From contig NZ_CP147505.1 in assembly GCF_037201915.1 (NCBI RefSeq), positions 1,302,001 to 1,366,000 of the forward strand: DNA of 64,000 bases, read 5' to 3'. The DNA comes from Haloplanus sp. CK5-1 (GTDB taxonomy: Archaea; Halobacteriota; Halobacteria; Halobacteriales; Haloferacaceae). Numbering within the stretch: position 1 is the stretch's first letter; each line of letters begins with the position of its first letter. The notes under the pieces are model-generated. The model had not been told where the DNA came from. It ran no database searches and saw nothing but the letters and a program-made list of their open reading frames with translations. The translations under genes were made by a program, and so were the position numbers. Positions 1 through 64,000 of this stretch are shown here, piece after piece.

Positions 1-1005
1 GTCCTCGACCGTCGCGATACCCTCGAACGATCCCCACTCGTCGATCACCGCGGCCACCTGCTGGTGCTCCGCCCTGAACTGCAACAGGAGGTCGTTGATC
101 GCCGTCGTCTCCGGGACGACGATGACCTCGTGTGCGATGTCGCCGGCCGTCGTCGCCGCGTCCGCCTCTTCGCTCGCGCGCAACACGTCCTTGACGTCGA
201 CGAACCCGACCACCTGGTTCGGGTCGTCGGCCTCGACGACCGGATAGCGCGTGTGGCCGGACTCGAAGACGGTCTCGCGAAGAGCCGATAGCGTGGCGTC
301 GGCTGGCACGCTCGTCACGTCCGGCCGTGGAACCATGACCTCCCGCACGGTGGTGTCGTCGAGTTCGAACACACGCTCGATCATCGCTACCTCCTCGACG
401 TCGATATCGCCCTCCTCTCCGGAGCGTGCCAGGACCCGCCGGATTTCGCGTTCGCCGAGCGTCTCGTCGGACTCGGAGGCCGGCGGTACACCCAGAAACT
501 GCGTGAACGCGTTGGCCGCCCCGTTGAAGACGACGATCCCCGGGTAGAAGATGTAGTAGAAGAGTTTCATCGGCGGTGCGAGCAACAGCGAGAGTCGCTC
601 GGTCCGGGCGATGGCGAACGTCTTCGGCGCGAGTTCACCGAAGACGACGTGGAGAAACGTGATGATCAAGAAGCCGATGGCGACGGCGACGAGGTGGACG
701 AGCGCCGTGGGAAGGACCGACCCGAGTACGGGTTCGAGGAGCGACGCGATTGCCGGTTCGCCGGCCCACCCGAGGCCCAGCGAGGCGAGGGTGATACCGA
801 GTTGCGTCACCGCGAGGTAGTTGTCGAGGTCGTTCATCACGTCTTGGAGGGCCGCCGAGCCAGGGCTCCCGTCGGCGGCGAGTTGTTCGACCGACGTGGC
901 ACGGACCCGCACGAATGCGAACTCCGCGGCGACGAAGAAGCCGTTCAGCACCACGAGGAACAACGCGACGAGGAGCCGTGCGATGGAGAGGCCGACGTCT
1001 ACCAT
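1..1005 (-). CDS. CorC/HlyC (CNNM)-family membrane protein with CBS pair, 3' end beyond window
   Basis: The 335 visible residues begin with an N-terminal DUF21/CNNM membrane domain (about residues 1-190) with several hydrophobic helices. The conserved segment with 'VFGELAPKTFAIAR' lies in the second half of that domain. Two CBS motifs follow, including the typical 'VREVMVPRPDVTSVP' and 'HTRYPVV...VGFVDVKDVL' segments. The C-terminal CorC_HlyC transporter-associated domain is presumably outside the window. The family is linked to divalent cation (Mg2+/Co2+) efflux or regulation at the cytoplasmic membrane, and the substrate is inferred only from the family. The ATG at 1003-1005 is the first in-frame start that precedes the first transmembrane helix. 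It lies downstream of the amine oxidase gene on the same strand, about 100 bases away. Confidence 0.9.
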   Translation of the reverse strand, partial: MVDVGLSIARLLVALFLVVLNGFFVAAEFAFVRVRATSVEQLAADGSPGSAALQDVMNDLDNYLAVTQLGITLASLGLGWAGEPAIASLLEPVLGSVLPTALVHLVAVAIGFLIITFLHVVFGELAPKTFAIARTERLSLLLAPPMKLFYYIFYPGIVVFNGAANAFTQFLGVPPASESDETLGEREIRRVLARSGEEGDIDVEEVAMIERVFELDDTTVREVMVPRPDVTSVPADATLSALRETVFESGHTRYPVVEADDPNQVVGFVDVKDVLRASEEADAATTAGDIAHEVIVVPETTAINDLLLQFRAEHQQVAAVIDEWGSFEGIATVED

Positions 1006-1109
1006 CGACACACTCGGTAGCCGGCGGCGCTCGTGTCAAACGAATCCATACTGGCACGTCCCCGCGAACCCACTAAAAATGTCGTCCCGGTCGGAGCCCC
1101 GCCGTCCAG

Positions 1110-1622
1110 TCAGTCGTCAGCGGCGTGGGCGTCGTGCTCGCAGACCGCCGGCTCCGGTGCCACGTCGATGGCCGGGTTCTCGTCGAAGAAGCCCTCGGGT
1201 GCGAGTTCGAAACTCGCCACCTCGACCGGCAGCACCGGCCAGTCCTCGGGTCGGGTGCGGTGGTTGACGCCGAGCGTGTACCAGACGACCAGATCCTCCT
1301 CGACGATGTCGCGGTCTTGGCTGGTCCACTCGCGGAGTCCCGATGGATCGTCGTTCTGGGTCGGGTAGTCGCCGCCGGCGTACATCTCGTCCTCGTCGTA
1401 CGGCGTCACCCAGAAGTCGTCGTCGACGAACCCGGCGCGCCGGCGGGCCGGCGACCCGGGCTGCATCGGCGACCCCACGTTCGTCTTGGGGTGGAGTTTG
1501 TATCCGGTGTTGTAGCCGTAGGCGTTCGTCTCGTTGGGATTGACGGTCTGCCAGTACCGCCCGCGGTTCGGATCGATGCCCATCCGTGCCTCCTGTTCGG
1601 ACTCCAGTAGCGTCTCCTTCAT
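1110..1622 (-). CDS. Copper amine oxidase, C-terminal fragment after an in-frame TAG
   Basis: These 170 residues are the C-terminal part of a primary-amine (copper/TPQ) oxidase. They contain the conserved 'GVNHRTRPEDWPVLP' segment, whose His (residue 121 here) is the third copper ligand of the family, and the usual ending with 'GFFDENPAIDV'. The ATG directly follows the TAG that ends the upstream ORF and stays in the same frame, so both ORFs are one gene apart from a single codon. A G-rich stretch (GGGGTGG) lies just before this ATG and could act as a ribosome-binding site for reinitiation. Alone the fragment lacks the TPQ tyrosine and two copper ligands and cannot be an enzyme. It may be a pseudogene part, a reinitiated subunit, or the tail of a readthrough product. 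Confidence 0.8.
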   Translation of the reverse strand: MKETLLESEQEARMGIDPNRGRYWQTVNPNETNAYGYNTGYKLHPKTNVGSPMQPGSPARRRAGFVDDDFWVTPYDEDEMYAGGDYPTQNDDPSGLREWTSQDRDIVEEDLVVWYTLGVNHRTRPEDWPVLPVEVASFELAPEGFFDENPAIDVAPEPAVCEHDAHAADD

Positions 1623-3113
1623 CTACCACCCCTGACCCGCGGGGTTGTCGGACTCCTCGTGGTTCCAGGCCACGTCGTCTACCGGTTCGTTGTGGACCTC
1701 GTACACCGAGTTCTCCTCGCCGTCGATGTCGAAGTCCATCCGGAAGTTGAAGTGGTGCTGGTGGAGGGAGGTCTTGATCTGCGGGGCGGCCACCTCGTAG
1801 AACCCGCCCGTGCCGTCGGCAGTCGTCCCCTCGGGCACCACACCGTTAGAGTCGATGCCGGTCAGGCGCATCTCGGCCTCGATCCGACCGTCCTGGTAGA
1901 AGTAGTAGTAGAAGGCGTAGTCGTAGTTGTAGACGGTGGTGATCTGTGAGATGACCAGCTGCCGGCGACGCCGGACCTCCGTGTTGCCCTTGCGGACCTC
2001 GGTGTGTTTCCAGAGGAGGCCGTCGTCCTCCTCGTGCATGCAGATGGCGTTGGGGAACTCGAGGACCTCGCCGTTCCGGTCGTTGGTGACGGCGTCGAAG
2101 TAGTGCATGACGCCCAGACAGTCACAGCCCTCGTCGAGGGAGTTCACCATCCGCCCGACGTTGAACTCGCCGATGTCGAGGGCGTTCTTCCAGCTGTGGT
2201 TGGGGTCGGTGTCGCCGTAGGGCACCGACATCGCCGACGCGGCGAGCCGGTGGAGGATCTTTCGCTCCTCGCCGCCGTCGTCGTAGGTGACGTCGTGGAT
2301 CACGAGCCCTTCGCGGTCGGTCCAGCCGACGCGGAACGACCACTTCTCCCACTCGACCTCGCGGCCGTCGACCCCCCAACTCACACCGTCGGGCTGGACG
2401 ACGTCGAGGTGTTCTCGCGTGTCCCGAGTGTCGACCTCGTCGGCTCTGAAGTCGGCACGTTCGGGTGGTAGCGGGCTGTCCTCGTCGACGACGCCGTTGT
2501 CGACGACGTCGACGACCTCCATCTCGTCGAGGTCGACGAACGTGTGGATCCCTTCCAGCGGCCGGGAGTAGGCGTTGTCCGTCTCGTCGCGTCCGACCCA
2601 CGCGAGGCCGCGGGCGAGGCGTCGGTCCTCGAACTCGTCGGGGACGAACTCGCTGGCGTTGACCGGCCACGGGTCGACGATGACGTGTTCGAAATCCTCG
2701 ACACCGCGCTTGCGCGCGGCCTCGCGGAACGCCTCGCTCTCGATGATGGCCCGTTCCGACTCGCGGACGTCCATGTCCGGGATGTGCGGGATCGCATCCG
2801 GCAGATGCTCCCACGAGACCACCTCGTCGTCGCTCAGGGAGACGACCGCCTCGTAGGTCTCCCGCTCCTCGAAGTCGCGGAGGACGGCCGTCACCTCGCG
2901 GTCGAACGGGCCGCCGTCCCCCCACTCGGCTAGTTCCTCTTTCGGTGGCTCGACCGGCTGGTAACTGTAGAATCCGACACTGCCGTCGACTTCCGGGCGC
3001 TCCTCTAGGATCTCCGTGGTCAGTTCGATCTCCGCTGCGGTCAGGGGATCGAGCGGATGCTCGACCTCGGGAGTGCTTACTTGTGCTATTTCATTCGTGT
3101 TACTCGGAGCCAT
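1623..3113 (-). CDS. Copper amine oxidase, N-terminal and catalytic part ending at TAG
   Basis: 496 residues covering the N-terminal domains and most of the catalytic domain of a primary-amine oxidase, which converts amines such as tyramine to aldehyde, NH3 and H2O2. The catalytic-base segment 'LDIGEFNVG' (Asp313), the cofactor motif 'TVYNYDY' (Tyr397, the TPQ precursor) and the first two copper ligands in 'HQHHFNFRMD' (His451, His453) are all visible. The third copper His lies beyond the TAG at 1623-1625, in the next ORF. Combined length with one residue for TAG is 667, normal for the family. The ATG at 3111-3113 is preceded by a TATA-like CTATTTTTC on the minus strand around 3138-3147. Ammonia release fits the ammonium-uptake genes next door, but that link is inference. 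Confidence 0.88.
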   Translation of the reverse strand: MAPSNTNEIAQVSTPEVEHPLDPLTAAEIELTTEILEERPEVDGSVGFYSYQPVEPPKEELAEWGDGGPFDREVTAVLRDFEERETYEAVVSLSDDEVVSWEHLPDAIPHIPDMDVRESERAIIESEAFREAARKRGVEDFEHVIVDPWPVNASEFVPDEFEDRRLARGLAWVGRDETDNAYSRPLEGIHTFVDLDEMEVVDVVDNGVVDEDSPLPPERADFRADEVDTRDTREHLDVVQPDGVSWGVDGREVEWEKWSFRVGWTDREGLVIHDVTYDDGGEERKILHRLAASAMSVPYGDTDPNHSWKNALDIGEFNVGRMVNSLDEGCDCLGVMHYFDAVTNDRNGEVLEFPNAICMHEEDDGLLWKHTEVRKGNTEVRRRRQLVISQITTVYNYDYAFYYYFYQDGRIEAEMRLTGIDSNGVVPEGTTADGTGGFYEVAAPQIKTSLHQHHFNFRMDFDIDGEENSVYEVHNEPVDDVAWNHEESDNPAGQGW

Positions 3114-3216
3114 CTAAATTAAATATTCTGGGCAGACCCGAAAAATAGCGCGTTTTACAGAACTTATTTGGGGCCTTAGGGTGAATAACACTCTGTATAA
3201 GTGGAGAATATATCGT

Positions 3217-3236
3217 GTTTAGCAAAACTTTATAAC
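3217..3236 (+). promoter_or_regulatory. Promoter of the amt-glnK transcript (TATA box with upstream GTTTAGCAAA)
   Basis: GTTTAGCAAA (3217-3226) is followed by CTTTATAAC (3228-3236). The centre of the TATA element is 26 bases before the ATG at 3257, the usual haloarchaeal distance to a leaderless start. The same 10-mer precedes the metE TATA box at 8460-8469. Part of it (CAAA) matches the BRE element, so only the outer bases are unexplained. Confidence 0.6.
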
Positions 3237-3256
3237 ACAGGTATATATCCGACTCT

Positions 3257-3373
3257 ATGTGGATGCCTATGCACGATAGCGAAACGAATGCGATCGTCGT
3301 TCAGACGGAGGCCGAGAAGGATCGTACCGTACTGATACCGCACGACTGCGACGGATCGGTGGGGTGTCGCTGA
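3257..3373 (+). CDS. Possible 38-residue leader peptide upstream of amt
   Basis: A short ORF whose ATG falls exactly at the leaderless position relative to the strong TATA box at 3228-3236. It ends one base before the amt ATG, so the two would be translationally coupled. The product ends with Cys and Gly (C-D-G-S-V-G-C-R) and is mildly acidic; 27 of 38 codons end in G or C by my count. I do not recognise the sequence. If it is not translated, amt would have an unusually long 5' leader of about 118 bases for this group. It could be a genuine microprotein or just an untranslated leader. Confidence 0.4.
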   Translation: MWMPMHDSETNAIVVQTEAEKDRTVLIPHDCDGSVGCR

Positions 3374-3374
3374 G

Positions 3375-4706
3375 ATGGACGTACTCCTGCAGGCCGACCC
3401 CGAGGTCATCGCCGAGGGCGTCAACCTGCTCTGGGTCATGGTCGCGACCTTCCTCGTGTTCTTCATGCACGCGGGCTTCGGGATGCTCGAATCCGGCCAG
3501 GTCCGCTCGAAGAACGTCGCGAACCAGTTGACGAAGAACGTCCTCACCTGGGGGATCGGCGTCCTGGCGTACTTCATCGTCGGCGTCGGCGTCTCCGCCA
3601 TCGTCGCCGGGGTCACCTCCGGCGGCGGCTTCTCCGCGCCTTTCGCCCACTACAGTGCCGGCTCGACGACGTGGGCGAGCATCCTCTTCGGGGCCGCGTT
3701 CTCGATGGTCGCGGCCTCTATCGTCTCGGGCGCCGTCGCCGAACGCGCACAACTCCGTGGCTACCTAGTCTTCACCGTCTTCGTCGGCGCGCTCATCTAC
3801 CCGGTCGCGACGGGCCTGACCTGGGGTGGTGGCTTCCTCTCCGCGCTTGGATTCCAGGACTTCGCCGGCGCGGCGGTCGTCCACATGACCGGTGGGGTCT
3901 GTGGCCTCGTCGCCGCCTACACGGTCGGTCCGCGGGTCGACAAGTTCAACGACGACGGCTCCGCGAACGTCATCCCCGGACACTCGCTGCCCTACGCCAT
4001 CCTCGGGACGCTCATCCTCGCTTTCGGCTGGTACGGGTTCAACGTCGGCACCGCGGTTAGCGTCTTCCAGGTCACCGACGCCGGCGAACTCGCCCTCGCC
4101 GACTACGCCTACGCCGGCCGTGTCGCGATCAACACCGCGCTGGTCATGGGGACCGGAAGCATCGGCGCCGCGGCGGTCAGCGTTCTCCGGAGCGGCAAGG
4201 TCGACAGCCTCATGACGGCCAACGGCCTGCTTGCGGGCCTCGTCAGCGTCTGTTCGATCGCCGCGGTCGCGAGTTGGCAGGCGACGCTCGTCGTCGGCTT
4301 CGTCGCCGGCGTGCAGGTCGTCCTCGTCTTCGACCTGCTGGAGAAGATCGGCATCGACGACGTCTGTGCCGTCTTCCCGGTCCACGGCTCCGCCGGCGCG
4401 CTGAGTGCGCTCGCGTACCCCTTCGTCGACACCACGTCGGCGTTCTCGGTCTCCCAACTCGGCGTGCAGATCGCCGGCATCGTCGTCCTCGCGGCCTGGG
4501 CAGCGGTGATCACCTTCCTCATCTACGGCCTGCTGAGTGCGCTCGGCTGGGCGCGGGTGAGCGGCGAGCACGAACGCGAGGGGCTCGACTCCTCGGAACA
4601 CGGCATCGTGACCTACCCCGAATTCGGCGACAACTCGGTCGGCACCGCACCGGGGCGCGCACCCGAGACGGCGGCCGACGGCAGTGGGGTGTCCGACGAT
4701 GACTGA
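3375..4706 (+). CDS. amt: Ammonium transporter (Amt)
   Basis: 443 residues forming an Amt/MEP/Rh-type channel with about 11 predicted membrane helices. The first helix carries '[16 protein letters not shown]', and the family's conserved '[13 protein letters not shown]' and '[12 protein letters not shown]' segments hold the twin pore histidines. It imports ammonium across the cytoplasmic membrane. A hydrophilic acidic tail of about 45 residues follows the last helix and is where a PII protein usually docks. The ATG at 3375 follows the 38-codon ORF with one base between. The stop overlaps the glnK start by 8 bases, so the two genes are co-transcribed and coupled. Confidence 0.97.
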
Positions 4707-5046
4707 GATCGAGATGGTGGTCGCGTACATCCGCCCCGACACACTCGGAGCGGTGAAGCAGGCGGTCGCCGAGGCGGGCGCGCCCTCGATCACGGTGTCG
4801 AACGTCTCCGGCCGTGGCTCACAGCCCGCGAAGAAGGGGCAGTGGCGCGGCGAGGAGTACACCGTCGACCTCCACCAGAAGACGAAAGTCGAGTGCGTGG
4901 TCGCGGACGTCGACGGCGCGGACGTGGCCGAGGCCATCCGCGATGCGGCGCACACGGGTGAACCCGGCGACGGCAAGATATTCATTATGCCCGTCGACAA
5001 CGCGATCCAGGTCCGCACGGGCAAGGAGGGCCCCGACGCGGTCTGA
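4699..5046 (+). CDS. glnK: PII nitrogen regulatory protein GlnK
   Basis: 115 residues of the PII family, a trimeric sensor of ATP/ADP and 2-oxoglutarate that plugs Amt when nitrogen is sufficient. The T-loop '[14 protein letters not shown]' and the C-terminal signature '[15 protein letters not shown]' are clear. The bacterial uridylylation tyrosine (Tyr51 in 'LYRGAEY') is Trp here, so control by that modification at that position is excluded; this agrees with haloarchaeal GlnK as I know it. I chose the ATG at 4699, not the in-frame ATG at 4684, because '[13 protein letters not shown]' matches the normal family start. It overlaps the end of amt by 8 bases. Confidence 0.97.
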
Positions 5047-5113
5047 GGCTGCGCGTCGCCCGCGAACAGTCCCCGTCCCCACTCGATACGTCGCCCGTGC
5101 ACTCCGTTCATTC

Positions 5114-5833
5114 ATGTCACTCACCCCGCTTGCCGTCCCGCTCGCCCTCCTGACCGCTGCGGCGCTCTCGACCCCGGCGGCCGCCCACGGGACGGCGACC
5201 ACCGTGCGCGGCCTCGCCTTCCCCGCAGTCGTCGTCGCCTCGATCGGCGCCAGCCTGCTCGGCGGCGGGGTCGTCCTCGCCCTGACCGACCCCGCCGCTG
5301 GCACGGATCGCGTCGATCGCGTCCTCCCGCCCCTGTTGCTCGGACTCGGGGGGCTCTCGATCACGCTCGCCCTCGACGGCGCGCCGCTCGGCGTGGCGGC
5401 CGGCGTCCTCGCCGGTGTGGGTGTGGTCGCCGTCGTCCGTGGCCGTGCCGTCACCGACTGCGATACCTGTGCGGACGCCGCGCTGGGGGCCGTGACGCTC
5501 CACCGCGGCCTCGAAGGGGTCGTCCTCGCCACGCTCTACGCCGCCGACGCGGCGCTCGGTGTCGCGGGTGCGGCCGTCCTCGCGGTCCACGCCATGGCGG
5601 AGACGGCCGCCGTCGGCTCGCTGTACGCCGCCACTCGCCGGCACGCGGTCGGCGCGGTCTGTCTCCTACAGGTCGGGTTCGTTGGCGGCGTCGCCGCGGG
5701 GTGGCGCGTCGTCGACGCCGTCCCACCGGTCGCCGAGACGGGTGCTCTGGCGCTGGTGGGTGCCGTGCTCCTCGCCGTCGGCGTTCAAGAGGGGTATCAC
5801 CGCTACGCCGACCGGCGGGCCGTCGTGGCGTAG
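5114..5833 (+). CDS. ZIP-like polytopic membrane protein
   Basis: 239 residues with a signal-like first helix (ending near 'PAAAHGTA') and about eight hydrophobic segments. Mid-protein helices hold 'LHRGLEG' and 'VHAMAETAAVG', which resemble the metal-binding HxxxEG and HxxxE motifs of helices 4 and 5 in ZIP (zinc/iron) permeases. A 'CDTC' pair lies in the preceding loop. The likely role is uptake or passage of a divalent metal, but the match is weak and rests on motif placement only. The ATG at 5114 is chosen because upstream in-frame sequence is the antisense-like shadow of glnK. It follows glnK by 67 bases on the same strand. Confidence 0.75.
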   Translation: MSLTPLAVPLALLTAAALSTPAAAHGTATTVRGLAFPAVVVASIGASLLGGGVVLALTDPAAGTDRVDRVLPPLLLGLGGLSITLALDGAPLGVAAGVLAGVGVVAVVRGRAVTDCDTCADAALGAVTLHRGLEGVVLATLYAADAALGVAGAAVLAVHAMAETAAVGSLYAATRRHAVGAVCLLQVGFVGGVAAGWRVVDAVPPVAETGALALVGAVLLAVGVQEGYHRYADRRAVVA

Positions 5834-5903
5834 GTGGTCCCGGCGACCGGGCCCCCACGACAGACATATACGTTCGACCCCGCTACACGGCCCGAGCCTC
5901 CCG

Positions 5904-6377
5904 GTGCTCTTTCCCACTCACCTCGCCGCGGCGTACGTCCTCGGGGAGCGGTGGGACCTGTCCGCTCCCCTCCTCGTCGCGGGGGCGGCGCTCCCCGACC
6001 TCGTGGACAAGCCCGCCGCGATGCTGAATCTCGTCGACCTCTACCAGACGGCCGGACACTCCCTGGCCGTCCTCGCCGCCGGCTTCGCCGTCGTGTTCCT
6101 CCGCCGGGCATGGACCCCGCTGTGGCTCGGCTGGGCGTCACACCTCGCGCTCGACGCCGTCCACATGATCGTCAACGGGCGGCCGGGGGACCTCCTCTTT
6201 CTGGCGTGGCCGACGATCACGCACGTCCCGGCCGTCTCCCTCCCGCCCGTCGCGTTCGCTCGCCACTACGTCGGCACGCCGTCGTTCGCCCTCGAGTTCG
6301 TCGTCTGGGGTGTGCTGGCCGCGATGCTTCTGGGTCGGCGACGACCCACGAAACGAAGGGACTGCGGTCGAAGTTAG
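5904..6377 (+). CDS. YdjM/DUF457-type membrane-bound metal-dependent hydrolase-like protein
   Basis: 157 residues starting from GTG with 'VLFPTHLAAAYVLGE', the characteristic N-terminus of the DUF457 (LexA-regulated YdjM) family of small integral membrane proteins. It also has 'GAALPDLVDKP' and 'GHSLAVL', the conserved Asp and His positions. Their biochemical function is not established. A TATA-like ACATATAC lies at 5864-5871. The stop TAG interlocks with the stop of metE2 on the other strand (TTAG, 6374-6377). Confidence 0.8.
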   Translation: MLFPTHLAAAYVLGERWDLSAPLLVAGAALPDLVDKPAAMLNLVDLYQTAGHSLAVLAAGFAVVFLRRAWTPLWLGWASHLALDAVHMIVNGRPGDLLFLAWPTITHVPAVSLPPVAFARHYVGTPSFALEFVVWGVLAAMLLGRRRPTKRRDCGRS

Positions 6378-7438
6378 TCCGCGCTGACTTCCGGACCGAG
6401 GTCGATCTCGCCGGCGTCGAGTTCGGCTTCGACCTCGCGGGCGGCCGTGACCATGTTCTCGATCTTCCGGTACGCGACCTCCCGGGGGAGGAGCTTCACG
6501 CCACAGTCCGGGCTGACGGTGAGGTTCTCCGGCGGGACGACCTCGAACCCGCGCAGAATGTTCTCCTTGATCTCCTCGACGGACTCGACCTCCGTGGTGT
6601 GGACGTCGACGACGCCGAGCGCGAGGTCGGTCGTGAACTCGGGGTCGGTGAACACGTCGATCTGTTCGTAGTCGCCGTTGCAGAGTTCGAGGTCGAACTC
6701 GTCGATGGGGTACTCCAGCAGTTCGGGGTAGATGCGCGAGTAGTCGCCGTAACAGACGTGGAGGCCGATGCGCACCTCGTCGGGAATGCCGGCGACGATG
6801 CGGTCGAGACACTCGCCGACGATGGCGTGGTCGTCCGGCGTCGTCGCCAAGGCGGGTTCGTCGATCTGGATGTAGCGCGCGCCGGCGTCGACCAGCGCCT
6901 CGATCTCCTCGTTGACGAGGTCGGCCAGCGCGTAGGCGAGGTCGGCCTCGTCGTCGTACGCCTCGTTGAACGACCAGGCGGCGAGGGTGTACGGGCCGGT
7001 GATGGGCACCTTCACCGGCTTCGAGGCGGCGGACTTCGTGAACTCGAACTCGTCGACGAGCCACGACTCCGCGTACTCGACCTCGTCGACGACCGAGGGT
7101 TTGTCGAAGTAGTTGTGGCCCCACACCTTCACGGGGCCGTTGAACTCGTAACCCTCGATGCGGTCGGCGAAGAACTCCACCATCTCGTTGCGGCGCATCT
7201 CGCCGTCCGAGACGGTGTCGAGTCCCGCCCGCTCGTGTTCGTCGACGATGACGCGGCAGGCGTCGTCGTGGGCCTCGTGGAGTTGCTCCTCGGTGAACTT
7301 CGAGTCCGGATCCTCCGCGAGGTCCGAGACCCGGTTGAGCCACTTGGGCTTCGGGTAACTGCCGACGATGGAGGTGAGCAGGAAGTGCTCGTTGGGGTGG
7401 TCGTCGGGGCGGAACTGCTCGCGGTTGTTCTCGCTCAT
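6374..7438 (-). CDS. metE: Methionine synthase, cobalamin-independent core type (MetE2)
   Basis: 354 residues related to the C-terminal catalytic half of bacterial MetE. It transfers a methyl group to homocysteine to make methionine. The N-terminus has 'TSIVGSYPKPKWLNRV', the middle has 'GPYTLAAWSFNEAY' and 'YIQIDEPALA', and the zinc ligands are present as His-x-Cys in 'GLHVCYGDY' and Cys in 'SPDCGVKLLPR'. Archaeal core MetE enzymes of this size are known, and the methyl donor in haloarchaea is not fully settled. The ATG at 7436-7438 overlaps the stop of the upstream paralogue (ATGA), so translation is coupled. The pair is followed on the other strand by a convergent membrane protein. Confidence 0.93.
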   Translation of the reverse strand: MSENNREQFRPDDHPNEHFLLTSIVGSYPKPKWLNRVSDLAEDPDSKFTEEQLHEAHDDACRVIVDEHERAGLDTVSDGEMRRNEMVEFFADRIEGYEFNGPVKVWGHNYFDKPSVVDEVEYAESWLVDEFEFTKSAASKPVKVPITGPYTLAAWSFNEAYDDEADLAYALADLVNEEIEALVDAGARYIQIDEPALATTPDDHAIVGECLDRIVAGIPDEVRIGLHVCYGDYSRIYPELLEYPIDEFDLELCNGDYEQIDVFTDPEFTTDLALGVVDVHTTEVESVEEIKENILRGFEVVPPENLTVSPDCGVKLLPREVAYRKIENMVTAAREVEAELDAGEIDLGPEVSAD

Positions 7439-8427
7439 GCGTCCACCTCCGCGAGCGTGGCGGCGTCGGCCAACGCCTCGAGTTTGGCCTCGAACTTGTT
7501 CACCGGCAGGTAGAACAGTTCCGTGTTCGAGGTGATGTAGGCCCGGTCGAAGTCGGTGTGGGTGTTCTCGTCGACCCACTCGACCCGGTCGCGGATCGTC
7601 TCGGGCGACTCGACGAGCGTATTTTGCCCGTCGACCAGCCCCATCGCAACCGCGTCTTTCGTGCCGTACTCGTTGATGTTGTACAGCGACTCGTCGGCGT
7701 CGGCGACGAAGTCGAAACCGATGGCGTCGACGTCGGCGTCCATCAGGTGGGCGTACGTCCGCTCCGGGATCGATCCCCAGTAGGTGTGGACGACGACGTC
7801 CGCGTCCGCCGCGTCGGCGACGCGGTCGATGGCCTCGCTCGCGTGTTCGTTGGCATCGTCGTCGGGTGTGTTCTCAACCAGCGACGGTTCCAGGAGGAAC
7901 AGCGTCTCGTGGGCAGGGAACTCCGCCACCTCGCCCGCGAGGAAGTCGGCGACCGCGTCGAGGAAGTCGGCGTCGTCGCCGTAGAACTCGTCGGTGGCGA
8001 GGTCGGACAGGGAGTACGGCCCCGGCAGGACGGCCTGCAGGTCGTCGCCGTCGGCGTCGACGGCCGACAGCTCCTCCGCAACGTCGCCCGAGGGTGTCAG
8101 TTCGTCCTGCACCTGCGGGTCGCGGTAGAAGTTGTTGTTGTCGTAGTAGCGGACGATCCCTCCCGTCTCGACGTTCTCGTGGACGGCCAGTGGGTGGGCG
8201 AGCATGTCGTCCCACCGCAGTTGGCCCTCGACGATCCGATCGAGGTCGGAGTCGGCTTGTGCGTCCACCACGTCGGCGCGGGCGCGCTCGTAGGCGTCGC
8301 GGACCTCCGGCCCTTCGTCGCCGGAGATCAGGTCGCCCTTCTGGTGGCCCTTCAGTTCGGATAGCTCGTCTTTCGCCCAGTCGGGAAGTGGATACAGTCC
8401 CGGTGTCGTGGCGACCAGTTCGGTCAT
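7435..8427 (-). CDS. MetE paralogue lacking zinc ligands (MetE1)
   Basis: 330 residues with the same barrel family signatures as its partner, including 'GPYSLSDLATDEFYG' and 'FLLEPSLVEN'. The zinc site is gone: the His-x-Cys strand reads 'VVHTYWGS' and the later Cys loop reads 'YITSNTELFYLP'. It is therefore probably not a methyltransferase alone. A metE1-metE2 pair is conserved in haloarchaea, so this copy may bind the methyl donor or hold the complex together; this is inference. Its ATG lies about 28 bases downstream of a TATA box (minus strand, 8453-8459), making it the first gene of the operon. Confidence 0.9.
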   Translation of the reverse strand: MTELVATTPGLYPLPDWAKDELSELKGHQKGDLISGDEGPEVRDAYERARADVVDAQADSDLDRIVEGQLRWDDMLAHPLAVHENVETGGIVRYYDNNNFYRDPQVQDELTPSGDVAEELSAVDADGDDLQAVLPGPYSLSDLATDEFYGDDADFLDAVADFLAGEVAEFPAHETLFLLEPSLVENTPDDDANEHASEAIDRVADAADADVVVHTYWGSIPERTYAHLMDADVDAIGFDFVADADESLYNINEYGTKDAVAMGLVDGQNTLVESPETIRDRVEWVDENTHTDFDRAYITSNTELFYLPVNKFEAKLEALADAATLAEVDA

Positions 8428-8452
8428 CGACCGAACGTAGGTGATGCCGTCG

Positions 8453-8477
8453 CTTAATATTTGCTAAACCAAAATAT
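8453..8477 (-). promoter_or_regulatory. metE operon promoter with imperfect inverted repeat
   Basis: On the minus strand, GTTTAGCAAA (8460-8469) is followed at once by TATTAAG (8453-8459), centred 29 bases before the MetE1 start. AATATTTG (8456-8463) and CAAAATAT (8470-8477) form an imperfect inverted repeat across the TATA-proximal region. A regulator binding there would block or recruit the basal factors. The 10-mer also occurs at the amt promoter. Confidence 0.55.
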
Positions 8478-8486
8478 GTGTCATAG

Positions 8487-9068
8487 TTATTCGAGCCGCA
8501 GGATCGACAGCGTCTCGAAGGGATAGGACTCCTGGCGCACCGTTTCGACGCCGAACCCCTGCCGCTCCGCGTCCTCGACGACCGCCTCGAATCCCGTGAG
8601 GCTGCTGACGAGGAGGAGGACGATTCCGCCGGGGCACAGGATCCGCCCGACCGAATCGAGGAAGGGCTCGATGACCGCCCGCCCGGACTCCCCGCCCGAG
8701 AGCGCCCGCTCCATCCGGTCGTCCCACTCGTTGTCGGGATCGGTGGGGAGATACGGCGGGTTGAAGGCGACGGTGTCGAAGCTCTCGGCTCGGAACGGCG
8801 CGACGAGGTCGGCCCGGACGGCCGTCAGTCCCCGGTCGCGGGCCTGCCGACAGGCCTCGGGGTTGTAGTCGCTGGCGACCACCTCGGCGTCCGTCTCCGC
8901 CGCGATGCGCTCGGCGACCCAGCCCGACCCCGTTCCGACTTCGAGCGTCCGACCGCGGGCGTGGTTGACCGCCGCCTCGGCGAGCAGGCGGGAGTCCTCG
9001 GCCGGCTGGTACACCGTAGTCTCCATCCCCCGGCGGGCCGCCAGATCAGCGGCCGAGTCGTCGGTCAT
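8487..9068 (-). CDS. HemK/PrmC-like class I methyltransferase
   Basis: 193 residues. A Rossmann-type SAM-binding motif 'LEVGTGSGWVAERIA' is followed by the 'FNPPYLP' motif, which marks enzymes that methylate the amide nitrogen of glutamine. Its size and lack of the bacterial N-terminal helical domain match the archaeal/eukaryal HemK2 (Mtq2) type, which modifies the GGQ loop of release factor aRF1. This target is from the family, not shown here. The ATG at 9066-9068 overlaps the stop of the upstream mscS gene (ATGA). It is the last gene of a run with ksgA and mscS. Confidence 0.9.
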   Translation of the reverse strand: MTDDSAADLAARRGMETTVYQPAEDSRLLAEAAVNHARGRTLEVGTGSGWVAERIAAETDAEVVASDYNPEACRQARDRGLTAVRADLVAPFRAESFDTVAFNPPYLPTDPDNEWDDRMERALSGGESGRAVIEPFLDSVGRILCPGGIVLLLVSSLTGFEAVVEDAERQGFGVETVRQESYPFETLSILRLE

Positions 9069-10186
9069 CGCTCCCCGTCGCCGTCCGTCGCCGGTGCCGG
9101 GGCCGGGCGTTCGGCCCCCTCCGCGGTGGCGAGGCCGCCCTCTTCGGTCCGACCCATGAGTTCGCGCTGCGGGAACGGGATCTTGATCCCCGCGTCGGCG
9201 TAGGCGTCGGTGACCGCCTCGATCACCGCAGTCCGGGCACGCCACATCCGCCGGGCACTCGGGTTGTCGATCCACACCCGGATCCCGAGGACGATGGCCG
9301 AGTCCCCGAACCGTTTGCCCACCACTTGGGGCGTCGGCACGTTCAGGATCTGATCCAGTTCCTTGACCGCTTCGCGGGCGATCCGGGCCGCTCGCTCGGG
9401 GTCGTGGTCGTAGTCGACTCCGACCTCGACTTCGATCCGGAGTCGACCCTTGCGAGTGCGGTTGGTGATCGCCTGGCCGCTCACCTCGTCGTTCGGGAGC
9501 ATCACGTACTCGCCGTCGAACGTCTGGATACGGGTGCTGACGATGGTAATCTCGGTGACTATCCCCTCGCGGTCGCCCACCTGAATCCAGTCGCCGATCT
9601 CGAAGGGCCGTGAGAACATCAGGACGAACCCCGCGAGGGCCGCCCCCAGCGTCTGTCTGGCTGCCATGCCGACGACGATGCCGAGGAAGCCGGCCCCGAC
9701 CAGCAGGCTCCCGAGGTCGCGGGTGAACAGGCCGACCACGACGAGCACCGCCAGCGTGTACAGTGTCACCTGTGTCAGCCGGTAGACGATCTCCCGCTGG
9801 TGTTCGCTGATGCTCGATCGCTTGCCCGTGAACTCGCCGATGATACGCCCGACGAGGTCGGTCAGGGCGTAGGTCGTCGTCAGGATCACCACCGCGAGCA
9901 GGATCCGCCCGGCGAGATTCTGGAGGCCGAGGTTCCGGTACGACCGCGCCAGCGGTCCGACCAGATCCCACAGCACGACGACCGTCAGGATACCGCCGCC
10001 GGTCACCAGCGTCATCGCCGCCGACAGCACGAGTTCGCTCCGCTGGCCGATCTCGCGGTCGCTTCGGCGCAGACGGTTCGCGCCGTACCGGGCGCCGAGG
10101 ACGATCACTATGATGACGACCGTCGCGATCGCCCGACTCGCCGTCGTCGCGGTCGCGGCGGTGACGGCGTCAGCCACCCTCGACAC
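9065..10186 (-). CDS. mscS: MscS-family small-conductance mechanosensitive channel
   Basis: 373 residues with about four or five hydrophobic helices. The pore helix region reads 'VGAGFLGIVVGMAARQTLGAALAGFVLMFSRPFEIGD' in pieces, the typical Gly/Ala-rich TM3 followed by 'F-x-I-G-D-W'. The cytoplasmic beta domain follows, and an acidic, Pro-rich tail ends the protein. It releases solutes on osmotic downshift. The start overlaps the end of ksgA by 17 bases, so the genes are co-transcribed. Association with ksgA and a HemK-like gene seems to be gene order, not a shared pathway. Confidence 0.93.
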   Translation of the reverse strand: MSRVADAVTAATATTASRAIATVVIIVIVLGARYGANRLRRSDREIGQRSELVLSAAMTLVTGGGILTVVVLWDLVGPLARSYRNLGLQNLAGRILLAVVILTTTYALTDLVGRIIGEFTGKRSSISEHQREIVYRLTQVTLYTLAVLVVVGLFTRDLGSLLVGAGFLGIVVGMAARQTLGAALAGFVLMFSRPFEIGDWIQVGDREGIVTEITIVSTRIQTFDGEYVMLPNDEVSGQAITNRTRKGRLRIEVEVGVDYDHDPERAARIAREAVKELDQILNVPTPQVVGKRFGDSAIVLGIRVWIDNPSARRMWRARTAVIEAVTDAYADAGIKIPFPQRELMGRTEEGGLATAEGAERPAPAPATDGDGER

Positions 10187-11021
10187 CCCCGCCGTGTTCG
10201 GCCGCGAGGCCGGCGAGTTCGGCGAACTCGTCCGGCCGCAGGTCCCCCGCCCGTTTCGACATGATCGTCTCGTCGGCCGCCGCGACGACCGCGTCGGGGT
10301 CGTCGATCCCCGAGATGTGGGCGGTGTTGCGGACGGCGTTTCGGAGTGTCTTCCGGCGCTGGGTGAACACCGCCTTCACGAACCGCAAAAAGAAGGCCTC
10401 GTCGTCGACCTCGTAGTCGGGGTCGCGGGGCGTGGTCCGCACGACTGCGCTGTCGACCGCCGGCGGCGGCGAGAACGCCGTCGGCGGCACGGGTTCGACC
10501 ACCTCGACGTCGGCGTAGTGGCTCGCACTCACCGAGAGACGGCCGTACTCGCTCGTCCCCGGTTCCGCGGCCATGCGCTCGGCGAACTCCCGTTGAAACA
10601 TCAGAACGGTGGGGATACCGAGGGGTAGGAGGCGGAACGTGATCTCGCTGGAGACGCCGTAGGGTAGGTTCGAAACGCTCGCGGTCACGTCCTCGGGCAG
10701 GTCGACCTCGAGGGCGTCGCCGTCGATCACGGTCAGCCGGCCGGCCTCGATCCCCGCGTCGAACTCCCGTCGGAGGAAGGCGGCGAGGTCGGGGTCGCGC
10801 TCGACAACGGTCACCCGGTCACTCGTCGCGAGGAGGCGGTCGGTGAGCGCGCCCGTCCCGCCGCCGACCTCGAGGACGTGGCTCCGGTCGGCGTCGTCGT
10901 CGAGGTGCGTCGGCAACCGATCGAGGACACGGTCGTCGACGAGGAAGTGCTGATCGCGGTCCGGATTCCCGCTCACGCCCGCTCGATCGAGCAGTCGGTT
11001 CGGGTCGCGCGACGCTGTCAT
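10170..11021 (-). CDS. ksgA: 16S rRNA adenine dimethyltransferase KsgA/RsmA
   Basis: 283 residues. It dimethylates the two adjacent adenines in the 3' terminal helix of 16S rRNA during small-subunit assembly. SAM motif I 'LEVGGGTGALTDRLL', the acidic motif 'VVERDPDLAAFL', and the catalytic 'NLPYGVSSEITF' (N-L-P-Y) are visible, with the C-terminal helical region ending near 'DLRPDEFAELAGLA'. I chose the ATG at 11019-11021 ('MTASRDP'), because the extra five residues from the ATG at 11036 are atypical. It is downstream of the DUF655 gene, an order conserved in archaea. Confidence 0.95.
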   Translation of the reverse strand: MTASRDPNRLLDRAGVSGNPDRDQHFLVDDRVLDRLPTHLDDDADRSHVLEVGGGTGALTDRLLATSDRVTVVERDPDLAAFLRREFDAGIEAGRLTVIDGDALEVDLPEDVTASVSNLPYGVSSEITFRLLPLGIPTVLMFQREFAERMAAEPGTSEYGRLSVSASHYADVEVVEPVPPTAFSPPPAVDSAVVRTTPRDPDYEVDDEAFFLRFVKAVFTQRRKTLRNAVRNTAHISGIDDPDAVVAAADETIMSKRAGDLRPDEFAELAGLAAEHGGGVEGG

Positions 11022-11066
11022 CGTCCCCGATAGCACGCGGGTCGGGGTAAGTTTCCCGTTTCAGCG

Positions 11067-11672
11067 TTACCCGTCGTCGCCCACGAACGTCCGGTACTTG
11101 AGATCCTCGTCGCGGAGTTCCTCGATGATCCGGTCGACCAGGACGCCCTTCGGATCGTGGAGCCCGGCGATCCGGTCTTCGAGGTCGTCGAAGCTCTCGA
11201 ACGGTTCGCGCTTCCGTTCGTCGAGCACGTCGTTGCGGAGTTTCTTCCCGATGCCCGGCAGGAGGTTGAGTTGGTGGAGACGGAGGGTGATCGGCTGAGC
11301 CTCGTTGTAGAAATCGACGAAGCGTCGCTCCTCGCGGTCGACGATCTCCTCGACCACGTACTCCAGTTCCGAGGTCGCGGCGTTCGAGAGGTCGTCGTAC
11401 TCGACCTCGCGGTATCGGTCGACTGGGTCCCGCTCACCCGCCGGATCGACGGCGATCCGATCGCCGATGCTCACGTCGGCGTCGTCGTCGAGGGTGAGTT
11501 CGAGCAGCCGGAACGCCGACTCCCCGAGGGCGTACGCCAGCGGCGATTTCTTGTACTGAGGGCGGTCGTCTCCCGGCCGACCGTGGGGGAGGTGGTCGAG
11601 GACGACGGCGTACGTCCGGTCCACGTCCTCGGCGGCGTCGACGCCGGCCTCTCCGCTCTCGGAGGTCGTCAT
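11067..11672 (-). CDS. DUF655 family nucleic-acid-binding protein
   Basis: 201 residues of the archaeal DUF655 family. It has an OB-like N-terminal half ('TYAVVLDHLPHG', 'VSIGDRIAVD') and a C-terminal helix-hairpin-helix region with 'QLNLLPGIGKKLRNDVLDER', which suggests RNA or DNA binding. The gene is generally found between rpoF/rpl21e and ksgA in archaea; here ksgA follows in the usual place but neither rpl21e nor rpoF lies directly upstream within the window. The precise role is unknown. A TATA-like AAATATCCAG lies about 25 bases upstream of the ATG on the minus strand. Confidence 0.9.
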   Translation of the reverse strand: MTTSESGEAGVDAAEDVDRTYAVVLDHLPHGRPGDDRPQYKKSPLAYALGESAFRLLELTLDDDADVSIGDRIAVDPAGERDPVDRYREVEYDDLSNAATSELEYVVEEIVDREERRFVDFYNEAQPITLRLHQLNLLPGIGKKLRNDVLDERKREPFESFDDLEDRIAGLHDPKGVLVDRIIEELRDEDLKYRTFVGDDG

Positions 11673-11721
11673 ATCCCACTTGTAGGGTGACTGGATATTT
11701 AAACCGTCGGCTACCGTCTCG

Positions 11722-12696
11722 TCAGGCGAACTCCTCGCCGAAGGCCGACCGACGGACTTCGCCAGCGATCCGCTCCTCGAACTCCACCTCGACGCGCTCC
11801 CACGTCGGTGACTCCCGGTTCGCCGCGTACTGCATGACGCCGACCGGCGGTCGGTGCGGGGCGTACTCGACGGCGATGCCCGCCGCGTACCCGGCCGGCT
11901 CCGACCGTTCGAGGACGTGGTAGCCGCCGTCCTCCGCGGCCGTCCTCGTCATCGCCTCGGCGTCGACGTCGTCGAGGCGGCCGGTGAGCGGATCGGTACC
12001 GACGGCGTCGATCAGCCCGTCTATCGTCCCCCCGGCCGTCCGCATCACGAGCCAGGTGGCCTCACCGACCGCCGTCGTGTAGCCGCCCTGTTCGAGGCGG
12101 TCGAATCCCGCCCGTCCCCCCTCGTGGTTCCAGTCGTCGTCGACCATCGCCTCGACGACCGACGCCGTCTCGAAGTCGCCGTAGCCGAAGGTGACGTTCG
12201 GTATTCCCCGAGACTGCACGTGGACGAGTTCGAACGCGTCGGAGTCGGCGTGCAGCGGCGGCCCCGATCCCAGCCAGCCGCTGCGAAGCCGCGCTTCGAT
12301 GCTCCGATCCTCGACGCTCGCCAACACGCCCCCGACGTTCACGTGGCGCGCCCAGACGTACTCCGACGGAGCCAGATCGGGGTGAGTTGGCGTCGCTTCG
12401 AGCATCGACTCGAACCCGAGGACGCCGTCGTATTCCGAGACCTGTGTCGGGGTTGGTGTCGCCGTCTCCGTCGCGGTGGACGTGGGCGTCGCCGTCGGCG
12501 TCGCCGTCTCGTCGTCCGTGTCCGGATCGCCCGAACAGCCGGCGAGACCCAGCGCTCCGGCGACGCCGACCGCTTCGAGGAACTTCCGGCGAGGCCACGT
12601 TCCCCGCTCACTCCGTTCGCCCGACCGTGGCGTCGCCGTCGTCCCACTCGCTCTCTCCGATCGCTCGTGGGACTCCCGCCGAGAGACGCGCGACAT
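11722..12696 (-). CDS. Tat-exported lipoprotein of unknown function
   Basis: 324 residues. The N-terminus has an Arg-rich region with 'PRRKFLEAVGVAGALGLAGC', a twin-arginine signal followed by a lipobox Cys, so the protein is exported folded and lipid-anchored. A Thr/Pro-rich linker ('TATPTATPTST') precedes a globular acidic domain that I cannot assign to a function. It has two short segments with Gly/Tyr ('NVTFGYGDFETASVVEAMV') but no catalytic signature. I chose the ATG at 12694-12696 because a TATA box (GGTATAAG, minus strand) is centred 26 bases upstream; the ATG at 12714 would sit too close to it. Confidence 0.82.
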   Translation of the reverse strand: MSRVSRRESHERSERASGTTATPRSGERSERGTWPRRKFLEAVGVAGALGLAGCSGDPDTDDETATPTATPTSTATETATPTPTQVSEYDGVLGFESMLEATPTHPDLAPSEYVWARHVNVGGVLASVEDRSIEARLRSGWLGSGPPLHADSDAFELVHVQSRGIPNVTFGYGDFETASVVEAMVDDDWNHEGGRAGFDRLEQGGYTTAVGEATWLVMRTAGGTIDGLIDAVGTDPLTGRLDDVDAEAMTRTAAEDGGYHVLERSEPAGYAAGIAVEYAPHRPPVGVMQYAANRESPTWERVEVEFEERIAGEVRRSAFGEEFA

Positions 12697-12717
12697 ACCT
12701 CCGGATCGGCCCACGGC

Positions 12718-12727
12718 GTCTTATACC
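12718..12727 (-). promoter_or_regulatory. TATA box of the Tat lipoprotein gene
   Basis: GGTATAAG on the minus strand is centred about 26 bases upstream of the ATG at 12696. This decides between two possible starts and indicates a leaderless message. Confidence 0.55.
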
Positions 12728-12783
12728 TGCCCACCGGCGGGACGCCCGGGAACGTTTTTGTCCGTGGGCGGGCGACCGAAACC

Positions 12784-13248
12784 ATGACTTCGGACGAACT
12801 CGCTCGTCTCCGGACGGTCGCCGACTACCAGTTCGGCGGCGGTGCTGGGGCAGCGCTGTTCCCGGTGGACGACGACCTGACGGTGACCCACTCGACCGGC
12901 GGTCGTCCCAGACAGATCCGCGCCGACGCGGGGCGGGTGGTCTCCTACGGTACCGACGGCCGCTTCACGCTCGGCATCGAGGGCGGGCGACGTCTGATCG
13001 GGACACTCGACGCGCCGCGGGCGCGGGTCGTCGTCGGCTCCGAGAGCGATCCGTTCGTTCGCGACGGGAAGAACGCCTTCGCGAAGTTCGTCCGCGCCGT
13101 CGACGACGACGTGCGCCCGAGCGACGAAGTGGCGGTAGTGGACCGCGAGGGCGACCTCCTCGGCGTCGGGCGGGCGGAACTGTCCGCCGACGCCATGCGT
13201 GACTTCGGGACGGGGATGGCGGTGAAGGTGCGCTCGGGTACGGACTAG
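12784..13248 (+). CDS. PUA domain RNA-binding protein
   Basis: 154 residues. The C-terminal part ('ARVVVGSESDPFVRDGKNAFAKFVRAVDDDVRPSDEVAVVDREGDLLGVGRA' in pieces) is a clear PUA domain, as found in archaeal tRNA-modifying enzymes. The N-terminal part resembles the pre-PUA region of archaeosine-transglycosylase relatives. No catalytic domain is present, so it is probably an RNA-binding accessory protein. It converges with the presenilin-like protease gene; the two stops interlock in CTAG (13245-13248). Confidence 0.88.
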   Translation: MTSDELARLRTVADYQFGGGAGAALFPVDDDLTVTHSTGGRPRQIRADAGRVVSYGTDGRFTLGIEGGRRLIGTLDAPRARVVVGSESDPFVRDGKNAFAKFVRAVDDDVRPSDEVAVVDREGDLLGVGRAELSADAMRDFGTGMAVKVRSGTD

Positions 13249-14273
13249 AGGTACGCCGCCACGCCCAGCGCGCGGGCGACCGGGATGCCCGCGAGGACCG
13301 AGCCGAGGAGGTAGCCGCCGATAGCACCGCCGTTCAACAGTGGCAGCCCCGCGTGGGCGCGGCCCTTCATGACGGCCCACAGCAGGACGCCGAGGCCGAG
13401 GAAGGTCCCGACCATCGCCAGCAAGGCGGGGAGGTTGAGAGCCGGCAGTCCGGCGACGCCGAGCGACGATGCGGGGGAGAAGGCGGCCGCGCTGGCGACC
13501 ATCACGGTCGGCATCACGGCGTCGCCCAGACCGATGAAGAAGGCGTCGCGTTCGCCGGACGACGAGCCGTCCGCCTCGTCGGCGTCGTCGGTGTGATCGA
13601 TGGCGTCGTCGGGGGCGGCGTCCGCCCCGTCGTCCGCACCGTCCTCGTGAACCTCGTTCGCCCCGCTGAAGTCGTCGTCGAGCAGGGAGTACGACAGCGA
13701 GAGCGGGACGACGAGGATCACCGGTACGCGGAGGTCCATCACGCCCTCGGCGAGGCTGAGCATGTGCTCGGTGCCGTAGACGCTGATGGCGTCGTAGACG
13801 GCGAGCACCGACAGGAGGACGATAGCGGGCAGCAGACCGAAACTGATGCCGAACAGCGCCCCGGCACCGATCCCCATCACGACGCCGGCAGCGTCGATGA
13901 CGTACCACTCGGGGTAGACGAGGAGGGCGAGGGCGACGCCCACCGAGAGCGCCACCGCGAGGACGTTGACCGACCCGACGACCAGCGGTGCGGGCGCGAC
14001 GACGGCGAAGACGTACCACGAGATCAGCGCACTGGAGAGGAGGACGACCGCCCGGACCGCCCGCTCGAAGGCGTACTTGAACGCCGCGAGCATCAGGGCC
14101 GTCGCGACGAGGATGGCGGCGAAGTAGACGAGGCTGTTGGTCGGGTCCGAGGGGTCTTCGACCGCCTGGTACCCCGCAGTCTCGAAGGGGCCGACCATCG
14201 CGAGTGCGCCGACCTGAACGAGCAAGAAGAGCGCCCCGGCGACGGCGGTGCCGCGGGCTTCGCGGGCGTTCAT
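13245..14273 (-). CDS. Presenilin-like intramembrane aspartyl protease (PSH)
   Basis: 342 residues, about nine hydrophobic helices. The two catalytic motifs of the presenilin/signal-peptide-peptidase fold are present: 'VYDAISVYG' (Y-D) and 'FIGLGDAVMPT' (G-L-G-D), and a 'GLPLLNG' segment stands for the PAL motif. A long acidic loop of about 50 residues separates the two catalytic helices. It would cleave membrane-spanning peptides within the bilayer; the substrate is unknown. It lies downstream of gar1 and srp19 on the same strand, a frequent order in haloarchaea. Confidence 0.93.
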   Translation of the reverse strand: MNAREARGTAVAGALFLLVQVGALAMVGPFETAGYQAVEDPSDPTNSLVYFAAILVATALMLAAFKYAFERAVRAVVLLSSALISWYVFAVVAPAPLVVGSVNVLAVALSVGVALALLVYPEWYVIDAAGVVMGIGAGALFGISFGLLPAIVLLSVLAVYDAISVYGTEHMLSLAEGVMDLRVPVILVVPLSLSYSLLDDDFSGANEVHEDGADDGADAAPDDAIDHTDDADEADGSSSGERDAFFIGLGDAVMPTVMVASAAAFSPASSLGVAGLPALNLPALLAMVGTFLGLGVLLWAVMKGRAHAGLPLLNGGAIGGYLLGSVLAGIPVARALGVAAYL

Positions 14274-14325
14274 GTCGACTCCTCGGACGGAGACCGGCCT
14301 GGCCGTCGTAAGTGCTGTCGTGCGA

Positions 14326-14556
14326 TCATCTGGCGTAGAGTTTCGTGCCGAGCAGGTCGGGGAGGCGGATCCGATCGTCGGGCGAGACGGCGAGGTAGGG
14401 GCGGTCGACGGGACCGAACACGTCGACGACGCGCCCGACGCCCGACAGCGACTCGTCGACGGCCATCGTGCCGATGTCCGGCGTCGGGTCGCCGTCGGTA
14501 CAGCGGACGATGGCCAACCCCTGTGCGGTCCGGGTGACGGTGCCGAGGCGACGCAC
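14326..14556 (-). CDS. gar1: H/ACA RNP subunit Gar1
   Basis: 76 residues with the beta-barrel Gar1 core: 'RLGTVTRTAQGLAIVRC' at the start, 'IGTMAVDESLSGVGRVVDVFGPVDRPYLAV' in pieces, and a short C-terminal tail. It is a component of the H/ACA pseudouridylation complex with Cbf5 and Nop10. I chose GTG at 14554-14556, two bases after the srp19 stop, because it gives the normal start and coupling. Longer in-frame N-terminal sequence lies inside srp19 and is not protein-like. Confidence 0.88.
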   Translation of the reverse strand: MRRLGTVTRTAQGLAIVRCTDGDPTPDIGTMAVDESLSGVGRVVDVFGPVDRPYLAVSPDDRIRLPDLLGTKLYAR

Positions 14557-14558
14557 GG

Positions 14559-14837
14559 TCAGTCCCGGAGGATCCCCACGTAGGCCGCGATGGCCTGGAC
14601 GAGGTCGTTCTTCGAGGAGTCGTCGGCGCCCTTGATGAGTACGCGCCCACGGGGTTCGTACTCTCGGGAGTAGGTTTTGTCGCGTTCGATCACCGCGTCG
14701 TAGCCGACTTGCTGGGCGGCCTCGGCGATTTCGTCGACCGTCGGGTCGTCGACGGCCTCGCCGGTTGGGACCCGCCGCCCCTCGGAGCGACTCTTCGCCG
14801 CGTCCAGATAGGCGGGCCAGATGACGTTCTCGACCAT
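14559..14837 (-). CDS. srp19: Signal recognition particle protein SRP19
   Basis: 92 residues with '[20 protein letters not shown]' and 'RGRVLIK' segments typical of archaeal SRP19, which binds helices 6 and 8 of 7S RNA and promotes SRP54 binding. The gene begins the srp19-gar1-(PSH) transcript: a TATA element overlapping an 11-bp palindrome lies 26 bases before the ATG. Confidence 0.95.
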
Positions 14838-14857
14838 ACGTCATCCCGGCGCGCCGT

Positions 14858-14868
14858 CCGTAATACGG
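14858..14868. promoter_or_regulatory. Palindrome CCGTAATACGG overlapping the srp19 TATA region
   Basis: A perfect 11-bp palindrome with its centre about 26 bases upstream of the srp19 ATG. It contains a TATTAC-type TATA element on the minus strand. Confidence 0.45.
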
Positions 14869-14886
14869 TTTTGGATGGCCTCGGCG

Positions 14887-16014
14887 TCAGCGCCGGTGTC
14901 GCCGGCGCGTGGCGGCGGCGACGGTGAGGAGGAACGCGACGGCGGCGGCGACGACGCCGAACCCGGGTGCGTCGCCGGAGGTGGTGGCAGTCGGCGTCTC
15001 GGTCGCCGGTTGTGCCGTCGGTTCGGCCGTCCCCACCGACCCGTCGACCGCCGACCGCGGGACGTAGCTCGACTCGTCGACCGCGTCGGGGTGGACGCCC
15101 GTCGCGACGGCGCGGACGGCGCGGACGATGCTCCGTGGTGCCGGCTGGTTGAGGTAGTTCACGTCCACCTCGACGGTCTGTCCCTCCCGGACCGCGGTCG
15201 TCTCGCGGTAGGCGGTGGCGTCGGGGACACCGTCGCGGTCGTTGTGGACGATCCACTGGGGATCACGGTCGCGAACCACCTCGTCGCTGACCTGCGCGTA
15301 GCCCGAGACGGTGTCGCCGACGACGTTCCGCGTCCCAGCGGTCGCCAGGACGTCGCCGACGAAGGTGTCCCCGCCGACGGTCCAGCCGTCGGAAAAGACG
15401 TACAGGGCGGTCGGACGGGGCTCGTCGGCGACGGCGTCGCGGACGGCCTCGACGTTCGCGCGCATCCAGGCGTTCGTCTCGGCGGCCCCGGCACACTCGC
15501 CGGTGAGTCGGCCGAGGAGCGTCGTGTCGTCGGCGACACCCTCGATGCTCGACGGACTCTCGAGGGCGAAGACGGTCAACCCTCGGTCGCGGAGCGTCGA
15601 GACGGCGTCGGCGGAGATGGTGCCCGGTGCGACCACGAGGTCCGGGTCGAGTTCGATCAACCGCTCGGACTGGATCCCGCCCGACGCCGTGTTGACGACC
15701 GGCAGCGACTCGGTCTCCTCCAGATAGCCCGCGAACTCGGAGACGCCGACGACCCGGTCGCGGGCGCCGATCTCCCAGATCGTCTGGGCTGCGCTGGGAC
15801 TGAGCGTGGCGATCCGCTCGGGTGGTTCGGAGAGTGTGACCTCGGTCCCGGTGGCGTCGGTCCGCGTGACGGGGAACGAGCACGTGTCCGCGGACGATGG
15901 GTCCGAGTCGGTGTCGCCGTGGCCCGCGCCGGCGGGAGCCACGGCGCCGACGAGGAGGAGTGCGATCAAGCCGAGAGCGGCGAGGGTTCGTGCTGGGTGC
16001 ATCCACCGTCCCAT
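14887..16014 (-). CDS. btuF: Cobalamin-type ABC transporter substrate-binding protein, PGF-CTERM anchored (BtuF)
   Basis: 375 residues. Signal peptide (ending near 'APAGAGHG'), a periplasmic-binding-protein domain of the TroA/BtuF type ('[25 protein letters not shown]' in pieces and 'DPDLVVAPG'), a Thr/Pro-rich stalk, and a C-terminal 'APGFGVVAA...RRRHRR' PGF-CTERM signal for archaeosortase processing and lipid anchoring. It collects corrinoid outside the cell for BtuCD. It is divergent from btuC with 49 bases between the starts. An internal ATG at 16002 gives a slightly shorter signal peptide and is equally possible. Iron-siderophore binding is the other option within the family. Confidence 0.88.
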
Positions 16015-16029
16015 CGACTCTTACGCAAC

Positions 16030-16037
16030 AAGTACTT
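16030..16037. promoter_or_regulatory. AAGTACTT palindrome in the btuF-btuC divergent promoter
   Basis: An 8-bp perfect palindrome in the 49-base space between the two divergent starts. It is near the position where a regulator could control both promoters. There is no clear TATA box on either strand. Confidence 0.3.
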
Positions 16038-16063
16038 ACCTACCGCAAGCAGGGTTTCACGGG

Positions 16064-17074
16064 ATGAGACTGAGCGTCCGCACGGGCGCGTGGATCGGCG
16101 GGTTGCTCGGCGCGTTCGTCGCCGTGACCCTCGTCAGTTCCACGATCGGACCGGTCCGCATCGGCGTCGGGAGCGTCGCCGATATCGCGCTGTCGGCGCT
16201 GCCCGGCCTCGCGACCGACGCGCCCGCGAGCCACCGGACCATCGTCCTCTCGATCCGCCTCCCCCGGATCGCCCTCGGCGCGGTCGTCGGCTTCGCGCTC
16301 GCGTCCGCGGGGACGGTGATGCAGGGGTTCTTCCGGAACCCGATGGCCGACCCCTCCATCGTCGGCGTCTCGGCTGGCGCGGCGGCCGGCGCGGTCGCGG
16401 CCATCGTCGCCCCGGTGGCGATCCCCTTTGCACTCCCGGTCGCCGCCTTCGCCGGCGCGCTCTGTGCCGCCTTCGGCGTCTACCTCCTCGCCTCGGAGGG
16501 CGGGCGGACACCCGTCGAGACGCTCCTGCTCGCGGGGGTGGCGGTCCAGACGTTCCTCGGCGCGGTCGTCTCCTTCCTGCTCGTCAGCGCGGGCCGGGAC
16601 ATCCGCGAGGCGATCTACTGGCTGATGGGCCACCTCCAACACAGCACGTGGACCGAGGCGGGTGTCGCCGGCGCCGTCGTCCTCCCCGGCTTCCTCGCCT
16701 TGCTCGCGTACGCGCACGATCTGAACGTCCTCCTGCTGGGCGAGGAGGACGCCCACTCGCTCGGCATCGAGGTCGAACGAACGAAGCGGCTCCTTCTCGC
16801 TGTCGCCAGCCTCCTGACCGCGGCCGCCGTCGCCGTCGCGGGCGTCATTGGCTTCGTCGGCCTGATCGTCCCGCACGTCATGCGACTGCTCGTCGGCCCG
16901 GATCACCGCATCCTCCTGCCGACGAGCGCGCTGGCGGGGGCCTCCTTCCTCGTGGCGACCGACACCGTCGCCCGTGCGGGCGCCGCCGAACTCCCCGTCG
17001 GCATCGTCACCGCGGCGATCGGTGCGCCCTTCTTCCTCTACCTGCTTCGCAACCGGGAGGTGCACACGCCGTGA
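16064..17074 (+). CDS. btuC: Cobalamin ABC transporter permease (BtuC)
   Basis: 336 residues of the FecCD/BtuC family with about ten hydrophobic helices. It has '[44 protein letters not shown]' in pieces, the classic signature of helices 2-3, and '[11 protein letters not shown]' and '[19 protein letters not shown]' further on, including the coupling region to the ATPase. The stop overlaps the GTG start of btuD (GTGA). It transports corrinoid through the membrane; iron chelates are the alternative substrate. Confidence 0.93.
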
Positions 17075-18387
17075 CGCCGGCCATCGACGTCGACGGCGTC
17101 TCCGTCGCCTTCGGCGGGAGCGAGGTGCTGTCGTCGGTGTCGACGACCGTCGACGAGGGACGGTTCGTCGGGCTCGTCGGCCCCAACGGTGCGGGCAAGA
17201 CGACCCTGTTGCGGACCCTCAACGGTGCCCTCGATCCGGACACCGGGACGGTGCGCGTCGCCGGTCGTCGACTCGACGACCTCGGGTCGCGCGCGGCGAG
17301 TCGGCTGGTCGCGACCGTGCCACAGTCGACCGCGTCGACCTTCTCGTTCGACGTGCGCCGGGTCGTCGGCATGGGGCGGACACCCCACGTCGGCCGGTTC
17401 GAGGGCTGGACTGAGACCGACCGACGGGCCGTCGAGGACGCGATTGACCGCGCCGCGGTCGGCGGTCTGGCCGATCGCCCGGTGACCGACGTGAGCGGCG
17501 GCGAGCGCCAGCGGGTGTTCCTCGCCCGCGCGCTCGCTCAGAACACGCCCGTGCTCCTCCTCGACGAACCCACCTCCGACCTCGACGTGAACCACCAAGT
17601 CCGGACGCTCGACATCGTCTCCGACCTCGTCGACGAGGGGCGGACCGTCGTCGCGGCCATCCACGACCTGGATCTGGCGGCGCGCTACTGCGACGAACTC
17701 CGCCTGCTCCACGACGGCCGGATCCGGGCGGCCGGGTCCCCGACCGAGGTTCTCACCGAGTCGGCGGTCGAGACGGCATTCGACGCGACGGCGACGGTCA
17801 CGCCCCATCCCGTCACCGGGACACCGTCCGTGACCGCCTTCGCGACGGCGGGCGAGGCGGCCGGTCGCGTCCACGTCGTCGGCGGCGGCGGGACGGCCAC
17901 GCCCCTACTTCACCGCCTCGACGCCGCCGGCTTCGACCTCTCGGTCGGGGCCGTCGGCACCGACGACACCGACGCCGAGGCGGGGCGGGCGCTCGACTGC
18001 GACCTCCTGACCGTGCCGCCGTACGCACCCATCGACGCCGTGACGGGCGAGGACGTGGCCGACGCCGTCCGACGCGCCGACGCCGTCGTCGTGGCTGACG
18101 CGACGATAGCACCGGGGAACCTGTCGAACTTCGTCGCCGCCGCCGACGCCGACACGCCCGTCGTCGTCGACGGCCGGCCGATCGGGGAGCGCAACCTCGC
18201 CGGGGCCGAGGGGCGGCAGGCCGTGGCGCGCCTCCGGAGCCGTGGAGTCGTCGTTCCCGAGGACGGCGTCGTCGAGGCCGTATGCCGGATCGTCGACGGC
18301 GAACGCGGGGACTGGGAGGGAGGAGGACCGACCCCGAGCGAGCGGTCGGGTCGACGTCCACGGCCATACCCCGGTGACCCCACCTGA
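17071..18387 (+). CDS. btuD: Cobalamin ABC transporter ATPase with C-terminal domain (BtuD)
   Basis: 438 residues from a GTG start that overlaps the btuC stop. The ATPase has Walker A '[11 protein letters not shown]', Q-loop 'VPQSTASTF', signature '[15 protein letters not shown]', Walker B '[12 protein letters not shown]' and switch His in 'AAIHDLDLA'. After about residue 260 comes an extra domain beginning '[21 protein letters not shown]' with several 'VVVAD'-type strands, looking like a Rossmann-type or corrinoid/nucleotide-binding domain, to about residue 405. The extension is seen in haloarchaeal BtuD proteins; its role is unknown. It could sense or hold the cargo, or be an enzymatic domain. 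Confidence 0.9.
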
Positions 18388-18431
18388 CCGCGAAGCGTCA
18401 TCCTTACTCGCGGGCGGCGCGAATCCCGCCC

Positions 18432-19430
18432 ATGGAACGGCCCTGCGTTCGCGTGCCGCGGGAGGCCGGCGAGCGAACCCGTGAGACGCTCGCGGCGGCC
18501 GACCTCGTCGACGAGGCACACGAGATCGTCGTCGACGACGGCGACATCTACCTCCCGGTGACCGATGCCGACGCCGCCGAGAGGGAGGGATACGATGTCG
18601 TCTACCGCGACGTACCGACACACGACACCCAGCGAACCCCCGCGGATCTGCTCGGCTTCGATCCCTCCTACGAGCGCCTCGGCGACGTGGCGATCCTCGA
18701 CGAGGACGACCCCGATCGGGCACGGCGGATCGCCGACGCCATCCTCGACTCCGACCTCCCCGTCCGCGCGGTGCTCGACCGCGCCTCGAAGGTGAAAGGC
18801 GACCTCCGGGTGCGCGACTGGACCGTCCTCGCCGCCGAGGACCGGGACGGTCGACCGCCGACCGAACTCGTCCACCGCGAGTACGGCTTCGACTACCTGC
18901 TCGACCTCTCGACGGTGTACTTCTCGCCGCGCCTGGCCACCGAGCGCCACCGCGTCACCGAGCAGACGGCCGAGGACGAACGCGCCGTCGACATGTTCGC
19001 CGGCGTCGGCCCCTTCGTGATCCCGATGGCTGCCCGGGGCGCGACCGTCGTCGGCGTCGACCTCAACCCAACAGCGATCGAGTTCCTCCGGGAGAACGCC
19101 CACCGGAACGGCGTCGAGGAACGCGTCACCGCGATTCAGGGTGACGTGCGCGACGTGGCCGCCGACCACGCCGACGCCGCCGACCGAATCGTGATGAACC
19201 TCCCCCACAGCGCCGACGACTTCCTCGACGCCGCCGCCACCCTCGCCGGCGACGACTGTGTCCTCCACTACTACGACATCCAACACGAGGACGACCCGTT
19301 CGGTCCCGGGGAGCGGGCGATTCGGGAGGCTGCGACCGGATACGACGTCGACGTGGAGACGCGACACGTCGTCCGATCCTACGCCCCCCACGAACTCAAC
19401 GTCTGTCTCGACGTCCGGCTGTCGCGGTAG
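18432..19430 (+). CDS. trm5: tRNA (guanine37-N1)-methyltransferase Trm5
   Basis: 332 residues. An N-terminal D1-like region, then the OB-like middle, and the SAM-binding core with 'DMFAGVGPFVIPMAARG', acidic 'VGVDLNPTAIEF', and 'NLPHSADDFLD' where the Asn-Leu-Pro motif is catalytic. It methylates G37 next to the anticodon, and in archaea belongs to the wyosine pathway in part. The ATG at 18432 gives the family start 'MERPCVRVPREAGE'. It lies 51 bases upstream of tRNA-Thr on the same strand. Confidence 0.95.
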   Translation: MERPCVRVPREAGERTRETLAAADLVDEAHEIVVDDGDIYLPVTDADAAEREGYDVVYRDVPTHDTQRTPADLLGFDPSYERLGDVAILDEDDPDRARRIADAILDSDLPVRAVLDRASKVKGDLRVRDWTVLAAEDRDGRPPTELVHREYGFDYLLDLSTVYFSPRLATERHRVTEQTAEDERAVDMFAGVGPFVIPMAARGATVVGVDLNPTAIEFLRENAHRNGVEERVTAIQGDVRDVAADHADAADRIVMNLPHSADDFLDAAATLAGDDCVLHYYDIQHEDDPFGPGERAIREAATGYDVDVETRHVVRSYAPHELNVCLDVRLSR

Positions 19431-19481
19431 CGGGGCGTTTCGGAACCCTTATTTGAACGATGGCAGTACGAACGAGTGCGC

Positions 19482-19554
19482 GCCGGTGTAGCTCAGCTGG
19501 CAGAGCGATTCCTTCGTAAGGAATAGGCCGAGGGTTCAAATCCCTCCACCGGCT
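19482..19554 (+). tRNA. tRNA-Thr(CGT)
   Basis: A 73-base cloverleaf: acceptor GCCGGTG pairs with CACCGGC, D stem GCTC/GAGC, anticodon stem ATTCC/GGAAT with loop TTCGTAA, T stem GAGGG/CCCTC with loop TTCAAAT, and discriminator T. The anticodon CGT reads ACG (Thr). No CCA is encoded. A TTATTTG promoter element lies about 31 bases before the start. The gene borders an accessory region containing a decayed integrase, so it is the probable insertion site. Confidence 0.96.
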
Positions 19555-19778
19555 CTTCTGACCGAACGACGTGAGACCCAAGAGCCCCGTGTGGGGGATT
19601 TGAGCCGGACGTGATTCATAATCTCCGGGGTTCTCGATGTGGGGGATTCCACTGGGGCGGTTCCGGAGTCGTCCGTCGGCGTGTAGACGTGGAGGAGAGG
19701 GCCGCCGTTCGGTCGGTCCCCGATGTTCGTGAGTACCCACGACCGCCGACGAACGTGACGTGGTCGCCGACCTCGAAG

Positions 19779-22700
19779 TTAGTCGTCCTGCACTACCGAC
19801 TCGACGATTTCGATCTCCTCGTCGGTCAGTCCGTAGAGGTCGTAGACGGCCTCGTCGATACGTCGGTCGGTCTTCTCGATTTTCTCGTCCAGCTCGTCAG
19901 CTCGCTCCGCAACCTCGATATAGCGCCGAAGGTCGTCAGCGACGTCGTCGGGGTCAGGGAGCGTAATTGCCTTCAACCGGTCGATGAGGGAGTTCGTCTT
20001 CGTGGCGTTGTCGCGGAAGCCCGCGAAGCCGTCGGCCTCCGCGACCGCGACGGAAACGAATGCCTCGACCAGCGCGGCCTCCTCGTCGTCGAGATCCGTG
20101 AGCGAGAAGGCTTCCCTGTAGTCGCTCTCCGTGTATCCCCACCGGTCGGTTTCGTGCTCGTCCTCGTCTTCGGGCTTGTAGCGAGCCGTAGCGTAGAGGG
20201 TGACGCGGCGGCCATCGCGCTCGGTTTGGGCGCCCCCGACACGCAGGTTCTCGTACTCCTCTGTGGTCGCGTCGAGGATGCTGGCGTCGGTCGGCTGGAA
20301 GAGACCGACATCGGGGAGGGCCGGGCCCGCTTCGTAGTTGCCGAGGTAGTCGAGGATGTTCGTATCGAGACTGTCCCGTCGTCTCCGAAGCTCACTCAAT
20401 TCCGTACCGAACCGATGAAGCGCAGCGTACAGTTCAGCGCGGGAACGTTCCGTCGATTCAGCTCCGGGCGCGGCTGCCGCGTCGTAGTCCGGCACCCCCT
20501 CGGGAACGGGGAGACATATCTTCTTCAGATGGCGAGGGAAGAAATCCAAAGCTCCGGATTCGATTTCCCTAAACGTGAACGATGTTACCGAGCTGTTGAG
20601 AATTCCCACGGTTGCATACATACTGAACAGTTCACTGTACTGTCTATTCTGTCGGGACACCTCGACCTGCGATACGTCCGTCTCTCGGAGTGCCTCGTAC
20701 GGGACAGCGTTCAACGTCTTCTCGTTATTATAGTACCCCTCCTCGTCGACAGCGAACATCGGTCTACCTTCCCCGATCGTCCGGGCGCCAACTATCTTCC
20801 TCGTTTCGAATAGTTCACGAAAAGCCGGTGCCTTGTGTCGCGTTGGTGAATAATCGATATACCAGTTGGAGTGAATCCTCCATCGTCCGATGTGCTTCCC
20901 TTCGATATACCGCTTCATCACCTCGTCGGGGTCGTCCGTTTCGATAAAATCGTATTTACTGTCCCCATCAGCGGTGTGGGGCTCCATCCCCTTGGAGACG
21001 TAGAACGCGTTCTGAAGCGCGACCCCCTCCGATACCTTTTCTCGTATCGACATGTTCAGCCCCTCTTCGGAGAGGGGAATCCGATATTCGTTCCCTTCGG
21101 ATAGTAGATCGTATGGGAACGTATGGGTGGAGACGAACTCTCCCTCGGTTTTCGTCTCGATTGCTTCGATAGAGACGTTCTCTACGATCCCCGAATCCCC
21201 TCGTGCTACGAAGATTATGTTATCCACTTGCGCGTCTTCGAAGACGACCCGCTCGCGGAGATCGAGCACCGTCTCTAAACTCAGTTCAGACGCGAACAGT
21301 TTCCTACAGTTCTCGGCATATGCCTGCCCGCAAAACGTATCCGGAACGATCATCGATACCCGTCCGGTTCGGCGGAGTAGTTCGGACCCTCTCTCGATAA
21401 AGAGTCCATAAATATCGTAGTGTCCGGAGGCCGAGCCGTATCTAGTTCGGAGGAACTCGTCTTGCCCCAGATCCCGATTCCAAGCGGAGATATACGGTGG
21501 ATTTCCGATTACGGCATCGAACCCGGCGCTACGTTGTCTGTTTCCGTTGGAGTCGTAGAATGCCACGGGGAACTCTAGCTGCCAGTGGAAGAACGATTCC
21601 TCCTCGGCCATCGCCTGCGCACTGCGGAACCAGTCTCGGTCCTGTATTGCTTCCCACGAGTCGTCCCGGAGCGCTTCGGCCATCCTCTCGTAGGCGTCAC
21701 TGGGCACGTCCAGCCCGAACGCCTCGGCCGTATGGACGTTCGCCATCGCCAGCAGGCGTTGGTACAACGGGTCGCCACGGACCCCTTGGAAAGCGGCCTC
21801 CATCTCCTTGATGGCTGCCAACGACTCGTTGTCGACGGAGAGCAAGTCCTGAAACCGATCCATGACGTGTTCGAGCGCCTGCCGGCGCGCTTGGGCGAAC
21901 GACTGCTGGAGGGTGAGTTGGCCATCCGCTGTCGCGGATTCGCCATCCGAAAGCACGTCTCCGACGTCGCTTCCGACCAGCGAGTTGCCCGCCTTCAGAT
22001 GATGATCGAGGAACGCCAACGGCTGCTCGGCAGCGAGCGTACGGAGCCACAGCGACACCTTTGCCAACTCCACCGCGAGCGGGTTCAAATCGACCCCGTA
22101 GATACAGCGCTGGGCGACCTGCCGCCGTGCCCAGTTGATATCGCGTGATCGGTCGATGGACTCGATGCCCTGCTGTTCGGCCTGTCGCTCTTGTGCGTTG
22201 ATAATCTCCCGAGCGAGGTAATCGATCGCGTTCGTCAGGAAGTGTCCGCTCCCCATCGCCGGATCGAGGACTTTCAACTCGAACACACGGTCGGCGAAGT
22301 CTTCGGCGAACTGGCCTCCACCTTCGTGTCCCCAGGGGTCCGACGCGAGCAGATCCTCGTAGACGTCGTCGACGAGCGGTTCCAACGTCTCTTCGACGAT
22401 GTACTCGACGACGTACTCCGGCGTGTAGTACGACCCCGTCGCTTTCCGTTCGCCGGACCCGGTCGTGAGGTGAACGTCTCCCGCCTCGACGATCACCTCG
22501 TCACCCTCGCCGGCGGGGACGTACTCACCGTCTTCCAGCGTGAGTGGTTCGTCGGCGACGTCGAGTCGATACTCGAGGAGACCCTCGTAGATGCTCCCGA
22601 GGTGGCGGACGTCCAGCGAGGAGTAGTCGACGAAGGTTTTCCCGCCGCCGTCGCTCCGACTCCGAGTCAGCAGTTCGATTACCTCGGCGAGATGGGTATC

Positions 22701-23879
22701 ACCCACCCGGTGATTCGCGAGGAACCGGGCTTCGGCGCTGTCGTCCTCGTCCGGATCGGTCCTGAACAGCCCACCGTTGTACGCCGGGATGTAGAGGTCC
22801 TCCTCTGGGATACTCCGCGACTTGCTCCCCTGATCGATGAGTTTGAACAGTTCGTCCAGCCGGTCCCAGAGGTCGTCCTGCCAGTCGCGATACTTCGGAT
22901 TCGGACTGTCTAGTTCCTCGGCGATGTCCTGCTTGAGGGAGTTCAGGCTGTACGAGTCCTCGTAGATCTCGTTGTTCGTATCGAGCAGGTCGCGGCCCTC
23001 ACTCTCGGCGTAGAGCACGAAGATGAGCCGATAGAGGTAGACGAGCGAACTGTCGTGGATGCGGTCGAGATCCGCTTTCGAGAGGTCGTTGCCCGGATAC
23101 TGCATGAATCCCTCCGAGAGCACCTTGATCGCCTCGTACACGTTGTCTTGGAGGTCGTCCCCCAACTCTCGGGCGAAGACGGTGGACTCGTCGTAGACGT
23201 CGTCGAGGAAACAGTCACCGCTGGCGTCTTCGAGGAACGCGCCGTGGCGAAAGAAGAGGTAGAAGTACTTGAACTCCTCGAGGTCGCCCTGTTCGAGAAC
23301 GGTCGGCAGGTCGACCTCGTAGTAGGAGTCGAGCCGGTGGCTCGTCGGAGCGTAGTAGAGCCGCCACTTCTTTCCGTCGGTGAGCACGGCCCACCGCGCC
23401 GGCGTCTCCTGCAGATAGACGTGAATCTGGTAGCTCGGATTCTCGAAGTCGCGCTCGTGGTCGCCACTCCCCCGGGTGTCGAGCGGTCGACCCCAGCGCT
23501 TGGCGTCCGCGACGGCGACGGCATCCTCGTAGAAATCGCCACCGTCCTCACGACGTTCGAACGCCCCACGAGCGGCGGCTTCGGACTCGAAGAAGCCGTA
23601 GTCGGGGCGGCGCTGGGTCCGACTGGTGCTCTCCTCGACTTCGAAGGGGATGCCCAGCTTCCGGAACATCGGCCGGATGAACTTCTCTTCGAGCTGGGAT
23701 TCGTTGCGTTTGGGTGCGGTCTCTTTCTCGCGATTCCACAACGCTGCGATGTCCGCTTTCGTCTCGCGGAGTTCGTCTTCGTCGAGTTCGTCCCACGCCT
23801 CTGTCTCGGGGAGGTGCTTGTCGAGGTAGTGGTTCGAGAACAGGTCGCGATTCGTGCGGTAGGTGAGTGCCGTTGACAT
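19779..23879 (-). CDS. Type IIG restriction-modification enzyme
   Basis: 1366 residues fusing nuclease, methyltransferase and specificity parts in one chain. The N-terminal PD-(D/E)xK-like nuclease is seen as 'PDYGFFE' (Asp93) and 'VADAKRWG' (Asp125, Lys127). The N6-adenine methylase has 'DPAMGSGHF' at about 539-547, 'TGSYYTPEYVVEYIVEE' before it, and the catalytic 'NPPY' at 793-796. A TaqI-type target-recognition region and a coiled-coil-like C-terminus follow. Such enzymes cut near a recognition site and methylate one strand of it, and serve as self-contained antiviral defence. The recognition part is AT-richer than the rest (27 of 60 GC at 20581-20640 against 46 of 60 at 23461-23520 by my count), a sign of exchange. 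No separate methylase or BREX partner is adjacent. Confidence 0.93.
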   Translation of the reverse strand: MSTALTYRTNRDLFSNHYLDKHLPETEAWDELDEDELRETKADIAALWNREKETAPKRNESQLEEKFIRPMFRKLGIPFEVEESTSRTQRRPDYGFFESEAAARGAFERREDGGDFYEDAVAVADAKRWGRPLDTRGSGDHERDFENPSYQIHVYLQETPARWAVLTDGKKWRLYYAPTSHRLDSYYEVDLPTVLEQGDLEEFKYFYLFFRHGAFLEDASGDCFLDDVYDESTVFARELGDDLQDNVYEAIKVLSEGFMQYPGNDLSKADLDRIHDSSLVYLYRLIFVLYAESEGRDLLDTNNEIYEDSYSLNSLKQDIAEELDSPNPKYRDWQDDLWDRLDELFKLIDQGSKSRSIPEEDLYIPAYNGGLFRTDPDEDDSAEARFLANHRVGDTHLAEVIELLTRSRSDGGGKTFVDYSSLDVRHLGSIYEGLLEYRLDVADEPLTLEDGEYVPAGEGDEVIVEAGDVHLTTGSGERKATGSYYTPEYVVEYIVEETLEPLVDDVYEDLLASDPWGHEGGGQFAEDFADRVFELKVLDPAMGSGHFLTNAIDYLAREIINAQERQAEQQGIESIDRSRDINWARRQVAQRCIYGVDLNPLAVELAKVSLWLRTLAAEQPLAFLDHHLKAGNSLVGSDVGDVLSDGESATADGQLTLQQSFAQARRQALEHVMDRFQDLLSVDNESLAAIKEMEAAFQGVRGDPLYQRLLAMANVHTAEAFGLDVPSDAYERMAEALRDDSWEAIQDRDWFRSAQAMAEEESFFHWQLEFPVAFYDSNGNRQRSAGFDAVIGNPPYISAWNRDLGQDEFLRTRYGSASGHYDIYGLFIERGSELLRRTGRVSMIVPDTFCGQAYAENCRKLFASELSLETVLDLRERVVFEDAQVDNIIFVARGDSGIVENVSIEAIETKTEGEFVSTHTFPYDLLSEGNEYRIPLSEEGLNMSIREKVSEGVALQNAFYVSKGMEPHTADGDSKYDFIETDDPDEVMKRYIEGKHIGRWRIHSNWYIDYSPTRHKAPAFRELFETRKIVGARTIGEGRPMFAVDEEGYYNNEKTLNAVPYEALRETDVSQVEVSRQNRQYSELFSMYATVGILNSSVTSFTFREIESGALDFFPRHLKKICLPVPEGVPDYDAAAAPGAESTERSRAELYAALHRFGTELSELRRRRDSLDTNILDYLGNYEAGPALPDVGLFQPTDASILDATTEEYENLRVGGAQTERDGRRVTLYATARYKPEDEDEHETDRWGYTESDYREAFSLTDLDDEEAALVEAFVSVAVAEADGFAGFRDNATKTNSLIDRLKAITLPDPDDVADDLRRYIEVAERADELDEKIEKTDRRIDEAVYDLYGLTDEEIEIVESVVQDD

Positions 23880-23881
23880 TA

Positions 23882-24073
23882 TCAGTCGAGGGTGACGATG
23901 GCGAACTCTTCGGCGTCCTTGCTCTCGATGAGGGCGTGTGCGACGGCGTTGGCGTCGACGACCCCGCCGTCGACCGCGTCGTCGACAGCGACACCGAGCG
24001 TGTCCAGTTCGGGCCAGGAGGGGTCGATCCGACCGGGGTTCCCGGTTGTCTGTCCAGTTCGTTTCCCGTTCAT
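23882..24073 (-). CDS. Small acidic protein upstream of the type IIG gene
   Basis: 63 residues, ending two bases before the restriction enzyme start, so clearly in one operon. Codons are strongly GC-ending and the product is acidic, as expected of a real gene. Its conserved-looking part is 'VAVDDAVDGGVVDANAVAHALIESKDAEEF'. A TATA-like ACTATAC (minus strand, 24103-24109) is centred about 33 bases upstream of the ATG at 24073. I do not recognise the family. It could be a control protein, an inhibitor that delays cutting, or a specificity partner; none is shown. An upstream in-frame extension runs into the decayed integrase and is unlikely to be part of the product. Confidence 0.65.
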   Translation of the reverse strand: MNGKRTGQTTGNPGRIDPSWPELDTLGVAVDDAVDGGVVDANAVAHALIESKDAEEFAIVTLD

Positions 24074-24102
24074 CGGTGCTACCGGGTAGTTTCGACCGTC
24101 TC

Positions 24103-24109
24103 GTATAGT
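24103..24109 (-). promoter_or_regulatory. TATA box of the restriction operon
   Basis: ACTATAC on the minus strand, 33 bases upstream of the 63-residue ORF, inside what was integrase sequence. It suggests that the operon starts with the small gene. Confidence 0.4.
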
Positions 24110-24172
24110 CTTTTCCTGGATAGGGATGAAACCGGTAGTCGTACTCACCGCATCGCTGCCCCGATCGGCCCC

Positions 24173-24420
24173 CGTCGGCTCGGCGAGATACGGCTCGATC
24201 GCGGAGTAGTCACTCCCCCCCCCGATTGCCGTCGCCGTCCGCACCTCTACCTGCCGTTCGGTCAAGTGGTGCGTGGCCCACGATCGCCGAAGGTCGTGAC
24301 TCGACACTGCTCGCTCTCGGTCCGATCGATTGCTCCGACCGCCGCTTCCTTCACCCACTGCCGAATACCGACTTCGAAGCGTCGATCCACGGTCTCCCGT
24401 CTCTCGGCTACGTTTCCGTG
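24173..24420 (-). pseudogene. Decayed tyrosine recombinase (integrase), C-terminal remnant
   Basis: In one frame the segment 'SSHDLRRSWATHHL' and then 'SDYSAIEPYLAEPT' match the catalytic end of haloarchaeal phage-type integrases (His-x-x-Arg and the terminal Tyr region). The preceding 'IRQWVKEAA' block, normal just before it, is in a different frame, so at least one frameshift splits the gene. The usual Trp in 'GGWSDY' is Gly here. No N-terminal half can be found upstream. It marks an old integrated element at the tRNA-Thr side of the island and is no longer functional. Confidence 0.75.
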
Positions 24421-24542
24421 AGAATCATCATGTGTTCGATACGGCCGCTGCCGGCATCCACGCAGCTCGCACGACGCCGTGGTCAGGTTGGGTCGATAGA
24501 ATCGGTCAGGACAATCGAATAGGCGTGACCCATCTCACCCCG

Positions 24543-24773
24543 TCAGGATTCATTGCGTTCGTCGACGTAGTCCTGAATGTCCCGCATCGACTCTCTCTCC
24601 GCGTCGGTGAACCCGACCTCCTCGCCGACCTCTTTCATCCCTTTTAGAAGGCGATGGTTCTCTTCCAGACACTGTTCGAGGACTCCTATGACTTCCTCGA
24701 TGGTGACGCCGTAGACCTCTTCGAAGTCGTTTCGAACCTGCGCCTCCGTGATACTGTCCTCGTCCTCGCTCAT
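24543..24773 (-). CDS. Small acidic hypothetical protein
   Basis: 76 residues, strongly acidic, predicted mostly helical ('EEVIGVLEQCLEENHRLLKGMKEVGEEVGF'). A TTATTTG-type TATA element is centred about 30 bases upstream on the minus strand, favouring a leaderless start at 24773. There is no recognisable domain. It lies between the integrase remnant and debris on the other side, and may be a cargo gene of the former element. The coding assignment rests on acidity, promoter position and codon bias. Confidence 0.65.
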   Translation of the reverse strand: MSEDEDSITEAQVRNDFEEVYGVTIEEVIGVLEQCLEENHRLLKGMKEVGEEVGFTDAERESMRDIQDYVDERNES

Positions 24774-25291
24774 ATGCTATCAACGACCGGCCAACGCAAA
24801 TAAGGACACCTCGGAAACTATCGCGGAGGAGTGATTACGCAGTTGGAATCGGTACACCTCCGAACGAAGTCGCTACGCAGTGACGGACTTACTGATAGGC
24901 CGGTGTCAGGAGGTGGAGGTATCCCCGAGAGCGGATGGGGTGGATCCCTCCGACGTCGTACATCTCAGGCCACAGTTCTCGGGTGACCCGCTCACTGCCG
25001 TCAACCGGACGACCAGGGCTCCGGCGTGGCGCCTGCCACTCGACGGACGGGACCAGGCTATCGGCATCCACGACCGACGGAACGTGTCGCACCCGGTCGT
25101 GACCGTCGACGGTATACCTACGTCGAGCGCACGGCCGAGTGCAACGAGTGGTACTGGCGGACGCTCTCCGGATAACCCGGCGTCGGGGATTACGCACCCG
25201 GCTGTCGAACCGGCACACCCCCACCAGGCACGCCACGCCACCGACGTCCGCCGATCCGACACCGTCCCAGTCGACTCGCCCCAGTCTCGGA
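24774..25291. other. 518 bases with no convincing gene (decayed DNA)
   Basis: After the promoter of the small gene (24795-24810) I see no intact ORF with haloarchaeal codon use and a start. A minus-strand frame ending at 24889 reads as protein-like over about 50 codons ('VTRELWPEMYDVGGIHP') and a plus-strand frame near 25083-25150 gives 'YVERTAECNEWYWRTL', but neither has a start or a family I know. They look like fragments of lost genes between the integrase remnant and the broken kinase. Confidence 0.5.
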
Positions 25292-26943
25292 CTACGCGAA
25301 CGACAGCTCATCCAAACGGATAGAGAGCCGTTCCGCGGGACCGGACGCGGTGATCGACCAACCGTGAAGGGTCGCGAGCGTCCACACGTTCGCCAGCAGC
25401 ATCCGGGACTCCTCGCCGGCCTCCTGTCCGTATTTGAACAGCGAGTCCGGATCGTCCGTCGAGAACGACTCGGCGTCGCTGCTGACACGAGCGCGTCGGG
25501 TTCCTCCTGTCGGACGTGGATGGTCGTCGCCCCCCGTTGGCTGGACAGCCGGAACAGGAGTCGGAAGAGTTCGGTACATCAGGTTCGTTCCCCCAAAACC
25601 TCGGTTCCGGATCCGGATTCGACCGTCAGGTCGCATTCGGGGACGGCGTCGCCCCGAGCCGATTCGAGGAGAGGACGGAGTCGCAGCGGTTCCATCTCCG
25701 TGATCGGCGTGCCGTACCGCAGGATTGCGATCAGATCGTCGGTAACGACGTTGATCCGCTCGGCCGCGATGATCACCGTCCGGAGGGTGTCGGCTCGGTC
25801 GGCCGATCCGTCGGCGTCGGATGGGCCGCCCTCCGTGCCGAGGCGCTCCAGGTTCCCGATCAGGATCGCGAGCGGATTCCGCATCTCGTGGGCGATCGCC
25901 TCGGTGACGTCCTGGATGTGTTCGGTCTGTCGCTGGAGGCGACGGCGCTGCTCCTCGAGGTCGGTCACGTCGGAGAGGATGACCGTGTAGCCGACCGTCT
26001 CCGCGCCGACCGAGACCGGTTCCCGGTCGACCTGGTAGGTTCGGATCCCCGTTTCGAGTGGGAGTTCGACGGTCGTCCCGTCGGCGTCCGCCAGCTCGGG
26101 GAAGACGTCGGAGAAGGGGTCGCCGACCCGCTCGGAGAGAGCCGAGACGGGCTCCATCGCACTGTGGTTGTAGTCTACGATCCGGTCGTTCCGGTCGGTG
26201 ACGAGGATGAGACCGGGGAGCCGGTCGAGCAACTGGCGGCTGGCGGGCGTGTGGACGGCGAAGAACTCCTCGCGGGCGACGGTCACGACGCCGACTGCGA
26301 AGATCGCCGCACCGACCGGCTCGTAGTACAAGAGGGGTATGCTGTTCGGTCGCCACGCAACCACCAACTGCGGTACGGCCGGTAGTCCGATGGCCGCCGT
26401 GAGGAGACTCAGCCGGACCGTACCGTAGTTCGAGCGATGGTACCTTTCGAACAGCAGGTACAGTCCGACACCGGCAGCGACGTACGCGAGCGTCGTGACG
26501 AGCCAGTACAGTAGGCCGACGCTCGGCGCGAAGTGGACGAACGGCTCGGCCGAAACCGCCGGCTCGAAGTACGCCCGATGGAACGGGTCGGTCAGTTTGA
26601 GCGTGACGACCGAACTGACGAAGCCGACGGCGGCGAGTTGCAGTCGTGTGTCGAGATGGTAAGAGTGACCTGCGTAGGCCGAACAGAACCACAGCCACAC
26701 GACCACGGTGGAGATGCCGACGACCAGTCCGAAGACGTAACTGGCGTACATCACCGCCTCGGAGACTGGCAACAGCAAGGGGACCGTCGCGAGAGCCCAC
26801 AGCCCCGTCGTGACCAGAAAGACGGTCAGGGGGCGGCGGATCAGCGACGTTTCGAACGACTGGATCCGGTGTGCACTCCAGAAACAGCCTCCCGCGGCGA
26901 CGGAGAAGAGCGCGACGAAAGCTGTATTTAAAATAGTTATCAC
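25292..26943 (-). pseudogene. Sensor histidine kinase (7TM-PAS-HisKA), broken in the ATPase domain
   Basis: GTG start at 26943. The first 454 codons are a normal sensor kinase: seven hydrophobic helices (to about residue 225), a PAS domain ('LPGLILVTDRNDRIVDYN'), and a HisKA region with 'AIAHEMRNPLAI' (His352). Then TGA at 25579-25581 interrupts the ATPase domain, although the same frame continues with 'TELFRLLFR' and 'GATTIHVRQEEPDAL'. Around 25486 the coding continues in another frame ('SSDAESFSTDDPDSLFKYGQEAGEE' in pieces) up to the stop at 25292. So one nonsense codon and one frameshift are needed to explain it. N-box and G-box residues are also poorly kept. Loss of function is likely unless these are assembly errors. 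Confidence 0.8.
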
Positions 26944-27055
26944 ACGGACCGATGTGGGTCGTAGTACCTTAACATGTCGAACGACGTGGTGAAAATTGAC
27001 GGTTATGGAACGGGATCCGACGCCGGACGGATCGGGTCGAAAACGGCGAATCGGC

Positions 27056-27070
27056 CCACACGCCGTGTGG
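27056..27070. promoter_or_regulatory. Perfect palindrome CCACACGCCGTGTGG upstream of the MFS gene
   Basis: Two 7-bp arms around a single C. It lies about 100 bases before the MFS start and is one of two perfect palindromes in this intergenic region. Confidence 0.45.
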
Positions 27071-27138
27071 TCGATCCGACCGGACCGACTTTGATCAGTA
27101 CACCTACGGTCTCACGGGAGCGACCAGCATCCGGACAC

Positions 27139-27155
27139 CGGCACGTCACGTGCCG
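27139..27155. promoter_or_regulatory. Perfect palindrome CGGCACGTCACGTGCCG just before the MFS gene
   Basis: Two 8-bp arms around one C, ending 15 bases upstream of the MFS ATG. This position would let a bound repressor block transcription or translation start. The centres of the two palindromes are 84 bases apart. Confidence 0.5.
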
Positions 27156-27170
27156 ATCAGAGGTGCCAGG

Positions 27171-28361
27171 ATGAAACGGAACCGCTCGGTCGTGCTCGCC
27201 GTCGTCGTCAGCACGTTCTTCGTCGGGTTCGGCGGGGGTGTGGTGTTCCCGATACTGCCGAACCTGGGGTCGATCCTCGGTATCTCGCCGTTCCTCGTCG
27301 GAGTGATCCTGAGCGCCAACCGCTTCACCCGCATCGTCGCGAACGCCCCAGCGGGATCGCTCGTCGACCGAGTCGGGACGCGTGGACCGCTGATCGCAGG
27401 CCTGTTCGTCGAGGCCGTCGCGACGCTCGGATACGTGGTGGCCATCGGGTCGTCGGCCCCCGAGTCCTGGTTCGTCGCCGCGCGGGTAGTGTGGGGCGTC
27501 GGAAGTGCGGTGGTGTTCGCCACCGCCTACACCATCGCCGCCGACGTGAGCGACGGCGACTCGCGGGGGACGAGCATGGGCGTCGTCCGCGGGGGGATCA
27601 CCCTGGGGTTCCCCGCCGGCCTCGTGCTGGGCGGCGTCGTGAGCGACCTCTACAGCGTCTCGACGGCGTTCGTCGTCGCCGCCGGGTTCGCACTGGTGGC
27701 GAGCGCCGTCGCCTACGCGATGGTGCCCGAGACACACGTCTCCGGTCGGCGGACCGCCGTCCGGCCGTGGGAACTCGACACGACGCCGTCGACGCTGGCG
27801 GTCGGGCTCGTGAACTTCGGGCTGTTCTTCGCGTATCTCGGCGCGCTGTTCGCGACGCTAGTCCTGTTCGTGGAGGCGAAAGGCATCGGGATCTGGGGGT
27901 ACGGTCCGCAGGCGATGTCGGGGCTGTTGATGGCGATCACCGTCCTCTCCGCCGCGGGGTTCATGCTCGGCGGCGGAAAACTGAGTGACCTCCACGGGAC
28001 GCGACTCCCGACCCTCTTCGCCTTTCTCGGGGTCTCGTTCGTCGGCTTTCTCGCACTCGCGTTCGTCGACTCGCTTCTCCCCCTCGTCTTGGCCTGCGTG
28101 TGTATCGGAGCCGGACAGGGCGGGTCTAGCGGGCCGCTCATGGCGCTACTCGCCGACCTGACCCCCGACGAACGGATGGGGCGGGCGATGGGGACGAACA
28201 ACGTCCTCGGCGACTTCGGGGGCGGCCTAGGTCCGGTGGTGACGCTGCCTCTGGTCGAACACGCCGGGTTCGCACCGATCTACGCCGCCTGTGCGGTCGT
28301 TCCGCTGGTGGCCGGAGCCGTCCTCCTCGGGAGCCTCTACACCGAGACAGTCGACGGGTGA
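27171..28361 (+). CDS. MFS transporter
   Basis: 396 residues with about twelve hydrophobic helices and the MFS motif A in 'NAPAGSLVDRVGTRGPLIAG' between helices 2 and 3; a related loop 'GGGKLSDLHGTRLPTL' follows helix 8. The closest functional group is drug or small-molecule exporters of the DHA1 type; the substrate is not readable from sequence. I chose the ATG at 27171 ('MKRNRS') with GGTG six bases before it rather than the ATG at 27150, which lies inside a palindrome. Two perfect palindromes upstream suggest local repression, with no regulator gene adjacent. Confidence 0.88.
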   Translation: MKRNRSVVLAVVVSTFFVGFGGGVVFPILPNLGSILGISPFLVGVILSANRFTRIVANAPAGSLVDRVGTRGPLIAGLFVEAVATLGYVVAIGSSAPESWFVAARVVWGVGSAVVFATAYTIAADVSDGDSRGTSMGVVRGGITLGFPAGLVLGGVVSDLYSVSTAFVVAAGFALVASAVAYAMVPETHVSGRRTAVRPWELDTTPSTLAVGLVNFGLFFAYLGALFATLVLFVEAKGIGIWGYGPQAMSGLLMAITVLSAAGFMLGGGKLSDLHGTRLPTLFAFLGVSFVGFLALAFVDSLLPLVLACVCIGAGQGGSSGPLMALLADLTPDERMGRAMGTNNVLGDFGGGLGPVVTLPLVEHAGFAPIYAACAVVPLVAGAVLLGSLYTETVDG

Positions 28362-28828
28362 CCGCGCGCCGAACGGCCGGGAGAAGACCGGGCAGTCGGT
28401 CAGGACACCCGAATCGCGTCGCCGGAGCAACCGGACGGCGGCGAGGGGAGTTCCGGTTCGAGCGACAGGACCTGGACGACGACCGATCCGTTCCGTTGGC
28501 CCACGACACCACCTCGGAGGTGGATCCGCTCGCCGACGTACGACCGCTACGATCGCGTCGTGAATGCGGCCGTCCAAGTTTCGAGAAAGCGGGGGCTCGG
28601 ACGGTCGTCGCGGGACGGGACCGGCACCGACGGTGGCCCTCCGGTGGACGGGCCACACGGGGGGCCGTCGGCATCGGATCGCAGTCGGACGGGTGGCATG
28701 TCGCGTGACTCGGGGACGCCTCGGCACCCGAGCGGTCAAGTATCTGTCATGGTACTAAGTAAAGCTTCCCATCAATTTTGCCACGAACGAAACCATCCCG
28801 ATCCGGGGGCGGCGCCACGACACGACGA
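28362..28828. other. 467 bases between convergent genes, no convincing gene
   Basis: The space lies between the MFS transporter and the EamA transporter, which converge. ORFs on both strands lack haloarchaeal acidity over their length and have Arg-rich or frame-shadow composition; a short plus-strand stretch near 28455-28560 is acidic but has no start or family. A short AT-rich segment (28755-28785) may hold termination signals. I see no RNA gene. Confidence 0.5.
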
Positions 28829-29773
28829 TCAGTCGTCCGACGGCGGTTCACTCCGGTCGAGCAGGCTCACGACACGACCGAGTTCGGTCGCGACCACGCG
28901 GCGTTCGAGGAGCGAGACGCCGGCGACGACGATACAGAAGCCGACGACGGTGGCGAGCGTAACGGGTTCGCCGAGGAGGAGCCACCCGGTGAGCGCGGCG
29001 AACAGCGGGACGACGTAGGCGACCAGGTTCGTTCGGACGGGGCCGATCCGCCGGATGAGCGTGAAGTAGATGGGGTAGGCGACCGCAGTCGCGGGGACAC
29101 CAACCACGAGGACTGAGAGGGCGAGCGCCCACGTCGTCGGCGTTCCGGCGGCGGACTCGCCGAGTCCGTAGCTCCACGCGTGGAGGAGGGTCGCGCCGAG
29201 CGCCATCGCCCACGCGGTCAGGGGGACACTGTCGAGGGTCGCGTCGATCCGGCGCATGAGCACGCTCCCGACGGCGATACCCGCCGCGGCGGCGAGGACG
29301 TACAGTTGCCCGAGGGTCGACCCGGCCGTGAGCGTCTCGGGTGACGGCTGGACGATGACGACGACCCCAACTAGGCCGAGACCGATGCCGACGACGCCAC
29401 GGGCGTCGAGTCGCTGGCCGAGCAACACGACGGCGGCGGCGGGCGAGAGGATCGGGTTGAGGCTGTACATCACGGACGCCGCCGCGGGCGTGATCGTCCG
29501 CTGTCCGAGAAAGAGGAGGCCGTTGTTCACCGCGACGATGGTGACGGCACCGACGACGAGACCGGCGAGGTCCGCCCGACACCGGGGAACCCACGCGTCG
29601 TGTCGCCACGCCGCGTACAGCAGGAGGAGCGGAGCGGCCACGTCGAAGCGAAGCGCCGCGAAGAAGACCGGCGGGAGCGTCTCCAGACCGGCCTTGATCG
29701 CGACGAACGAACTGCCGAACAGCGCCCCGAGGAGGACGAACAACCCTGCGTTCCGGTATCGGCCGAGGGACAC
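28829..29773 (-). CDS. EamA/DMT family transporter
   Basis: 314 residues, ten hydrophobic helices in two repeated EamA halves: 'LGALFGSSFVAIKAGLETLPP' in pieces in the first, and 'PVTLATVVGFCIVVAGVSLLERR' closing the second. The family exports or imports metabolites such as amino acids or nucleotide sugars; the substrate is unknown. The start codon is GTG at 29771-29773. It is divergent from a methyltransferase gene with about 90 bases between. Confidence 0.9.
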   Translation of the reverse strand: MSLGRYRNAGLFVLLGALFGSSFVAIKAGLETLPPVFFAALRFDVAAPLLLLYAAWRHDAWVPRCRADLAGLVVGAVTIVAVNNGLLFLGQRTITPAAASVMYSLNPILSPAAAVVLLGQRLDARGVVGIGLGLVGVVVIVQPSPETLTAGSTLGQLYVLAAAAGIAVGSVLMRRIDATLDSVPLTAWAMALGATLLHAWSYGLGESAAGTPTTWALALSVLVVGVPATAVAYPIYFTLIRRIGPVRTNLVAYVVPLFAALTGWLLLGEPVTLATVVGFCIVVAGVSLLERRVVATELGRVVSLLDRSEPPSDD

Positions 29774-29863
29774 GGTGATCCGTAGCCCGCGGGACGGGTT
29801 GGGTGTGTCGATCCGCGGCGGTCCGGGGGTGGGCTTAACCGCCCTCGACCCTCCCGTCGAGTC

Positions 29864-30496
29864 GTGACCGACGACCGCCAGCGGTGGAACGAGAAGTACA
29901 GCACCGACGACGAGTTCGAACTGCCGGAGGAGCCGATCCCGGCACTAGCGCGGTGGATCGACACCCTCCCCGAGGGCCGCGGGCTCGACGTGGCGACGGG
30001 GACCGGCCGGAACGCGCGGTATCTGGCCAGCCACGGCTACGACGTCGACGCGGTCGACGTCTCCGACGAGGCGCTCGACCGCGCCGCGGCGGCGGCGGAA
30101 CGCGAGGGGGTCGAGGGTGTGACGTGGATCCGGTCGGACATCGACGACTTCGCGTTCGAGCGCTCGACGTACGACGTGATTACGGTGAGTTTCTTCGCCG
30201 CACTCGACCACCTCCCGGATCTGAAGGAAGCGCTTTCGCCCGGCGGCGTCCTGATCTACGAACACCACCTGCGGTCGACCGACCCCATCGACCTCGGCCC
30301 GTCGACGGATCGCCACCGATACCGATCGAACGACCTGCTGCGTGCGTGTCTCGATCTGACGATACTCGACTACCGGGAGCGGATGCGAACCGACGACGAG
30401 GGACGGACGCTGGCGGTGGCGACGCTGATCGGTCGGAACTCGACCGGGGGTCGGCAGTCGTATCCACCGGAACTGGACGGGAGCGGGGGCGCGTAG
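29864..30496 (+). CDS. TehB-like class I SAM-dependent methyltransferase
   Basis: 210 residues. 'RWNEKYSTDDEFELPEEP' at the N-terminus and SAM motif 'LDVATGTGRNARYLASHGYDVDAVDVS' (in pieces) match the TehB-like/tellurite-type and related small methyltransferases. The acceptor is unknown; thiol or metalloid detoxification would be typical. GTG at 29864 follows a CTTAACC promoter element centred 28 bases upstream, supporting a leaderless start. It converges with the DUF2237 gene four bases away. Confidence 0.85.
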   Translation: MTDDRQRWNEKYSTDDEFELPEEPIPALARWIDTLPEGRGLDVATGTGRNARYLASHGYDVDAVDVSDEALDRAAAAAEREGVEGVTWIRSDIDDFAFERSTYDVITVSFFAALDHLPDLKEALSPGGVLIYEHHLRSTDPIDLGPSTDRHRYRSNDLLRACLDLTILDYRERMRTDDEGRTLAVATLIGRNSTGGRQSYPPELDGSGGA

Positions 30497-30500
30497 CCGG

Positions 30501-30908
30501 TCAGCCGTCTACGCCCTCGTTCTCGTACTCGTGGTCCAGCAGCGTCGAGAACGGCACGTCCTCGGTGACGGCGTCGGCCGTCGCTTCGAGAACGACCGGC
30601 GGCGCGACGCCGGCGTCGACCGCCTCGACCCACCGACCGACACAGACACACCACCGGTCGCCGGGGTCGAGTCCGGGAAAGTCTAGTTCGGGGCGCGGTG
30701 TCACCAAGTCGTTGCCGCGCCGACGCGAGAACTCGAGGAACGCCTCGGTCATCACCGCACAGATCTCGTGACGCCCCCGATCCGACTCCAGATGGCGACA
30801 GCAGCCGTCGCGGAGGTAGCCGGTCGCCGGATCGGTGCTGCAGGGTTCGAGGTCGGTCCCCAGCACGTTCGATTCCGATTCCGGGTCTACGTCCGGATCC
30901 GTGACCAT
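30501..30908 (-). CDS. DUF2237 family protein
   Basis: 135 residues. The DUF2237 signature is complete: 'NVLGTDLEPCSTDPATGYLRDGCC', 'HEICAVMTEAFLEFS', and 'PGLDPGDRWCVCVGRW' (all shown in pieces), with conserved Cys residues that could bind a metal. The function is unknown. I chose the ATG at 30906-30908 because upstream in-frame sequence is Arg-rich and not family-like. Confidence 0.9.
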   Translation of the reverse strand: MVTDPDVDPESESNVLGTDLEPCSTDPATGYLRDGCCRHLESDRGRHEICAVMTEAFLEFSRRRGNDLVTPRPELDFPGLDPGDRWCVCVGRWVEAVDAGVAPPVVLEATADAVTEDVPFSTLLDHEYENEGVDG

Positions 30909-30961
30909 GGACGGGATACGGGTGTCGACGGGGAGAAAGTTGGGGGACCGGATCGGATCGA

Positions 30962-32194
30962 TTACGCCGGGCGTTCGGCCGACAGCGCCTCGTCGGCCTG
31001 GGTCGCCTCGTGTTGGACGAGGTAGGCGCGGTCGTCGCTGAACGCGGCGGCGGCTTCGAGGGCTGCCTCGGTGCCGATCTGTCGAAGCGCCCACGCCGCC
31101 GCGGCGCGGACCTCGTCGTTCTCGTCGGCTTCGAGTACGTCCGCGAGGGGGTCGACGGCCCGCGTGTCACCGATGAGGCCGAGCGCGCGGGCGGCGTAGG
31201 GGCGCACCTGTTCGTTCTCCGCGTCGAGTTGGTTCGCGATCGGTCCCGTCGCCTCCTCGCTGCCGATCTCGCCGAGCGCCTTGAACGTCACTTTCTGGAG
31301 GCCGGGATCGGAGTCGGCGTCGACGTACTCGAGCAGGGTATCGACGGCGTCCTCGGCGGCCATCTTCCCGAGGGCCTTGATGCCGGGCTTGTCGCGCTTG
31401 CCCGCCCGCTGGTGCATGGCGTCGAACGCCGCGTCGTCGTTCATGCGGGTGAGCGCCTCGAGACAGTGGCGTTCCATGAAGTCCGACTGGAAGCTGTCCA
31501 GCGCGAGCAGCACCATCTCGACGTTGCCCCGCTGTTCCCACTCCTTGAGTGCGGCCCACTCGGGTGGGAAATCCTTGTAGTGGCCGAGCGCGTCGTAGAA
31601 GCCCTGGGCTCGGAGCTGTTCGTGGGTTTCGAGATCGTCCCACTCCTCGGCGTCGTCGAGCCCCGCTTCGAGGGCGTCGGTGGCGTCTAAGAGTTCGTCG
31701 ATGGCGTCGGCGTCGGCGTCGGCGTCGAGGCCGGCGTCCGACACGGCCTCGGCGGTGGCGTCGAGGGCATCCGCGTCACCCCCCGAGAGATCGGCGTCGA
31801 GCGTCCCGCTCGCTGCCTCGACGAACTCGGCGACGGCGGCGGCGGCCTCACCCTCGCCCGCGTCGGTCCACCGGGTGTCGGTCAGCGTCGCCGCCGCGTC
31901 CTCGACGGCGTCGACGACGTCTGTCGCGTAGGGGCCGCGGGCGGCCTCGAGGTCGTCGCGCAGGTCTTCGAGACGACTCTCGAGTTCCTCTCGGGGGTCC
32001 GGTTCGTCGTCGTCCTCGTCGTCGGGGGCCGGAAGATCGGCGGCGTCGAGGTCCTCGGCGATGCCGTCTAGCGTCCCCTCGACCGCGTCGAGGTCGGCTT
32101 CGGTTTCGGCGGCGTCGAGGTCCTCGGCGACACCATCGAGGCGCGAATCGAGGGTTTCGGCGGGTAGGTCTGTCTCGTCGTCCCCGTCGGTCAT
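30962..32194 (-). CDS. HEAT-repeat protein with acidic N-terminus
   Basis: 410 residues. The N-terminal half is very acidic with repeated 'LDAAETEADLDAVEGTLDG'-like helices, probably a coiled coil. The C-terminal half carries about five HEAT/PBS-lyase repeats such as 'DTLLEYVDADSDPGLQKVTF', 'EEATGPIANQLDAENEQVR' and 'DPLADVLEADENDEVRAAAA'. These make a protein-binding solenoid; no enzymatic motif is present. A related protein binds partners in pigment and nucleotide contexts, but nothing in the neighbours points to one. ATG at 32192-32194 is chosen over the ATG at 32266, which adds atypical residues. Confidence 0.87.
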   Translation of the reverse strand: MTDGDDETDLPAETLDSRLDGVAEDLDAAETEADLDAVEGTLDGIAEDLDAADLPAPDDEDDDEPDPREELESRLEDLRDDLEAARGPYATDVVDAVEDAAATLTDTRWTDAGEGEAAAAVAEFVEAASGTLDADLSGGDADALDATAEAVSDAGLDADADADAIDELLDATDALEAGLDDAEEWDDLETHEQLRAQGFYDALGHYKDFPPEWAALKEWEQRGNVEMVLLALDSFQSDFMERHCLEALTRMNDDAAFDAMHQRAGKRDKPGIKALGKMAAEDAVDTLLEYVDADSDPGLQKVTFKALGEIGSEEATGPIANQLDAENEQVRPYAARALGLIGDTRAVDPLADVLEADENDEVRAAAAWALRQIGTEAALEAAAAFSDDRAYLVQHEATQADEALSAERPA

Positions 32195-32295
32195 ACGTTT
32201 ACAGTCGTGGTGACTCTCAAAAGAGCGTTTCCATTCCGCGGCCGGTCGGCCCGCGCTCGACAACACACTTCATTCAGCAGGACCTACGGCCGACC

Positions 32296-33249
32296 ATGCG
32301 AACCGACGACCCTCCCGTCCGATCGGTCCTCGTCGTCTACCTCCTCGTCGCGGCGTCCATCACCGGCGCGAGCGCCGCCGTCGCCCTCGAAGAACCGCGC
32401 GACGGACCGTCCGATACGGCACCCCCGGTCCGCGTGTACACCAGCGAGTCGCTCGACATCTCGGACGTCCAGCGCACCGGCGGCGGCACGATCGGGACGA
32501 ACCGGACGACGTTCGTCCCCGTCGGGGATCAGGGCACGTTCAGTGTCAATCCCGAGAACGCTGACTTCGACGGCGTCGAGTCCGGATCGTACTACGCCGC
32601 GAGCGATTCCGACGAGCAAGCGGAACTGACCGTCGTCACCCCGCGGATCACCGACTTCGACGTGCGCAACGAGCGTGGGGTCGATATCGCGGGAGACACC
32701 CTCCCAGCGAACGACTTCGAGGAGGTGACGATCACCGCGGCGTACAACTTCGACGACGCCGACCGCCTCGACGTGACCGTCGACGATCCGGACGGTCTCG
32801 ACCTCGCGGGGAACGCGCGAATCACCGAGAGTGGCGGGAGCGTCACGGTCGACACGAGCGGTGCCGACCCCGGCACCTACCGGATCACCGTCGAGGGGAG
32901 TGCCATCGAGGACGGATCGCGGACGGTGGAGGTGACCGTCGCCGGCGGGCCCGACGGGACGGCGACCGACACGCCGACCGCGACGCCGGCGCCCACCGCT
33001 ACCGCGACGCCGACACCCACCGCGACCGACACACCGACCGCGGCACCGACGCCCACCGAAACCCCCACAGCGACGGTGACTGGTCCCCTAACCGAGACAC
33101 CGCCACCGACGTCGACCCCGACCGCACCGGCCACGGCGACCCCCACAGCGACGCCGACGCCCACCGCGACCGACGGGCCGGGATTCGGTGCCCTCGTCGC
33201 GGTCGTGGCTCTCCTCGTTGGTACACACGCGGCCGTTCGGCGGCAGTGA
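32296..33249 (+). CDS. Secreted PGF-CTERM surface protein
   Basis: 317 residues. Signal peptide (to about residue 29), an extracellular beta-rich domain with BGN-like repeats ('VRVYTSESLDISDVQ', 'DFDVRNERGVDIAG', 'RITVEGSAIEDGSRTVEVTV' in pieces), a long Thr/Pro/Ala stalk with many 'TATPTPTAT' repeats, and a C-terminal 'DGPGFGALVAVVALLVG...RRQ' sorting signal. It would be anchored by archaeosortase and may be O-glycosylated on the stalk, like the S-layer glycoprotein. The function is unknown. The GC-rich repeats cause long opposite-strand open frames, which are shadows. Confidence 0.87.
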   Translation: MRTDDPPVRSVLVVYLLVAASITGASAAVALEEPRDGPSDTAPPVRVYTSESLDISDVQRTGGGTIGTNRTTFVPVGDQGTFSVNPENADFDGVESGSYYAASDSDEQAELTVVTPRITDFDVRNERGVDIAGDTLPANDFEEVTITAAYNFDDADRLDVTVDDPDGLDLAGNARITESGGSVTVDTSGADPGTYRITVEGSAIEDGSRTVEVTVAGGPDGTATDTPTATPAPTATATPTPTATDTPTAAPTPTETPTATVTGPLTETPPPTSTPTAPATATPTATPTPTATDGPGFGALVAVVALLVGTHAAVRRQ

Positions 33250-33315
33250 AGTCCGTCGGGCGGGAACCGACGACAGCCCCGGCAGTATATGAGCGTCGGG
33301 GCCCGATACACCCTC

Positions 33316-34005
33316 ATGCCGAGTCGCGACGCGGACGACGAACTGGCGGTCCTGCTCGCCGACCTGGAGCGGACGTTGACCGACCTCCGCGCGGCGGTCG
33401 ACGAGGACGTGCGGCGACGACGGCGGCCACCGACCCCGGGGGAGATCCTCCGATTCACCGAAGAGTACACCATCCCGACGCTGATCGCGCTCCTCGAGGC
33501 GACGGTCCAGTCACTGGAACTGCTCCGCGCCGTGCTTCGACTCGCCGGGCCCGGGACGACGACGGCCGACCGCCTCCGCGAGCGGTCCCACGAGGACGCC
33601 CCGGACGTGGTCACGCTCCGGGACGCACTCGGGGACCTCCGGGAGGCACTGACCCGCGCGGACCTCCCGGCGGATTCGGCGGCTGGGTCGGTACTCTCCG
33701 ACGCCCGAGCGCTGACCGAGGAGATCGACGACCGACTGGCCGACGCCTCGGATCGAGACGGCCGGGCCGACCGACGAGAGCCCCGAAACCGGTCGGCCGC
33801 GCCGGACGACCGCTCCGCGTGGGAGCGACGGAGCGCGCGGGATCGCTCCGAGACGGCGGGGGTCGACATCGACGTTCGTGAGGAGGGCGACGCCGGCGGC
33901 GTGAACGTCGACGAGGAATTGGCGTCGATCAAGGAGTCGATGGGGAAAGGAGAGCGCGCGGACGAGAGTGAGCGAGGGGGAGAGACCGACGACGAGGAGT
34001 CGTAA
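33316..34005 (+). CDS. Conserved haloarchaeal-type hypothetical protein
   Basis: 229 residues. The N-terminal half is helical ('ELAVLLADLERTLTDLRAAVDEDVRRRRRP' in pieces, then 'ILRFTEEYTIPTLIALLEATVQSLELLRAVLRLAGPG'), with a membrane-binding amphipathic helix possible. The C-terminal half is a charged, low-complexity tail ending in acidic residues. I do not assign a family. The ATG at 33316 is chosen because a TATATG TATA box is centred about 29 bases upstream; the earlier ATG at 33289 lies in the TATA box itself. Confidence 0.75.
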   Translation: MPSRDADDELAVLLADLERTLTDLRAAVDEDVRRRRRPPTPGEILRFTEEYTIPTLIALLEATVQSLELLRAVLRLAGPGTTTADRLRERSHEDAPDVVTLRDALGDLREALTRADLPADSAAGSVLSDARALTEEIDDRLADASDRDGRADRREPRNRSAAPDDRSAWERRSARDRSETAGVDIDVREEGDAGGVNVDEELASIKESMGKGERADESERGGETDDEES

Positions 34006-34032
34006 CGACAGCGATCGGGACCGTGGCGGCGA

Positions 34033-34269
34033 TCAGGTCGCGGTCGGGACGTAGGCGTCGCCGGTTCGCTCGATCAGGCCGCGCTCGGAGAGCGTCTCGA
34101 GGACCGGAAAGAGGCACATCCTCTTGATGTCCAGCGACGATTGGAGGTCGTCGACGGTCGCCCCACCCGAGGTGGCGACGAACAAGTAGACGAGTTTCGA
34201 CTCCGCGGCCGAGAGGTCGTCCGGGACTGCGATGCGGTCGGTGGATCGCTCGATCGGCTGCGCCGTCAT
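34033..34269 (-). CDS. Winged-helix regulator (TrmB/MarR-like)
   Basis: 78 residues forming one winged helix: 'AESKLVYLFVATSGGATVDDLQSSLDIKRMCLFPVLETLSERGLIERTGDAYVP' in pieces. There is no ligand domain, so it is a DNA-binding module only. It is transcribed away from phaC's downstream side and lies at the end of the PHA operon region, so it could act on that block, but this is speculation. An AT-rich region with an inverted repeat lies directly upstream (34278-34327). I chose the ATG at 34267-34269 ('MTAQPIERS'). Confidence 0.85.
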   Translation of the reverse strand: MTAQPIERSTDRIAVPDDLSAAESKLVYLFVATSGGATVDDLQSSLDIKRMCLFPVLETLSERGLIERTGDAYVPTAT

Positions 34270-34277
34270 GTACGGAT

Positions 34278-34327
34278 AACATGTTCCCGTTCTAAGTAAT
34301 AAGCGCTTCCAATATATGGGGTATATT
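34278..34327 (-). promoter_or_regulatory. AT-rich regulatory region upstream of the winged-helix gene
   Basis: It contains a palindrome AACATGTT (34278-34285), a TATTACTTAG-like TATA region near 34291-34301 and an inverted repeat AATATA-N5-TATATT (34311-34327). It probably covers the promoter and an autoregulatory site of the regulator gene. Confidence 0.4.
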
Positions 34328-34410
34328 CTGCAAAGCACTAGAATGAGATTATATACTTTGGTGCAGTCGCGGGGGATCCCCCCCGGCACCGTCGGGGCCA
34401 ACCACCGGAG

Positions 34411-35760
34411 TTACGACGTTCGCTCGCTCGCAGCGGTGATCCACCCGCGGATCCGTCCCTCGTCGATGTCGGCGTCCACGGAGAGTTCGACCGGATCGGC
34501 GTCCGCGAGGTCCTCGACGGCGTCGACACCGGCAGAGCGCAGGCGCTCGGCGTAGGCGGGGCCGATGCCGCTGAGTTCCTGCAGGTCGGTGCCGGGGTCG
34601 TCGGCTCCCTCGGCTCCCTCGGGGTCTTCGACGTCTTCGGCCGCCTCGTCCACCTCCGCGTCCTCGCTCTCGACGACCGATCGCTCGGCGAACCAGTCGG
34701 CCACCGCGGGCCAGAGATCCTCGTGGGTGGACCCCGACACCGACAGGCCGATGTGGCCCGTGGAGTACTCCATGATCTCGGTGTCGTCGCTCGCGACTCT
34801 GTCGTTGAACGGCTTACTGGCCTCCGGCGGAATGAGGTGGTCGTACTCGCCGATCACCTGCAACACCGGCATGGTGATGTCGTCAAGGTCGACCCGCTCG
34901 CCGTTCAGTTCGAGTTCGTTCCGGTAGAGTTTGTTCCCCTGGTAGATGTCCTCGAGGAACTGCCGGTAGGCGACACCGGCGACGTCGATGGAGTCGTCGA
35001 GCCACCGCTCCATGCGCGCGAAGTTCTCCACGAAGTCCTCGTCGTCGATGTTGTCGTAGAGGGTGCCGTACTTCGTGACGTAGTTGTGGACCGGGTCCAT
35101 CAGGGCAAAGCCCACGTCGAGGAACTCCCCGGGGACGTTGCCGAAGGTGTCGACGATGGTCTCGGGGCTGAAGAAGTCCTCGTCGCCCCACATCTCGAGG
35201 ATGCCGCCGGTGCCGTCGAAACAGAGGCCGGCCGCCATCAGCCCGAGGTTGCGGACCTTCTCGGGGTGGAGCGCGGCGTACATGACGCTCATCGTCCCGC
35301 CCATGCAGTAGCCCAGCAGGTTGATCGAGTCTTGGCCGGAGCGCTCGCGGACCTCGTCGACACAGTTGTCGATGTAGCGGTTGACGTAGTCGTGCAGCGA
35401 CAGCGACGTATCGAGGTCGGACGGTTCGCCCCAGTCGATCAGGTAGACGTCGAAGCCGGCCTCGAGCATCCGGCGGATGACGCTCCGATCCGGCTGGAGA
35501 TCGAGGATGTACGGTCGGTTGATCAGCGCGTAGACGAAGAGGAGGGGTACGTCGTGACGCTCCTCCTCCGGAACCAGCGGTTCGTAGTGGTGGAGTTCGA
35601 GCTTGTTCTCTCGGTACACCACCTCGCTCGGCGTCTCGCCGACTTCGACGTCGGTCATGGTCTCGAGGCCGTCCGGGATGGCTCCGACCGACTCCGTCTC
35701 GTCGGCCGCTTGCTCCCAGAGTTGGCGCTGGGCGTCCAGCGGGAATGTGAAGGGATTCAT
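34411..35760 (-). CDS. phaC: Polyhydroxyalkanoate synthase subunit PhaC (class III) with HhH tail
   Basis: 449 residues. The alpha/beta-hydrolase core polymerises hydroxyacyl-CoA into PHA granules together with PhaE. The lipase-like box is 'GYCMGG' (catalytic Cys152), with Asp307 in 'GEYDHLIPP' and His336 in '[10 protein letters not shown]'. After an acidic linker a helix-hairpin-helix module ('[31 protein letters not shown]' in pieces, about residues 392-449) ends the protein, which bacterial class III PhaC lacks. It could help granule binding to DNA or protein. The ATG overlaps the phaE stop (ATGA). Confidence 0.96.
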
Positions 35761-36299
35761 TGCTGGTCGAGCAACTCGTCGAGTTTGCCCTCGATGGCGT
35801 GCTGGCGGCGTTCGAGTTCGACGAGCCGTTCACCCACCTCGCGGACGTCGCCGACGGTGGCGAAGTTGAGCGCGTGGAGCGTCTCCTCGGAGGCCTCGTC
35901 GATGTTCTGGCGCATGTTCATCGCCTCCTCGACGGTCTGTCCGGTGGCCGCCGCGAAGGCGGTGGTCGTCATCATCTCCTTGAACGCCTCGTTTGCCGAG
36001 GAGAGCCAGATGTCGCGAAACTCCCCGGGCTCGACGTCCTCGCCCTGGAGGGAGTCGCCCATCCGCTCGAAGGACGTCTCCGCGGCGTCCATCCAGGCCT
36101 CGTAGGCCTGCATCGACCCCTCGTACCCCTCCCGGACGCGGTCCTCGGAGAGGTTGTCCTCCATGGAGTCCATCCAGGATTCGAGAAACGCCGACTGCGC
36201 GTCGAGGTTGCGGTCGAGCGCGCTCATGTACGTCTCGGTCATGCGCTCCAGAAACGCGTCCATCTGTCCGTCGTAGGTGCTGCTAGTGTTGTCTGTCAT
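35757..36299 (-). CDS. phaE: PHA synthase subunit PhaE
   Basis: 180 residues, all-helical and acidic. It carries the haloarchaeal PhaE features '[52 protein letters not shown]' in pieces, then a C-terminal heptad region '[24 protein letters not shown]' for coiled-coil binding. With PhaC it forms the active class III synthase. The start is at 36297-36299. It is coupled to phaC by an ATGA overlap and preceded by phaP at a gap of 41 bases. Confidence 0.93.
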
Positions 36300-36340
36300 C
36301 GTGTACTGAAATATGGGTGGTCGGGGTGAAAACGCTCCGG

Positions 36341-36811
36341 TTACGCCGTCTGCGAGAGGTCCTCGGCGGACTCGACGGCCTCTTCGGTCGTCTCCTCCGC
36401 AGTGGCCTGGACCTCTTCGGCGGCGTCGAAGCCTTCGGCGACGAGTTCGAGCTGCATCTCGGTCAGCTCGTCGTAGGTGGCCTCGGCCTCGTCGAGACCC
36501 TCGAGGAACGACTGCCAGGCGTCCTCGTGGATCTCGTCGACGGCCTCGAACTGCTCGTCGACTGCGGCTTCGAGCTCCTCGACGGACTCCTCGGGGAGCA
36601 CCGTCGCGAGGCCGTCGAGGTAGGCGTTGACGGCGCTCTTCGAGAGCGTCACGCCGCTCTGCTGGACGGACTTGGCCGACTCGAAGGAGTCGAACCACGT
36701 CTCGATGGCGGCGCGCTGGGCGTCGATACCGGTCTCGGCGGCACGGCGGCTCTGGTCGATCATCGTACGCTGCATCTCGAAGGCCGAACTGAACGGGTTG
36801 GTAGCACTCAT
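36341..36811 (-). CDS. phaP: Phasin PhaP
   Basis: 156 residues, helical and acidic, beginning 'MSATNPFSSAFEMQRTMIDQSRRA'-like. It has a long amphipathic stretch 'EELEAAVDEQFEAVDEIHEDAWQSFLEGLDEAEATYDELTEMQLELVAEGF' in pieces. Phasins coat PHA granules and control their size and number. It lies between phaR (gap 5 bases) and phaE in one operon. The assignment rests on composition and position, since phasins have little sequence conservation. Confidence 0.88.
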   Translation of the reverse strand: MSATNPFSSAFEMQRTMIDQSRRAAETGIDAQRAAIETWFDSFESAKSVQQSGVTLSKSAVNAYLDGLATVLPEESVEELEAAVDEQFEAVDEIHEDAWQSFLEGLDEAEATYDELTEMQLELVAEGFDAAEEVQATAEETTEEAVESAEDLSQTA

Positions 36812-36816
36812 TGTAA

Positions 36817-37128
36817 TCACTCGGAGTTTCGTTTGACGGGGATGACGATGGTCTGCACGATATCGCCGTCGTCGATGTCGAGGGTTTCGCGCTCGGCGTC
36901 GGGAATGCTGATGCGACCCCCGCTCTGCACGCGGGTCTTGAACATCGCGGTTCCCATGCTCATCGCGCCGAGTTGCGAGAACCCGTCGAACCCGCCGCCA
37001 CCGCCGGACACGAACTGCTCGAACAGCTGCATCTGGCGTTCGACCGCGTCCTCGCCGGCGTCCTGAAACGACTGGGCGAACGGCATGGGCGGCCACAGCG
37101 GCGATCCATCGTCGTCGTCTTGCGTCAT
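36817..37128 (-). CDS. phaR: PHA operon regulator PhaR (AbrB/SpoVT-type)
   Basis: 103 residues. The C-terminal part 'KTRVQSGGRISIPDAERETLDIDDGDIVQTIVI' (in pieces) is a swapped-hairpin AbrB DNA-binding domain. The N-terminal part is acidic and Phe/Gly-rich and may contact the granule. In haloarchaea such a protein represses its operon until granules titrate it. The ATG at 37126-37128 is chosen because a TATA element (37156-37163, minus strand) is about 32 bases upstream; the in-frame ATG at 37146 would be too near to it. A half-site of a candidate operator lies just upstream of that TATA box. Confidence 0.9.
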   Translation of the reverse strand: MTQDDDDGSPLWPPMPFAQSFQDAGEDAVERQMQLFEQFVSGGGGGFDGFSQLGAMSMGTAMFKTRVQSGGRISIPDAERETLDIDDGDIVQTIVIPVKRNSE

Positions 37129-37155
37129 CCGTACCTCTACCAACACGTCCCAGAG

Positions 37156-37251
37156 GCATAAGCTTTACTTTCGTTACCTCTCTATACCAATCAGAGACAT
37201 TGAATGGTTACGGCCGGGTACACCCGGTGACGAAAGCGACCAGTCTTTAAC
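37156..37251. promoter_or_regulatory. phaR/maoC divergent promoter with symmetric operator half-sites
   Basis: On the minus strand the phaR TATA element GCTTATGC covers 37156-37163. On the plus strand the maoC TATA element CTTTAACC covers 37245-37252. CTTTCGTTACC (37168-37178) and GGTGACGAAAG (37226-37236) form an inverted repeat with one mismatch in 11, each about 5-9 bases upstream of its TATA element. A third related site, GGTTACG (37206-37212), lies in between. This is the pattern expected of a single regulator (PhaR is the candidate) controlling both directions. Confidence 0.55.
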
Positions 37252-37276
37252 CGACCACGACAAAGGACTACACAGC

Positions 37277-37903
37277 ATGCAAGAACGCTCACCAACGCCG
37301 ATGGGTGGCCTCACGGACGCGTGGCTCCAATCGGGGAAACACTTCTCGAACAGCGTCGAACACTTCTACAACAGCGTGATGGCGGCCAACCGGGCGATGC
37401 TGCCGGACGGCGACGACGGCCGCCAGCCTGCCGAATCGCCCGGTGTAACCTACTCCAAGGCCGAGTGGTCGTTCGACCACTCCGACGACGGGGATGGGAT
37501 CGTCAGCGTCGGCGACCGAATCCGATTCTCGAAGTCAGTCACCGAGGAAGAGGTCGGCGTGTTCGCCGACGCCAGCGGCGACACGAACCGACTCCACCTC
37601 GACGACGAGTTCGCCGAGGGGACTCGCTTCGGCCGACGGATCGCCCACGGGACGCTCGTCTCGGGGCTCATCAGCGCTGCGCTCGCCCGCCTGCCGGGGC
37701 TGACGATCTACCTCTCACAGGATCTGCAGTTCCTCGGCCCGGTCGACATCGGGGAACGGGTCACGGCAATCTGTGAAGTCGTCGAGGACCTCGGCGACGG
37801 CCGCTACCGACTGACGACCGTCGTCGAGGACGAGGACGGCGAGACGGTGATCGACGGGGAGGCAATCGTCCTCATCGACGACCGTCCCGACGAAGACGCC
37901 TGA
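37277..37903 (+). CDS. MaoC-type (R)-enoyl-CoA hydratase (PhaJ-like)
   Basis: 208 residues. A hot-dog domain with the hydratase signature: 'FADASGDTNRLHLDDEFAEGTRFGRRIAHGTLVSGLISA' in pieces, where the Asp and His are catalytic. An N-terminal extension of about 80 residues ('AWLQSGKHFSNSVEHFYNSVMAANRAML' in pieces) is phasin-like and could bind granules. It makes (R)-3-hydroxyacyl-CoA from enoyl-CoA and so feeds PHA synthase. The ATG at 37277 is 28 bases after a TATA element, so leaderless; it is divergent from phaR. Confidence 0.92.
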   Translation: MQERSPTPMGGLTDAWLQSGKHFSNSVEHFYNSVMAANRAMLPDGDDGRQPAESPGVTYSKAEWSFDHSDDGDGIVSVGDRIRFSKSVTEEEVGVFADASGDTNRLHLDDEFAEGTRFGRRIAHGTLVSGLISAALARLPGLTIYLSQDLQFLGPVDIGERVTAICEVVEDLGDGRYRLTTVVEDEDGETVIDGEAIVLIDDRPDEDA

Positions 37904-37906
37904 GGG

Positions 37907-38263
37907 TCAGACCGGTTCGAACCGGTAGCCGTCCCACTCTTGACTGTCCGGTTCGCGGATGCCAGCGTCGGGGTCGCGGAGCTCCTCGACGTACACCGGC
38001 CGTACCTCGTCCCCGATCGCCACCTCGTCGGAGGTGACGCCGCCGAGGGCGCGAACGGGTTCGCCGTCCACGTCGAACTCGACGATTGCCAGCGTGTTCG
38101 GTTCGCGGACGCCCGGCGGTGCCGCCATGCTCGTGGTCCAGGTGATCACCTCGGCAGTGTACTCGCTGAGGTCGACCGTCTCGACCGGTTCCTCTCCGCC
38201 CGGACCGATGGGATGACCGGGGAACGTGATGCTGCCGTCGGGGTAGCGGTAGGCTTCCATCAT
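37907..38263 (-). CDS. OB-fold subunit of a haloarchaeal-type thiolase
   Basis: 118 residues, DUF35-type OB fold: 'EVITWTTSMAAPPGVREPNTLAIVEFDVDGEPVRALGGV' in pieces. The Zn-ribbon Cys pairs usual in this family are absent; there are no cysteines in the protein. It is translated from an ATG that overlaps the thiolase stop by one base (TAATG). As I recall, haloarchaeal beta-ketothiolases for PHA (BktB/PhaA) need such a second subunit. It would support the thiolase next door; the substrate is not known. Confidence 0.85.
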   Translation of the reverse strand: MMEAYRYPDGSITFPGHPIGPGGEEPVETVDLSEYTAEVITWTTSMAAPPGVREPNTLAIVEFDVDGEPVRALGGVTSDEVAIGDEVRPVYVEELRDPDAGIREPDSQEWDGYRFEPV

Positions 38264-39417
38264 TAGACTGCCTCCATGAGTGTGGTGATGACACAGTTAC
38301 CGAAGCCGCCGACGTTACAGGCCAGACCGGTGTCCGCGCGGTCGACCTGTCGTTTGCCGGCCTCGCCACGCAGTTGTTCGTATATCTCGTACACCTGTGC
38401 GACGCCGCTCGCGCCTAGTGGATGGCCCTTCGATTTGAGGCCACCCGAGGGGTTGATCGGGAGGTCGCCGCCCATCTCGGTGCGACCCTCCTCGACCGCC
38501 TTCCAGCCCTCGCCCTTCTCGAAGAAGCCGAGGTCCTCGCTCTGGAGGAACTCGAGGATGGTGAACATGTCGTGGAGTTCGGCAACGTCGACGTCGTCGG
38601 GGCCGAGATCCGCCATGTCGTAGGCGATCCGACTCGACTCGACGACCCCGCGCATCGTCGTCGGATCCGCGCGTTCGTGGACGACGTGGGTGTCCGTCGC
38701 GCCGCCGACGCCGGAGACGAGCACGTAGTCGTCGGTGTACTCCCGAGCGACCGACTCCGGGCAGAACATGAGCGCCGCGCTCCCGTCGGTGATGGGACAG
38801 AAGTCGTAGAGGCGAAGCGGGTCGGCCACGATGGGCGACTCCAGCACCGTCTCTAAGTCCACCTCCTTCTGGAACTGGGCGTGGTCGTTGTGGACGCCGT
38901 GGCGGTGGTTCTTCACCGCGACCTTGCCGAGGCTCTCGCGTGGCGCGTCGTAACTGTCGAGGTAGAGGCGCGCGGTCAACCCCGCGAAACTCGGCAGTGT
39001 CACGCCGTGTTTGTACTCGACGGGGTGGGTGAGCGAGGCGATGACGTCCGTCGCCTCGGGCGTCGTTCGGTGGGTCATCTTCTCGCCGCCGACGAGCAAC
39101 GTCATGTCGCTCGCGCCGCTGGCGACCGACTGCCAGGCGTGTTTGACGCCGGCGCCACCGCTGGAACTCGTCTGGTCGACCCGGACGGTGTACGCTGGCA
39201 TCGCGGCGAGGTCGTGGGCCAGAGCGTTCACGACCCCCGTCTGCCCCTCGAACTCGCCGCTCGCCATGTTCGAGACGTAGAGGTGGTCGACGGCGTCCGG
39301 CGCGACACCGGCGTCGTTCAGACACGCCGATCCAGCCTCCGAGAGCAGGTCGAGGACCCACCCGTCGCGCTGGCCGAACTTGGTCATCGACGCACCGATT
39401 ATCGCTACGTTCTTCAT
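38263..39417 (-). CDS. Thiolase, acetyl-CoA acetyltransferase type (haloarchaeal catalytic subunit)
   Basis: 384 residues. Thiolase fold with 'GHPLGASGVAQVYEIYEQL' and a C-terminal 'ACNVGGFGNCVITT' containing the second active-site Cys. At the nucleophile position, normally Cys in 'CASG', this protein reads 'DQTSSSGGAG' (Ser84). A Ser-His-His triad was reported for haloarchaeal beta-ketothiolases. The enzyme would condense acetyl-CoA or propionyl-CoA units into 3-ketoacyl-CoA for PHA, given the neighbours; fatty-acid breakdown is the alternative. I chose the ATG at 39415-39417 ('MKNVAIIGAS'). It is close to the pha operon but separated by the MaoC gene on the other strand. Confidence 0.93.
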   Translation of the reverse strand: MKNVAIIGASMTKFGQRDGWVLDLLSEAGSACLNDAGVAPDAVDHLYVSNMASGEFEGQTGVVNALAHDLAAMPAYTVRVDQTSSSGGAGVKHAWQSVASGASDMTLLVGGEKMTHRTTPEATDVIASLTHPVEYKHGVTLPSFAGLTARLYLDSYDAPRESLGKVAVKNHRHGVHNDHAQFQKEVDLETVLESPIVADPLRLYDFCPITDGSAALMFCPESVAREYTDDYVLVSGVGGATDTHVVHERADPTTMRGVVESSRIAYDMADLGPDDVDVAELHDMFTILEFLQSEDLGFFEKGEGWKAVEEGRTEMGGDLPINPSGGLKSKGHPLGASGVAQVYEIYEQLRGEAGKRQVDRADTGLACNVGGFGNCVITTLMEAV

Positions 39418-39459
39418 AGGTTCGTTCGCGTAACCCACGGGCTTACCCTTTACTCTTGG

Positions 39460-40869
39460 TCAAAGCGCCAGGGTGTCGACGACGACCGCCAGCAACAGCG
39501 CGCCGAGGTAGGCGTTCGAGGCGTGGAACGCCCGGAACGCGGCCGACTCGGTGCGGTCGAGGTGGAGGCGGATCACCGCCCACAGGAACACTGCACCGAG
39601 CGCGACGGTCGTGAGGACGTACACCCAGCCGAGCGACGACCACGCGGCGAGCGCGCCCGCGCCGACGAACGTCGCGCCGAGCCACCAGAGGATGTGTTTC
39701 CGGGTCTCCGTCTCGCCACGGACCACGGGCATCATCGGGAAGCCACCGCGGGCGTAGTCGTCCTTGTACGCCAGCGCGAGGTTGTAGAAGTGGGCGGGTG
39801 TCCACAGGAAGATGACCGCCGCCAGAAGCAGGCCGCCGACGCCGACCGATCCCGTGACCGCGGCCCAGCCGATCAGCGCCGGCAGCGCGCCGGCCGCACC
39901 GCCGATGACGGTGTTCTGGACGGTGTTGGGTTTCAACACGAGCGTGTAGATCACGCTGTAGAACACGATGGCGACGAGACCGAGAACGGCGACGAGGAGG
40001 TTGACCGCGGCGAAGGCGGCGAGCGATCCGACGGTCAACAGGCCGCCGAAGGCGAGAGCGTTGCGCACCGACACCACGTCCGTCGCAAGCGGACGGTCGT
40101 TGGTCCGGGACATCCGGCGGTCGATGTCGCGCTCGAAGACGTGGTTGAACGTGCCGCTGGCCCCGATGGAGAGGACGCCACCGAGCAGCGTCAGGACGAC
40201 CGTCCGCGGGGCGAGTGACGGGCCGGCCGCGAGCGCCATGCCCGCGGAGGCGACGAGACAGAGTAGCCACATCAGGCGCGGCTTCATGAGACGGAAGTAC
40301 GCGTTCGCGAGCGCACGGACATGGGCGACCGGGTCGTCGGGGAGAGACGGTTGGTCACCTCCGGCGTCGTCCGGGCGTTCGGGCGGCGTGAGCGCGTCGG
40401 GGTCGGTGACGGGACCGTCGGACGGATCGCCGGTCCGTGTCTCGAGCGTCCACGCGAGCGCCGCGACCAGCCCGCCGAAGATGACGAGGCCGACCAGCAG
40501 GTGGACGGCCGGGAGCGGCGCGGCCGCGCCGGTGGTGGCGACGAGCGCACCCAGCGCGGCTTGGACGGGGTAACAGACGACGGCGACGCCGAGAGCGATC
40601 CGGATTCGGCGACTGGTGTCGCTTCGGACGGCGGCGACGCCGGCAGCGAGGACGAGGAGGCCGACGACGACGGCGGCGAGTCGGTGACCGACGACCAGTG
40701 CACCCGCGGCGGTCGTGGGGAGAGCGACCCCCGATCCACAGACCGGCCAAGCGGCACAGGTGCGTGTGGCGTCGGTGACGGCGACGGTGGTCCCGACGAG
40801 GACGAGCAGATAGACGCCCATCGCGCTCGCCGCCAAGAGTCCGGGGAAGCGCTCGGTGACGCGCGTCAC
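39460..40869 (-). CDS. ctaB: CtaA-CtaB fusion: heme A synthase-like and protoheme IX farnesyltransferase
   Basis: 469 residues from GTG. The N-terminal about 150 residues form four hydrophobic helices of the heme A synthase (COX15/CtaA) family. After an acidic linker the UbiA-type prenyltransferase follows, with 'NHVFERDIDRRMSRTNDRPLA' (the Asp-rich motif, in pieces) and 'DDYARGGFPMMPVV'. It makes heme O and helps heme A, for the cytochrome oxidase whose subunit II gene is divergent. The GTG at 40867-40869 is chosen because a TATA element (CTAAATAC, minus strand, 40903-40910) predicts a start near 40879; the GTG at 40929 lies upstream of it. Confidence 0.9.
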   Translation of the reverse strand: MTRVTERFPGLLAASAMGVYLLVLVGTTVAVTDATRTCAAWPVCGSGVALPTTAAGALVVGHRLAAVVVGLLVLAAGVAAVRSDTSRRIRIALGVAVVCYPVQAALGALVATTGAAAPLPAVHLLVGLVIFGGLVAALAWTLETRTGDPSDGPVTDPDALTPPERPDDAGGDQPSLPDDPVAHVRALANAYFRLMKPRLMWLLCLVASAGMALAAGPSLAPRTVVLTLLGGVLSIGASGTFNHVFERDIDRRMSRTNDRPLATDVVSVRNALAFGGLLTVGSLAAFAAVNLLVAVLGLVAIVFYSVIYTLVLKPNTVQNTVIGGAAGALPALIGWAAVTGSVGVGGLLLAAVIFLWTPAHFYNLALAYKDDYARGGFPMMPVVRGETETRKHILWWLGATFVGAGALAAWSSLGWVYVLTTVALGAVFLWAVIRLHLDRTESAAFRAFHASNAYLGALLLAVVVDTLAL

Positions 40870-41004
40870 GGTTCGATCACTGTCTTGGGTTTGGAAATCC
40901 CCGTATTTAGACTCCACGTTTCGTGTCACACGGGGGACCCGAGACCGTCACGGTCGACCCTATCAGTAGGTATTTACGGGGGAGATTCTAACGGCCCATA
41001 GAGC

Positions 41005-41799
41005 ATGAAACGGTCGCGCCTCGTGCTGGCGTCGCTGCTTTCGGCGGTGGCACTCGCCCTCGCCGCCGATCCCGTGGCGGCCCAGAGTTCGGTGTCCGCA
41101 GAACTTATCAACCAGCTGAACAACAAACTGCTGTACATCGCCGTGCCGATCACCCTCCTCGTCGAGGGTATCCTCATCTACACGGTGTACCGGTTCAAGG
41201 ACGCGGACGAAGCCAAGCCGACCCAGGAGAACCGTCGGCTGGAGATCACGTGGACGGTCGCCACGGCGATCATCCTGCTGTTCGTCGGTGTCGCCTCCTA
41301 CGGCGTCCTCGCCAACGAGAACGTCACGTTTCAGGGAGACCAAGAGGAGATCGCTCCCGACGACGACGACGTCGTCGTCCAGATGGAGGCGTTCCAGTGG
41401 GGCTGGAGGGCGAGTTACCCACAGGAGGACGTCCAGATGTCGAGCACCGCGCCGACGGTGGTGATCCCGAAAGGACAGGACGTCTACTTCAACGTCACGT
41501 CGAGTGACGTGTTACACGCCTTCCACGTCCCCCAACTCGGTCTGAAACAGGACGCCATGCCCGGTCAGTCGAACGTCATCAAGACCGTCGCGCTGGAGGA
41601 GGGGACCTACCAGGGCTACTGTGCGGAGTTCTGTGGCGTCGCGCACTCGAAGATGTACTTCGAGATTCAAGTGGTCTCCCAGGAGGAGTACCAGTCGTTC
41701 CTCGACGAGCAGAGCGAGTCGTCGGGTGACATCGAAGCGGACGACGACGTGGTCCGCGAACACCACGAGTCGGTCGATCAGTCCGCGGTTCGGGCCTGA
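41005..41799 (+). CDS. coxB: Cytochrome c oxidase subunit II
   Basis: 264 residues. Signal peptide, two hydrophobic helices, then a cupredoxin domain with the CuA site 'YCAEFCGVAHSKMYF' (two Cys, His and Met ligands) and 'QWGWRASYP'. It passes electrons from a blue copper protein or cytochrome to the oxidase core. The gene is divergent from ctaB, with a shared promoter space of 135 bases; subunit I is not in the window. Acidic tail after the CuA domain. Confidence 0.95.
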   Translation: MKRSRLVLASLLSAVALALAADPVAAQSSVSAELINQLNNKLLYIAVPITLLVEGILIYTVYRFKDADEAKPTQENRRLEITWTVATAIILLFVGVASYGVLANENVTFQGDQEEIAPDDDDVVVQMEAFQWGWRASYPQEDVQMSSTAPTVVIPKGQDVYFNVTSSDVLHAFHVPQLGLKQDAMPGQSNVIKTVALEEGTYQGYCAEFCGVAHSKMYFEIQVVSQEEYQSFLDEQSESSGDIEADDDVVREHHESVDQSAVRA

Positions 41800-41842
41800 G
41801 CACAGCGAGACGCGGTCCGTCTTTCCTCCCCGTTCCGACCGT

Positions 41843-42268
41843 TCAGCACCGCCGGTCGACGATCCGGTCGACGATCCGTCCCGTCGAACAGAGTTCGTCC
41901 TCGCGTCCCTCGCGTTCGGACGCCCGCCTGACGTCGGCGTCGAGCCCCCGCGACCGGAGCGACTCCCGGAGGCGGTCCTCGTCGTGGTGTTGGTCGTGGC
42001 CGAGGACGATGACGTCCGGATCGATCCGCTCGATGGGGACGAAGATGTCTTCGGGGTGACCCAAGTGCGCTTCGTCGACGACGGCGAGGGCGTCGACCAT
42101 CGCTCGGCGCTGGCGGTCCGAGAGGATCGGCGTCTCCTTGTGGGTGACGTTCCGACTCCGGGCGACGATGACGTGGAGGCGATCCCCCATCGCGGCGGCG
42201 TCCGAGAGGTAGTGAACGTGGCCGGGGTGGAGGATGTCGAACGTCCCCTGGGCGACGACTGTCGTCAT
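41843..42268 (-). CDS. ribL: FAD synthase (RibL-type nucleotidyltransferase)
   Basis: 141 residues of the cytidylyltransferase-like family with '[22 protein letters not shown]' (HxGH) and '[20 protein letters not shown]' motifs shown in pieces. Archaeal RibL transfers AMP from ATP to FMN. The C-terminal extension is Asp/Glu- and Arg-rich. Chosen start is the ATG at 42266-42268 ('MTTVVAQG'). Convergent with coxB; divergent from the DHH phosphoesterase gene. Confidence 0.9.
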
Positions 42269-42542
42269 GGGTCGCGGTCGAGGGCCTCCCTCGTGAGACG
42301 CGCCGCGGGGTGTCGTGGCCCCGGCCGACACAGTTGCTCGGAGACGATACGGACGACCAGGGGCGTCGGTTCGGCGGGTCCGGCGACGGATTCCGACCGG
42401 CAGAGCCGCATACACCGGGTCGGGTGCGTCGCCTTCTAAGGGTTCCGGATGGCACGCCGAGAACGGTCGCGCGTCGCTCGGCCACGAACCCGCCGATACG
42501 GATTCTGCAAGGCTTAACTTCGGTCACCCACCACAGCATAGT

Positions 42543-44450
42543 ATGACCGCAGGGAATGCCGGGGATTCCGGCACCGACCGGGCGGACGATTCCCGCCCCA
42601 CCGTCTACGACCTCGCACCCGACTGCACGACCGACGACGTCGCGGTCGGCGACAACTACCACGCCGTCGTCAACGGCGTCGTCGCCTACGGCGTCTTCGT
42701 CGACGTCTCCGACGAGGTGTCGGGGCTCGTCCACGAATCGAATCTGACCGGCGAGTACGACGTCGGCGACCGACTGCTCGTCAGACTCGACGAGATCCGC
42801 GAGAACGGCGACGTCGCCTTCACCGAGGCCGACGTCGACGACTACCGGACGGTCGCCGTCGACCACCGGCCCACGGTGACGCCCGTCGAGGACCTCGAGG
42901 TCGGCGAGACCGTCACGGTCGAGGGGACGGTCACTCAGATCAAGCAGACCGCGGGTCCGACCGTGTTCCGATGCTGTGACGCCACCGGGATCGTCGCCTG
43001 CACGGCGTTCGAGGAGGCCGGCGTGCGCGCACATCCGGAGGTCGAACTCGACGACGTGGTTCGGATCGCCGGGACGGTCGAGGAACACGAGGGAAGCCCC
43101 CAGATCGAGGTGGAGTCACTCTCGAAACTGACCGGCGACGACGCCGACGAGGTCCGTCAGCGAGTCGAGACGGGGCTGTCCGAGCGCGCCGCCCCGAACG
43201 ACGTACCGGCGCTGGTCGAGTGGGACGCCTTCGACAAACTCCGGCCGGACCTCCAAGGCGTCGCCCGTCGCCTGCGACGGGCCGTCCTCGAGGGCCGCCC
43301 GATCCGGGTGCGTCACCACGCCGACGGCGACGGGATGTGTGCCTCTCTCCCCGTCCAGGTCGCGCTCGAACGCTTCATCCGGTCGGTCCACGACGACGAC
43401 GACGCGCCCCGCCACCTCATCAAGCGACTGCCGAGCAAGGCCCCCTACTACGAGATGGAGGACGTGACCCGCGACCTCAACTTCGCGCTCGAAGGCCGGG
43501 AGCGACACGGACAACAACTCCCGCTGCTGCTCATGCTGGACAACGGGAGCACCGAGGAGGACGTCCCCGCATACGAGAACCTGGCCCACTACGACGTTCC
43601 CATCGTCGTCGTCGACCACCACCACCCCGATCCCGAGGCGGTGAACGACCTGCTCGACGCCCACGTCAACCCCTACCTCCACGGCGAGGACTACCGCATC
43701 ACGACCGGGATGATGTGTGTCGAACTCGCACGGATGATCGACCCGGGGATGACCGACGAACTCCAGCACGTCCCCGCAGTCGCGGGACTGGCCGACCGGT
43801 CGAAGGCGGAGACGATGAGCGACTTCGTCGACCTGGCGAGCGAGGCGGGCTACGACCGTGGGGATCTGGTTCGGATCGGCGAGGCGCTCGACTACGCCGC
43901 CCACTGGCTCCGCTACAGCGAGGGCAAGACGCTCGTCAGCGACGTGCTCAACGTCGACTGTGACGACGAACACCGCCACGAGGAACTCGTCGACTTCCTC
44001 GCGGACCGAGCGGAGCGCGACATCGACCGCCAACTCGCCGCGCTGGACCCGCACGTCGAACACGAACGGCTGGACAACGACGCCCACCTCTACCGGGTCG
44101 ACCTCGACGACTTCGCCCACCGCTTCACCTACCCCGCTCCGGGGAAGACGACCGGCAACCTCCACGACCGCAAGGTCGAGGAGACGGGGGACCCAGTCAT
44201 CACCATCGGTTACGGCCCCGACTTCGCCGTCCTCCGGTCCGACGGCGTCCGCCTCGACATCCCCGAGATGGTCTCCGAACTCAACGAAGAGGTCGTGGGC
44301 GGCGGCGTCTCAGGCGGTGGCCACCTCGTCGTCGGCTCCATCAAGTTCGTGAAGGGGATGCGCGGCGAGGTGATCGACGCGCTGGTGGAGAAGATGGCCG
44401 ACGCCGAACTCGACGAGGCGCTGTCGAGCGCGACGGTGCTCGACACCTAG
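42543..44450 (+). CDS. DHH-family phosphoesterase with OB/S1 domains (RecJ/GAN-like)
   Basis: 635 residues. N-terminal S1-like domain ('VAVGDNYHAVVNGVVAYGVFVDVSDEVSGLVHESNL' in pieces), a second OB domain ('VTVEGTVTQIKQTAGPTVF'), then the DHH core with 'RHHADGDGMCASLPVQ', 'LMLDNGSTEED', 'IVVVDHHHPDP' (Asp-His-His) and a DHHA1-like end 'GGGVSGGGHLVVGSIKF'. It is a single-strand nuclease of the archaeal RecJ/GAN type, probably acting in DNA repair or replication; RNA substrates are possible given the S1 domain. The ATG at 42543 lies 27 bases after a TTAACTT TATA element. Its stop interlocks with the neighbour's in CTAG (44447-44450). Confidence 0.92.
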   Translation: MTAGNAGDSGTDRADDSRPTVYDLAPDCTTDDVAVGDNYHAVVNGVVAYGVFVDVSDEVSGLVHESNLTGEYDVGDRLLVRLDEIRENGDVAFTEADVDDYRTVAVDHRPTVTPVEDLEVGETVTVEGTVTQIKQTAGPTVFRCCDATGIVACTAFEEAGVRAHPEVELDDVVRIAGTVEEHEGSPQIEVESLSKLTGDDADEVRQRVETGLSERAAPNDVPALVEWDAFDKLRPDLQGVARRLRRAVLEGRPIRVRHHADGDGMCASLPVQVALERFIRSVHDDDDAPRHLIKRLPSKAPYYEMEDVTRDLNFALEGRERHGQQLPLLLMLDNGSTEEDVPAYENLAHYDVPIVVVDHHHPDPEAVNDLLDAHVNPYLHGEDYRITTGMMCVELARMIDPGMTDELQHVPAVAGLADRSKAETMSDFVDLASEAGYDRGDLVRIGEALDYAAHWLRYSEGKTLVSDVLNVDCDDEHRHEELVDFLADRAERDIDRQLAALDPHVEHERLDNDAHLYRVDLDDFAHRFTYPAPGKTTGNLHDRKVEETGDPVITIGYGPDFAVLRSDGVRLDIPEMVSELNEEVVGGGVSGGGHLVVGSIKFVKGMRGEVIDALVEKMADAELDEALSSATVLDT

Positions 44451-46096
44451 TCGAACCGGACCGTCTTCCGCGCGACCACGACCGCGAGGACGAGCGCCGC
44501 GGCCGCGCCGGCGACGACGATCCACGTCGTCCGGTCGGTTCCCGTGTTGCCCCGCCAGTCGGCTTCGAACGCCTCGCGGAAGTGCGCCGCAAGGCGGTCG
44601 CTCCGGACGGCGACCGACACCTCACGGTTCTCCGAGACCGCGTTCTCGTTCCAGTTGAGACTCCCGACCACGACGACGTCGTCGGCGACGACGCCCTTCG
44701 CGTGAATCTTCTCGAACCGGCCGCCGGGCTCCGCGACCCGTGCGGACAGCGGCAGGTCGCGTCGCTCGGCGACGCCGTTCAGCCAGTCGACGAGGGCAGC
44801 GTTCTCCTCGGTGACGTACCACGATCCCGAGAGGAGGATCCGGACCTCGACCCCCCGCTCGGCGGCACGGATCGTCGCCCGGAGGAGTGGGCCGTCACGA
44901 CGCCCGACGGAGGGCTGGATCACGTCGACGCGGTTCTCGGCGGCGTCGATGGTGTCGACCAGCCCCGACTCCGCGTTACCCGGGGCCGTGAGCACCCGAA
45001 CCGACGAGGCCGTCGCCGTGGTCGGATCGATTCGCGAGGGGTAACGTCCCTCGGCGGGTGGGTCGTCCTCGGACACGCTCCCCCGTCGGTAGCGCCGCCA
45101 GGGAATCCCGTCCCGCCACCCGGCGTCGGCCCGGAAGAGACCGGCGAGGTCGGCCGCGACGACGGGGGAGTCGACGACGACGCCCCACCCGCGACTACTC
45201 CGGCCACCGACGCCGGCCGGTTTCCAGTTTTCCGTCATGACGAGCGCCCGGTCGTCGACGACGGCGTACTTGGGGTGGTAGTAGTCGAACCGGGCACCGG
45301 GACCGCCGAGGACGGTCACCTCGACGCCGGCGTCGGCGAGTCGGTCGAGCGCGGCCATCCCTCGCGCCGAGCGACCGCCGACCGGATCGGCGTCCACGAG
45401 GACGGCCACCTCGACACCGCGGCGGTTGGCGGCGACGAGGGCGTCGACCACCCGTTCGCTGGTGAGCGTGTAGCCGGCGAGCAGGACGCGACTCCGGGCA
45501 TCGCGGAGCGTCTCCACGGGGAGATCAGGCGAGTCGGGGAGGAGAAAGCCGGTGACGTTCGCGCGACCGTACGTGTGGACACGCCGTGGATCGATCCCGA
45601 CGGGTCGCCACCGGCGGCCGTCGTCGGTCCGGACGAGGCGCTCGCCTTCGGGTGCGTCGCGGTAGTCGAGGCGGGCGACGACGGCGCCGTCCCGCCGGAG
45701 GCGGAGCCGTTCGCCGCCGTTAGCAAGCGAGAGTTCGGGGGCTTCGACCGCGGGCGCGTCGGTCAACCGGCGCGTCCTGTTGGGGTCGGCGCTGAGCGCG
45801 AACTCGGAGGCGGGACGATCCGCGGGGAGGGGGACGACCGTCTCGCCGTCACCGAGCGTCCAGTTCGCCGTCGACCGCGGCGGGACGCGAACGACGACGA
45901 ACTCGCCGGCGTCGCCGTCGGCGACGGGGTTGGGGACGGCGGTGACGACGGCCGGATCGACCCCGGTCTCGTTCCCACCCTCGGCACCGGTCGCGACCGG
46001 CGCGGGTACGACGGAGAGGACGACGAGTGCGATCGAGAGCGTGACGACGGACCAGTGGTGGCGTGACACGGCGGTCGTGGCCGCGCCATCGGGCAT
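44447..46096 (-). CDS. Exported phospholipase D-like protein with C-terminal membrane anchor
   Basis: 549 residues. A signal peptide (ending near 'PVATGAEGGN'), a lamin-tail/PEGA-like domain around residues 45-190, then two PLD catalytic motifs, 'YYHPKYAVVDDRALVMTENW' in pieces and 'IHAKGVVADDVVVVGSLNW' (His-x-Lys, Asp). One hydrophobic helix and a short basic tail ('VVARKTVRFD') end the protein, so it is anchored outside. It would hydrolyse or transfer a phosphodiester; substrate unknown (lipid or DNA). The ATG at 46094-46096 is chosen; an ATG at 46141 (inside CCATGG, shared with the divergent gene) adds 15 atypical residues. Confidence 0.85.
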   Translation of the reverse strand: MPDGAATTAVSRHHWSVVTLSIALVVLSVVPAPVATGAEGGNETGVDPAVVTAVPNPVADGDAGEFVVVRVPPRSTANWTLGDGETVVPLPADRPASEFALSADPNRTRRLTDAPAVEAPELSLANGGERLRLRRDGAVVARLDYRDAPEGERLVRTDDGRRWRPVGIDPRRVHTYGRANVTGFLLPDSPDLPVETLRDARSRVLLAGYTLTSERVVDALVAANRRGVEVAVLVDADPVGGRSARGMAALDRLADAGVEVTVLGGPGARFDYYHPKYAVVDDRALVMTENWKPAGVGGRSSRGWGVVVDSPVVAADLAGLFRADAGWRDGIPWRRYRRGSVSEDDPPAEGRYPSRIDPTTATASSVRVLTAPGNAESGLVDTIDAAENRVDVIQPSVGRRDGPLLRATIRAAERGVEVRILLSGSWYVTEENAALVDWLNGVAERRDLPLSARVAEPGGRFEKIHAKGVVADDVVVVGSLNWNENAVSENREVSVAVRSDRLAAHFREAFEADWRGNTGTDRTTWIVVAGAAAALVLAVVVARKTVRFD

Positions 46097-46139
46097 AAAC
46101 GTCCGGAGGATTTTTGTCCGAGTCCGTCGCGGTGTGTCC

Positions 46140-46382
46140 ATGGTCGCTGTCGCGAACGCGCTCCGGTTGCTGGGGTCCGCGCTCGGTGCGCTCGGCGGCG
46201 CACTGGTGTTCGTCGAGTTCTTCCAGATGCCGAGTTACGTCGAGTACAACGAGGAGTTTCAGGATTACCGCATCGACACGGCCCAGTCGGACGTCCGAGA
46301 ACACACGTGGGCGGGACGGGTCGGTGGATTCTGTCTCGCACTCGGATTTTCGTTGCTGTTCGTGGCGACGCTCCTGGGGTAG
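46140..46382 (+). CDS. Small two-helix membrane protein
   Basis: 80 residues with two hydrophobic helices ('ALRLLGSALGALGGALVFVEFF' in pieces, and 'VGGFCLALGFSLLFVATLLG') separated by an acidic Tyr-rich loop. Function unknown; no family I can name. A GATTTTTG TATA element is centred 26 bases before the ATG at 46140, so a leaderless start. It is divergent from the phospholipase-D-like gene. Confidence 0.75.
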   Translation: MVAVANALRLLGSALGALGGALVFVEFFQMPSYVEYNEEFQDYRIDTAQSDVREHTWAGRVGGFCLALGFSLLFVATLLG

Positions 46383-46495
46383 CGCCCACGAATCGTCAGT
46401 CGCGTCGTCGTCTTCGCGGTTCGGGGGCGACTTCGGACCGGGTGGGACGACACGACGGTGGCGATAGTCGACGCGTCCCGGTGACGGGGTGTCGC

Positions 46496-47341
46496 TTAGG
46501 CCGACAGGCGCGCCATCTCGTCGTCGGTGAGGTCGAGGGTGGCGGCCGCGACGTTCTCCTCGAGGTGATCGACACTCGACGTGCCGGGGATGGGGAGTAC
46601 GACGGGTGACCGCTCCAGGAGCCACGCGAGCGCCACCTGTCGACGCGTGGCGCCGTGGGCGGCGGCCACCTCGTCGAGGACGTCCGCTTTCGCCCCGAGG
46701 TCGCCACCGCCGAGCGGGAAGTAGGGGACGAAGCCGATGCCGTCCTCCTCGCAGGCGTCGAGCACGTCGTCGTGGGTGCGGTCGGCGACGCTGTACTCGT
46801 TTTGCACCGTCGCCACGGGAACGACGTCCCGGGCGCGGTCCAACTGGTCGACGGAGACGTTGCTGACGCCGACGTGGTCGATCAGGCCACGGTCGCGGAG
46901 CTCCGCGAGCGCGGCCATCGACTCCTCGATGGGGACGTCGCCGTCGGGGGCGTGGTACTGGTACAGGTCGAGGGTGTCGACCCCGAGACGGTCGCGGCTA
47001 CACAACGCGGCGTTCCGGAGGTAGTCGGGGTCGCCGTGGCGGAGCCAGTCGCCGTCGGGGGAGCGAAGGAGCCCACCCTTCGTGGCGACGACTGCGTCTT
47101 CGGGCGTGCCGGCCTCGCGGAGCAGCCGCTCGCTGGTCCCCGGACCGTACGAGTCCGCGGTGTCGACGAAGTCGACGCCGAGTTCGACCGCACGGTCGAG
47201 AACGCGACGCGCCTCGTCGGGGTCGTCGGGAGCGCCGAGGACGCCCTCGCCGGTGATGCGCATCGCCCCGAAGCCGAGGCGGTGGACCGTCAACTCGCCG
47301 CCGATGTCGAAAGTGTCACAGGTTTCGTCGAGCGGTCGCAT
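46496..47341 (-). CDS. Aldo/keto reductase
   Basis: 281 residues. The AKR catalytic set is seen: 'VDFVDTADSYGPG' (Asp, Tyr), 'ATKGG' (Lys), 'QYHAPDG' (His), with NADPH-binding 'PIPGTSSVDHLEENVAA' near the end. It reduces aldehydes or ketones with NADPH; the substrate is not determinable. It lies upstream of and in the same direction as no obvious partner; a histidine kinase gene follows on the upstream side with 24 bases between. Confidence 0.92.
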   Translation of the reverse strand: MRPLDETCDTFDIGGELTVHRLGFGAMRITGEGVLGAPDDPDEARRVLDRAVELGVDFVDTADSYGPGTSERLLREAGTPEDAVVATKGGLLRSPDGDWLRHGDPDYLRNAALCSRDRLGVDTLDLYQYHAPDGDVPIEESMAALAELRDRGLIDHVGVSNVSVDQLDRARDVVPVATVQNEYSVADRTHDDVLDACEEDGIGFVPYFPLGGGDLGAKADVLDEVAAAHGATRRQVALAWLLERSPVVLPIPGTSSVDHLEENVAAATLDLTDDEMARLSA

Positions 47342-47365
47342 GGCTCCCGTTCGGCGCCCACCCGG

Positions 47366-48463
47366 TTATACCTCTCGTCGGCCGCGACCGGACCGTGGGC
47401 GACGGAACCGGACGACGACGTCGGTCCCGCGTGGCTCGGCGTCGTACACGTCGAGTTCGCCGCCGTAGTGGTCCATCAGCGTCTTCACCAGAGCGATGCC
47501 GCGTCCCTCGCCCGACTCGACGGACGACTCGAACAGGTTCGTCTTCACCTCGTCCCGGATGCCCGGGCCGTCGTCTACGACGTGGACCGAGACGGTCCGT
47601 GGCGTCGACTCGACCGAGACGGTGACGGTCGGCGCCGCCGAGTCGTTGTGTTCGACCGCGTTCTGGAGTAGGTTCGAGAACACCGCGGAGACGGCGTCGG
47701 TCGCCATCACGTACAGTTCGGACGGGACGTCCACCTCGAAGGTCGCCGCTTCGTGTGTCGACTGCACGTCTTCGACCTCCCTGAGTACGACCGTCGAGAC
47801 GTCCATCGGCGCGGGTGAGTGCCGTCCGGAGAACACGTCGCACAGTTGCTTCACGTCCTCGATGAGCGACGCGATCGCGTCGCTCCGGCGCTCGATCGGT
47901 TCGAGGTACGTCTCGTCGGCGTCGGATCGCTGGGCGAGCAGATTCGTGTACCCTTGGATCACCTGTGTCGCGTTCAACACGTTGTGTCGGAGGTAGCTGT
48001 TCAGGAAGACCAGTGCGTCGCGGCGGCGGCCGGACTCGCGGGCCGTCCGGGTGGCCCGAGCGTAGTAGACGCCGGCGATACCGCCGGCGATACCGCCGCC
48101 GCCGGCCATGGCGGTGACGACGAGCGCGGCCCCCGCGACGGGGCGACCCTGCGCGAGTCTGAGGCCGACCGTCAGCGCCGACAGGGTGGCGAAGCCGGCC
48201 ATCCCACCGAGACACCACCTGACGACGGTCCAGACGTCTTCGAGGGGGAGACTGCTCGCCGCGAGCCACCGGCTCAGTGCCACCAGCCCGGCGGCGAGGA
48301 CCAGGAGGAGACCGAGCGACCCGACCGTCGCGGGACCGACGCCGACGCGCGAGACGTCGTCGAGGAAGGCGGCGACGGAGACGACGCCGAGGACGACACC
48401 GAGCGTCACGACCAGCGTGGGGGCGTGGTCGGCGAGTCGCCGTTCCCACCCCAATCGATCCAT
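47366..48463 (-). CDS. Sensor histidine kinase with membrane N-terminus
   Basis: 365 residues. About four hydrophobic helices (to residue 140), then the phosphorylation region 'NSYLRHNVLNATQVIQGY' (His), N-box 'NLLQNAVEHND', G1 'DDGPGIRDE' and G2 'GEGRGIALVKTLM'. The pattern 'RHNVLN' is the haloarchaeal HK type. No PAS or receiver domain, so the signal is sensed in the membrane part or through a partner. Start ATG at 48461-48463. No response regulator is next to it. Confidence 0.92.
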   Translation of the reverse strand: MDRLGWERRLADHAPTLVVTLGVVLGVVSVAAFLDDVSRVGVGPATVGSLGLLLVLAAGLVALSRWLAASSLPLEDVWTVVRWCLGGMAGFATLSALTVGLRLAQGRPVAGAALVVTAMAGGGGIAGGIAGVYYARATRTARESGRRRDALVFLNSYLRHNVLNATQVIQGYTNLLAQRSDADETYLEPIERRSDAIASLIEDVKQLCDVFSGRHSPAPMDVSTVVLREVEDVQSTHEAATFEVDVPSELYVMATDAVSAVFSNLLQNAVEHNDSAAPTVTVSVESTPRTVSVHVVDDGPGIRDEVKTNLFESSVESGEGRGIALVKTLMDHYGGELDVYDAEPRGTDVVVRFRRPRSGRGRREV

Positions 48464-48580
48464 ACCTTCGCATCGTCGACCACCTACAAAACGATTGCCC
48501 GTCCCGAACCGATCGGACGACGTGACTGGGATGAGACGGATCGTCGGGGGTTTACACGTCCGGAGGCCGAACCGAGCGGC

Positions 48581-50788
48581 ATGACCGCGCCGACACGGCA
48601 GAACCGTCTCGACGAGGAGGCCAGCCCGTATCTCGAACAGCACGCCGACAACCCGGTCAACTGGCAACCGTGGGACGACGACGCGCTCTCGGCGGCGCGG
48701 GACTACGACGTACCGATCTTCCTCTCGGTCGGCTACGCCGCCTGTCACTGGTGTCACGTCATGGAGTCGGAGAGCTTCGAGGACGAGGAGGTGGCGGCGG
48801 TGCTCAACGAGGAGTTCGTGCCGATCAAGGTCGACCGGGAGGAGCGTCCCGACCTCGACAGCGTCTACCAGACCATCTGCCAACTCGTCTCGGGCGGTGG
48901 TGGCTGGCCCCTCTCGGTCTTCCTCACGCCGGAGGGGAAGCCCTTCTACGTCGGGACCTACTTCCCGCGGGAGCCGAATCGCGGACGACCGGGATTTCTG
49001 CAACTGCTGGAGGACGTGTCGAACTCGTGGGCGGAGGACCGCGAGGAGATAGAGAACCGCGCCGACCAGTGGACGGCCGCGATCACGGACGAACTCGAAT
49101 CGACGCCCGACGATCCGGGCGACCCCCCGGAGTCCGACACCTTGGAGACGGCGACGGCGGCGGCGGTCCGGAGCGCCGACCGCACTCACGGCGGCTTCGG
49201 CTCCGGCGGGCCGAAGTTCCCCCAACCTCGACGCGTCGACCTGTTGCTCCGGGCGGCGGCCCTCGACGGCGACGAGGCGGCCGGCGAGGTGGCCGGCGAA
49301 GCGCTCGACGCCATGGCCGCGGGCGGCCTCTACGACCACGTGGGCGGCGGCTTCCACCGGTACGCCACGGACCGCGACTGGACGGTGCCCCACTTCGAGA
49401 AGATGCTCTACGACAACGCCGAACTCCCGCGGCTCTACTTCTCGGCCGCGGCGGCGACGGGGGCGGACCGGTACGCCCGGGTCGCCGCGGAAACCGTCGC
49501 CTTCCTCGAACGCGAACTCCGCCACCCCGACGGAGGGTTCTTCAGTACGCTCGACGCTCAGAGCCGCCCGCCAGCGTCCCGCTTGGACGAGGGCGAGGAG
49601 GCCGAGGACGCGGAGGGGGCGTTCTACGTCTGGACGCCCGAGGAGGTCGGCGAGGCCGTCGCGGACGCTGACGTCGACGGCGTCGACGCCGGGACGGTCG
49701 CCGACCTCTTTCGTGACCGCTACGGCGTCGAATCCGGCGGCAACTTCGAGGGCGGCACCTCGGTGCTCACCGTCTCGGCGAGCTACGGAGACCTCGCCGA
49801 GTCGTACGATCTGCCCGTCGAGACCGTCGAACGCGTTCTCGTGACCGCGCGGACCCGCGCGTTCGAGGCGCGGTCGGAGCGCCCTCGGCCAGCGCGCGAC
49901 GAGAAGGTCCTCGCGGGGTGGAACGGCCTCGCCATCTCCGCTATCGCCACCGGCGCGCGAACCCTCGATCCGGCGCTCGTGGGGCTGGCGACCGACGCCC
50001 TCGGGTTCGTCCGCGAGAAGCTCTGGGACGCCGAGGCGGGGCACCTCTCCCGGCGGTACAAGAGTGTCTCCGAGCCACGGTCGGAGGCAGGCGAGACCGC
50101 GTCTCGACGTGGCGACGTCCAGGTCGACGGCTACCTCGACGACTACGCCTTCCTCGCGAGGGGCGCGTTCGACTGCTATCAGGTGACCGGCGAGGTCGAC
50201 CACCTCGCGTTCGCGGTCGACCTCGCCCGCGAGATCCGCGCGGAGTTCTGGGACCCGGAGGCGGGAACGCTCTACTACACGCCGGCGAGCGGGGAGGGGC
50301 TGGTCACGCGACCCCAGGAACTGAACGACCGGTCGACGCCGTCGAGTATCGGGGTCGCGGCCGCCCTGTTCGACGACCTCGACCTCTTCGTCCCCGACGA
50401 GGGGTTCGGCGACGTGACCGAGCGCCTCCTGTCGACACACGCCGACCGCATCCGCGGGAGCCCGCTCGAACACGCGTCGCTCGTCCTCGCGGCCGACGCC
50501 CACGCTCGCGGACCGGTCGAACTGACGCTCGCGGCCGACGACCTCCCGGCGTCGTGGCGGGAGCGCCTGGCCGAAGCGTACCTCCCGACGGGCATCGTCG
50601 CGCCACGACCCGCCTCGGACGCCGACTTGGAGGCGTGGCTGGACGCCCTCGGCGTCGACGAGACCCCGCCGATCTGGGCGAACCGCGAGGCCGTCGACGG
50701 TGAACCGACGGTCTACGCCTGTCGGGACTTCACCTGCTCGCCGCCCCAGACCGACCTCGACGCGGCGCTGTCGTGGCTGTCGGAGTGA
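48581..50788 (+). CDS. DUF255 thioredoxin-like / glycosidase-type protein (YyaL family)
   Basis: 735 residues. N-terminal thioredoxin-like DUF255 domain with 'YAACHWCHVMESESFED' (Cys-His-Trp-Cys) and 'QPWDDDALSAAR', followed by a long alpha/alpha barrel with 'GGLYDHVGGGFHRYATDRDWTVPHFEKMLYDN' in pieces. Family members are conserved from bacteria to man (spermatogenesis-associated protein 20) but without a firm activity. A GTTTACAC promoter element is centred 28 bases before the ATG at 48581, so leaderless. It converges with a thioredoxin gene at 9 bases, which fits a redox theme. Confidence 0.93.
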   Translation: MTAPTRQNRLDEEASPYLEQHADNPVNWQPWDDDALSAARDYDVPIFLSVGYAACHWCHVMESESFEDEEVAAVLNEEFVPIKVDREERPDLDSVYQTICQLVSGGGGWPLSVFLTPEGKPFYVGTYFPREPNRGRPGFLQLLEDVSNSWAEDREEIENRADQWTAAITDELESTPDDPGDPPESDTLETATAAAVRSADRTHGGFGSGGPKFPQPRRVDLLLRAAALDGDEAAGEVAGEALDAMAAGGLYDHVGGGFHRYATDRDWTVPHFEKMLYDNAELPRLYFSAAAATGADRYARVAAETVAFLERELRHPDGGFFSTLDAQSRPPASRLDEGEEAEDAEGAFYVWTPEEVGEAVADADVDGVDAGTVADLFRDRYGVESGGNFEGGTSVLTVSASYGDLAESYDLPVETVERVLVTARTRAFEARSERPRPARDEKVLAGWNGLAISAIATGARTLDPALVGLATDALGFVREKLWDAEAGHLSRRYKSVSEPRSEAGETASRRGDVQVDGYLDDYAFLARGAFDCYQVTGEVDHLAFAVDLAREIRAEFWDPEAGTLYYTPASGEGLVTRPQELNDRSTPSSIGVAAALFDDLDLFVPDEGFGDVTERLLSTHADRIRGSPLEHASLVLAADAHARGPVELTLAADDLPASWRERLAEAYLPTGIVAPRPASDADLEAWLDALGVDETPPIWANREAVDGEPTVYACRDFTCSPPQTDLDAALSWLSE

Positions 50789-50797
50789 CGCCGGCGC

Positions 50798-51157
50798 TTA
50801 CGCCTCGGCCCGTTCGCTGATCCGCTCGGCGAGATACTCGGCGATGGTGACCGGTTCCTCCTCGACGAAACGCACGATCTCCTCGCCATCGCGCTCGACG
50901 ACGACGGTCGGGATGTACTCGATCCCGTACTCGTCGACGCCCTCACCCCGCTTGTCGTCGTCGACGGGGAACTGCTCGATCCGGTCTGCGGGGACGCCCG
51001 CGGCGTTGAGGGCGGCCGCGAAACCGGGGAGTTGGGCCGTGCAGTCGCCACACCAGTCCGCCCCCCAGACGAGGAAGGTGAGGCCCTCGCGGCTAAGCGC
51101 CTCGCGCACGTCGTCGTCGCCGTCCCACTCGCCGTCGGGATTCATGGTTTCGAGCAT
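50798..51157 (-). CDS. Thioredoxin family protein
   Basis: 119 residues. Active site 'GADWCGDCTAQLPGF' (Cys-Gly-Asp-Cys) and cis-Pro in 'YIPTVVV'. It is a cytosolic disulfide reductase-type protein; the Gly-Asp pair in the active site differs from the usual Gly-Pro. The ATG at 51155-51157 is 27 bases from a GGTTAACAC TATA element. It is divergent from the ligA gene. Confidence 0.92.
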   Translation of the reverse strand: MLETMNPDGEWDGDDDVREALSREGLTFLVWGADWCGDCTAQLPGFAAALNAAGVPADRIEQFPVDDDKRGEGVDEYGIEYIPTVVVERDGEEIVRFVEEEPVTIAEYLAERISERAEA

Positions 51158-51254
51158 GGGAGGAGGTACCACGTCCACGGTGTTAACCTCCGCGTTCCGC
51201 GCCGGTCGAGTCGCTACCTATTCGTATCCGGCGACCACCCGTGTGAACGACGCG

Positions 51255-53318
51255 ATGGTCGAGGAACCCGACGACAACCCGTACGTTCGAACACCGGAGA
51301 CGTCGTTCGACCCGATCGAGGACGTGCACGAGGACGCGGCCCGAGAGCAGGCCGAACGGCTGCGCGAGGCGATCGAGTACCACGACTACCGCTACTACGT
51401 CGCGAACGATCCCGTGATCGCCGACCGCATCTACGACGCCCTGTTCGATCGCCTGAGGAAACTGGAGGACGCGTTCGACCTCGACGACGAGAACTCACCG
51501 ACCCGGCGCGTGGGCGGCGAACCGCTCGACGAACTGGAGACGGTCGACCACGTCGCGCCGATGTTGAGCCTCCAATCGTCGGGCGACCCGGAAGAGATCC
51601 GCGAGTTCGACCGGCGGATCCGCGAGGCGGTCGGCGACGTGGACTACTCCGCGGAACCGAAGTTCGACGGCCTCTCGGTCGAAGTGGTCTACGAGGACGG
51701 CGTCTTCGACCGGGCGGTGACACGCGGCGACGGCGAGGCGGGTGAGGACGTCTCCGCGAACCTCAAGACGGTCGGAAGCGTCCCCCTTCGGCTGTCCGGT
51801 GCGCCCGACGTTCTCGCGGTACGGGGCGAGGTGTACATGCCCCGCTCGGGGTTTCAGGAACTGAACGAGCGCCGGGTCGAACGCGGCGACGACCCCTTCG
51901 CCAACCCGCGCAACGCCGCCGCGGGGACGATACGGCTCCTCGATCCGGCGGCGGTCGCCGACCGTCCGCTGGAGGTCTTCTTCTACGACGTGATCGAGAC
52001 GTCGGCGACGCTCCGCTCCCAGACCGAAGCGGTCGACCTGCTCCGCGAGTTGGGGTTCCGTGTCGACGACGAGACGACGGTCGTCGACGACGCCGAGGGC
52101 GTCCTCGACTACCGCGACCGACTGATGGACGAGCGGGCCGACCTCGAGTACGAGATCGACGGCGTCGTCGCGAAGGTGGTCGACTTCGAGACGCGGGAGC
52201 GGTTGGGGTCGACGGCGCGCCATCCCCGGTGGGCCTTCGCCTACAAGTTCCCCGCTCGAACCGGCGAGACGACCGTCGAGCGCATCGTCGTACAGGTCGG
52301 GCGGACGGGCAAACTGACGCCGGTCGCCCTGCTCGACCCCGTCGACGTGCGGGGGGTGACGATCAGTCGAGCGACGCTCCACAACGCCGCGCAGGTCCGC
52401 GAACTGGGCGTCAGCGAGGGTACGACCGTCCGGATCGAACGGGCGGGCGACGTGATTCCGGAGGTCGCCGAGGTGGTCGACAGCGAGGAGCCACGCTCCT
52501 CGGGAGCCGACGACGGCGGCTTCGCGATGCCCGAGACCTGCCCGGTCTGTGGGGGGCGCGTGGCCGAGGAGGGCGAGTACCACTTCTGTGCGAACGCGTC
52601 GTGTCCGGCCCAGCTCAAGCGGTCGGTCCAGCACTTCTGCTCGCGGGACGCGATGGACATCCAGGGCGTGGGCGAGCGGGCGGCGGAACAGTTGGTCGAG
52701 GCGGGACTGGTCGAGTCGGTCGCCGACCTCTACGACCTCGACGCGGACGACCTGATCGGGATGGAGGGGTGGGGCGAGCGCTCCGCCGAGAACCTGCTCT
52801 CGGAACTGGAGGGGAGCAGGGGTGTCGACCTCGGGACCTTCCTCTACGCGCTCGGCATCCGACACGTCGGGACCGAGCGGGCGCGGGCGCTCGCGTCGGC
52901 GTTCCCCCTCGAGGTGTTGATGGACGCGAGCGCCGGGGCGTTGCGGGACGTCGAGGACGTCGGACCGGAGGTGGCCGAGGCCGTGACCGCCTTCTTCGAG
53001 ACGCCGGCGAACGTCGAGACGGTCGAGCGACTCCGGGAGGCGGTACGGCCCGAACGCCGGGCCGACGCGGACGGCGACGAACTCGACGGGCTGACGGTGG
53101 TGTTCACGGGGAGCGTCCCCGGCTACACCCGGTCGGAGCTCTCGGACTTGCTCGAACGCCACGGCGCGAGCGTCACGTCGTCGGTCAGCGGGGCGACGGA
53201 CTACCTCGTCGTCGGCGAGGACCCGGGGACGCGGAAGCGTGAGGCGGCGGAGCGCGAGGCTGTCGAGACGCTCGACCCCGAGGCCTTCGAGGAGCGACTC
53301 CTCTCGCGGATCGAGTGA
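51255..53318 (+). CDS. ligA: NAD-dependent DNA ligase LigA
   Basis: 687 residues. Adenylation domain with catalytic Lys136 in 'EPKFDGLS' and NAD-binding Ia region ('DYRYYVANDPVIADRIYD' in pieces), OB domain, Zn finger with four Cys ('CPVCGG' and 'CANASCPAQ'), HhH domain and C-terminal BRCT ('LDGLTVVFTGSVPGYTRSEL' in pieces). It seals nicks using NAD. Such ligases are bacterial and came into haloarchaea by transfer; Haloferax also has an ATP-dependent LigA counterpart. The ATG at 51255 lies about 30 bases after a TATTCGTAT element. Confidence 0.96.
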   Translation: MVEEPDDNPYVRTPETSFDPIEDVHEDAAREQAERLREAIEYHDYRYYVANDPVIADRIYDALFDRLRKLEDAFDLDDENSPTRRVGGEPLDELETVDHVAPMLSLQSSGDPEEIREFDRRIREAVGDVDYSAEPKFDGLSVEVVYEDGVFDRAVTRGDGEAGEDVSANLKTVGSVPLRLSGAPDVLAVRGEVYMPRSGFQELNERRVERGDDPFANPRNAAAGTIRLLDPAAVADRPLEVFFYDVIETSATLRSQTEAVDLLRELGFRVDDETTVVDDAEGVLDYRDRLMDERADLEYEIDGVVAKVVDFETRERLGSTARHPRWAFAYKFPARTGETTVERIVVQVGRTGKLTPVALLDPVDVRGVTISRATLHNAAQVRELGVSEGTTVRIERAGDVIPEVAEVVDSEEPRSSGADDGGFAMPETCPVCGGRVAEEGEYHFCANASCPAQLKRSVQHFCSRDAMDIQGVGERAAEQLVEAGLVESVADLYDLDADDLIGMEGWGERSAENLLSELEGSRGVDLGTFLYALGIRHVGTERARALASAFPLEVLMDASAGALRDVEDVGPEVAEAVTAFFETPANVETVERLREAVRPERRADADGDELDGLTVVFTGSVPGYTRSELSDLLERHGASVTSSVSGATDYLVVGEDPGTRKREAAEREAVETLDPEAFEERLLSRIE

Positions 53319-53370
53319 GGGCGGGCCGGGTCCACCACCGATTTAGGCGACGACCGCCAACCGACCCCCA

Positions 53371-54270
53371 ATGCACGACAGCATCCTCGACGCCATCGGC
53401 TCGCCGCTGGTCCGCATCGACTCCCCACCGGGGACGACGGTGGCAGCGAAAGTCGAGTCGAAGAACCCGGGCGGGTCGGCGAAGGACCGCCCGGCGAAGG
53501 CGATGGTCGAGGCCGCGGAGCGAGCGGGCGAACTCGAACCAGGCGACGCCATCGTCGAACCGACGAGCGGGAACACGGGCATCGGCCTCGCCGTCGTCGG
53601 GGCCGCCAAAGGGTACGACGTGACGGTCGTGATGCCGTCCTCGAAATCGCCGGAGCGCCGGGCGATCATGAAGGCCTACGGAGCCGACGTGGAACTCGTC
53701 GACGGCGAGATGGACGCCGCGCGGGAGCGCGCCGACGAACTGGAGGCCGAGGGGATGGTCCAGATGTCCCAGTTCGAGAACCCCGCCAACCCCGAATCCC
53801 ACTACCGGACGACGGGCGAGGAGATACTCGAACAGACCGATCGACCGGTCGACGCGCTCGTCTGTGGCGTCGGCACCGGGGGTACCATCTCGGGAACCGG
53901 TCGCCGTCTGCAGGAGACGTATCCCGACCTGACCGTGGTGGGCGTCCAGCCCGATACGAACCGGTTTCTGTCCGGGGAACCGGGACGGGACGAGTTCCAG
54001 GGAATGGGTCCGGGGTTCGTCGCCGAGAACGTCGACGTGGACCTCCTTGACGACGTGGAGGACGTCTCGCTGCCGGACGCGGAGGCGGAGTGTCGCCGCC
54101 TCGCCCGCGAGGAGGGAATCCTCGTCGGTCAGTCGAGCGGGGCGTCGAGCCTCGGTGCAAAGCGGGTCGCCGAGCGACTGGCCGACGAGAGGGGGACGGA
54201 CGAACCGCTGGTGGTGACGGTGTTCTGGGACAGCGGCGAGCGCTACATGTCGACGGGCCTGTTCGACTAA
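53371..54270 (+). CDS. Cysteine synthase / PLP-dependent lyase (CysK/CysM family)
   Basis: 299 residues of fold-type II PLP enzymes. The Lys is in 'NPGGSAKDRPAKAM'; phosphate-binding 'SGNTGIGLAV' and 'GVGTGGTISGTGR' are also seen. It makes cysteine from O-acetylserine or O-phosphoserine and sulfide. The ATG is 27 bases after a GATTTAGG promoter element, so leaderless. Its stop interlocks with the convergent hypothetical gene in CTAA (54267-54270). Confidence 0.93.
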   Translation: MHDSILDAIGSPLVRIDSPPGTTVAAKVESKNPGGSAKDRPAKAMVEAAERAGELEPGDAIVEPTSGNTGIGLAVVGAAKGYDVTVVMPSSKSPERRAIMKAYGADVELVDGEMDAARERADELEAEGMVQMSQFENPANPESHYRTTGEEILEQTDRPVDALVCGVGTGGTISGTGRRLQETYPDLTVVGVQPDTNRFLSGEPGRDEFQGMGPGFVAENVDVDLLDDVEDVSLPDAEAECRRLAREEGILVGQSSGASSLGAKRVAERLADERGTDEPLVVTVFWDSGERYMSTGLFD

Positions 54271-54719
54271 CCGCCGAACTCGGACTCGGTCACCCGGACG
54301 ACGACGGTGTCGTCGACGGCCCGGAGGTCGTACTCGGGGACGGTGTCGTCGACGCGCGTGACGTACATCGGTTCGACGAGTTCGTCGTCTGCGAGACCGT
54401 ACACCCGGAGGTGACGGGCCGTCTCCTCGGGGTCACGCTCGCCCTCGCGGACCGCCGCGGCCAACTCTCGCGAGAGCCACTCCTCGGTCGAGATGCTCGG
54501 CTCGCGAACCAGCGCGGCGTCCGCGAACCGGACGAGATACCAGTTCAGATCGTTCAGAAGCGAGACGGCAGCACCGAGGCTGACCGTGTCGACGGCGATG
54601 GTGTTTTCGTAGGGTTCGTGGAGGTCGTACGTGGCGAGGGCCGCCCGCGACGTCTCACGGGAGAGGAGTTCGTACCGGAGGTCGACGTCGGACGCACCGA
54701 CGATACACACCTGCGTCAC
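54267..54719 (-). CDS. Conserved haloarchaeal-type hypothetical protein
   Basis: 150 residues, acidic, no signal or membrane helix. Recognisable features are 'VCIVGASDVDLRYELLSRET', a helical middle and 'VYGLADDELVEPMYVTRVDDTV' (both in pieces). No enzyme motif. I do not assign a family. It converges with the cysteine synthase gene with interlocked stops. Confidence 0.78.
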   Translation of the reverse strand: MTQVCIVGASDVDLRYELLSRETSRAALATYDLHEPYENTIAVDTVSLGAAVSLLNDLNWYLVRFADAALVREPSISTEEWLSRELAAAVREGERDPEETARHLRVYGLADDELVEPMYVTRVDDTVPEYDLRAVDDTVVVRVTESEFGG

Positions 54720-54760
54720 GGTCGCGAAGTCGGGACACTCCCGTAAATCGATTGCGCCGG

Positions 54761-55978
54761 TCAGCGGGCGTCGGCGGCGGTCGGGTCGTCCACGACCTGG
54801 AGGTCGGCGACGGCGGCGGCGGCCCGGTCCAACAGGTCGTCGGGTTCGGCGGCCTCGACGGCGTCGAGTGTCGCCCCCGTCTCCGGAAACGGCGGATCGA
54901 GGCGCTCACACCCCACGGGGATCGAGGAGTCCTCGTAGGTGCCGATCTCGCGCGCGCGATCCACGATGTCCGCCTTGTCCCACGCGAACAGCGGTCGGTG
55001 GACCGGGCAGTCGACCGCCGCGTCCGTGACGGCGAGATTGGCGGCGGTCTGGCTCGACTTCTGTCCCATCGCCTCGCCGGTGACGACGCCGACGGCTCCC
55101 TCGCGGTCGGCGACGGCCTCGGCCATCCCGAGGATGGCGCGCCGCCACGAGAGCATCCGGGTGTCGTCGACGTCCTCGACGAGACGCTGGGCCACGTCGC
55201 CGCCGGGGACGATCCGGAGGCGGGTGTCGAAGTTGGGCGCGTAGCCGGCGAGTCGGCGGACCGTCGCGACCGCCCGGGCCTCGTGGTCCGGGCCGCCGTA
55301 GCGACCGACCGAGACGTACAGGGGGACGATCGGTGCGCCGCGGCGCATGGTCTCGTAGGCCGCGACGGGGGAGTCGTGCCCGCCGCTGACGAGGGCGACG
55401 AGCGGTTCTTGGGTCCCGAGGGGGAGGCCGCCGGGGCCGTCGTAACTCGTCGTCGAGACGTGGGCGTCGTCGCCCCGCACCTCGACGTGGTAGGTCCGGT
55501 CGGGGTCGTCGAGGTCGACCGACGCGTCGGTGACGGACCCGACCGCTCGGCCGCCGCCGCGCTCTATCTCGCGGCTCGTGAAGTCGTGGTCGGACGCGTC
55601 GCCGGCCCGCCGGGCGCGGACGGCGTAGGTGTCCACCGCGGACGCGTCGCGGGCGAGCGACCGCAACGCGTCCTCGATGGCGTCGCGGTCTGCCGGCATG
55701 TGGATCGAGGGGCGCGCCCGGACGACGCCCATGGCGTCGGCGGCGACCCGGGCGGCCCGGTCCGGGTCGGGCGTGTGGACGACGACCCGTGCCCACTCGG
55801 CGTCGACCGTCGCCTCGACGCCCCGAGCGTCCAGGAGGGCGGCGACGTTCGCACGGAGACGGCGCGTCATCTTGCCCCGAACCTCGCGGCTCTTGGAACT
55901 GATGTCGCCGAAACTCACGAGGACGGTGTCGGGGTCGGGGGTGGCGTCGTGCGCGTCGTCCACGGTCACGACGGTCAT
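54761..55978 (-). CDS. thiI: tRNA 4-thiouridine synthetase ThiI
   Basis: 405 residues. N-terminal ferredoxin-like and THUMP domains (to about residue 190), then the ATP pyrophosphatase 'LVALVSGGHDSPVAAYE' (SGGxDS) with 'GEAMGQKSSQTAANL'. It makes s4U8 in tRNA and may help thiazole synthesis. There is no rhodanese domain, as in archaea, so sulfur comes from another source; an active-site Cys stands in 'SIPVGCERLDPP'. The cysteine synthase gene nearby could supply the sulfur. Confidence 0.94.
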   Translation of the reverse strand: MTVVTVDDAHDATPDPDTVLVSFGDISSKSREVRGKMTRRLRANVAALLDARGVEATVDAEWARVVVHTPDPDRAARVAADAMGVVRARPSIHMPADRDAIEDALRSLARDASAVDTYAVRARRAGDASDHDFTSREIERGGGRAVGSVTDASVDLDDPDRTYHVEVRGDDAHVSTTSYDGPGGLPLGTQEPLVALVSGGHDSPVAAYETMRRGAPIVPLYVSVGRYGGPDHEARAVATVRRLAGYAPNFDTRLRIVPGGDVAQRLVEDVDDTRMLSWRRAILGMAEAVADREGAVGVVTGEAMGQKSSQTAANLAVTDAAVDCPVHRPLFAWDKADIVDRAREIGTYEDSSIPVGCERLDPPFPETGATLDAVEAAEPDDLLDRAAAAVADLQVVDDPTAADAR

Positions 55979-56028
55979 ACGCCGCCGGGGTACTAGGGTA
56001 GTTCGGTCCGTGGCTCGGAGCCGAGGGC

Positions 56029-57255
56029 TCAGAACGTCCGGAGGTCGCCGTCGATGACCTGCCGGGTGATCGAGGTCACGTCGGCGAGTTCCCGGTCGAC
56101 GATGTCCTCGATGTCGGCCTCGATGTCGGCGAGGGCGACGCCGTCCTCGGTGACGACGAAGGCGTCGGCGACGTGGGGGCGGTCGATGGGGCGGCCGATC
56201 TGACTGAGGAGACGCACCCGGAAGTCGCGGATGCCACTCAGTTCGTCGACGACGGCCTCCGCGACCTGCGTGCTGAGGAGGTTGTAGATCTTGCCGATGT
56301 GGTTGACGGGGTTCTTCCCGCTCGTGGCCTCCATGCTCATCGGCCGGTTCGGGGTGATGAGGCCGTTCGCGCGGTTGCCACGACCGACGGAGCCGTCGTC
56401 ACCCTGTTCGGCGCTCGTTCCCGTCGTCGTCAGGTAGAGGCCGTCTTTCCCCTTGGCGGGGTCGTCGGCGGTGTTCACCTCGACGGCGACGGTGCGGTCC
56501 GTGCGGTCCCGCGCGAGGTCGGTCACCGCCTCGCGGACGTTCGCCACCGCGTCGAGATACGCCTCGGCGTCGTCGAGATGCCGGTCGATCATCGCCGCCG
56601 CCACCGTGAGGTCGATGTGGTCGCCCTCGCGCTTGCCCATGATCTTCACGTCGGGGCCGAGTTCGGGGTGGTCGGCGGCGTAGGAGCCGTTGAGATGTTC
56701 CTCGGCGTCGAGGACGATGCGCTCCGTTTCGGTCAGCGGCGCGTGCCCGACGCCGAAACTCGTGTCGTTGGCCATCGGGACGGTCGCGCCCTCCTCGCCG
56801 AAGACGGTCTGGAGGTCGCCGCTCCCCTCCCCGAGTCTGGTGTCGACCACCACGTCGGTGCCGAAGTCCAGTTCGGGGACGACCTCCGCGAGGTAGTCCC
56901 GTGCCGCCGAGAGTGCCACCGAGTCGACGGGGAGGGTGTGTTCGGTGCCGTCGTCGGCCTCGTACGTCCGTGTCGCGCGCCCGACGACGAGGACGTAGAT
57001 CGGTTCGACGACCTCGCCGCCGCCGAAGGCGGGGGCGGCGTTGCCGGCGGCCAACTGCGTCTCGTCGGTGTTGTAGTGTAGCACCTTGCCGACGCGGTCG
57101 AGATAGAGGTTCGAGAGTGCACGGGAGACGTGTTCCGCGATCCCGTCACAGAGTGAGTCCGGGTGACCGATACCCTTCCGTTCGACGATCTCCACTTCCT
57201 GGTCCTCGACTGCTCGCCGGTCGACGGACTCGATTCGAATGTTCCGGTCGCTCAT
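56029..57255 (-). CDS. mat: S-adenosylmethionine synthetase, archaeal type
   Basis: 408 residues, matching the archaeal MAT family in full: '[19 protein letters not shown]', '[13 protein letters not shown]', '[11 protein letters not shown]', '[10 protein letters not shown]' (fragments). It makes SAM from methionine and ATP. A GTTATAGC TATA box is centred about 30 bases before the ATG at 57253-57255. It links with the MetE genes and many methyltransferases in the window by pathway, not by operon. Confidence 0.96.
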
Positions 57256-57314
57256 CGCCGGACGTTCGCCCCGCCGGATGCTATAACTTGCGGAAACCTT
57301 TCGACGCTCTAGTA

Positions 57315-57857
57315 TTACTGGGAAGAATCTAGAAGGAGGCCGAGATACGAGGTTCGGATCTGTTCGTCCGGATCGAGACCGAGGTCACGCAGGCGATCGG
57401 CGGCCCCTTCGCGGGTCGATTCGAGGTCGGATTCGAGAGCTTCGTGTTCGACTTCGACGAACTCGCCGAGGTCCGCGATACTGTCGAGCGTGACGGTGTA
57501 GTCGTCGAGGACGTAGCGTTCGCGCTCCTTCTCGACGACGGCGGCGGGCGAGAAGCCGAGTGCGTCGAGGATCGAATCCAAGTCGTCGGCGTCGTCGACG
57601 CCGGTCTCGATCTCGCGCCGGGACTTCGATTCCGCCTCGACGAGCGGTCCCTTGTAGGTGACGCGGGTCGTCGACCCGTCCTCACCCTCCTCGCGGCGGA
57701 TCCGGAGGGCCTCGTCGGTCTCGGCGAAGTCACGATGGGGGGCGTCGTAGTAGGTGTCGATCTGCCTGACCGTCCCGGCGTCCTCCGCGCCGAGCGACGA
57801 CAGGCGCTGCCGGACCGCCTCGTGGCCCGCGCGGACCTTCAGTTCGACCTCGTACAT
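57315..57857 (-). CDS. cyaB: CYTH-domain protein (class IV adenylate cyclase-like)
   Basis: 180 residues. The tunnel-fold motif E-x-E-x-K is 'YEVELKVR' at the N-terminus, and 'YYDAPHRDFAETDEALRIRRE' and 'VTYKGP' follow. The family includes adenylate cyclase, thiamine triphosphatase and inorganic polyphosphatase; archaeal members have been linked to each, so the reaction is open. The ATG at 57855-57857 is 27 bases from a CTTTTTC TATA element. Divergent from the FKBP gene. Confidence 0.87.
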   Translation of the reverse strand: MYEVELKVRAGHEAVRQRLSSLGAEDAGTVRQIDTYYDAPHRDFAETDEALRIRREEGEDGSTTRVTYKGPLVEAESKSRREIETGVDDADDLDSILDALGFSPAAVVEKERERYVLDDYTVTLDSIADLGEFVEVEHEALESDLESTREGAADRLRDLGLDPDEQIRTSYLGLLLDSSQ

Positions 57858-57953
57858 GCCCGAGCGTGGCGGGGAGTCGGAAAAAGTCCACCGGACTCGT
57901 GGCTCGCGGCGTGAAACGTGATTCTTAAGGGTCGCACGAGAGTTGTAGGGTGT

Positions 57954-58934
57954 ATGAGTGACGAACAGGCCGAATCGGCCGACGAGCCGGTCGACCCCGA
58001 CGCGGCCGATGACCCCGACGCGGAGACAGCTAGCGAGACCGACGAGGCCACTGGCCTGCAGGACGGCGACTTCGTCGAACTCGAGTACACCGTCCGAACC
58101 GTGAGCGACGACCAGGTCGTCGACACGACCAGCGAGGAGATCGCCGAGGAAGCCGGCATCGACGAGGAGGGCCACGAGTTCGAGCCCCGGATCATCGTCA
58201 TCGGCGCGGGCCACGTCTTCCAGGCGGTCGACGACGACCTGATCGGGAAGGAGGTCGGCGACACGAACACCGTCAGCGTCGACTCGGTCGAGGCGTTCGG
58301 TGAGTTCGACCCCGACGACGTGCGGACCGTCAGCGCCGAGAAGATCGACGAAGACGATCGCTACCCCGGCGCCCACGTCACCGTCGACGGCCAGCAGGGC
58401 CACATCGAGACGATCATCGGCGGGCGCGCCCGTGTCGACTTCAACCACCCGCTGGCCGGCGAGGACCTCGAGTACGAGTACGAGATCGTCGACGTCGTCG
58501 ACGACCCCGCGGAGCGTGCCCGCGGACTGCTCGGCATGCACCTCGATCACGCCCCCGAGGTGTGGATCCAGACCGACGAGGTCGAGGAGGAGACCCAAGT
58601 CGAATCCGACGAGGACGACCCCGAGTACGAGACCGAGGCCCAGACCGTCGAGAAGGAGACGCTGTACATCGAGGCCACGGCCCAGATGACGATGAACCAG
58701 CAGTGGCTCTTCCAGAAACAGCAGATCGCCCAGCAGATCATGGACCGACTCGACCTCGATCGGGTCATCGTCCAAGAGACCATCGAGGGCGGCATGATGG
58801 GCGGCATGGGCGGTATGATGGGCGGTATGGGCGGCGCCGGCGGCGCGGACGTCGAGGAGGCGCTCGAGGACGTCGACGTCGACGCCGACGAGATCGTCGA
58901 GGAACTCGAAGAGGACGTCGACCTCGAGGAGTAA
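57954..58934 (+). CDS. slyD: FKBP-type peptidyl-prolyl isomerase (SlyD-like)
   Basis: 326 residues. Acidic N-terminus (to about 40), then an FKBP fold with an insert-in-flap chaperone domain: 'DGDFVELEYTVRT', 'IIVIGAGHVFQAVDDDLIGKEVGDT' and 'RVDFNHPLAGEDLEYEYEIVDV' in pieces. The C-terminal half is an extra acidic and Met-rich region with 'MNQQWLFQKQQIAQQIMDRL' and a Met/Gly repeat at about 279-297, then an acidic end. It assists folding of cytosolic proteins. ATG at 57954 lies 28 bases after a CTTAAGG TATA element. Confidence 0.92.
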   Translation: MSDEQAESADEPVDPDAADDPDAETASETDEATGLQDGDFVELEYTVRTVSDDQVVDTTSEEIAEEAGIDEEGHEFEPRIIVIGAGHVFQAVDDDLIGKEVGDTNTVSVDSVEAFGEFDPDDVRTVSAEKIDEDDRYPGAHVTVDGQQGHIETIIGGRARVDFNHPLAGEDLEYEYEIVDVVDDPAERARGLLGMHLDHAPEVWIQTDEVEEETQVESDEDDPEYETEAQTVEKETLYIEATAQMTMNQQWLFQKQQIAQQIMDRLDLDRVIVQETIEGGMMGGMGGMMGGMGGAGGADVEEALEDVDVDADEIVEELEEDVDLEE

Positions 58935-58971
58935 CCACCGCGTTCTTGTACCGGCCGGGCGTCTCACGACT

Positions 58972-59229
58972 ATGGATCTGCCACCCGAAGTCGCGGCGGA
59001 TCTCCGGGTCGCGGCCGTCGCCGCGGGCTGTACCGTCGCGCTGTCGCTCACCCTCCGGTACGGGCTGGGGGTCACGGCGAACCCACTGCTTCGGCTCTCG
59101 CCGATAGCGATGTACTTCGGCTACCTCTTTCTCGGCAAGGGCTCGACCGGCAGCGCGTTCGAGAACTCCCGGCTCTGGATGATCGCTACCGCCGTCGTCA
59201 CCGTCGCGACCGGCCTCTACATTGCCTAG
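58972..59229 (+). CDS. Small membrane protein
   Basis: 85 residues with two or three hydrophobic segments ('LRVAAVAAGCTVALSLTLRY', 'LSPIAMYFGYLFLG', 'LWMIATAVVTVATGLYIA' in pieces). Unknown function. A TTCTTGT TATA element is centred about 26 bases upstream. It follows the FKBP gene by 37 bases and converges with a KaiC-like gene; stops interlock in CTAG (59226-59229). Confidence 0.75.
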   Translation: MDLPPEVAADLRVAAVAAGCTVALSLTLRYGLGVTANPLLRLSPIAMYFGYLFLGKGSTGSAFENSRLWMIATAVVTVATGLYIA

Positions 59230-59849
59230 GCGATGTCGCGGCTGGTGTCGATGGTGACGCCGTCGGTGAGTTTGAGTTTGATCGTCTCTTCGAGTGCGCT
59301 TCCCCCCCGGAACTTCGGGACTGCGAGTCGGTTGACGATCTGTGACCCCGAGGTGCTGGTGTGGAGGTCGAACACCACGTCGGCCATGTGTTCGGTGAGC
59401 GACCGGTTCGGGGTGTCGTCGCCGTGCATCGCGTGCAGGACGGCGATCGATCCCGTGTTGACCATGTGGTTCTGGAGTTCGTTGAGGAAGGTTCGGTACC
59501 GGGTCGGTTCGGCGTCTTCCAGTGGGTCGACCACGTCGACGATGAGGTTCGCGCTCTCGGGAAGGTCCTTCACCAACCGTGTGGCGTTGTCGATCGGCGG
59601 GTAGGTGCCGGCGTCGCGGACCGATAGGCGGTCGATCCCGCCACGGTACCGGTCGACTGCGTCCCGAACGGCCTGTTCGGAGCGGACGGTCGTCACGTAC
59701 AGCGTCCCGCGCGCGGCCGCGATTTCGTACAGCAGCGACTCCGACTGACTGGCCGGGTCGGCGCTCAAAAGCAGGATGCTCCCGGGCGGGATTCCGCCGT
59801 CGAGTTGTCTATCGAGGACGGAGATGCCGGTCGGGAGCCGAGACGCCAT
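59226..59849 (-). CDS. RecA/KaiC-like ATPase (degenerate)
   Basis: 207 residues of the haloarchaeal HTR-like group, with the KaiC-type core 'GISVLDRQLDGGIPPGSILLLSADPASQSE' in pieces: the P-loop is replaced by 'DPASQSE', lacking the GKT/S, so it likely does not hydrolyse ATP. It also has 'VDVVDPLEDA' in place of Walker B. It may be a signalling adaptor. The ATG at 59847-59849 ('MASRLP') is chosen because a TATTATG TATA element lies about 27 bases upstream. Confidence 0.82.
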   Translation of the reverse strand: MASRLPTGISVLDRQLDGGIPPGSILLLSADPASQSESLLYEIAAARGTLYVTTVRSEQAVRDAVDRYRGGIDRLSVRDAGTYPPIDNATRLVKDLPESANLIVDVVDPLEDAEPTRYRTFLNELQNHMVNTGSIAVLHAMHGDDTPNRSLTEHMADVVFDLHTSTSGSQIVNRLAVPKFRGGSALEETIKLKLTDGVTIDTSRDIA

Positions 59850-59870
59850 GTGTGCCAATACGTCGCGGGA

Positions 59871-60494
59871 TCATAATAGGTTTTCTCCCAGCGTGCGACC
59901 GAGGCGTCCGTAAGCGGCACGGACCGTCTCGTCGTCGAGGATCGGTGGGTCCGCCGCGGGCACCGACGCCAGGACGGGACAGTCGAAGAGGTCCACGACG
60001 GCGTCCGGGGCCGCCCGCGTCCGGGTCAACACGACACCCCACACCGGCGTGTCGAGGGTGCGAGCGATAGCGGCCGTCTTGGCTGTGTCGCGGAGAGCGG
60101 GCGCACAGAGCGTCGTGACGAGGACTGCGGCGTCGGCCACACGGAGCGGCGCGGCGGCGTCGGGGCCGGAACCGCCGGGGCAGTCGACGACCGAAAGGCG
60201 GTCGGTCGCGGCGAGTCGCTCCAGCGACCGATCGACAGTGTCGGCCTCGCCGATGGGCGGCGCTGGCAACAGGGAGACGTCCGTCGCCCCGGGGTGTGAC
60301 TGGGCCACGGCGTCGACGCCACCCGCGTCGAGGTCGGCGAGCGTCGGTTCGCGGTCGACGCCCGCGAGAGCGTGTAGGTCGGGCATGTCCGGGTCGGCGT
60401 CGGCCGCGACGACGGGCGGGTCGAGGGCCGTCGACAGCCCCAGCGCCGTCGTCGTCTTGCCGACCCCACCCTTACCTCCGGCGATGGCGAGCAT
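59871..60494 (-). CDS. MinD/ParA-family ATPase
   Basis: 207 residues with a deviant Walker A 'GGKGGVGKTTTALGLSTAL' and Walker B-like 'SVVDCPGGSGPDAA'. No C-terminal amphipathic helix typical of MinD is visible. Members act in positioning of proteins and cell structures. It is upstream of and in the same direction as the KaiC-like gene with 21 bases between; their co-transcription suggests a common job that I cannot name. Confidence 0.9.
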   Translation of the reverse strand: MLAIAGGKGGVGKTTTALGLSTALDPPVVAADADPDMPDLHALAGVDREPTLADLDAGGVDAVAQSHPGATDVSLLPAPPIGEADTVDRSLERLAATDRLSVVDCPGGSGPDAAAPLRVADAAVLVTTLCAPALRDTAKTAAIARTLDTPVWGVVLTRTRAAPDAVVDLFDCPVLASVPAADPPILDDETVRAAYGRLGRTLGENLL

Positions 60495-60574
60495 GGGGCG
60501 GAGTGGCCGCGCTATCGAATATGAATCCGGGGATCGAACGGTCGGACGCAGGTGGTGTGTGGTGCGGCCCGGGG

Positions 60575-61693
60575 TCAGTCGACGTCACGCACCTCGAACC
60601 GCGCACCGCCGTCGGTTCCCTCGACGACACGGATCCGCCAGCCGTGGGCCTCGGCGATCTGTTCGACGATGCTCAGTCCGAACCCCGTCCCCTCGGGGTC
60701 GGTCGAGTAGCCCGCGTCGAACACGTCGTCGCGCTCCTCCGCGGGTATGCCGACGCCGTCGTCCTCGACGTAGAAACCGCCGTCGAGGTCGCCGACGGTG
60801 ACGGTCGCGCCCCGGCCGGCGTGTTCGACGCCATCGCCGGACTCCGTCCGGCTTTCAGTGGAGCTATGCTCCACACTATTCCGAAACAGGTTCTCGAACA
60901 GGTGCCGGATCCGATCTGGATCCGCCTCGACCGTCGTCGACGCCTCGATCCGGAGGGTGGCGTCGGCCGTCGTGACCACCTCCCAGCACTCCTCGACCAC
61001 GGTCGCGAGGTCGACCGACTCGGTGTCGCCGATGATCCGACCGCTCCGCGCCAGCGCCAGCGTCCGTTCGACGATCGCCTCCATCCGGTCGTGGGCCGTG
61101 GCGACCGCGTCGAGGTGATCGCTATCACACTCCTGGCAGGCGAGCGCCAGTCGTCCCGACGCGACGTTCAGGGGATTCCGGAGGTCGTGGGAGACGAGAC
61201 CGGCGAACCGTTCGAGTTGCTCGTTGCGCCGCGCCAGTTCCTCGCGCCTGACGCGGTTGCGCTCGGCTGCGACGGCCCGATCTATCGCCCGGGCCTCGAA
61301 TAGGCCCATCCCCAGTCCGCCCGCACCGCCGACTGCGGCCGCGAACAGCGCCCAAGAGAGGTCGTCGTACGTCGAGTCGGCCGGCCACACGAGGATCATC
61401 GCGACGTTCAACAGGAGGAACCCGACGAGACCGACGCCGAACCACCGGCCGATCCGTGGATATCGCTCGGTCGGAAGGTCGCTGCGCTCGAGCCAGTACC
61501 CGCCGTAGAGGATAGCACCGACGAACGGGAGCGTTGTCAGCACACCCACGACGAACTCGACGGAGAGGATGGCCCCGATGGAGACACCGTGGAACCGAAA
61601 GAAGAGCACGAAGAACGTGAGGAGCAACCAGTATCCGGTCCACCGTGTCGCTACTGGTAGGGTGAGCACTCCGATCGGTCGGCGAGCGGGCAC
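60575..61693 (-). CDS. Sensor histidine kinase (four-helix membrane N-terminus)
   Basis: 372 residues. About four hydrophobic helices to residue 120, then a phospho-acceptor region 'ERFAGLVSHDLRNPLNVASGRL' (His-Asp-Leu-Arg, in pieces), N-box 'ENLFRNSVEH', G1 'EDDGVGI' and G2 'GTGFGLSIVEQIAEAHGW'. A complete and active-looking kinase, unlike the broken one at 25292. The GTG at 61691-61693 is chosen because a TATA element (ATTTATGC, minus strand, 61717-61724) is centred 27 bases upstream; the ATG at 61720 is inside that element. No response regulator is adjacent. Confidence 0.87.
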   Translation of the reverse strand: MPARRPIGVLTLPVATRWTGYWLLLTFFVLFFRFHGVSIGAILSVEFVVGVLTTLPFVGAILYGGYWLERSDLPTERYPRIGRWFGVGLVGFLLLNVAMILVWPADSTYDDLSWALFAAAVGGAGGLGMGLFEARAIDRAVAAERNRVRREELARRNEQLERFAGLVSHDLRNPLNVASGRLALACQECDSDHLDAVATAHDRMEAIVERTLALARSGRIIGDTESVDLATVVEECWEVVTTADATLRIEASTTVEADPDRIRHLFENLFRNSVEHSSTESRTESGDGVEHAGRGATVTVGDLDGGFYVEDDGVGIPAEERDDVFDAGYSTDPEGTGFGLSIVEQIAEAHGWRIRVVEGTDGGARFEVRDVD

Positions 61694-61861
61694 GCCCCGA
61701 CCGCAGGGGCGGCGGTGCATAAATCGTGGCGCTGAATTATCACTACTGAAAATCTTGGGACGCCGTCGGATCGGCGACGATCGGTGGACTCACCCGAGAT
61801 ACACCGCCGTCGATTCCCCGTATTATCACACGCGAGATCCGCGACGCACAGGCGTGCCCGA

Positions 61862-62236
61862 TCAGTCGTGACAGCAGCCGCCGGCTTCGCCGCCGAAGTC
61901 GACGGCGAGAGGATCGGAGATAGAGTGGTTGATCTCCTCGAGTTGGCGCTGGAGGGCGTCCTGTGCGTCGAGGAACTCCTCCATCACGGGCATCGAGTGG
62001 AGGTCGTTCTGTGCCCGCTGGAGCTCCTGAATCTGCTCCTGTGTGGCCTCGCCCACCTCGCGGGCGGCGACGAACTCGTCGCGGAGCCGCTCCACCTCCG
62101 CGATCCGCTCCTGTGCGTCGTCGTCGTCCTGCACGGCCGCCTGTGCCTCCTCGAACCGTTCGTGTGCCGGCGAGTTCGCGATGGCTTCGCCGAGTTTCCG
62201 ACCGAGATCCTCCAGTTGCGGGGCACTCGTACTCAT
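61862..62236 (-). CDS. YlbF/YmcA family regulator with C-terminal Cys pair
   Basis: 124 residues, all-helical: 'LEDLGRKLGEAIANSPAHERFEEAQAAV' and 'DLHSMPVMEEFLDAQDALQRQLEEINHSIS' in pieces match the YlbF (DUF964) fold. The C-terminus ends in 'GGCCHD', a Cys-Cys pair which could bind metal or a cluster. In Bacillus the YlbF-YmcA-YaaT complex controls RNase Y; the haloarchaeal role is unknown. The ATG at 62234-62236 is 27 bases from a CAAATTG promoter element, so leaderless. Divergent from the hydantoinase gene. Confidence 0.88.
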   Translation of the reverse strand: MSTSAPQLEDLGRKLGEAIANSPAHERFEEAQAAVQDDDDAQERIAEVERLRDEFVAAREVGEATQEQIQELQRAQNDLHSMPVMEEFLDAQDALQRQLEEINHSISDPLAVDFGGEAGGCCHD

Positions 62237-62317
62237 ACCGATCGCTTGGGGTGCCGACCGCTTCAATTTGCCGACTCGGGCGGAGGTTTATGGCCGAGAG
62301 CGCCCAGACGGTTGGGT

Positions 62318-64000
62318 ATGGAAACCGACGTCCGTCTCGGCGTCGACGTCGGCGGGACGTTCACCGACGTCGTCGTCGCCGACGGCGACGGTATCACGGT
62401 GCTGAAGGTCCCGTCGACGCCCGACTCCCCCGACCGGGGCGTCCTCGACGGGGTGGCCCAGGCGGGTGACGCGGGACTCGATCCCAACGCTGTCGACTTC
62501 TTCGCCCACGGGACGACTGTCGCGACGAACGCACTGCTCGAACGCGAGTGGGCCGAGACGGCGCTCGTCACGACCGAGGGGTTCCGCGACGCCGTCGCGA
62601 TCGGGCGACAGACCAGGCCGGATCTGTACGATCTGCACGCCGGGAGTCCCCCGCCGATCGTCGACCGGGAACGTCGGTTCGAAGTGACGGAGCGTCTCGA
62701 CCGCCGGGGGGAGGTGGTCGAACCGTTCGACGAGGACGACGCCAGGTCGGTCGCCCGAGCGATCGGCGAGAGCGACGCCGAGAGCGTCGCCGTCGCCTTC
62801 CTCTTCTCGTTCGAGGACGACACCCACGAGCGCCGGATGGCGGAGATACTCCGCGAGGAGGGAGTCGACTGTGACCTGTCGCTGTCCAGCGACGTGTTGC
62901 CGGAGATTCGGGAGTACGAGCGGACGCTGGTCACGGCGATCAACGCCGCGCTCAAGCCGGTGATGAACCGGTATCTCGGTCGGCTGGAGGAACACGTCGC
63001 CGACGTCGGCGTCCCCGCCTCGGTGACGGTGATGCAGTCCAACGGTGGCGTCGCGTCGGCGTCCGCCACTCGGGAGCGACCGGTGAACACGCTCCTCTCC
63101 GGCCCAGCGGCCGGGGTTCGGGGAGCGGCCCACGTCGCCGGCGCGGCGGGTTTCGACGACGCGTTGACGATGGACATGGGTGGCACCTCCTGTGACGTGT
63201 CGCTGGTCCGCGACGGTGACCCGGTCGTCACCACCGAGGGACGGGTGGGCGACTACCCGGTGACGGTGCCGATGGTCGACGTCCACACCATCGGCGCGGG
63301 TGGGGGATCGATCGCGTGGGTCGACGATGGGGGGAGCCTCCGTGTCGGTCCTCGGTCGGCGGGGGCCGATCCTGGGCCGGTCTGTTACGGTCGCGGCGGA
63401 ACGGCTCCCACGGTGACCGACGCCCACCTGTTGCTCGGGCGGATCGACCCCGGGACGTTCTTCGAGGGGAGCGCGGACGAGGCGACGGTCCGCGAGGCGG
63501 TCCGGGAGTCGGTCGCCGACCCGCTGGGCCTGGACGTCGAGGCCGCCGCCCGCGGGGTCGTCGACGTGGCGAACGCCAACATGGAGCGTGCACTGCGGGT
63601 CGTCTCGGTCGAACGGGGCCACGACCCCCGCGGGTTCACGCTCGTCGCCTACGGCGGGGCGGGACCGCTCCACGCCGCCGAACTCGCGGCGGAACTCGAC
63701 GTCCCCCGTGTGGTCGTCCCACACTCGGCCGGCGTCCTCTCCGCGCTCGGCCTCCTCATCAGCGACGCAGTCCACGAGGAGAGCGTCTCCACCGTCCGGC
63801 CGTGGCCGGGGATCGATCCGGCCGAACTGACCGCCCGGTTCGATCGACTCGAAGCCGATGCCGCCGAGCGCCTGAACTCTGAGGGCTTCCCGCCCGACCG
63901 CCGCCGGATCGAACGCGCCGTCGACCTCCGGTATCGCGGGCAGTCGTTCGACCTCCGCGTCGAGGTTCCCGAGGGACGTCTCGATCGGGGCGATCTGACG
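62318..64000 (+). CDS. hyuA: Hydantoinase A / 5-oxoprolinase family, 3' end beyond window
   Basis: 561 residues visible. ATP-binding N-terminus 'LGVDVGGTFTDVVVADGDG', 'HGTTVATNALLER', and 'MDMGGTSCDVSLVRDG' (acetate-kinase-like phosphate motifs), 'AYGGAGPLHAAELA' further on. It is the HyuA subunit of N-methylhydantoinase or 5-oxoprolinase; the HyuB partner would be expected downstream, outside the window. The ATG at 62318 is about 29 bases after a GTTTATGG TATA element. Confidence 0.93.
   Translation, partial: METDVRLGVDVGGTFTDVVVADGDGITVLKVPSTPDSPDRGVLDGVAQAGDAGLDPNAVDFFAHGTTVATNALLEREWAETALVTTEGFRDAVAIGRQTRPDLYDLHAGSPPPIVDRERRFEVTERLDRRGEVVEPFDEDDARSVARAIGESDAESVAVAFLFSFEDDTHERRMAEILREEGVDCDLSLSSDVLPEIREYERTLVTAINAALKPVMNRYLGRLEEHVADVGVPASVTVMQSNGGVASASATRERPVNTLLSGPAAGVRGAAHVAGAAGFDDALTMDMGGTSCDVSLVRDGDPVVTTEGRVGDYPVTVPMVDVHTIGAGGGSIAWVDDGGSLRVGPRSAGADPGPVCYGRGGTAPTVTDAHLLLGRIDPGTFFEGSADEATVREAVRESVADPLGLDVEAAARGVVDVANANMERALRVVSVERGHDPRGFTLVAYGGAGPLHAAELAAELDVPRVVVPHSAGVLSALGLLISDAVHEESVSTVRPWPGIDPAELTARFDRLEADAAERLNSEGFPPDRRRIERAVDLRYRGQSFDLRVEVPEGRLDRGDLT

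Follow-up and report, generated by a model that had tools for sequence, protein, structure and literature searches.

Which control element lies in the 148-bp spacer between phaR, phaP, phaE and phaC on the minus strand and the divergent MaoC-domain gene that runs from 37277 on the plus strand, and which of these genes does it serve? The question is raised by a window of 64,000 nucleotides from Haloplanus sp. CK5-1, this being the whole stretch of DNA analysed, whose positions are used throughout. The order phaR-phaP-phaE-phaC with a divergent maoC/phaJ1 is found here and is annotated likewise in Haloferax larsenii. A sequence-only reading had placed in the spacer a symmetric operator, made of two inverted 11-bp half-sites with a third site between them, to which PhaR would bind at both promoters. 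The features of the locus are listed below.

34411 to 35760, minus strand: phaC, class III PHA synthase (TIGR01836, 406 bits against a cut-off of 365)
35757 to 36299, minus strand: phaE, class III PHA synthase subunit (PF09712, E 2.8e-10; the start codon is our own reading of the open reading frame)
36341 to 36811, minus strand: phaP (phasin), 156 aa, assigned from its operon position and from a second phasin-like protein that is 30% identical
36817 to 37128, minus strand: phaR, 103 aa, with an AbrB-type C-terminal domain (alignment, PDB profile match and homologue annotation)
37158 to 37169, minus strand: phaR promoter core, TATA element GCTTAT and BRE-like AGTAAA, 5-6 bp from slot 1
37175 to 37179, no strand assigned: slot 1, TACCT, within the left arm of the earlier reading; TACCA in 8/12 Haloplanus genomes; called at four or more of five bases in 130/137 aligned arrays
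37185 to 37189, no strand assigned: slot 2, TACCA, 10 bp from slot 1; invariant in 12/12 Haloplanus genomes; called in 129/137 arrays
37195 to 37199, no strand assigned: slot 3, AGACA, degenerate in the genus; a called slot in 103/137 arrays order-wide
37205 to 37209, no strand assigned: slot 4, TGGTT, in reversed orientation, the third (GGTNACG) site of the earlier reading; called in 68/137 arrays
37226 to 37236, plus strand: right arm of the earlier reading, GGTGACGAAAG; GGT in 4/12 Haloplanus genomes; not accepted as an operator unit
37232 to 37250, plus strand: maoC/phaJ promoter block GAAAGCGACCAGTCTTTAA, with the TATA-like TCTTTAA; largely conserved in a 12-genome Haloplanus spacer alignment
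37277 to 37903, plus strand: maoC/phaJ1, MaoC-like enoyl-CoA hydratase, divergent (PF01575, E 2.6e-20)

The phaP product has no Pfam or NCBIfam match, and PhaC carries a C-terminal helix-hairpin-helix domain (PF14520, residues 392-444). The 12-bp block upstream of phaR, whose parts we take to be BRE and TATA, occupies columns 0-11 of the 137 aligned arrays, with A in 96% at column 2, T in 96% at column 7 and C in 93% at column 10.

The inverted repeat itself is real. A direct sequence check finds CTTTCGTTACC at 37168-37178, GGTGACGAAAG at 37226-37236 and GGTTACG at 37206-37212, while a repeat search gives the two arms as 10/11 complementary with 47 nt between them. The left arm is near a TATA-like block on the phaR side (37158-37169, minus strand), and the right arm is near TCTTTAA on the maoC side (37244-37250). 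As a pair, however, the arms are hardly exceptional. The sequence GGTNACGAAAG, allowing one mismatch, has three matches across the 64 kb of the window, where 3.6 would be expected, and an inverted 11-mer pair with at most one mismatch arises in 17/400 dinucleotide shuffles of the 148-bp spacer, so the symmetric pair stands at the edge of chance. Twelve Haloplanus genomes, every one with PhaR, were compared at the same place; the arms are 10/11 complementary in two of them, 8/11 in five and 4-7/11 in the other five. On the left, TTACC is kept in 12/12 genomes and CTTTCG in 3/12. On the right, GGT is kept in 4/12, and seven of the twelve are within one mismatch of GGTNACGAAAG; this GACGAAAG-like conservation argues against calling the right arm plainly not conserved, and we read the conserved part as probably belonging, together with GAAAGCGACCAGTCTTTAA, to the maoC promoter. 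The symmetric two-arm operator was rejected on these grounds of conservation and chance level, and looping over about 50 bases is likewise not supported.

What the spacer does hold is an array of four slots, each 5 bp long and reading either TACCA or the exact reverse complement of this, TGGTA, which follow each other with an exact 10-bp period beside the phaR BRE/TATA. The array was compared across 138 haloarchaeal phaR upstream stretches, a non-random set of tool-ranked best PhaR matches and 80 stretches hand-picked across genera, out of a pool in which a PhaR match was found in 234/392 genomes of the order and 41/148 of the family. Left out of the counts were L001, L002, L003 and L006 (the same genomes as G116, G024, G114 and G123), the distant paralogue L064 and L090, which is identical to L007; L201 came without upstream sequence, and L005/L081 and L010/L131, being the same genomes, are counted twice among the 138. 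Without any alignment, pairs of 5-mers close to TACCA/TGGTA number 297 at 10 bp against 7.9 in shuffles, 195 against 7.1 at 20 bp and 102 against 6.4 at 30 bp. A 10-bp pair is present in 132 of the 138 stretches.

A motif search aligned 137 of these stretches, with no array from L135, which is accordingly absent from the register counts. The search sets one offset per sequence, so that the spacing from the TATA block is in part a product of construction, but the 10-bp period is not. In the aligned arrays, ACCA falls at columns 18, 28, 38 and 48 in 104, 89, 34 and 8 cases, and TGGT at columns 17, 27, 37 and 47 in 8, 22, 46 and 49, with little of either between the register columns within the array. 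TACCA and TGGTA fill the same five bases, so that a slot can be inverted without being shifted; TACCA prevails in slots 1 and 2, and TGGTA in slot 4. The order TGGTA before TACCA is uncommon, with 0, 4 and 2 cases for slots 1-2, 2-3 and 3-4, although relatedness among species inflates such counts. Hybrids TGCCA and TGGCA are also found. A slot fits the degenerate dyad TRSYA and the 5-bp gap fits TYNRA, each reading the same on the other strand. Four slots are called in 43 arrays, three in 71, two in 22 and one in a single array. Slot 3 of the window has a form peculiar to the genus and conserved within it, AGACA in 11/12 Haloplanus genomes and AGACG in one.

These results explain what the earlier reading had seen. 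Its left arm holds slot 1 and its third site is slot 4, both genuine units of the array that is conserved order-wide when the spacer is compared in other haloarchaea, as that reading had proposed; its right arm and its two-arm symmetry do not share in this conservation. The inverted repeat is mostly a coincidence that overlaps a real, conserved slot array. The right arm was also tried as slot 5 or 6, as its CGGTG (37225-37229) keeps to the 10-bp register at a distance of 50 bp from slot 1, yet a TACCA/TGGTA call is present at column 57 in just 8 of 137 arrays and at column 67 in just 4, and the candidate was dropped.

The array belongs to phaR and probably not to maoC, judging by comparison of the loci. 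Its distance to the aligned phaR start has a median of 46 bp (IQR 45-51), whereas the maoC ATG lies anywhere between 29 and 510 bp from it over 55 loci. Among 20 spacers of at least 200 nt, the 95 nt on the phaR side hold 81 slot matches against 41.3 in shuffles, with 41 pairs at 10 bp; no array was found near maoC in the same spacers, where there are 27 slot matches against 29.0 shuffled and no pair at 10 bp. A divergent MaoC gene was found at 121 of the 137 array loci. Of the 16 others, 12 had just 650 bp of flank and four (L004, L009, L011 and L048) had at least 1.5 kb, and in these four the array is kept with no MaoC gene found. The near-fixed distance to phaR, the variable distance to maoC, the bare maoC side and the MaoC-less loci together mark the array as phaR's own.

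In view of this, it is most improbable that PhaR occupies a pair of inverted 11-bp half-sites, 47 bp from each other, at both promoters and so keeps phaRPEC and maoC in step, with looping as one conceivable means. Such an arrangement could draw on the existence of the repeat, on the partial conservation of GACGAAAG and on the register of CGGTG, but it is opposed by arms complementary in just two genomes, by the near-empty columns 57 and 67, and by a maoC side without an array at an unconstrained distance. The earlier claim that one element coordinates the granule genes with maoC is not supported by the maoC-side evidence. The related claim that MaoC supplies (R)-hydroxyacyl-CoA is at odds with what the available text of PMC4823750 and PMC7137286 reports for H. 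mediterranei PhaJ1, a role mainly in PHA mobilization. A more modest form of sharing would have the one array serve both divergent genes in Haloplanus, repressing phaR and affecting maoC 35-40 bp away with no right-arm site. The Haloplanus spacer is short (148-164 bp), which leaves some 35 bp between slot 4 and the maoC TATA; far longer spacers, of up to 554 bp, are found elsewhere, and the four MaoC-less loci keep the array. We regard this sharing as less likely than not. Near the maoC TATA, a slot-like GACCA at 37238-37242 is conserved in Haloplanus (GACCG in one genome) and lies outside the 10-bp register.

The array in the window is among the weaker ones, with AGACA in slot 3, and in its own genome alone it would not stand out. 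It scores 15, a value reached by none of the 317 other 200-bp tiles of the window, and matched by 21/2000 shuffles of this single spacer; the case is built on comparison across genomes. A profile built from 61 arrays finds the phaR array in 12/12 Haloplanus genomes and has a single match in the window, at this array, with 14.3 bits and a genome-wide E of 0.136. Its second match in the same genome (G000:C1:727068, E 0.65) and weak matches in G024 and G046 have no pha gene nearby and were taken as chance. A strict direct-repeat pattern gives one match in the genome, at G000:C1:611377, against 2 + 1 for the reversed control pattern, and so carries no information on a second site.

The same array recurs outside phaR operons. 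When the profile was run with a cut-off of E <= 5e-4 on 195 genomes of the order, under filters that the array of the window itself does not pass, 30 had a match, and 26 of the 30 fetched loci were phaR loci. Of the remaining four, three (L179, L181 and L189) lie beside a phasin-like gene. The fourth, L188, has a three-slot array-like match at about 1503-1531 (G171:C1:2527837-2527866), away from pha genes, with a downstream ORF that presumably encodes a phosphoglycerate mutase, by resemblance. In one Haloplanus genome a second, stronger array (L145:1511-1545; G062:C1:872385-872423) stands directly upstream of an unlinked gene whose phasin-like product is 30% identical to PhaP. This second phasin has a C-terminal extension that looks helix-hairpin-helix-like by eye and resembles the PF14520 stretch of PhaC.

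Upstream regions of unlinked phasin-like genes were scored in the same manner, 20 of the regions having been hand-picked from phasin matches. L230 and L231 scored but lie within phaR operons and were removed by hand, which reduced the set from 28 to 26. Twelve of the 26 score at least 14 and eight at least 15, as compared with 2.5% and 0.2% of 1120 shuffles of the same DNA and with 1/317 and 0/317 window tiles; the other 14 are without a clear array. Judged by genus tag, profile matches and phasins scoring at least 15 together span eight genera (g1, g33, g41, g55, g61, g70, g80 and g81). On this distribution, the same array very probably also controls distant phasin (granule-coat) genes in related species.

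The protein most likely to bind the array is PhaR, as the earlier reading had proposed. The window PhaR matches no Pfam family even at E <= 10. Other comparisons bear on an AbrB-type fold. The last ~40 residues of PhaR are nearly invariant in an alignment of 12 homologues. Records of homologues carry the annotation AbrB/MazE/SpoVT. A profile of 12 PhaR sequences searched against the PDB hits the swapped-hairpin protein 2glw (PHS018) at E 8.8e-8, and SpoVT (2ro5) at just E 0.64. A low-confidence AlphaFold model (mean pLDDT 57.6) has SpoVT and the AbrB N-domain among its top fold matches, at E 0.33 to 5.2, which is supportive at most.

The DNA side points the same way. The AbrB consensus is given as two TGGNA motifs 4-5 bp apart in the accessible parts of PMC8552724 and PMC11497800, though by the former it does not fit the B. 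cereus group. The slots contain TGGNA-N4/5-TGGNA, with TGGTA/TACCA units (two or more) separated by 5-bp gaps; as in the Bacillus subtilis AbrB operator, TGGTA fits TGGNA, and the N5 form has the same 10-bp period. The regulators also belong to one fold class, and AbrB is described as cooperative on long sites (PMC4022651, in part). AbrB differs in being global and in using loose, AT-rich sites, whereas the slots of the PhaR array, four in number, keep a strict register beside an archaeal BRE/TATA, and targets are few.

Known haloarchaeal data agree with this assignment. The repeated cis-element directly upstream of the phaR BRE/TATA that marks the haloarchaeal phaRP module is present in the window. 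As far as the accessible text goes, the H. mediterranei phaRP promoter contains four sequences repeated in tandem, to which PhaR most likely binds (PMC9049629), and, just ahead of the BRE, a negative element of semi-palindromic form (PMC6085418); element binding, repression and release by PHA are reported for its PhaR (PMC9049629, PMC7137286). The array corresponds to this putative PhaR site (Cai et al. 2015, AEM 81:373, through the papers that cite it), the two sharing the same genes, the place immediately upstream of the phaR BRE and the repeated units, a likeness of description rather than base by base. An array bound mainly by another regulator, for example PspR or a general repressor, with only an indirect effect of PhaR, is unlikely. 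PspR did bind the H. mediterranei phaRP promoter by ChIP and EMSA, according to the part of PMC10948481 available, but the same source describes that binding as weak, the array tracks phaR and phasin genes, and its TGGTA slots and period match the TGGNA-N5-TGGNA of AbrB. With PhaR as the preferred ligand, the earlier reading was right on place and ligand, and wrong on architecture.

The observed features, namely an array of fixed period and register, its place in the spacer, its conservation and its reappearance at phasin genes, fit the following mechanism, in which we have considerable confidence: the spacer holds a phaR-phaP autorepression operator, with PhaR on four slots spaced by 10 bp, released by granule titration and shared with some unlinked phasins. 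PhaR would use its AbrB-type C-terminal domain to bind the four slots, which adjoin the phaR BRE/TATA on the upstream side. The exact 10-bp spacing places all slots on one face of the helix, and since slots and gaps fit the TRSYA and TYNRA dyads, the arrangement suggests a local two-fold contact at each slot and cooperative binding of neighbours side by side, not a single large palindrome. Bound PhaR would block recruitment of TBP/TFB or of the polymerase. PHA granules would titrate PhaR away, which would lift the block on phaR-phaP, and in some species the same array may also control unlinked phasin genes. Binding, repression, stacking and titration are what we infer for Haloplanus; repression, ChIP and titration have been reported for H. 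mediterranei.

A similar logic is known from bacteria. PhaR of Cupriavidus and Paracoccus is a granule-bound, PHA-responsive autorepressor that controls phasin and is released by PHA. It works alike, and no test run here gave a relationship, the window PhaR having no Pfam match. Moreover, bacterial phaP and phaR have independent promoters, unlike haloarchaeal phaRP, in the available text of PMC9049629.

The operator is of a known kind in a new genus; what is added is a slot grammar that holds across the order, along with a small regulon of phasins. In describing the H. mediterranei element, the citing papers, as far as these are accessible, mention neither a 10-bp register shared across the order nor reversible slots nor targets at unlinked phasin genes. 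No literature on an order-wide PhaR grammar or unlinked phasin targets was found, which is weak evidence of novelty as most subscription papers fell outside the search. At a broader and more speculative level, haloarchaeal PhaR and bacterial AbrB might share an ancient rule, a 5-bp pseudo-dyad slot TRSYA (TACCA, TGGTA, TGCCA or TGGCA) in either orientation every 10 bp, with PhaR as a cooperative row and the array defining a regulon of phaRP and unlinked phasins across haloarchaea. If true, slots that are indifferent to flipping would account for the preference of an AbrB-type protein with two-fold symmetry for directly repeated TGGNA units.

For the locus itself, the proposed operator moves from the two outer arms to the slots at 37175, 37185, 37195 and 37205. 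The grammar of four reversible 5-bp slots with a 10-bp period beside a BRE/TATA predicts PhaR targets in any haloarchaeal genome. The predicted targets include unlinked phasin genes, which may be useful for PHA-producing strains. Furthermore, the array would connect a regulator from archaea with AbrB proteins, whose rule of DNA recognition is poorly understood.
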